Shown piece after piece: positions 1 through 21,831 of a stretch of DNA of 21,831 bases (positions are counted from its first letter, which is position 1; every line of letters begins with the position of its first letter). This DNA is from a virus. Under the pieces are notes generated by a model. The model made no database searches. It saw nothing but the letters and a program-made list of their open reading frames with translations, and was not told the origin of the DNA. Location of the stretch: the IMG/VR virus record IMGVR_UViG_3300046820_000562, positions 1 through 21,831 of that record, one strand, 5' to 3'. Both the position numbers and the translations under genes were made by a program.

Positions 1-2
1 AT

Positions 3-428
3 TTAATTTTAAACACCAACAATGGCACCAACAGCGGTGTTATTACCATTGTAGCAGGCTCTAACGGCAGTATCTTTTTAACACCCAATGGCACTGGACA
101 AACTGTTGTTAAGAATCTTGAATACAATGAAAACATCTATGCACTAGGCACCACAGGTGGAACCATTGCACCAGATGTGGCTAATGGCAATGTGCAGACT
201 ATTACATTGAACTCAGCATTGACTATAAACGCATTTACTAACCCAGTTGCTGGTCAAAGTCTTACCCTAATCATCAACGGCGGCACAGCATATACAAGTA
301 TAACTTCTACAATGAAATTTGCTGGCGGCATCAAAACTCTTACAGGCACTGCTGGATGCGTTGACATTCTCACAGTGTTCTATGATGGCACAAACTACTG
401 GGCCAGTTTAGGTAAGGACTTCAAGTAA
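3..428 (+). CDS. Fibre/virion structural protein, 3' part (5' end outside window)
   Basis: The frame is open from the first bases of the window to a TAA at 426-428, so this is the last 141 residues of a longer protein; a GTG at 177 is only an internal codon. The start shows the beta-structured repeat style of phage fibre proteins (NNGTNSGVITI, then NGSIFLTPNGTGQTVV), rich in Gly, Asn and Thr. The end is a compact domain with ILTVFYDGTNYWASLGKDF, which I read as a C-terminal cap. No enzymatic motif is visible. The next gene starts on the A of its stop codon (TAATG), so the two are probably translationally coupled and act together in an adhesive structure. Fibre assignment is by composition and repeat style, not by a specific family match. 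Confidence 0.75.
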   Translation, partial: LILNTNNGTNSGVITIVAGSNGSIFLTPNGTGQTVVKNLEYNENIYALGTTGGTIAPDVANGNVQTITLNSALTINAFTNPVAGQSLTLIINGGTAYTSITSTMKFAGGIKTLTGTAGCVDILTVFYDGTNYWASLGKDFK

Positions 429-1963
429 TGCCACTAGGAGCCTTTAAACTTAACAGTATCAGTGCAGTTATCAGCAGTGACTCGCAACCTATTGTGGTTG
501 CTTCTGGCGGAACTGTAACAGCATTTGCCACTAATGGAACTACTTACAGAATACACAGATTTGCCACTAACGGAAATCAAACATTTACTGTTACTACTGG
601 CGGCACAGTTGATGTTGCTGTCATAGGCGCAGGTGGAGGAGGTGGTGCCTGTGATGGTGGCGGAACCTTTAACGGTGGTGGTGGCGGCGGCGGCGGAGCC
701 GTATTATATCAACCAAACGTTAGCGTAACACCACAAGCGTATACATTGACTATTGGTGCTGGAGGCACTGCTGGATCTAACAGTACTGTCAAGTATGGCG
801 GTGATGGCGGTAACACAACAGCATTTGGTTACACTGCTGGCGGAGGCGCTGGTGGTGGTAGTGGACAACAATCAACAACCACTGAAAACACAGGACGCAA
901 CGGCACATTAGGCAGTTCTGGTGGAGGCGGTGGAGCAGGTGGTGGTTCATCAAACTTTGCCAAAGGTGGTGGAACAGGCTCAAGTCCAGGAACAAATGGC
1001 GGAAACGCAGTCAACACTGGCGCTGGCGGTGGTGGTGGTGGTTCAGGTGGCAGTGGTGCAAATGCTTCAAGTGGTAGTGCGGCTGGTAACGGTGGTGCTG
1101 GAACTAATCTTTCTGCATATTTTGGCACAGGCGCTGGCATAGGTGTCAGTGGTGTATTTGCTGGCGGTGGAGGTGGCGGTGCTGGAACTACTAGAGGAAC
1201 AGGACAAGCAGGTGGGGGTAATGGCGGCCAAAACAGTGCTGGCAGCAGTGGACAAGTAAGCACTGGTTCAGGCGGTGGTGGTGGTGGCACAAGTAACCTT
1301 CAACAAAACGGTGGTCTTGGCAGTGCTGGCGTAGTTTTAATTCGTTACCCATTGGGTCCAACAATCAGTGCTATAGCATTTCACACTGCGGTTCATTCTT
1401 CATCATCAACAATAACAATACCTTCAACAATACAAGCAGGCGACCTAGCAGTATTGTTTGACTGGGGTTGGGGTGGCAGCACTAGTATTACTGGTGTAGT
1501 GCCTACAGGGTTTAATTCAATATCTAATACTGGACTTACTGCAACTCCTGCTGTTAGAGGTGTGGCAACATATAGAATTTTAACCAGTGCTGATGCTAAT
1601 ACTACTGTAACTGGTATAAATGCGCCCACAGGCAATAGAAAAACATTGTTAATCTACAGACCAACAGGCGTGCTTGGCAACGTCACAGTATTTGGCGCAA
1701 ACAGTCAAGCAGTGGCCACAGCACCAACTAATCAAAGTTTAGTATTGTCTACATACAACACTGCCCTAGACCTTGGCTTTGCTCAGTATGCGGCAGAAAA
1801 TGCAGTAACACCAGGCAGTAGTGTAACTCCAACAAGAACTGTTGGCGATACTACTGTGCATAAGATTTCAACATTTGAAGGCGGTGGTTTTTCAAACTCT
1901 ACCATAAGCATGTCAGACGCTGGAAACAATCTTTTGAGATCCTTTATTTTAAGACTGAGTTAA
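428..1963 (+). CDS. Glycine-rich tail fibre tip / adhesin protein
   Basis: The protein has 511 residues and three visible parts. Residues about 1-60 are a short beta-rich head (MPLGAFKLNSISA). Residues about 65-295 are a glycine-rich domain with many runs of 4-8 Gly that ends in GSAGVVLIRYPLG, the usual exit strand of the Gly-rich domain found in phage receptor-binding proteins. Residues about 300-511 form a Gly-poor beta-sandwich-like domain (IQAGDLAVLFDWGWGG, TYRILTSADA) and end in ILRLS. Glycine-rich domains of this kind form polyglycine-II sandwiches at the tip of some T4-like adhesins; a similar role here is inference. The start is the ATG overlapping the upstream TAA. The opposite-strand and shifted ORFs over 789-1290 are by-products of the GGN codon repeats. 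Confidence 0.8.
   Translation: MPLGAFKLNSISAVISSDSQPIVVASGGTVTAFATNGTTYRIHRFATNGNQTFTVTTGGTVDVAVIGAGGGGGACDGGGTFNGGGGGGGGAVLYQPNVSVTPQAYTLTIGAGGTAGSNSTVKYGGDGGNTTAFGYTAGGGAGGGSGQQSTTTENTGRNGTLGSSGGGGGAGGGSSNFAKGGGTGSSPGTNGGNAVNTGAGGGGGGSGGSGANASSGSAAGNGGAGTNLSAYFGTGAGIGVSGVFAGGGGGGAGTTRGTGQAGGGNGGQNSAGSSGQVSTGSGGGGGGTSNLQQNGGLGSAGVVLIRYPLGPTISAIAFHTAVHSSSSTITIPSTIQAGDLAVLFDWGWGGSTSITGVVPTGFNSISNTGLTATPAVRGVATYRILTSADANTTVTGINAPTGNRKTLLIYRPTGVLGNVTVFGANSQAVATAPTNQSLVLSTYNTALDLGFAQYAAENAVTPGSSVTPTRTVGDTTVHKISTFEGGGFSNSTISMSDAGNNLLRSFILRLS
633..1327 (+). repeat. Low-complexity GGN codon tract encoding the polyglycine domain
   Basis: The DNA is an imperfect GGT/GGC/GGA trinucleotide tract broken by short non-glycine stretches. 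The densest pieces are around 673-700 and 1029-1042. Several stretches have many closely spaced GG pairs on the coding strand. Such tracts are prone to copy-number slippage in whole codons, which would change the number of glycines without breaking the frame. Confidence 0.7.
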
Positions 1964-1972
1964 GGAAAAAAC

Positions 1973-4438
1973 ATGACACGCGAAGTCACAGACAATCTGT
2001 ATATAGAACTAGGATATTTTACTCCTGAAGAGTACTATACCTATGAAGCAAACGCTGTGGCTGATTTTAGCACAGCGGCTACATTTACCTGCATTGCAGA
2101 AGCGGGGGCTGTCAAGGACTTTTCAGTGGCAATTACAGCAACTGCAACACAGACCACTGTGAACACACGTGTCATTAACTTTGTTGCACCATTGGGCACA
2201 GCATTTAATTCTACCATGACTGTAGATGCACTGCGTATCACTGAAGTAACATTGATTAGCAATGCCTACATGACCACTGACTTTGTTGTCAACCGCAGTG
2301 CCACAATCACACTTGCAAACATTGCCAATGTTAATGCGCAGGCTCAACGAACTGCTAATTTTGACTGTGGCATGGATGTAAGTGCAACGCTTACAGCAGA
2401 GTTAACACAAGTAAATTACGTTGACTTTTCAGCCACACTAAATGCTAGTGCAAGTGCAACTATTGTAGGTAAATCATTTGTCACAGCAAGCCCAGTAATA
2501 TTTAAAGGCGTGGGCAAGCCAGAAATCAATTACACAACAACAAAATTTGGAGCAGGTAGTCTTTACTTAAATGGTTCAAGTTACCTATATGCCCCTGACA
2601 AAAACACACGCTTTGATATTCCTAGTTCAGCAAGTGTAAATCCTGCTGGTCAGTTCACAGTTGAAGCATGGATATATCCAACGGCAGTTAACAGAACAGC
2701 ACTGATTGTGGGTCAATGGCAGGGCAATTCAAGTTCAACACAAGGATGGAAACTTGAACAATTCAACAGTGAAGTTACATTCACAGTTAGAACTGGCTCC
2801 AGCACTACACAAGGTATTGGCACTGGCAGTTCTACTCCATTAAATGTTGATGCGTGGAACCATATTGCTGTAGTGCGTGGAACTAACAATGGCATTACAG
2901 ACATTGCCATATGGGTTAATGGTGTTAGACGTAACTCAGCATCATGGAGTAATGCCAGTTTTGCCAACACTGGTGAAGTTAGAATAGGTTACAGTGGCGA
3001 AACAGGCACAACATATTTCCAAGGTTACATTGATGCTGTAAACTTCCGTGTTGGTTCAGCACGTTACAATACCTTTACTACTCCAATCACACTACCAACT
3101 AGTGAATATTCTACAATAAACACCACTGACAAGATACTTGTAAACTTCAATGACAATTATCTTGACCAAAGCACACCAAACACGGTCGCATTTACAGCAC
3201 AATTAAACACTGCTGTTACACAGACAACAACAGCAGAAAAAGTTATCATTGCCAGTGCCGCACTGTCATCAGCATTTACACAGACTGCAACTGCACTACG
3301 CATATTTGAATTTGATGTATTTGGATTAGATAGTGACACGGAGTTAACAGCCACAGCAGAACGCATACTGGACTTTGATGCAGGCCTAGACAGCGCCGCA
3401 ACATTATCTGTTGACAATTTAAGAACACGCAATTTTGACACAGCACTAACAACAACTGCCACAGCAACTGCTGAAGCAACACGTATACTAGAATTTGATG
3501 TATTTGGCTTTGACAGTGTTAGTGAATTAACAGCCACTGCCGCAACTGTTGCTGACTTTGATGCAGGACTTGATGTAACTGCCGCATTGTCAGTGCCTGG
3601 TGAACGCATCAAGCAATTCTCAGCACAGTTTGACACTGTAGCAAGTCAACTCACAGCGGCTGCTAAAGTTGGTCAGGCACTTGTCACCATTGAAAGTCAA
3701 TTTACACAAACAACACAGGCCACAAAGACTGCCACAGCAGATATTAGTGTTAACACTAACTTTACACAGAGTGCCAGTGCAAATCTCACACGTGACTTTG
3801 ACGCAGGACTTGACACAGCATTTACACAAACCACTGACATTGATGTAAGCAGTGGTGCTGTTGTTAATCTAAACACAGAATTTACACAGACAGCACAAGG
3901 TGGACTACAACAACAAGCACAAAGTGAACTAAACACTGTATCAACATTGGCAGTCAGTGGACAAATTGTCATTGTTGCAGACAGCACACAAACTGTCACA
4001 GCCGCACTCACAGCCAATGCTAACAGAACACGTAGCGCAACAGCACAATTTAACACTGTTGCAACGCAGTTAACAGCCACAGGCATTGTTGTTAACAAAA
4101 CAGCACTGTTATCAGCCACAACAACACTCACAGCACAGGCACAGAGAACAAGAACAACTACAGTAGCACTACAGGCATTTGCAAGTCAACTAACTGTAGG
4201 CAGTGAGCAAAGTTCAGCACAGGCACAACTTAATTCAGCATTTACACTATCATGCCAGACCATTGAAATAAGAATTGATGCTGACTTGACCTACATGGTG
4301 CCCAAGGAAACACGCAGTTACTCAATATCCGATGAATGGCGTGATGACATTATTATACCAGAGAGCCGTGCGTATATGATTGTTGAAGAAACACGTGATT
4401 ACATGCTGGCTAACACAGAAGAAACATATATAATTTAA
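1973..4438 (+). CDS. Repeat fibre protein with an inserted LamG (concanavalin A-like) domain
   Basis: The protein has 821 residues. Both flanks are long arrays of degenerate Ala/Thr-rich repeats of about 20-30 residues with recurrent cores such as DFDAGLD, SAFTQTA and QLTAT. Residues about 188-400 are different: KFGAGSLYLNG, FTVEAWIYP, WNHIAVVRG, IAIWVNGVR, GEVRIGYSG and YFQGYIDAVNFRVG are the successive strands of a LamG/laminin-G-like jelly roll, a fold that often binds glycans or proteins. After it the Ala/Thr repeats resume. The C-terminus switches to a charged, aromatic tail (TYMVPKETRSYSI, then ESRAYMIVEETRDYML), probably an attachment or trimerisation segment. The start is the ATG after AAGGAAAAAAC. 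Role inferred: an elongated virion fibre displaying a binding domain. Which virion part it joins is unknown. Confidence 0.75.
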   Translation: MTREVTDNLYIELGYFTPEEYYTYEANAVADFSTAATFTCIAEAGAVKDFSVAITATATQTTVNTRVINFVAPLGTAFNSTMTVDALRITEVTLISNAYMTTDFVVNRSATITLANIANVNAQAQRTANFDCGMDVSATLTAELTQVNYVDFSATLNASASATIVGKSFVTASPVIFKGVGKPEINYTTTKFGAGSLYLNGSSYLYAPDKNTRFDIPSSASVNPAGQFTVEAWIYPTAVNRTALIVGQWQGNSSSTQGWKLEQFNSEVTFTVRTGSSTTQGIGTGSSTPLNVDAWNHIAVVRGTNNGITDIAIWVNGVRRNSASWSNASFANTGEVRIGYSGETGTTYFQGYIDAVNFRVGSARYNTFTTPITLPTSEYSTINTTDKILVNFNDNYLDQSTPNTVAFTAQLNTAVTQTTTAEKVIIASAALSSAFTQTATALRIFEFDVFGLDSDTELTATAERILDFDAGLDSAATLSVDNLRTRNFDTALTTTATATAEATRILEFDVFGFDSVSELTATAATVADFDAGLDVTAALSVPGERIKQFSAQFDTVASQLTAAAKVGQALVTIESQFTQTTQATKTATADISVNTNFTQSASANLTRDFDAGLDTAFTQTTDIDVSSGAVVNLNTEFTQTAQGGLQQQAQSELNTVSTLAVSGQIVIVADSTQTVTAALTANANRTRSATAQFNTVATQLTATGIVVNKTALLSATTTLTAQAQRTRTTTVALQAFASQLTVGSEQSSAQAQLNSAFTLSCQTIEIRIDADLTYMVPKETRSYSISDEWRDDIIIPESRAYMIVEETRDYMLANTEETYII
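3308..3673 (+). repeat. Tandem 183-bp (61-codon) imperfect duplication inside the fibre gene
   Basis: The word gaatttgatgtatttgg occurs at 3308 and again at 3491, a period of 183 nt (61 codons). Both copies continue with the same protein pattern: EFDVFG, DS, ELTATA, DFDAGLD and then an A-A-LSV segment. Divergence is substantial, so this is an old in-frame duplication within the repeat array rather than an assembly artefact. Confidence 0.7.
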
Positions 4439-4450
4439 AGGAGACCAGAA

Positions 4451-4780
4451 ATGGCTATTACACAAGGATTCGTGCAGACTATACAAGGTCTACAAATCAG
4501 CAAAGACCCAGAAGCAAAATTAACCTATACACTAGACTGGGCACAGTGGCTTGAAACAGGTGACAGCATTGCAACCGCAACATGGACAGTTGTTACACGT
4601 GCCAATGACCCAACACCATTGATTAAAGTCACCAACGGCATACAGGGAACTAAAACATTTATTACCCTAGACAACGGTCAAGTAGGCAAAAGTTATACAG
4701 TGTTTTGTAAAATTGTCACTGATGATGGCCTAGAAGACCGCAGATTTTTTAAAGTCAAAGTAGAAGACCGCAGTGCCTAA
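4451..4780 (+). CDS. Small beta-sandwich (Ig-like) virion protein
   Basis: The protein has 109 residues, mostly alternating beta-strand patterns: AKLTYTLDWAQWLETGDSI, ATWTVV, KTFITLDNGQVGKSYTVFC, then RRFFKVKVEDRSA. This is the layout of a single immunoglobulin- or fibronectin-like domain, as in small phage fibre or decoration proteins. There is no signal peptide or membrane segment. The ATG at 4451 follows AAGGAG by about 7 nt, a strong ribosome site. The gene lies between the fibre genes and the packaging genes, which fits a small structural or decoration protein. No family can be named with certainty. Confidence 0.7.
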   Translation: MAITQGFVQTIQGLQISKDPEAKLTYTLDWAQWLETGDSIATATWTVVTRANDPTPLIKVTNGIQGTKTFITLDNGQVGKSYTVFCKIVTDDGLEDRRFFKVKVEDRSA

Positions 4781-4790
4781 AGGAGGCTCT

Positions 4791-5045
4791 ATGACTAAAT
4801 GGTGGATTGACCCAGCATATGACCCAATGCAGGATTTAAATGATTGCAAACACAATCTAAATCTTATGATGCCTGCACTGGAAGAACACCGTGACCATAT
4901 CAGACAGTTGACCAGTCAAAATCAACAAATTTTAGAACTTGTCAAGCAAGACCGCAGAATGATTAAGAACATGGCTGATGAAATTAAAATGCTAATGATG
5001 ATGTTAGAAGCAGAAAAAATGCACACCAGACAGCACAGAGAGTAA
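4791..5045 (+). CDS. Small coiled-coil hypothetical protein
   Basis: The protein has 84 residues. I chose the ATG at 4791 because AAAGGAGG (4778-4785) stands just upstream; the GTG at 4773 that would lengthen the ORF lies before that ribosome site and overlaps the preceding gene. After MTKWWIDPAYDP the protein is one continuous charged helix (about residues 15-80) with a heptad-like spacing of Leu, Met and Ile (LMMPALEEH, QILELV, MLMMMLEAE), so a coiled coil is likely. There is no membrane segment. The function is unknown; position just before the terminase genes suggests a virion or assembly accessory role. Confidence 0.7.
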   Translation: MTKWWIDPAYDPMQDLNDCKHNLNLMMPALEEHRDHIRQLTSQNQQILELVKQDRRMIKNMADEIKMLMMMLEAEKMHTRQHRE

Positions 5046-5054
5046 ATATAGACT

Positions 5055-5534
5055 ATGAATAAAATCGTTGATAGTGGTCAAGTTAATCTACAACAAGTTA
5101 ACATTGACCCAGAAGAACAAGAAATTGAATCAAAAGAACAGCCAGAACAAAGTGGCAGTTATCCCAAGTGGCAGTATACAAGTCGTAGACAGGCCAAGTG
5201 GGGTGAAGTCACACGTCAAGGCCTAGTTGTTGGACGTGGCGAAAACAAGAAAGTTATACCACCAGATGATGTATACAAACTTGCCGCATTGGGTTGCAAT
5301 GACCGTGAAATTTGCGAGTTCTTTGGCATCAACAAAGATACCTTGCACTACAATTTCAGTGAATACATGCAACAAGCACAGGCTGATTTAAAGCAACGCC
5401 TACGCAGGGCACAGATTAAACTTGCACTAGAAGGCAATGCCACCATGCTCATCTGGCTTGGAAAAAACATACTTGGCCAAGTTGACCAGCCTACAAACAC
5501 TGACAATGACAAAGTATTACCTTGGAGTGATTGA
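5055..5534 (+). CDS. terS: Terminase small subunit
   Basis: The protein has 159 residues. The first 40 are polar and probably disordered. Residues about 70-95 hold a helix-turn-helix (DDVYKLAALGCNDREICEFF, then INKDTLHY), the DNA-recognition element of small terminases, followed by a long helix rich in Gln, Arg and Ala (MQQAQADLKQRLRRAQIK) and the segment ALEGNATMLIWLGKNILGQ, which is typical of phage TerS proteins. The subunit recognises the packaging site and regulates the large subunit. No strong ribosome site precedes the ATG, so translation may be coupled to the upstream gene, which ends 9 nt earlier. The stop codon overlaps the start of terL, supporting the assignment. Confidence 0.88.
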   Translation: MNKIVDSGQVNLQQVNIDPEEQEIESKEQPEQSGSYPKWQYTSRRQAKWGEVTRQGLVVGRGENKKVIPPDDVYKLAALGCNDREICEFFGINKDTLHYNFSEYMQQAQADLKQRLRRAQIKLALEGNATMLIWLGKNILGQVDQPTNTDNDKVLPWSD

Positions 5535-6772
5535 TGCCACTGAGTAATGCTCAACAGCAGATTGCACTAAGCACAAAACGATTCCGCACTGCAATATGCG
5601 GGCGCCGTTTTGGGAAAACATTTTTAGCAATACGTGAACTAGCAAAATTTGCACGTATGCCTGGGCAACGCTGTTGGTATATCGCTCCTACACGTGGACA
5701 GGGCAAAGGCATTGTCTGGGAACAACTCAAACAGAAATTGGGTGACCTACGATGGATTGCAAAAACCAACGAAAGTGAATTGACAATTACATTAGTCAAC
5801 GGTTCAGAGATTGCCATTAAAAGTGCTGATGCTTATGACCGTATGCGTGGCTTTTCAGTAAACTTTTGCGTGTTTGATGAATTTGCAGACATGGATCCAG
5901 AAGTATGGACAGCAGTCAGACCTACACTAAGTGACAAACAAGGCCATGCCATGTTTATTGGCACACCCAAAGGTGGACGCAGTTCATGGGCCTATGACAT
6001 TTACAATAATGCACAGAATAATCCTGACAACTGGGCATCGTGGACATTTACAACTTTAGACGGCGGTAATGTTAGCCAAGAAGAAATAGAACTTGCAAAA
6101 CAAGACCTTGACGAAAAAACATTCCGACAAGAATACATGGCTACCTGGGAAGAAGCCGCAAACAGAATTTATTACGCATTTGACAGAAATGAAAATGTTA
6201 TTGACATTAAAGATTATGACACATCAAGCATAATTTGTGGCATTGATTTTAACATTGACCCTGTAAGTTGCATAATAATGATACGTAAAGGTGATATGCT
6301 CTATGCCATTGACGAAATCCGTATGTATTCTAGTAATACGCAAGAACTTGTGGACGAAATACATCACAGATACCCAAAATCAAAAGTCATGTGTTACCCA
6401 GATCCTGCCGGAAATCAAAGAAAAACGTCCGCTGGCGGCCTTACTGACAACATCATACTCAGGAACGCAGGCTTCATTGTCAAAGTGCCAAACAGCCACA
6501 CGCCAGTCAGAGATAGAATAAACGCAGTCAATAGTAGATTATGCAATGCAGGGGGTGTTAGACAGTTGTTTATTAGCCCTAAGTGTAAATATATGATTGA
6601 GTGCCTAGAAAGACAAACATACCGAGAAAACAGTAGCCAACCCGACAAGGATTCAGGCTATGACCACTTAAACGATGCATTGGGATATGCCGTTGACTAC
6701 TTATTCCCTGTGCGCCGTAACGTTGACCCAGATGCTATGCGTCCACAACGCTGGGGTCACGCATTAGCATAA
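5534..6772 (+). CDS. terL: Terminase large subunit (packaging ATPase and nuclease)
   Basis: The protein has 412 residues. The start is the ATG at 5534, whose A is the last base of the terS stop, with GGAG at 5524-5527; the upstream in-frame TTG is less likely. The ATPase domain has Walker A GRRFGKT (residues 23-29), Walker B with the catalytic Asp-Glu in CVFDEFADMD, and a coupling motif IGTPKG. The nuclease domain shows the three acidic positions expected of an RNase H-like fold: CGIDFNIDP, CYPDPAGN and GYDHLNDALGYAVDYL near the C-terminus. It drives DNA into the prohead through the portal and cuts concatemers. Length and motif order match full-length TerL, with no sign of truncation. Confidence 0.96.
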   Translation: MPLSNAQQQIALSTKRFRTAICGRRFGKTFLAIRELAKFARMPGQRCWYIAPTRGQGKGIVWEQLKQKLGDLRWIAKTNESELTITLVNGSEIAIKSADAYDRMRGFSVNFCVFDEFADMDPEVWTAVRPTLSDKQGHAMFIGTPKGGRSSWAYDIYNNAQNNPDNWASWTFTTLDGGNVSQEEIELAKQDLDEKTFRQEYMATWEEAANRIYYAFDRNENVIDIKDYDTSSIICGIDFNIDPVSCIIMIRKGDMLYAIDEIRMYSSNTQELVDEIHHRYPKSKVMCYPDPAGNQRKTSAGGLTDNIILRNAGFIVKVPNSHTPVRDRINAVNSRLCNAGGVRQLFISPKCKYMIECLERQTYRENSSQPDKDSGYDHLNDALGYAVDYLFPVRRNVDPDAMRPQRWGHALA

Positions 6773-6785
6773 CAAGGAAACTAAA

Positions 6786-8261
6786 ATGAATTTTACAGAA
6801 ACTCTAAACTCAGAAATACAAGCAGTATTGAGTGCCAACGAAACAGTGCAGACTTACTTGCCACGTTGGAAATTTTTACTTGAATCATATGTTGGCGGAG
6901 AAGAATATCGTCAAGCAGGACATTTAACCAGATATGTGTTAGAAACTGACGGCGAATATGCGGCAAGATTAAAAAACACTCCCCTAGAAAATCACTGCGC
7001 CAGTGTCATAAGTGTGTATAACAGTTTCTTATTCCGTGAGGAGCCCAAGCGTGAGTTTGGCACACTGGAGTCAATGATTGAACTTGTGGACTTTTTAGAA
7101 GATGCGGACATGGACGGCAGAAGTCTAAACGCATTTATGAAAGATGTTGCCACATGGTCAAGTGTGTTTGGTGCATGTTGGATAATTCTTGCAAAACCAA
7201 ATGTAGGTGCAAACACACGTGCTGATGAACAAGCCATGGGTGTTAGACCTTATGTAAACTTGTTGACACCTATGGTGGTGCTTGACTGGCGTTGGAGTCG
7301 CCAAGCCAGTGGCAGATATGAACTTGTTTATTTCAAATACCTAGAAGATGTCAACGGCGATGTTAGAGTTGTCAAAGAATGGACTAAAGAAACAATTAGA
7401 ACTGTGCAGGTCAACATCAAAGACAACAGAATTGACAACGACATTATAGAAATCAACGGCCTGGGCAAGATTCCTGCTGTCTGTGCCTACAATGGACGTA
7501 GCATGGTCAGAGGTATTGGAATCAGTGATATATCAGATATTGCAGATTCTCAAAAATTTATCTACAACGCAACATCGGAAGTTGACCAAGCAATCCGCAT
7601 GGATTCGCACCCAAGTCTTGTTGCTACACCAGAAACACAAGTGGGCACTGGCAGTGGTGCACTAATCAGAATACCAGAAAATCTTGACCCAGGTCTTAAA
7701 CCTTACTTGCTGGAATACAGCGGTGCAAGCATTGATTCAATCTACACCAGTATCAAACACACAGTAGATGCCATTGACAAAATGGCCAACACTGGTGCTG
7801 TCCGTGCAGTAGAAAGCAGAACACTGTCTGGTGTAGCAATGGAAACGGAATTTCAACTTTTGAACGCCAGACTAAGCGAAAAAGCCGACAACTTAGAATT
7901 GTGTGAAGAACAGTTGTGGCGTTTATTTGCAGAATACATGGGCACACAATGGCAGGGCATGATTGATTACCCAGGTAGTTTCAACATCCGTGACACAGGC
8001 AAAGAAATTGAACAATTAAAGATTGCCAAGGATACTGCCACTGACCCACTAGTGTTACGCAAGATTGACGAACACATCCTTGAATGGATGGGCGAAGATG
8101 ACGATGAGTTATACACAGAACAAGAAAAGGCAGAAGATTCACAGGAAGTGTTTCAAACACATTATATGATTAACACTGCCACAGGTGAAAAAATATTTGT
8201 TGAATCCTACGAACAGCATAAACAATTAGAACAACAGGGCTACATTGAAGCCATTGACTAA
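6786..8261 (+). CDS. Portal protein
   Basis: The protein has 491 residues and sits directly downstream of terL, with AAGGAAA before its ATG. Portal-like features are a helical N-terminal part followed by FKYLED and WTKETIRTVQVN strands, the segment GLGKIPAVCAYNGRS, a helical stretch with YNATSEVDQAIRMDSHPSLV, and a long stem/crown helix region with SGVAMETEFQLLNARLSEKA. The acidic tail (GEDDDELYTEQEKAEDSQ) is also common in portals. The dodecameric ring is the DNA gate in the capsid vertex and binds TerL and the scaffold. I cannot name the exact portal subfamily from the sequence, but position, length and motifs agree. Confidence 0.88.
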   Translation: MNFTETLNSEIQAVLSANETVQTYLPRWKFLLESYVGGEEYRQAGHLTRYVLETDGEYAARLKNTPLENHCASVISVYNSFLFREEPKREFGTLESMIELVDFLEDADMDGRSLNAFMKDVATWSSVFGACWIILAKPNVGANTRADEQAMGVRPYVNLLTPMVVLDWRWSRQASGRYELVYFKYLEDVNGDVRVVKEWTKETIRTVQVNIKDNRIDNDIIEINGLGKIPAVCAYNGRSMVRGIGISDISDIADSQKFIYNATSEVDQAIRMDSHPSLVATPETQVGTGSGALIRIPENLDPGLKPYLLEYSGASIDSIYTSIKHTVDAIDKMANTGAVRAVESRTLSGVAMETEFQLLNARLSEKADNLELCEEQLWRLFAEYMGTQWQGMIDYPGSFNIRDTGKEIEQLKIAKDTATDPLVLRKIDEHILEWMGEDDDELYTEQEKAEDSQEVFQTHYMINTATGEKIFVESYEQHKQLEQQGYIEAID

Positions 8262-8650
8262 TGAAACTAAAATACCGTGAAATCTCAGAGTATCGCACTA
8301 GGTTTTTACAAGACCAAGACTACACCTGCGCACTCTGTGGAGACCTTATCATAGATGATGCTGTCTTAGACCACAGTCACAAAACTGGTCATATACGCAG
8401 TGTGTTGCATCGTGGATGTAACGCACTATTAGGCAAAATAGAAAACAACTTGGCACGAAACAGGCTAGACACACAAAGGCTAACAACATTCGCACTGCGA
8501 CTAGTAGACTATATTAAAGATAGTGAAACAGAGTTTTTACATCCTACATATAAAACACAGGAGGATAAAAAAAATGAACTCATACGGAAAAGGGCGAGGA
8601 AAAAAGCCACCAAAGCGATAACCTCTGCCAATAAGGAAAAGAAAAAATGA
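8261..8650 (+). CDS. Recombination endonuclease VII-like HNH nuclease
   Basis: The protein has 129 residues. The zinc and active-site region spans residues 23-54: CALCG, then LDHSHKTGHIRSVLHRGCN. Asp37-His38 and Asn54 are the expected catalytic positions of the beta-beta-alpha metal fold. The second zinc pair is His50-x2-Cys53 instead of Cys-x2-Cys, so the ligands would be C23, C26, H50, C53. The C-terminus is helical and very basic (LIRKRARKKATK). This family resolves branched DNA, which helps remove junctions before or during packaging. The start overlaps the portal stop (TAATG), and the stop overlaps the next start (ATGA). A second ORF is nested near its 3' end at 8574. Confidence 0.9.
   Translation: MKLKYREISEYRTRFLQDQDYTCALCGDLIIDDAVLDHSHKTGHIRSVLHRGCNALLGKIENNLARNRLDTQRLTTFALRLVDYIKDSETEFLHPTYKTQEDKKNELIRKRARKKATKAITSANKEKKK
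8574..8621 (+). CDS. Possible 15-residue basic peptide, nested out of frame in the nuclease gene
   Basis: This short ORF reads MNSYGKGRGKKPPKR and lies in another frame wholly inside the nuclease gene. Its support is a near-perfect ribosome site, AGGAGG at 8559-8564, 9 nt before the ATG, inside a coding sequence where no other gene needs it. Seven of the 15 residues are Lys or Arg. A short Tyr-Gly-Lys-Gly basic peptide near the capsid genes is, from memory, a recurrent theme in aquatic phages, but I cannot verify that here. It may bind DNA or be a minor capsid or scaffold-associated peptide. The rival view is that the ribosome site only boosts translation of the downstream membrane-protein gene. 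Confidence 0.4.
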   Translation: MNSYGKGRGKKPPKR

Positions 8651-8892
8651 CTGCTGAAATAACCACAATAGATGCAGAAAAAAATGATTTGACCATACAC
8701 GTTGATTTGTGCGCTCAACGCTATTTGCTGTTAGAGAAACGCCTACACGTCCTAGAACTTAAAGTGGACAAAATCAATGAGGACATAGTCAATGGTCAAA
8801 AAAGCCTAAGCACCGTGATTATCACCAGTGCAGGCACGGTGGTAGTGTCAATAATTGGTTTGATTACTACAATAATGCTGAAATTAGCATGA
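8647..8892 (+). CDS. Small membrane protein with coiled coil, holin-like
   Basis: The protein has 81 residues. Residues about 20-52 form an amphipathic coiled coil (LLLEKRLHVLELKVDKINED), followed by VNGQKSLST and one strongly hydrophobic helix at about residues 56-79 (VIITSAGTVVVSIIGLITTI) with a short C-terminal LKLA. A coiled coil plus a single C-terminal membrane helix is the layout of haemolysin XhlA-like phage proteins that work with holins; that function is inference. It could instead be a membrane-anchoring accessory factor. The ATGA overlap couples it to the nuclease gene. No endolysin is present in the window to confirm a lysis role. Confidence 0.6.
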   Translation: MTAEITTIDAEKNDLTIHVDLCAQRYLLLEKRLHVLELKVDKINEDIVNGQKSLSTVIITSAGTVVVSIIGLITTIMLKLA

Positions 8893-8918
8893 AAATAATT
8901 GCCCGTTTAAACACTTTA

Positions 8919-8926
8919 TATAAATA
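8919..8926 (+). promoter_or_regulatory. TATAAATA box, possible T4-type late promoter for the capsid genes
   Basis: TATAAATA lies in the largest gap of the window (8893-8986), 61 nt before the scaffold gene. The T4 late promoter is this octamer alone, without a -35 element. If used that way, transcription would start near 8932. An alternative is a sigma70-type site with TTGCCC at 8899-8904 as a poor -35 and TAAATA as -10. Confidence 0.5.
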
Positions 8927-8933
8927 TAGAGTC

Positions 8934-8951
8934 GTTGCACGGGTGTGCAAC
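8934..8951 (+). other. Perfect 7-bp hairpin at the predicted 5' end of the capsid transcript
   Basis: GTTGCAC (8934-8940), loop GGGT, then GTGCAAC (8945-8951) is an exact inverted repeat. No U-run follows, so it is not a standard terminator. It starts within about 2 nt of the transcription start predicted from the TATAAATA box, which would place a stem-loop at the extreme 5' end of the mRNA. Confidence 0.6.
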
Positions 8952-8986
8952 ATATAAACAATTACTCATTTGGAGGTGATGCTACA

Positions 8987-9667
8987 ATGTCAGACAATAC
9001 ATTGGTGAACGCAGGGGCTACTGATGCCCAAGACGTTAATTCTGAAAATCAGGCACAGTCAAAGACTTATACACAGGACGAAGTAGATGGCATGATGGCA
9101 CGTATGAAGTCATCATTACAGAAAAAACTTCTCAAGCCCTACGAAGAATTAGGTGATCCTGAAGAACTTAGAACCATTAAAACAGAATGGGAAAAGAAAC
9201 AACAGGAACAAGCAATTAAGCGTGGCGAGTTTGAAGAAACTTTAAAGTCACTGGCTGCCAAGAAAGATGCTGAAATTCAGAAACGAGATAGTATTATTAA
9301 AGAGTATAAGGTAAACACACCATTGTTAAGTGCGGCAGCAAAATATCGTGCAGTCGCCCCAGAACAGGTCAAGGCTTTACTTAGTCAAAACGTAAGACTG
9401 AATGGTGACGGAGAAGTAGAAGTAGTGGACGAGAAAGGTGCAGTAAAATACCTAGACAACGGAACTCCCATGGATGTGGAGACTTTTGTTGGCGATTGGT
9501 TACAGCGCAATCCTCACTTTGTTCAGCCAACTCCTGCAACCACAAATACTAAATCTAATGTTTCTGGTAATCAGCAAACAAACTTTGACATATCTAAACT
9601 TGATATGACGAAACCAGAACACCGCAAGGCTTACGCAGAATATCGTAAGACTGCGGGATTAGCCTAA
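8987..9667 (+). CDS. Scaffold-like capsid assembly protein
   Basis: The protein has 226 residues. I start it at the ATG at 8987, preceded by GGAGGTGAT (8972-8980); an upstream in-frame GTG at 8945 lies inside the hairpin and is unlikely. The protein is hydrophilic and largely helical: a short disordered N-terminus, then DEVDGMMARMKSSLQKKL, a charged coiled-coil region (EWEKKQQEQAIKRGEFEETL), and a C-terminal globular part ending in DMTKPEHRKAYAEYRKTAGLA. That arrangement, and its place immediately before the major capsid gene, fit the scaffold that shapes the prohead and is then lost. There is no protease motif, so it is not a fused protease-scaffold. Confidence 0.82.
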   Translation: MSDNTLVNAGATDAQDVNSENQAQSKTYTQDEVDGMMARMKSSLQKKLLKPYEELGDPEELRTIKTEWEKKQQEQAIKRGEFEETLKSLAAKKDAEIQKRDSIIKEYKVNTPLLSAAAKYRAVAPEQVKALLSQNVRLNGDGEVEVVDEKGAVKYLDNGTPMDVETFVGDWLQRNPHFVQPTPATTNTKSNVSGNQQTNFDISKLDMTKPEHRKAYAEYRKTAGLA

Positions 9668-9687
9668 CAATCTAAGGAGATATTAAC

Positions 9688-10542
9688 ATGGCCGGTTCAA
9701 CAACCTCTACATTAAATGATTTGCTACCAGCGATTACCGCTGAAGCAATGTTTGTTGCCAACGAGCGCAGTATCATGCGTGGTTTGGTAAAAAATTATTC
9801 TTTGCCAGCAAGCAACGGTAAAACAATTACTGTTCCTCGCTATCCAGTTCAAAGTGCAGCCGCACTAACTGAAGGTGATGAAGTTTCTAACACAGCAGTT
9901 TCTACTGATGGTGTTACATTGACTGTTTCTACAGTTGCTATCCGCACAATCATCACTGATTTGGTTCGTGCAAGCGCAGCCAGCAACGTTGTTGCTGACA
10001 TGGGCCGTTTATTCGGTGAAGCAATCGCTAAGAAAATGGACCAAGACTTATTGGCTCTTTTCAGTGGTTTCTCTACTGGTGTTGGTGGTGCAAGCACAGC
10101 AATGAGCGCCGCACTAGTTGCACAAGCAGTTGCACGTCTACGTGCTAACGCTGTTCCTTCAGATGCATTAGCATGTGTGGTTCACCCATTCGTTGCTTAT
10201 GACTTGAAGAAAGACCTAACAAACACATTTGCTAACCCAAATGCTGGTATCATCCAGAACGAAGCAATGCAAAGTGGTTATGTAGGCACATTGTTTGGTG
10301 TTCCTGTATTTGAATCTAGCAACATTGCTGACACTGGCACTGCTGGTGACTACGTTGGTGCTGTGTTCCACCGTGATGCACTTGGCCTAGCCATGATTGG
10401 TGACATCAATATTGAAACACAACGCCGTGCAAGTTTTGTTGGTGATGACATTGTTGCCAGCGCACACTATGGTGTTGGTGAATTGTATGACGGTTACGGT
10501 GTAAAAATCACTGCTGACAGTTCATTGGTTGACCCAGCCTAA
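9688..10542 (+). CDS. Major capsid protein (HK97-fold)
   Basis: The protein has 284 residues and a strong ribosome site, AAGGAGA at 9674-9680. The N-terminal helix region (ITAEAMFVANERSIMRGLV), the strand segment GKTITVPRYPVQ, the EGDEV loop, the long spine-like helix (RLFGEAIAKKMDQDLLALF) and the late FHRDALGLAMIGD and GVGELYDGYGVKI strands follow the order seen in HK97-like capsid proteins. There is no long N-terminal delta domain, which agrees with a separate scaffold gene upstream. Codons are enriched in GTT, GCT, GGT and CGT compared with neighbours, as expected for the most highly expressed gene. Confidence 0.93.
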   Translation: MAGSTTSTLNDLLPAITAEAMFVANERSIMRGLVKNYSLPASNGKTITVPRYPVQSAAALTEGDEVSNTAVSTDGVTLTVSTVAIRTIITDLVRASAASNVVADMGRLFGEAIAKKMDQDLLALFSGFSTGVGGASTAMSAALVAQAVARLRANAVPSDALACVVHPFVAYDLKKDLTNTFANPNAGIIQNEAMQSGYVGTLFGVPVFESSNIADTGTAGDYVGAVFHRDALGLAMIGDINIETQRRASFVGDDIVASAHYGVGELYDGYGVKITADSSLVDPA

Positions 10543-10558
10543 TATCAAGGAAACTGAC

Positions 10559-11068
10559 ATGGCCTTCATTATAGAAAATAGCACAGTAGTGAGTTTTGCT
10601 GAATTTAACGATGTTCTTGCAAAGGACCAGCGTTTATTTGAGGCAAATGAAGGCCTTGCTGATGATATTGTTGAAAATCAGTTAATCCGTGCAACTGAGC
10701 GTATTCTTACAAAGATACGTGCAAGTCAATGGTGGGTGAGTTATTATGTAAAACGTGATACCTCATCCGTCTACAACACGGTGGCTGATATTCCTGCTGT
10801 TGACCCTGACAAGATACTAAGCCGTCAAAATGATTTTACTGACTTATGTGTGTATACTGCACTAGCAGACTACATTCTTCCGCAAATCGCTGATTTTGGC
10901 AACGAAGATAGTGCCGAGCGTAAGAAAATGAGTTACTACACACAAAAAGCAGACAGCCTCTTTGGTGAGTTAATCACTGCTGGAGACTGGTATGATTTCA
11001 ATGCTGACGATACCATCAGTTCAGGCGAAAAACAACCAGGACAGTTCAACATTAAGCGAGTAAGATAA
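10559..11068 (+). CDS. Head-tail connector / adaptor-like protein
   Basis: The protein has 169 residues. The ATG at 10559 has AAGGAAA just upstream; the in-frame TTG at 10529 lies within the capsid gene and has no ribosome site. It is mostly helical, with an N-terminal helix (SFAEFNDVLAKDQRLF), a central cluster of helices (IRATERILTKIRASQWWVSY, then LCVYTALADYILPQIADF) and a C-terminal tail. This resembles the small helical proteins that sit under the portal (HK97 gp6-like). The gene follows the capsid gene and overlaps the next by TAATG, the normal place for a connector. The exact family is not certain. Confidence 0.68.
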   Translation: MAFIIENSTVVSFAEFNDVLAKDQRLFEANEGLADDIVENQLIRATERILTKIRASQWWVSYYVKRDTSSVYNTVADIPAVDPDKILSRQNDFTDLCVYTALADYILPQIADFGNEDSAERKKMSYYTQKADSLFGELITAGDWYDFNADDTISSGEKQPGQFNIKRVR

Positions 11069-11460
11069 TGAGAACAGAAATTTTAGATTTCTTGCAAAGT
11101 CAAAACCTAGGAGTGTTCACAGTATCACGTGAAGACCCATGGGATGAAAATGGCTTGCCTCTTTATCGTAAAAACTTAAAGAAAATCTATGTTAGCCAAG
11201 AACAAATCGCAGTGGAAGCACTGTTGACTACACTTGATGGCCTAGACATACCATCAGAGGTAACTACTGTTACAGTTTACCTTGCGTGTGACGCAAAACA
11301 ACCCCCAAGTAATTTACGTGACGTAGTATTAGCAGTAAGAGCGGCTAAAAACATTACAACCATTGAAGCAGTAAATCGCCGTGAATGTAATGTTATCAGC
11401 ACCTACGAAAATGATACTATTGTCACTGAATTAGAATTTAGATTCACCAAATTAACATAA
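11068..11460 (+). CDS. Tail terminator / tail completion-like protein
   Basis: The protein has 130 residues with an alpha/beta pattern: an N-terminal helix (TEILDFLQSQNLGVFTVS), a loop with DENGLPLYRKNLKKIYV, strands VTTVTVYLACDAKQ and a late pair ISTYENDTIVTELEFRFT. The small alpha/beta layout and the position between the connector and the tail tube gene match tail terminators (lambda gpU-like), which cap the tube and join it to the head. It overlaps the connector gene by one base. A head-closure role is the main alternative. Confidence 0.6.
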   Translation: MRTEILDFLQSQNLGVFTVSREDPWDENGLPLYRKNLKKIYVSQEQIAVEALLTTLDGLDIPSEVTTVTVYLACDAKQPPSNLRDVVLAVRAAKNITTIEAVNRRECNVISTYENDTIVTELEFRFTKLT

Positions 11461-11471
11461 GGAGCCCAGAA

Positions 11472-11939
11472 ATGGCATACATTTATCCAGCACCAGGCGT
11501 TAGTGGCGTTCAGTTGACACTAACACTTAAGGTTACTGGTGACACTACAGGATTGGTAGTTCCAGCCCTACAAGATGTTACCCTTAACAACGCTAACGAT
11601 GTGTTCACATGGACACAATTAGACTCAGGCAGTAAAAAGCAAATTGCTACTACTGCAACAAACAGCCTGTCAGGCAATATTGTTCTTGACCAAGATTCAT
11701 TCTTTGGTGTAACAACCTCAGGTGAAATTGCAAAAACCAAAGGTATTTTTGGTCTAAGCAAGGACAAACAAATCGTAAACTTTGAACTCTACATGGGTGA
11801 CGAGAGCGATGGTTCAGCAGGTAAGACCATCAGTGGCGCAGGCTATGTAACTGGCCTAGCACCAACTGTGTCAGCAGACAGCCCAGTGTGGGTTTCACCA
11901 TTCACATTGACTGTAACTGGTGACTACAGCGTAGCCTGA
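11472..11939 (+). CDS. Major tail tube protein
   Basis: The protein has 155 residues, all beta-rich, with AAGGAG 7 nt before the ATG. Strands LTLTLKVTGDTTGLV, FTWTQLDSGSKKQIAT, SLSGNIVLDQDSFFGV, KQIVNFELYMGDE and SPFTLTVTGDYSVA fit the beta-sandwich of siphovirus tube subunits, which stack as hexamers to form the tail tube. The protein is short compared with lambda gpV and lacks an extra C-terminal Ig domain. A strong terminator directly follows the gene, which supports its being the last, highly expressed gene of the capsid-tube transcript. Confidence 0.85.
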   Translation: MAYIYPAPGVSGVQLTLTLKVTGDTTGLVVPALQDVTLNNANDVFTWTQLDSGSKKQIATTATNSLSGNIVLDQDSFFGVTTSGEIAKTKGIFGLSKDKQIVNFELYMGDESDGSAGKTISGAGYVTGLAPTVSADSPVWVSPFTLTVTGDYSVA

Positions 11940-11966
11940 TAAAAACCGGGAGCGTAAGCGAAAACA

Positions 11967-11992
11967 GGGAGCATTTTATGCTCCCTTTTTTT
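11967..11992 (+). terminator. Rho-independent terminator after the tail tube gene
   Basis: GGGAGCAT (11967-11974) pairs perfectly with ATGCTCCC (11978-11985) around a TTT loop and is followed by seven T residues (11986-11992). The stem is 8 bp and GC-rich at its base. It is the only clear intrinsic terminator I found in the window, 27 nt after the tube stop codon. Confidence 0.93.
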
Positions 11993-11998
11993 ATTCTA

Positions 11999-12006
11999 TA
12001 TAAATA
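11999..12006 (+). promoter_or_regulatory. TATAAATA box, possible T4-type late promoter for the tail assembly genes
   Basis: The octamer begins 6 nt after the terminator T-run and ends 17 nt before the next ATG. Read as a T4-type late promoter, the start would be near 12012, leaving a leader of about 12 nt containing a weak GAG ribosome site. No -35 hexamer is evident, because the upstream sequence is the terminator itself. Confidence 0.5.
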
Positions 12007-12023
12007 AACAAAGAGATTAGCAG

Positions 12024-12197
12024 ATGGACATATTAGATAAAAAATCAGACCATGAGTTATTGCAGAGCCTACTTGCAGAGATGGCAAAAGCAAACAACGA
12101 AATCAAATGTGCCCAAAATGATTTAAACAAAGCGCAGAACAGAATGAAATTTTTGTTACTGCTAGCCAACATACTGATTGAAAGACAAGGAGATTAA
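12024..12197 (+). CDS. Small helical hypothetical protein
   Basis: The protein has 57 residues (MDILDKKSDHELLQSLLAEM at its start) and is almost entirely helical and charged, with a Leu-rich segment MKFLLLLANILIERQGD at the end that is too short and too charged to be a clear membrane helix. It is the first gene after the terminator and putative promoter, and its last codons (GGA GAT TAA) carry the ribosome site of the next gene 3 nt away. From memory, short proteins of this style recur in aquatic phage genomes near the tail chaperone; the function is unknown. A coiled-coil assembly helper is possible. Confidence 0.7.
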   Translation: MDILDKKSDHELLQSLLAEMAKANNEIKCAQNDLNKAQNRMKFLLLLANILIERQGD

Positions 12198-12200
12198 CAG

Positions 12201-12497
12201 ATGAAAATTACCCAAATTGCAAGCAAACCGCAACTAATCAAAGTCACACTAGATGACGCTGATACCGTAAAAGAACTAGGTGAACACCTAGAGTTCTGGA
12301 CCTGGGACCGTCAACCATTGGATAAGTTTATGAAACTTGCCAGTGTTAAACAAGACAATCCCGCAGAGATTATTGACATTGTAAAAGAATTAATCCTTGA
12401 TGAACAAGGCAAAGTTGTTATCAAAGACGGCGTTATGTTGCCAACACAAATTCTGATTCGCATTATTCAGAAACTTGTAGAAACATTGGGAAAGTAA
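12201..12497 (+). CDS. Tail assembly chaperone, short form (lambda gpG-like)
   Basis: The protein has 98 residues and starts at an ATG with GGAG 8 nt upstream. It is a small alpha/beta protein with a C-terminal helix (LPTQILIRIIQKLVETLGK). It lies between the tail tube and tape measure genes, where lambda-like phages carry the chaperone G. It ends at TAA 12495-12497, right after a GGGAAAG heptamer, so most ribosomes should terminate here and produce the short form, which in lambda binds the tape measure during tail assembly. Assignment rests on position, size and the frameshift arrangement. Confidence 0.85.
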   Translation: MKITQIASKPQLIKVTLDDADTVKELGEHLEFWTWDRQPLDKFMKLASVKQDNPAEIIDIVKELILDEQGKVVIKDGVMLPTQILIRIIQKLVETLGK

Positions 12498-12772
12498 TAG
12501 GCGAGGACACAGATTGGGACAGTCAGGATGCCATGATGACACTGACTGTCCATAACCTCGCTAAAGAATATGGCATGTTGCCCAGTCAAGCATTGGCTAA
12601 TGCCACAACGTTTGACTTGCACGTGTTGGATATGAGTTCTAGGTGGATTAAATATCAACAAGAACAACAAGAGCAAAAACATGGCAATAAAACTGCACCA
12701 GCAATACCAAAGTTGACTGTGGAGCAAATGCAGGCAATGATGGCCAGAGTTAGAAATCAGGAGCGAAAATGA
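12201..12772 (+). CDS. Tail assembly chaperone, -1 frameshifted long form (lambda gpGT-like)
   Basis: The product would be encoded by 12201-12494 joined to 12494-12772, about 190 residues. After a -1 slip on GGGAAAG, reading continues GTA ATA GGC GAG GAC without a stop into the downstream frame, giving VIGEDTDWDSQDAMM and then the T-like part: LAKEYGMLPSQALANATTF, a helical segment with QQEQQEQ, and VEQMQAMMARVRNQERK. An independent start at 12533 is unlikely because it has no good ribosome site and the frame is open back to the slip site. In lambda the GT fusion is a minor product that recruits tube subunits to the tape measure. Its stop overlaps the next start (ATGA). Confidence 0.88.
12488..12494 (+). 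other. Programmed -1 frameshift heptamer GGGAAAG
   Basis: In the zero frame the bases read TTG GGA AAG TAA, so the heptamer fits X XXY YYZ exactly (G GGA AAG). It is the same heptamer used by phage lambda between G and T. It lies immediately before the zero-frame stop, and the -1 frame is open for 279 nt downstream. Confidence 0.93.
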
Positions 12773-13059
12773 TACAAGTTGATGTAACTGTCAGTGACAA
12801 GTTAACTGGCGAATTAAAACGTGTGCAAAGGCAGTTACAACAAGTGCCTGCACAAAGTTTACAAGAATTTCGTGCATTGACACCAATTAAAAGTGGCAAT
12901 GCCAGACGTAGCACAACACTGAACCGTGAAACAATTAATTTAAATTATCCATATGCGGAAAGACTAGACACGGGTTGGAGTAAACAAGCACCCAAAGGCA
13001 TGACTTTGCCATTTGAACGCTGGTTTGCAAATAAAATTAAACAGATACTAGGACGTTAA
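12769..13059 (+). CDS. HK97 gp10-like tail completion / minor tail protein
   Basis: The protein has 96 residues. An N-terminal helix (DKLTGELKRVQRQLQQVP) is followed by ALTPIKSGNARRSTTL, a strand, and YPYAERLDTGWSKQAPKGM, ending in a helix with WFANKIKQIL. The order TP-x-x-SGNARRS, YA-x-x-LDTG and a late P-x-G-M is the pattern of the HK97 gp10 family of small neck or tail-completion proteins. It is unusual that the gene lies between the chaperone pair and the tape measure; it is normally before the tube gene. It is coupled to the GT frame by ATGA and has GGAG about 8 nt upstream. Confidence 0.62.
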   Translation: MIQVDVTVSDKLTGELKRVQRQLQQVPAQSLQEFRALTPIKSGNARRSTTLNRETINLNYPYAERLDTGWSKQAPKGMTLPFERWFANKIKQILGR

Positions 13060-13060
13060 C

Positions 13061-15514
13061 ATGGCTAATTTAGATTACAATGTCAATATTAACACAAATC
13101 AAGCGCAACAAAGCCTTGATAAACTTACACAAAACATTGCCAAAGTCAACACAAGTTTTGGTAATTTAAAACAGGCCATTGCTGGTATTGCATTTGGTGC
13201 TTTTATCAGTAGTGCAATTAGAACAGCAGATGCCATTGTTGACCTCAGCGAAGCAACTGGTCTAGCAGTAAGCAGTATTCAAGGATTTCGTGCTGCCGCA
13301 CAAGAGTTTGGTCTAAGTGCAGAAGGCGCAGAAAAAGGTATACTACGTTTAGTCAACAGCATTGGTGAGGCCGCAGATGGCAATGCAGGATTGCAGGAGG
13401 CATTTGGCAAAGTAGGTGTATCACTCAATGACCTTGCAAGACTTAGCGAACAACAGATATTTGAAAAAGTCCTAGCAGGACTCAGTAACTTTACCAACGC
13501 CAGTGAGCGCAGTGCAGTTGTCACACAATTACTAGGCAAAGAATTTAGAAATGTCAGCGGTGACACAGAAGGTCTACGTGCCCGTTATGAAGAATTACGT
13601 GACAGCGCACAAAGAAACGAAGCCGCTGTGCTTGCTGCCGCACAAGCATATGATAAGTTTAACACAGCAGTCAGCAGTTTTACAAATGCTATTTTAATTG
13701 CAATTAGTCCTGTTACTGATTTTATTTCAAGCCTTGACAGTCAACGCATACAAGAATTTGCCAATGAGATTGTTGCATTGACAACTGTTGCCGCTGGTAT
13801 TTTTATCTTTAGTAAAATTATAGCCCTGATGTCTGGATTTGTAACATTGATTGCCGCTGTAAAAGCAGGCACAATTGGTGCAACTTTGGCATTTGGTAAA
13901 TTTATTGTCATTGGTGCCGCAGTAGCCGCAGTGTTCTACGGAATACTCAGTGTTTTTAAATTAATAACTGGCATTGACTTGTTGACACCGATACTTAAAA
14001 CAGTTCAAGGTGCCATGGACAAAGTCAAAGAGTTCTTTGGCTTTAAACCAGAAGATAACAGTCCTGCATTTGACAAGAACAGCGAAGCCGCAAAGAAAAA
14101 TGCTGATGCAAATAGAAAAGCAGGTCAAGTTGTCCGTGAAGTCAAGGACCCATTTGAACAACTTAAAAAGAGCATTACTGGTGTTACAGAAGAATATGCA
14201 AGACTAAATCAGGCAAACATAAAACAAATTCAACTGCAAACAGATTTAATTGGCAAATCACGTGAAGACCAAGAAGTCTTAAGAGCACGTGGTGAGTTAA
14301 TCAGAAAAGAAGCAGAAGAAATTGCAAAACTTGAAGACCGCCGTAGTAAACTAACCAGTGAACAAGCACGTGCTGGTCTAGGCAAATTAATTGATGCTGA
14401 GATTGCAAAAATCCGTGAACAGACCAAGACTGACATGGATGCCACAGAGCAGGCTGTTAGAAACAGTCAAGCCCGTGTTCGTGCATTTGACCTAGAAAAA
14501 TTCAGTCGCCAAGCACAAATTGACATTGAAAAACAAATTCGTGATGTGCAATTTGAAATCTCAACAATTACCATGACTGACATGGAAAAGAAAGGTGCAC
14601 AAATTAAACGTGATGCCTTTGAACGTGCAGAAGCAGAAATTAAATCGCAAGAAGCCGCACGTGGCACATTGATGACTGAGATTGAAAAGCAAAAATACTA
14701 CGATGCTGCCAAAAAGAAAACTGATGAAGTTTTAAAATCACAAGAACGTCTTTACAACAAGAGCCGTGATTTTAGCACAGGTTGGAAACGTGCATTTAAT
14801 GACTACGTGCAGAACGCAACAAATGCGGCAAAAGTTGCAGAACAAATGTTTAGCAAGTTTACACAGGGCATTGAAGATACATTTGTTGATTTTGTCAAAA
14901 CAGGCAAGTTTGAATGGCGTGGCTTTGTCAATGATATGTTAGAAACTCTGTTACGCAGTCAAATCAAGCAAACAATGGCCAGCATATTCCAAGGCATGGG
15001 CGGCGCAACAGGCGGACTACTGGGTGATTTAGGCAATCTATTGGGTGGCGCATTTGGTGGTAATGCACCAGGAAGTAATCCACAAAATCCAATGTATGTC
15101 ATTGACCTCAGCGGAGGTGGTGGTGCGGCAGCAGGTGGTCAGCCATTCTTAACTGGCGGTAGTTCAGGCGGTGGATTCTTAAGTAGTGTTGGTAACATGG
15201 CTTCTAGTGCCTGGGAAACAATCAGTGGTATTGGTTCTAGCATTGGCAATGCCATAGGTGGTATCAGTGACTGGTTCGGTGGATTCTTTGCCAACGGTGG
15301 AACTATTCCAGCAAATAAATTTGGTATTGTTGGTGAACGTGGACCAGAATTTATTGGTGGTCCAGCAAATATTACACCAATGGGCATGGGCGGTGTTACA
15401 TACAATATTAACGCAGTAGATGCCATGAGTTTCAAAGCACTGGTAGCACAAGACCCAGGATTTATACATGCAGTGGCTATGCAAGGTGCTATGTCAGTGC
15501 CAGGGAGATATTAA
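13061..15514 (+). CDS. Tape measure protein
   Basis: The protein has 817 residues. The N-terminal 230 residues are helical (LDKLTQNIAKVNTSFGNLKQ, with a DLSEATGLAVSSIQGFR segment typical of tape measures). Residues about 236-303 form two or three hydrophobic helices (FVTLIAAVKAGTIGATLAF, VIGAAVAAVFYGILSVF), probably the membrane-passing part. Residues about 340-570 are charged coiled coil. Residues about 574-645 match the lambda gpH C-terminal pattern (MFSKFTQGIEDTFVDFVKTG, then LLRSQIKQTMASIFQ). A Gly-rich stretch and FANGGTIPANKFGIVGERGP near residue 745 close the protein, as in many tape measures. It sets tail length and probably helps DNA cross the host envelope. The length suggests a fairly short to medium tail, about 120 nm at 0.15 nm per residue. 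Confidence 0.95.
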   Translation: MANLDYNVNINTNQAQQSLDKLTQNIAKVNTSFGNLKQAIAGIAFGAFISSAIRTADAIVDLSEATGLAVSSIQGFRAAAQEFGLSAEGAEKGILRLVNSIGEAADGNAGLQEAFGKVGVSLNDLARLSEQQIFEKVLAGLSNFTNASERSAVVTQLLGKEFRNVSGDTEGLRARYEELRDSAQRNEAAVLAAAQAYDKFNTAVSSFTNAILIAISPVTDFISSLDSQRIQEFANEIVALTTVAAGIFIFSKIIALMSGFVTLIAAVKAGTIGATLAFGKFIVIGAAVAAVFYGILSVFKLITGIDLLTPILKTVQGAMDKVKEFFGFKPEDNSPAFDKNSEAAKKNADANRKAGQVVREVKDPFEQLKKSITGVTEEYARLNQANIKQIQLQTDLIGKSREDQEVLRARGELIRKEAEEIAKLEDRRSKLTSEQARAGLGKLIDAEIAKIREQTKTDMDATEQAVRNSQARVRAFDLEKFSRQAQIDIEKQIRDVQFEISTITMTDMEKKGAQIKRDAFERAEAEIKSQEAARGTLMTEIEKQKYYDAAKKKTDEVLKSQERLYNKSRDFSTGWKRAFNDYVQNATNAAKVAEQMFSKFTQGIEDTFVDFVKTGKFEWRGFVNDMLETLLRSQIKQTMASIFQGMGGATGGLLGDLGNLLGGAFGGNAPGSNPQNPMYVIDLSGGGGAAAGGQPFLTGGSSGGGFLSSVGNMASSAWETISGIGSSIGNAIGGISDWFGGFFANGGTIPANKFGIVGERGPEFIGGPANITPMGMGGVTYNINAVDAMSFKALVAQDPGFIHAVAMQGAMSVPGRY

Positions 15515-15516
15515 TT

Positions 15517-16131
15517 ATGAGTTTTCAATGGATTTTTGATAAGGCTGAAACACTAAGCATGGAACGCAAGCCTGTAGTAGCCAGCACTGTGGCCAGAGAT
15601 GGAACAGTGCGCAGTGTAAACCGTGGTAATCAACCATGGCGTTTTGATGTCAAACTGCCAGATGGTATTACCTGGACTGAACTCAGACCATATATCAGTC
15701 AAGCAGAAGCACTTGACCGTCATACCAGTGCCAGCGTTGTATTAACCAACAGTGGTTTAACATGGATGGTAGGTTATCAAGGCAATTCAGTAAACAGCAC
15801 TGGCTTTGTGGCTACAATTACTCAGGGTTCTAACACCATTACACTGACCACAAGTCCAACAACCAGCAGTGGTTATAAATTTCGTGCAGGTGACTTTATA
15901 CAATTAGGCAGCAGTGGCAAAGTCTATACAGTGGCCGCTGATGTAGCATTTAACTCAAACACAGTAGTATTGCACAGACCTGTATTAGAAAGTTCAGCCA
16001 CAGGTGTTGCACTTAGAGTAGGTGCAAACTGCACATTTACAGTGATTTGTCAACAATTTCCAAGTTGGTCATTGATGGCCCGTGACCAAGTAAGTTGGAG
16101 TGGTCCGTTTGTATTCTATGAGGTTCAATAA
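15517..16131 (+). CDS. Distal/minor tail protein
   Basis: The protein has 204 residues and is beta-rich: FDVKLPDGITWTELRPYISQ, SASVVLTNSGLTWMVGYQG, a middle beta domain (AGDFIQLGSSGKVYTVAAD) and CTFTVICQQFPSW with WSGPFVFYEVQ at the end. The middle segment resembles an oligosaccharide-binding or spacer insert. It follows the tape measure by 2 nt, with GGGAGAT inside the tape measure 3' end serving as ribosome site, and overlaps the next gene by TAATG. By position it is the distal tail ring or an M-like minor tail protein; I cannot place it in a family more exactly. Confidence 0.65.
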   Translation: MSFQWIFDKAETLSMERKPVVASTVARDGTVRSVNRGNQPWRFDVKLPDGITWTELRPYISQAEALDRHTSASVVLTNSGLTWMVGYQGNSVNSTGFVATITQGSNTITLTTSPTTSSGYKFRAGDFIQLGSSGKVYTVAADVAFNSNTVVLHRPVLESSATGVALRVGANCTFTVICQQFPSWSLMARDQVSWSGPFVFYEVQ

Positions 16132-16739
16132 TGAGCATTGACCTTAGCAATTATACCTCAGTAGGCACTGCATTGATTGCCGCAATTACTGTGGAAAATT
16201 ATAAACAAAATGCCGGAGATCCTTACACCAGCACTGTGCTAAGATTCAGTGACTACAATTATCCATTGGTCATTGACGGCAACACTTATCTTGGACTGGG
16301 TAAATTTGTTGGCATTACACCAACTACCAGTGAATTAAAATCAAGCACAGGACAGATTACAGTTACAATCAGCGGTATTCCTAACACAGCAATCAGCGAA
16401 ATTATAAATTCAAGGATTAAAGGTTCGCCTATTGAAGTCTATCGTGTAATATTTGACAGTCAAACCAGACAAGTGTTAAGTATTGAAGGCAATCCAGCAG
16501 GTAGATTTTTTGGTTATGTTAGCAACTACACCCTAGATGAAGAATACGACATTCAAACACGCACAGCATCAAACACTATTGCAATGATTTGTGCCAGCAC
16601 ACAAGAATTTTTAGAAAACAAAGTCACTGGACGTAAAACAAATCCTACCAGTCAAAAAAGTTTTTATCCCGGTGATGCTAGTATGAACCGTGTGCCAAGT
16701 CTAGTAGGTGCAAGTTTTAATTTTGGAGTTCCTAAATGA
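16131..16739 (+). CDS. Minor tail protein, DUF2163/lambda gpL-like
   Basis: The protein has 202 residues. Visible features are an N-terminal beta domain (TVLRFSDYNYPLVIDGNTYL, then FVGITPTTSELKSSTGQITV), the segment ISGIPNTAISEIINSRIKGS, VEVYRV-like strands (IEVYRVIFDSQT), GRFFGYVSNYTLDEEYD, and a C-terminal part with ICASTQEFLENKVTGRKTN ending in PSLVGASFNFGVP. This order is typical of DUF2163-like and gpL-like proteins of the tail tip that connect the distal ring to the hub. It overlaps both neighbours by 1-4 nt, so the tail-tip proteins are probably made in fixed ratio. Confidence 0.7.
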   Translation: MSIDLSNYTSVGTALIAAITVENYKQNAGDPYTSTVLRFSDYNYPLVIDGNTYLGLGKFVGITPTTSELKSSTGQITVTISGIPNTAISEIINSRIKGSPIEVYRVIFDSQTRQVLSIEGNPAGRFFGYVSNYTLDEEYDIQTRTASNTIAMICASTQEFLENKVTGRKTNPTSQKSFYPGDASMNRVPSLVGASFNFGVPK

Positions 16740-17515
16740 GTTTTTTAGACAGCGTATTAGACTTTGGTAAAAGTGCTGTTGGATTTTTAACTGGCAACAG
16801 CATTGGTGGACAGATTGCCAGAACTGCACTCACAGGCTACGCACTAAACAAAGTTACAAACAGCGTAAACAGAGAAAATGCAACAACAGAAAGCAAACGT
16901 ATTGACCCTGGTGTGCGATTACAGGTCAACCCTAGTCCAGAACACAGAATACCTGTGGTCTACGGTCGTGCATTGGTTGGTGGCATTATCACAGATGCGT
17001 GGATGACCAACAATGACCAAACCATGTATTTTGTTTTGACAATTTGTGAACGAACAGGCAACACAGGACTGGGCAGTGGTGCGGCATCAACTTTTGCATT
17101 TAAAAATATCTACTGGGACGGTAACAGAGTAAGTTTTCAAAGTGATGCAGTTACAGTAAGTGGATGGAGTGACCGTGCAGGACAAACAGACACAAATGCC
17201 AATGGTAAAATTAAAATATGGTGCTATGGTGGTAATTCAACAACACCAGTTGCTCCAAGTCCTTATACACCAAGTTCAGCATTGCCCAACGCATACAATA
17301 TCATGCCAAACTGGACAACTTCACACACAATGAATGACCTTGTGTTTGCCATTGTCAGAGTTGACTATAATGCAGAAGCAAATGTAAAAAACCTAGGCAA
17401 CATTAAGTTTGACATAGAAAATTCTATGAATCAACCTGGTGACTGCTTATACGATTATATGACTAACACCAGATACGGTGCTGGTATTGACCCAGCGGAG
17501 ATTTACGCACAATGA
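16736..17515 (+). CDS. Tail hub protein, N-terminal part (gpJ-like)
   Basis: The protein has 259 residues. After a hydrophobic Gly/Ala-rich N-terminus (SAVGFLTGNSIGGQIARTAL) it has the hallmark IPVVYGRALVGGIITDAWM near residue 72, followed by a beta-rich part and the conserved-looking end NIKFDIENSMNQPGDCLYDY, then MTNTRYGAGIDPAEI. These match the first third of gpJ-type host-specificity or hub proteins, where the chain normally runs on for hundreds of residues. Here it stops after EIYAQ, and the next ORF starts at an overlapping ATGA with what looks like the continuation (SLQDLNSYGTTNVTYTD). It is thus probably one of three pieces of the hub. Confidence 0.78.
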   Translation: MSFLDSVLDFGKSAVGFLTGNSIGGQIARTALTGYALNKVTNSVNRENATTESKRIDPGVRLQVNPSPEHRIPVVYGRALVGGIITDAWMTNNDQTMYFVLTICERTGNTGLGSGAASTFAFKNIYWDGNRVSFQSDAVTVSGWSDRAGQTDTNANGKIKIWCYGGNSTTPVAPSPYTPSSALPNAYNIMPNWTTSHTMNDLVFAIVRVDYNAEANVKNLGNIKFDIENSMNQPGDCLYDYMTNTRYGAGIDPAEIYAQ

Positions 17516-19674
17516 ATAGTTTACAAGACCTTAACAGTTACGGCACTACTAATGTTACATACACAGATAGCCGGGACAGTGATGTAAAATTTGACCGTGC
17601 TATTCCAACTAATGCTACAGTGGAATTAGAACGCAAAGATTCACACACAGTGCCTGTGGGCATTAACATTGAAGAAGTTATAGGCACACCTGGTATTGTT
17701 TATACAGTAAATCTCAGCAGTAACACTGATGCTACACTAACATGGCCTAGTTTACCAGCAGGTGTTACAGCATCAACACCCAGCACAGGAATCTATCAGT
17801 TAACTGGCATTGATAGTGTCAGTGATTGGAATCAAGTAAAATCTCCAACAATCAGTCTAGCAGTTGGTTACACAGGTGAATTTACATATCAGGCAACAAT
17901 TACTTACAATTCAACACAATCACGTTACTGGGAAGTTGCTGTCACAGTGGCTGAAATTGTTTTCTTTGAAGATCCAGCACCTGAGTTTTTCTTTGCCAAT
18001 GGTGCAGTAAACTTGCTAGACCCTAGTGAGTTAATTACAGACAAAGCAGGCAATTTTACAGTAACATTAACACCCAGCAACACTGGGGCAATTACTTCAG
18101 TGGCCAGTGCTATTGCGGATCCAACACCAGTGGTCAGTTTTAACGGCACTACAAAAGTTACCACACTCACTGGCACAAACGCACAGGTAAAAACTTACCT
18201 ACAAAATCTAAACATTACCTATGCCAGTGGTGCTACCACAGCATTTAACATGGTCTATGATGGCGTCAGTGATAACGCAGACGCCAGTGCTGACACAGTA
18301 ACGCAGGTGCATACACCGACTCTGTATTTGACCAAAGTTGCAGGTGCCGCAGAATACACAACTGCTGTTGTCAGTGACATTGAAAACTATCCAACAATCA
18401 ACAATATTGTGGCGGATCCAAACGCATTGTTGACCAACACTTACACATTAACAGTTACACCAAATGATCCTAGTATCATTGACACTATCACTGCCACAGG
18501 CTGGCAAGAATATCCAGTGCTCACTGCTGGAGATGGTGGCATCACTGGTGAAATGGTTAAAAAATTAAGAGCAACAGCCAGTAGTGTTAGCAGACTTTAT
18601 ACCTATGACAGTGGCAGTAATGATGGCTATGACAGAATAGATGGTTGGAATCCAACAAGAGGAACCAGCAATAAAGTCTTAGATGATTTTGACATTAGCA
18701 GAGATACTTCAGTTAGAGTTGCAGTATCCAGTGGAGGCAGTGGTGCAATTTATTCTTTGGTCAGTGGAACAGAAACAAGTCTAACATTAGCAGGCGCAGG
18801 CGCTGTGAGTTTAAACTACAATGGAACAGTAATGGTTGTTTCAGGAACTAACTTGTTTGCACTATACACTCGCAGTGGTTCAACATGGACACAGCGTTGG
18901 ACTGCATCAACTACTGTTACTGCAGGCAACACAGTCAGAGTCAGTGGTAATGGTCAATATTTTGCCATAGGTGACCAACAGTTAAATTCAGAAACTGGTC
19001 GTGTTAGAGTTTACAATTGGGATGGCACAAACGCCACACTACAGGCCACATTTACTGGTGATAGCACTGATGATAATTTTGGTTCAGCATTAGAAATCAA
19101 TGATGCTGGTGATGAATTGTTTATTGGCGCACATGATGACAACACCACTGGTCGTGCATTTTATTACACAAGAAATTCTACCACTTGGACACTGACGCAA
19201 ACAATCAATCCATATTATACCAGCAACATAGACTTTGGTGGTGACAAAGACAGTCCTACATATGATTTTTACATTGACCAATCTTATGATGGTAACTATC
19301 TAGTAATACCAGCAAATTTAACTTTGTTCATTTACAAAAAAGTCAGCGGTGTATGGACACTATGGGACCACTATAATACAAGTGGACTTGGTGTGTTAAA
19401 TGACAATGGTCAAAACTTGTATTTTACAAATCTTGTTCGTGCTAACAATGCCTGGGTTGGAACATCAACACTGGCAACAACAGGTGTAAGTTTTAACACA
19501 TCAACCAAAGTGTTGACATTTACAGGCAGTAAATCAAGAATAAACACAGCACTAGCCACACTGCAATTGACTTCAACTAGTCAGCCAGACTGGCCATTTA
19601 CCTTGACATATGCAGTGACAACACCAGCCAGTGCCACAGAAAGTCGCACACAGACTGTGAACAATATAGGATAA
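17512..19674 (+). CDS. Hub-associated Ig-like repeat protein with inserted beta-propeller
   Basis: The protein has 720 residues. Residues about 1-30 (SLQDLNSYGTTNVTYTD) look like the continuation of the upstream gpJ-like chain. Then come Ig/cadherin-like repeats: about 45-145 (IVYTVNLSSNTDATLTWPSL), about 150-265 (NFTVTLTPSNTGAITSV, then TYLQNLNITYASG) and a third beginning TYTLTVTPNDPSIIDTI near 305. The third is interrupted at about 353-645 by an FG-GAP-like propeller with blades such as VRVSGNGQYFAIGDQQ, GRVRVYNWDGTNATLQATFT and DNFGSALEINDAGDELFIGA. The Ig-like repeat resumes as TGVSFNTSTKVLTFTGSKS and ends at NIG. No catalytic motif is seen. Role inferred: host-binding appendage of the tail tip. 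Confidence 0.75.
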   Translation: MNSLQDLNSYGTTNVTYTDSRDSDVKFDRAIPTNATVELERKDSHTVPVGINIEEVIGTPGIVYTVNLSSNTDATLTWPSLPAGVTASTPSTGIYQLTGIDSVSDWNQVKSPTISLAVGYTGEFTYQATITYNSTQSRYWEVAVTVAEIVFFEDPAPEFFFANGAVNLLDPSELITDKAGNFTVTLTPSNTGAITSVASAIADPTPVVSFNGTTKVTTLTGTNAQVKTYLQNLNITYASGATTAFNMVYDGVSDNADASADTVTQVHTPTLYLTKVAGAAEYTTAVVSDIENYPTINNIVADPNALLTNTYTLTVTPNDPSIIDTITATGWQEYPVLTAGDGGITGEMVKKLRATASSVSRLYTYDSGSNDGYDRIDGWNPTRGTSNKVLDDFDISRDTSVRVAVSSGGSGAIYSLVSGTETSLTLAGAGAVSLNYNGTVMVVSGTNLFALYTRSGSTWTQRWTASTTVTAGNTVRVSGNGQYFAIGDQQLNSETGRVRVYNWDGTNATLQATFTGDSTDDNFGSALEINDAGDELFIGAHDDNTTGRAFYYTRNSTTWTLTQTINPYYTSNIDFGGDKDSPTYDFYIDQSYDGNYLVIPANLTLFIYKKVSGVWTLWDHYNTSGLGVLNDNGQNLYFTNLVRANNAWVGTSTLATTGVSFNTSTKVLTFTGSKSRINTALATLQLTSTSQPDWPFTLTYAVTTPASATESRTQTVNNIG

Positions 19675-19678
19675 TTTT

Positions 19679-21703
19679 ATGCCAACACTAAGTCAACCAC
19701 AATTTTTAATTAATGGTGTCATTGATACAGAAAAACCAGTGATGCAAAATATGCAAACAATAGCCAGTGCCGCAGGAGCATGGGTTACCTATGACACAAA
19801 CGCTGGCAAATGGTCAGTGATTATTAACAGAGAAGTGCAGGCAGGTTACTTTAGTCAACGCACCGCAAAAACTATCACAGCCAACGGCAATGCCGCAGTA
19901 TCAACAGCACAGAAAAAATTTGGTGCTGGCAGTGTTGTGTTTGATGGCACAGGTGATGACCTAGTAGTAGCCAGCAATGCGGACTTTGCATTTGGCAACG
20001 GTGATTTTACTGTTGAGTGCTGGGTATATCGCAGTAATGCCAGCAGAGTAGAATGGATTGCACACTGGGGAACCATTGGTGCAAACTACGCAGGTGCCTT
20101 ATATGCCAGCGGCGCAAATTTAATCTACGCAACCAGTGGCACTACCAGAATCACAGGCAGTAATGTATTGCCCACAGCCAATACTTGGTATCATGTGGCA
20201 GTTAGCCGTAGCAGTGGCGTTACTAGATTATTTGTCAACGGCACACAGCGTGGCAGCAGTTACACTGATGCAAATACCTACGCACAAGGTCTAGTAAAAA
20301 TAGGCAGTTATTCAAATGCAAACTATTTCCTTGGCTACATTGACGAAATTCGTCTAAGTAATTCTGCCAGATACACTGGTGCATTTACATCAAGTTCAAC
20401 TGCATTTGAAAATGATGCAAACACAGTATTGTTAGTTCATGCCAACACTGACATCACAGATGACACATTGACCTATCAAACTGGCATTGCAAAAATTTAT
20501 GATGACAGTAACATTATAGGCAATATCACTATAAGTGGCACAGGCATCACAGAACTCTACAACAAAGTTCAACTGCAATTTCCTCACAAAGACATTGAAG
20601 ACCAAACTGACTATATCACTTGGTCAATACCCACAGAAGATAGATTTACCAATGAACAAGACCAAACACTGAACATTGAATTTGACTGCATCAATGACCC
20701 AGTGCAGGCAGAGTTGTTGGCATTGCGTGAATTAAAACAAAGCAGAGTTGATAAAATTATACAGTTTACCACGGACTACACCAGTCTTGGCATCAAAGCA
20801 GGTGACCTAATTGAAGTAACAAATACTGCACTTGGGTTTGTCAGCAAAGTGTTCCGCATTGTCAGTATACAGGAAGATGACATACAAGACGGCAACTTAA
20901 TTTTTAGCATTACTGCACTGGAATATGATGCCAATGTGTATTCAACTGCGGACCTTACACGTTTTACCAGAAGTATCAGCAATGGCATTGTCAGCAAAGG
21001 TGCAAACACAACAATTACAGCACTAGACAATCAGGCAAGTTTAAAAGTTAACACTAGCCCAGCGGCTGCAAGTCAAGGCTTGGGTATGTTGTTCAATGCC
21101 AATGCTGGCCTATGGGTGTTAAATCAAGCAGGTAAACTATTGACCATGCCTAGTTATGGTGGCTCAAACTTAGGTGCTGTAATTTCATGGACTTTTGACA
21201 CTGGTCAGGACTTGGATATTCGTTGCCGTGTGTATCAACCAAATCTAGGACAAAACAGCATTAACCAATATCTAGGCTACACTGGTGGTGCAGGAGACGT
21301 TACGCAATGGCCTCCAACAGGCACTGCTATCATTACCTGGGGTGGTGACAACACAGGCACTGGCGAAGAAACTGTTTTGGTAAACATTGGTGCTTTCAAA
21401 GCCGCTTATCCAACACAGCCTTATTTGATTGTAGAATGTCGTGGTAACTGGTTTGACACTCCTGGTGAAACTCCTGTGTTGCTGTCAGCAGCCATATATC
21501 AAGGCGGAACATTTAGTCCCAGTGGTTTTGGATTTACCAATACAGGATTTAGTGCCAAGCGTGTAGTTACAGGTTTGGAAATTTATGTCAATGTCAATGA
21601 CACTGATACTGCTGGTCAAAACGTCGGTGAATTGATGGGTTACTTTGTCTATGACATTGCCAACAACACAGCACAATTCACCAACGATGTAAGTTACCTA
21701 TAA
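19679..21703 (+). CDS. Tail hub protein, C-terminal part with inserted LamG domain (gpJ-like)
   Basis: The protein has 674 residues. The start SQPQFLINGVIDTEKPVMQN, then MQTIASAAGAWVTYDTNAGKW, is typical of the middle of gpJ-like hub chains, not of a protein N-terminus. Residues about 70-258 are a LamG-like domain (KFGAGSVVFDG, FTVECWVYRS, TWYHVAVSRSSGVTRLFVNG, YFLGYIDEIRLSNSARYTG). Hub sequence then resumes: NKVQLQFPHKDIEDQTDYIT, RVDKIIQFTTDYTSLGIKAG, then KVFRIVSIQEDD. The last 230 residues form beta-rich tip domains (ISWTFDTGQDLDIRCRVYQP). AGGA about 8 nt upstream can serve as ribosome site; the gene starts 4 nt after the previous stop. Confidence 0.8.
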   Translation: MPTLSQPQFLINGVIDTEKPVMQNMQTIASAAGAWVTYDTNAGKWSVIINREVQAGYFSQRTAKTITANGNAAVSTAQKKFGAGSVVFDGTGDDLVVASNADFAFGNGDFTVECWVYRSNASRVEWIAHWGTIGANYAGALYASGANLIYATSGTTRITGSNVLPTANTWYHVAVSRSSGVTRLFVNGTQRGSSYTDANTYAQGLVKIGSYSNANYFLGYIDEIRLSNSARYTGAFTSSSTAFENDANTVLLVHANTDITDDTLTYQTGIAKIYDDSNIIGNITISGTGITELYNKVQLQFPHKDIEDQTDYITWSIPTEDRFTNEQDQTLNIEFDCINDPVQAELLALRELKQSRVDKIIQFTTDYTSLGIKAGDLIEVTNTALGFVSKVFRIVSIQEDDIQDGNLIFSITALEYDANVYSTADLTRFTRSISNGIVSKGANTTITALDNQASLKVNTSPAAASQGLGMLFNANAGLWVLNQAGKLLTMPSYGGSNLGAVISWTFDTGQDLDIRCRVYQPNLGQNSINQYLGYTGGAGDVTQWPPTGTAIITWGGDNTGTGEETVLVNIGAFKAAYPTQPYLIVECRGNWFDTPGETPVLLSAAIYQGGTFSPSGFGFTNTGFSAKRVVTGLEIYVNVNDTDTAGQNVGELMGYFVYDIANNTAQFTNDVSYL

Positions 21704-21719
21704 TATTTTTCACTGTCCT

Positions 21720-21741
21720 TGCACTTGAATAAGTAAGTGCA
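21720..21741 (+). other. Hairpin overlapping the start codon of the last gene
   Basis: TGCACTT (21720-21726) pairs with AAGTGCA (21735-21741), where the last A is the first base of the ATG at 21741. The loop is 8 nt. An alternative smaller stem (ACTT with AAGT at 21731-21734) is possible because AAGT is repeated. It could limit start-codon access or act as an RNA processing site; a TATAAT at 21699-21704 lies upstream. Confidence 0.45.
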
Positions 21742-21831
21742 TGGACAACGATGAATTTCTAAAACGCCTAAGTGAAGTCAGTGAATGGCACAGACCCATG
21801 CTGGGTCCAAATGGTTGTTATAGTGTCAATA
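21741..21831 (+). CDS. Hypothetical protein, 5' end only (runs off the window)
   Basis: The frame is open from the ATG at 21741 to the window edge, giving 30 residues: MDNDEFLKRLSEVSEWHRP, then MLGPNGCYSVN. The first 16 residues are helical and charged. There is no strong ribosome site; the ATG is partly inside a hairpin. The sequence is too short to assign a function. It is transcribed in the same direction as the tail genes and could be the first gene of a new unit. Confidence 0.65.
   Translation, partial: MDNDEFLKRLSEVSEWHRPMLGPNGCYSVN

Follow-up and report, generated by a model that had tools for sequence, protein, structure and literature searches.

The question raised by this locus is whether two overlapping reading frames upstream of a phage tape-measure gene are two genes or one gene whose second part is reached when some ribosomes slip back by one base. 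The window, which is the whole stretch of DNA that was analysed, is a whole virus record of 21831 bases in which terminase, portal, capsid, and tape measure are all encoded. On its + strand an ORF at 12201..12497 (98 amino acids, TAA included) codes in the zero frame for a putative G-like tail assembly chaperone, and a T-like domain lies on the same strand in the -1 frame at 12494..12772 (residues 12494-12769, TGA 12770-12772). An earlier note on this DNA had read the pair as a tail chaperone gene with a lambda-type programmed -1 frameshift, and the sequences of 110 relatives together with the pN/pS values of the -1 frame, both described below, argue for that reading.

The G ORF ends in LGK and its final codons are TTG GGA AAG TAA. 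Thus, the slippery heptamer GGGAAAG at 12488..12494 (+ strand), assigned by sequence and frame, is read as G GGA AAG in the zero frame and abuts the TAA. Starting at 12494, the -1 frame stays open for 279 nt, stop included. Both features are as the earlier note had given them, and so is the identity of the heptamer with that of lambda, because lambda G (L091) has GGGAAAG in frame. GGGAAAG occurs once in the window when both strands are counted, but 1.44 copies per window are expected by chance and at least one copy was present in 70 of 100 shuffles. By itself, the heptamer is not above chance and proves nothing; its conservation is above chance. Therefore, the case rests on the relatives.

Gene order and the identity of G and T

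The tape-measure gene at 13061..15514 (+ strand) was recognized by Pfam PF09718 (Tape_meas_lam_C, 8.6e-18) and by a PHROG tape measure profile (1.4e-21), and the G/T pair is just upstream of it with one ORF intervening. The order G, T, next ORF, tape measure was found in 26 of 26 compared loci, a set that was chosen by us and in which L048 and L052 look identical in sequence. An ORF of 57 residues upstream of G was found in 22 of these 26 loci. In the window this ORF is at 12024-12197, where it separates G from the ORF at 11472-11939, which sits where the gene for the tail-tube or major tail protein is expected. Neither the 57-residue ORF, for which Pfam and PHROGs gave no convincing match, nor the presumed tail-tube gene, which had no significant Pfam or PHROG profile match, was identified by these profiles. 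PHROGs weakly link the ORF at 12769-13059, which separates T from the tape measure in the 26 compared loci, to tail completion or Neck1 proteins (4e-06). Beyond the distal tail genes, the ORFs 16736-17515, 17512-19674, and 19679-21703 are consecutive in frames that are not all equal, the last of them has a laminin-G domain, and the three may be parts of a single tip protein.

The window's G and T gave no convincing match in Pfam and PHROGs. When 40 members of each were searched, 13 of the G members matched phrog_31813 (unknown function, best 6.5e-04) and 7 of the T members matched phrog_6541 (unknown function, best 0.005). Families with a name were matched by no more than single members: a match of a single T to a methionine sulfoxide reductase PHROG at 0.0017 and a match of one G to Pfam ExbD at 0.0096, which is Pfam's best over the 40 members, are examples and were taken as chance. 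In tblastn searches of phage records with the window's G and T and with the G of L081 and L059, the outcomes were rows at E 0.1 to 4, a single row at 0.6, and no row at all. The predicted fold of G (pLDDT 83) resembles a BFVD record named tail assembly chaperone (E 5.4e-07, TM 0.80/0.70, 23% identity). The G model also aligned with the HK97 chaperone 2ob9, in a top row that is tied with 3fgx, over 89 residues with Z 4.5, an rmsd of 4.5, and 9% identity, and a Z of 4.5 may reflect only a common arrangement. The T model is helical (pLDDT 85), and the VIA-align rows for it, which go up to Z 4.1, had no tail chaperone among them; in PDB, Foldseek had no hit at E <= 0.001 with either model. The earlier note had called the gene a tail chaperone, and this identity is supported by the tape measure downstream, by the order kept in the 26 loci, and by fold matches of mixed strength.

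Methylophilaceae phage P19250A (L092 2905-3716), which was reached through the tape measure, has an ORF of 102 residues before the tape-measure gene in the -1 frame of the preceding ORF. GGGAAAG is absent from the junction of these two ORFs.

The slip site and the -1 frame in relatives

A single search with the window's G gave 13 loci and one with the window's T gave 1; in all 13 G loci, as in the window, GGGAAAG and a T-like -1 frame were present. The family scans used motifs from the middle and the start of G, and the heptamer was not among these motifs. Three such scans supplied the best 80 of 148, the best 80 of 271, and the best 80 of 246 confirmed relatives. Their 200 rows, in which some contigs are repeated, contain 110 distinct G-T sequences and 95 distinct 86-nt stretches. 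Left out of the 200 rows were L001, which is the window, and nine loci (L002, L003, L005, L008, L009, L011, and L013-L015) whose contigs are covered by later loci. Among genome contigs there were 29 pattern matches and none was confirmed as a relative.

In the first set, with the window counted, 80 of 81 rows have GGGAAAG and one has GGGAAAA. The 110 distinct sequences from the best-80 sets have GGGAAAG in 103 cases, GGGAAAA in 3 (L046, L151, and L192), and GGGGAAG in 4 (L189-L191 and L211). All 110 keep the -1 T frame, which is 80-99 residues long except in L169 where the contig end cuts it after 66 residues. The earlier note had held that loss of the heptamer in relatives that keep both ORFs would speak against the frameshift, and none of these 110 sequences is without a slip-type heptamer if the four with GGGGAAG are counted as such. 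Since the second tRNA re-pairs less well on GGGGAAG, these four sequences may slip less or elsewhere. The 40 representatives with less than 90% G identity have GGGAAAG in 39 and GGGAAAA in one, and the run of a leucine NNG codon, GGA, and AAG is found in 39 of the 40 whereas the rate expected from codon usage elsewhere in the same genes is 0.018.

The mechanical ORF list starts the second ORF at the ATG at 12533..12535 (+ strand). This ATG and the one at 12536 are codons 14 and 15 of T, and hence the codons ahead of them bear on where T begins. For T codons 5-13 (12506-12532) in type A, which is the window's T type, pN/pS is 0.33 in the -1 frame but 1.14 and 1.06 in the others, and over all sequences it is 0.36 in the -1 frame; the other frames span 1.04 to 1.29 when both sets are counted, and for T codons 2-13 it is 0.41 in the -1 frame. 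These values are uncorrected for multiple hits and leave out identical pairs, pairs more than 35% different, and L169. Judged by these substitutions, the T codons ahead of both ATGs are under selection at the protein level in the -1 frame only. Over the 41 nt past the heptamer, -1 stops occur in none of 94 distinct sequences, +1 stops in 85 of 94, and a zero-frame stop in 94 of 94 when G's own stop is counted. In addition, there are 5 of the 110 sequences from the best-80 sets (L050, L077, L179, L181, and L187) in which none of T's first 25 codons is ATG, GTG, or TTG. Because of the pN/pS of 0.33 upstream and these five sequences without an early start codon, it is very likely that the ATG at 12533 is a false start, which is what the earlier note had said of it.

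An RNA stem past the heptamer

Past the heptamer, the RNA of the window is predicted to fold into a stem, GGCGAGG/CCUCGCU, that encloses an inner hairpin (-31.5 kcal/mol, z -3.63; none of 200 shuffles folded as well). The 5' arm GGCGAGG at 12500..12506 (core GCGAGG 12501-12506) starts 5-6 nt past the heptamer and pairs with the 3' arm CCTCGCT at 12556..12562 (core CCTCGC 12556-12561), both on the + strand, and the stem closes a loop of 49 nt. The earlier note had made no mention of it. The window had no Rfam match at gathering scores.

The sequences were sorted by us into T types from their T residues after the sequences had been seen. Among the 41 distinct type-A rows of the best-80 sets, all six core pairs are formed in 33, five in 6 (L019, L030, L037, L056, L166, and L169), three in L146, and two in L165. 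Every row with an incomplete stem has the heptamer, and in the 33 rows with a complete core the 5' arm starts 5-6 nt past it. From these 41 rows RNAalifold returned a single helix, columns 13-19 with 69-75 when the heptamer's first base is the origin. Standard pairs fill 94.7% of the core cells, which fell to 37-58% when one arm was slid by 1-3 bases. Out of 500 shuffles of partners between rows, 3 reached the paired percentage, 2 the number of doubly changed cells, 17 the covariation score, 27 the number of doubly changed pairs, and 170 the number of further pair types. In the 32 type-A representatives the stem ranks first of 3486 six-bp helices, being paired in 93.8% against a mean of 36.9% (sd 11.9). 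Outside type A, five of the six type-A pairs can form in L114, which is of the VTQD type, and four of six in L172.

The arms are built from codons that the same genes seldom use elsewhere. In the 32 type-A representatives, with the rest of the same genes as background, Glu4 is GAG in 22 of 22 (background 24%), Gly4 is GGG in 6 of 6 (2.2%), Leu22 is CTC in 25 of 31 (4.6%), Gly3 is GGC in 28 of 29 (33%), and Asn21 is AAC in 27 of 29 (36%). Changes on both sides of a pair are confined to 2 pairs and 3 cells in the 41 rows: L019 has A-U at 19/69 together with a C.C mismatch at 18/70, and L166 and L169 have U-A at 18/70 with an adjoining G.G mismatch. The case for the stem comes more from the choice of codons than from compensatory changes. 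With shuffles that keep the protein and the codon set, L169 being left out, the mean z at T codon 2 was -2.40 in type A (n=32) against 0.36 to -1.42 in other G/T windows, and -1.96 over all 55 representatives against 0.42 to -1.33 in other windows; the binomial tails of this test take the representatives as independent. Four of the 32 type-A representatives (L043, L056, L165, and L205) have no folding signal at the site. A second and weaker folding signal is present inside G at 12237-12308 (G codons 13-36), with a mean z of -1.33 over the 55.

The other T types differ in this region. Neither the 13 rows of the VINA type nor the 34 rows of the VTQD type yielded a consensus structure in RNAalifold. 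In type C (VTQD, n=6) the stretch in G at codons 13-36 folds better than the site (z -2.73 against -2.02), and the seven representatives classed as other have no mean folding signal at the site (z -0.05). Helices chosen after looking at the alignments are paired in 76.9% in the VINA type (columns 12-18 with 47-53, slid controls 26-55%) and in 90.8% in the VTQD type (columns 18-25 with 50-57, slid controls 21-64%). The VINA helix is not the top of its set, a part of the A-U rich VTQD helix is the top of its set, and both are leads only. It is conceivable, although we lean slightly against it, that the heptamer is nearly fixed while the stimulating stem is replaced near the same place between T types, in which case frameshifting would be tuned by changeable stems and not by a bare lambda heptamer.

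Alternatives, known systems and meaning

The reading that we favor, and consider probable as a whole, is that the ORFs 12201-12497 and 12494-12772 form one chaperone gene of the lambda G/GT kind with a frameshift whose rate is most likely raised or set by the stem. Most ribosomes would terminate at the TAA and give the short protein G, and a minority would shift back by one base at the G GGA AAG heptamer and give a 190-residue fusion GT with the junction LGK-VIGEDTDWD. The stem of 6-7 bp, 5-6 nt past the heptamer, would most likely raise or set the rate of slipping. The slip, its rate, and the action of the stem on it are what we infer from comparing the sequences; on these grounds the -1 frameshift itself is nearly certain, and that the stem stimulates the slip is rather likely. 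As in lambda, G and GT would be expected to bind the tape measure and the tail-tube protein, and the tape-measure protein (13061..15514) is the partner expected for G.

If the second ORF were a separate gene starting at the ATG at 12533 or 12536, the heptamer would be incidental. Of the 40 representatives, 35 do have an ATG at one of the T codons 13 to 15, and some phages are said to express both chaperone ORFs apart with no evident frameshift (PMC7302621). This is very improbable here in view of the low -1 frame pN/pS of T codons 5-13 (0.33) and 2-13 (0.41), the 5 of 110 sequences in which none of the first 25 codons of T is a usual start, and the slip-type heptamer that is in place in 110 of 110. 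Joining of the two frames by transcriptional slippage or by an assembly indel artefact, for which we found nothing beyond its being a general possibility, is more improbable still because runs of equal bases in GGGAAAG are no longer than 3 and the same arrangement is found in 110 distinct sequences. The alternative that bears on the stem is a plain lambda-type frameshift that has no stimulator, with GCGAGG/CCTCGC serving as a DNA-level site, in mRNA stability, or for some other purpose. In its favor, the compensatory changes are few, and two type-A rows without the stem still have the heptamer. Against it, all 33 complete-stem rows have the 5' arm at 5-6 nt from the heptamer and the other T types have weak candidate helices near the same place, and we regard this alternative as unlikely.

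A frameshift in one chaperone gene, with the stem as its probable stimulator, can be set beside systems already described. Like the window, lambda carries this heptamer in the zero frame shortly before G ends (L091) and has an overlapping -1 T ORF, and the pair adjoins the tape-measure gene. In lambda, however, the zero-frame stop is about 15 nt past the heptamer whereas in the window it follows directly, and lambda T overlaps the tape-measure gene H with no ORF between, whereas the window has the ORF 12769-13059 there. The likeness to lambda does not extend to a convincing match of the window's G and T in the tblastn searches against phage records. A review gives a ratio of 30:1 for the two lambda products, describes the roles of both, and lists a haloarchaeal virus with G_GGA_AAG (PMC5009743). 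The same review states, with reference to lambda papers, that frameshifting in some tailed phages seems to need no stimulatory signal (PMC5009743), whereas a conserved stem is present in the window's T type. The gpG/gpT of TP901-1 uses GGGAAAG, and a stem is not mentioned in the passages on this phage (PMC4493119); TP901-1 is likened to the window by description and not by sequence. In a reporter, slipping of 6% and 7% was measured for two genes of a tail-chaperone cluster, and E. coli dnaX has a slippery heptamer with a downstream hairpin as stimulator (PMC3711429). The window is like dnaX in having a stem a few nt past the heptamer, but dnaX has a different heptamer and an upstream Shine-Dalgarno-like stimulator, whereas the window has no AGGA, GGAG, or GAGG upstream; in 108 of the 110 sequences of the best-80 sets, the window included, the 24 nt leading up to the heptamer contain none of these. 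Given lambda, TP901-1, the haloarchaeal virus, and the reporter cases, the frameshift is ordinary for its kind. Among the titles listed by the literature searches, none concerned a stem downstream of the slip site of a tail chaperone, and a judgment by title is weak evidence of novelty. The frameshift would therefore be of a known kind and the conserved stem, with the function proposed for it, would be the modest difference.

These results correct a start that was misplaced by mechanical ORF listing. They also add to the G/GT set a phage family that has no convincing G/T match in the phage records searched. If the stem acts on the slip, the 41 natural variants of the stem region could be used for measuring the effect of a stem on bacterial slip rates, and the ratio of the short to the long chaperone would be one that can be set by an RNA structure in addition to the heptamer.

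Follow-up and report, generated by a model that had tools for sequence, protein, structure and literature searches.

The DNA analysed here, referred to as the window, is an entire viral contig, linear and 21,831 bases long. A tape measure gene (13061-15514) is followed by genes for a distal tail protein (15517-16131) and a gpL-like protein (16131-16739, plus strand), and then by three intact ORFs of 259, 720 and 674 aa, all on the plus strand: ORF1 (16736-17515), ORF2 (17512-19674) and ORF3 (19679-21703). ORF1 thus lies after the tape measure and distal tail genes, the gene position of a gpJ/pb3-type hub. A first-pass annotation, made from the sequence alone, had proposed that a gpJ-like tail hub is spread over these three ORFs. 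The coordinates and sequence fragments that it quoted were found as given, as were its two junctions, an ATGA at 17512-17515 (plus strand) in which the ORF2 start overlaps the ORF1 stop, and a TAA at 19672-19674 followed after 4 nt by the ATG at 19679. The gpL-like product matches phrog_2048 (tail protein, E 5e-30) and, weakly and below the cut-off, PF09931 (Gp84_N, a baseplate hub attachment domain); from these matches and its gene position it may be an HDI-type, N-terminal attachment protein of the hub, and a search for a solved relative for checking the HDI assignment found none. Sequences resembling promoters or terminators occur in the region at no more than chance level, which agrees with a single operon. 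At the left end of the window, an 821-aa ORF (1973-4438) has no PHROG match.

ORF1 gives a weak match to gpJ (phrog_31, E 2e-5) and is 64% identical to ORF1 of the relative L003. The family profile A6, which includes the window ORF1, matches T5 pb3 residues 263-729 with an E value of 2e-25, T1 with 4e-11 and Ur-lambda with 2e-4. The evidence for a hub fold comes from a model of a fused relative, L066, and not of the window chains (pTM 0.76; pLDDT 81 on average and about 90 across the hub region); its best Foldseek match is T5 pb3 (E 1e-23), lambda gpJ is matched with E 6e-20, and there are further matches to T1, GTA, JBD30, Chi, T4 gp27 and VgrG. The single chain of L066 carries the segments of the window ORFs contiguously (..YGAGIHEDDIDQTTLTALNTFSLTGVDYEDQGTGVETLADRYQINGLLDT..), which bears out the first-pass statement that they are elsewhere parts of one chain. 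In the model, the piece equivalent to the hub-derived start of ORF2 is a helix (residues 255-265) and a strand (residues 269-273), and the start of ORF3 falls near a strand at residues 289-291. Alignment to T5 pb3 places the first break at about residue 478 and the ORF3 start, from which the ORF3 part of the family profile aligns, at about residue 525; the gp27-like half of pb3 starts at about residue 530 (PMC7291167). Judged from this alignment and the published pb3 structure (PMC10038345), ORF1, ending ..YGAGIDPAEIYAQ, would be the first hub chain, on the HDII-plus-insertion side, and ORF3, starting ..QFLINGVIDTEKPV, the last, on the HDIII/HDIV side. Together the three ORFs correspond to one T5 pb3/lambda gpJ-type hub chain. 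HDII, HDIII and HDIV are here not in one polypeptide; the three ORFs have independent initiation signals. Comparison of the genes shows a common origin with single-chain hubs.

Hub layouts among related phages

A search with ORF1 retrieved eight viral contigs, all broken at the same place after ..YGAGI. With two custom profile HMMs we classified 215 loci, some of which are one contig counted repeatedly, as fused (78), two ORFs (17), three ORFs (70), four ORFs (11), split, the final part lying beyond the contig (28) or cut (11); removal of near-identical ORF1 cores left 113 rows (53 three-ORF, 43 fused, nine two-ORF and eight four-ORF). The two-ORF layout consists of ORF1 and then an LxxLN helix plus the remainder, and in two such loci (L041 and L068) the second ORF opens with MKTLAQLNTYS.. 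and runs directly into ..RYQINGLLDT. It is precisely the junction of the MKTLAQLNTYS-type and RYQINGLLDT elements that the insert occupies in three-ORF phages, with ORF3 beginning just before the latter element, and in four-ORF phages both middle ORFs open with the same helix motif. A -4 overlap, like that at the first window junction, is the commonest junction type among relatives. The split itself goes beyond chance, being shared by 70 non-redundant lineages with ORF1 identities down to about 40%.

Comparison with related phages, which the first-pass annotation had suggested, finds the hub as one ORF in the fused relatives and reveals two-ORF intermediates, neither form having been seen in that annotation; it identifies the window ORFs as pieces of one chain and not as the ordinary stand-alone proteins that the annotation had also considered. 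Its remark that such a hub would be uncommon needs qualifying, in that a large clade of uncultured phages has this arrangement as its norm, and multi-chain hubs broken elsewhere are known (lambda, RcGTA; PMC10721106). No prophage or genome relatives were found in GTDB contigs, and phage records returned only distant single-chain hubs or LamG matches of cyanophage wedge proteins. The split-hub phages are a large group, uncultured and probably aquatic. Two pairs of near-identical relatives, L159 (2197-4037) with L160 (8719-10560) and L017 (6576-10140) with L015 (6837-9758), appear to differ in the reading frame of ORF2 or ORF3, a difference that could be either contig errors or real variation.

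On a tree of the 113 ORF1 cores, weakly supported in large part (35 of 110 inner branches open), the hub layout changes state 7 times, against a mean of 48.0 for shuffled states. The window falls in a clade of 29 rows, all of them three-ORF (support 99*), and the four-ORF form is a single group (98*). Distant single-chain hubs, those of P19250A and Kolga included, lie outside; the basal branches hold the fused and two-ORF forms, within which three-ORF forms are nested. Since the outgroups are fused, we infer that the order ran from fused to split; at the level of sequence, the tree shows a stepwise split from one to two, three and four ORFs. Three fused loci (L107, L157 and L212) fall inside the three-ORF part of the tree, a placement for which re-fusion, recombination or misplacement are possible explanations.

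Initiation signals at the breaks

The start of ORF2 is preceded, 11 nt before its ATG, by a GGAG Shine-Dalgarno (SD) sequence (17497-17500, plus strand) that lies inside ORF1, within its A-E codons. In 58 split lineages ORF1 ends in x-E-I/V, and the Glu codon is GAG in 55 of the 58, against a background of 43/445; the four-fold codon before it has G in third position in 44 of 48 cases, against 8.2% in the background (P 2e-43). A cGGAGat motif is thus formed upstream of the next start. This codon choice is not demanded by the amino acids and so points to RNA-level selection for initiation. An SD-like tetramer is present at the ORF1 end in 62 of 70 split lineages but in only 1 of 38 fused ones. 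The ORF3 start of the window has an AGGA Shine-Dalgarno sequence 7 nt before its ATG (19668-19671, plus strand), and at ORF3 starts of the family an SD match of at least 4 nt was found in 48 of 50 cases, against 599 of 2100 control ATGs.

ORF2 and the make-up of the hub

ORF2 (17512-19674) has its own start and stop and opens with a hub-derived helix and strand (NSLQDLNSYGTTNVTYTD; 17515-17568, plus strand), whose Leu3, Leu6 and Asn7 are conserved in fused, two-ORF and three-ORF lineages and in both ORFs of four-ORF lineages. In the AlphaFold model this N-terminal helix is followed by an Ig-like module (residues 21-150; 17572-17961, plus strand), which has pLDDT values mostly of 90-97 and is conserved in 28 ORF2s, then by a second Ig-like domain and by a β-propeller (residues ~390-640; 18679-19431, plus strand; WD40-type Foldseek matches) that is apparently inserted into a third. 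The model and the matches agree with the first-pass description of about 2.1 kb of Ig-like and propeller sequence between the second and third hub segments. Pfam and PHROGs searches with ORF2 gave nothing convincing; an FG-GAP_2 domain is present in ORF2 of relatives. ORF3 carries an insertion of its own in a hub domain (19835-20482, plus strand), unseen in the first-pass annotation and absent in the aligned relatives, with a LamG domain (PF13385, E 9e-18, Pfam match at 19952-20371). The insertion sits within VIIN..IAKIYDD and its LamG resembles the LamG domains of cyanophage baseplate wedge proteins; other relatives have LamG in ORF2.

Across the three-ORF lineages ORF1 and ORF3 diverge in step. 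The identity of the distal part of ORF2 is flat at 0.27-0.28 (shuffled, 0.22) for pairs with an ORF1 identity below 0.8, and low values recur between close relatives: L074 and L069 share 0.89 in ORF1 and 0.98 in ORF3 but 0.28 in distal ORF2, and L084 and L067 share 0.86, 0.86 and 0.38, respectively. On sequence comparison, both pairs look like replacement or very fast change. The length of complete ORF2s ranges from 312 to 1359 aa, and the cargo is LamG, FG-GAP or Gly-rich depending on the phage. In the three-ORF and four-ORF layouts it is a middle gene that bears this fast-changing and seemingly exchangeable set of domains. Inverted repeats around ORF2, as a sign of a mobile element, were sought, and the matches were short or imperfect and did not lie at the ORF2 ends. 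The helix motif is retained in the 53 three-ORF lineages (L 0.91, L 1.0, N 0.94), and the identity of its 6-residue core is 0.57-0.90, compared with 0.27-0.45 for distal ORF2.

We favor, with a probability of roughly 0.75, a reading in which one pb3/gpJ-type hub is made as separate, translationally coupled chains and ORF2 is a helix-anchored accessory chain; the first-pass annotation had likewise put forward a hub of separate chains whose accessory module is encoded by an ORF of its own. The HDII side would come from ORF1 and the HDIII/HDIV side from ORF3, while ORF2 would open with the hub's own helix-strand and continue into Ig-like domains and a propeller. The separate chains would assemble non-covalently into a trimeric hub, in which the ORF2 helix-strand would take the place that it has in fused hubs and so anchor ORF2 at the tip. 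ORF2 itself would be an exchangeable, surface-exposed and probably host-binding cassette; host binding is suggested by the pattern of variability and by the use of such cargo domains in known adhesins.

Less probable, yet the strongest of the alternatives, is that ORF1 and ORF3 alone make up the hub and that ORF2 is an independent, inserted adhesin gene whose helix is an inherited remnant and whose product sits elsewhere on the tip. The hypervariability of ORF2 fits this account, as do the two motif ORFs of four-ORF phages, which exceed one site per hub subunit, and the low confidence of the ORF2 helix when folded alone (pLDDT 64-74), although low confidence in a lone helix may equally be expected of a docking element, of which it is no proof. 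It would, however, leave ORF1 and ORF3 without the helix-strand that the fused and two-ORF hubs of the family keep between them, and the helix motif has been retained while the remainder of ORF2 was replaced.

Programmed frameshifting or readthrough, which would also yield one long hub protein, is very improbable. The -1 relation at 58 of 70 junctions and the presence of some overlap (median 25 nt) would suit such a mechanism, but +1 or 0 relations occur in other lineages, overlap with the preceding ORF is absent for 29 of 50 ORF3s, and the selected SD sequences indicate fresh initiation. The first-pass annotation had seen no slippery heptamer at the junction; there is none there, nor is an in-frame -1 slippery heptamer present in any of the 58 lineages with a -1 relation, and frameshifting was rejected on this ground. 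With no slippery heptamers and with junction frames that vary, separate translation of ORF2 and ORF3 is, judged from sequence, all but certain.

That the breaks stem from a mistake in sequencing or assembly, or from the breakdown of a gene that was once whole, is extremely improbable: the window is a single contig and isolated frameshift-like differences occur in the L159/L160 and L015/L017 pairs, but the same breaks are found in 70 non-redundant lineages and the internal SD is under codon-level selection. An indel that rejoins the frames, which the first-pass annotation had named as an alternative, is excluded, given breaks so deeply conserved and internal ribosome-binding sites under selection, and assembly error was rejected for the family on the recurrence of the breaks across the classified loci and the tree. 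A self-splicing intron or intein, suggested by an insert exactly between two hub elements of a conserved gene, is just as remote, because ORF2 has its own start and stop and ORF3 its own SD, while Rfam gave no match up to E 1 in 16700-21831 and nothing above the gathering score in seven relatives (an intron was rejected on this result), and Pfam and PHROGs gave no intein or endonuclease match in ORF2.

Known multi-chain hubs and possible exchange of tip modules

T5 pb3 has the same hub fold and order as the window ORFs and is one chain (PMC10038345, PMC10721106), whereas the window encodes the same stretch as three chains with accessory domains. Lambda gpL, gpI and gpJ together are the equivalent of T5 pb3, and RcGTA is similar (PMC10721106); a 2026 paper describes the hub subunit as one polypeptide in T5 and most phages and up to three in lambda, and the lambda-type break as a focus of hypervariability (PMC13243795). 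The hubs of lambda (gpL/gpI/gpJ) and RcGTA (gp13/gp15), whose chains assemble non-covalently, are likewise divided among adjacent genes. Their breaks lie between HDI/HDII-insertion and the rest; a break of this type is probably also present in the window, where the gpL-like gene precedes ORF1, but here a further break divides the gpJ part itself (HDII / helix / HDIII-HDIV). The helix-tagged accessory ORF, duplicated in one clade, is a feature of the window family as set against lambda and RcGTA. A search of the open-access literature with limited terms found no report of this break site, only hub structures and reviews, and the site appears to be new, as do the helix-tagged cassette and the duplication of that cassette.

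The nearest cultured phages found were Methylophilaceae phage P19250A (ORF1, 34%) and pelagiphages (capsid, ~55%); unlike that of the window, the P19250A gpJ and the hubs of pelagiphages HTVC111P and HTVC202P are single ORFs. The major capsid protein of the window (9688-10542) is ~55% identical to those of HTVC026P, HTVC111P, HTVC112P and HTVC202P, in all of which one ORF encodes the hub, and this likeness hints at an alphaproteobacterial host. In pelagiphages and DSL-LC06 an annotated acyl- or acetyltransferase gene separates the gpL-like region from the hub gene (L216, 7240-7647; L219, 8453-8839; L220, 7401-7814; L217, 12980-13465); the window has none there.

Sealing and opening of the tail are the work of the hub, a conserved machine. 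If the break lies at a site of adhesive insertion, a module could be exchanged by replacing one entire gene, and the phage could display something different on an unchanged tail-tip core. Because the fused, two-ORF, three-ORF and four-ORF layouts all survive among relatives, one can trace how a split protein evolved step by step; annotators, too, should take note that ORFs of this kind belong to a single hub. We also speculate, tentatively, that the helix-strand is a transferable docking tag, so that tagged genes plug into the gap between two separately made hub chains, and the two tagged proteins of four-ORF phages would either vie for the three trimer sites or divide them between themselves. 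If this were true, mixed tips on one phage could broaden or switch host recognition.
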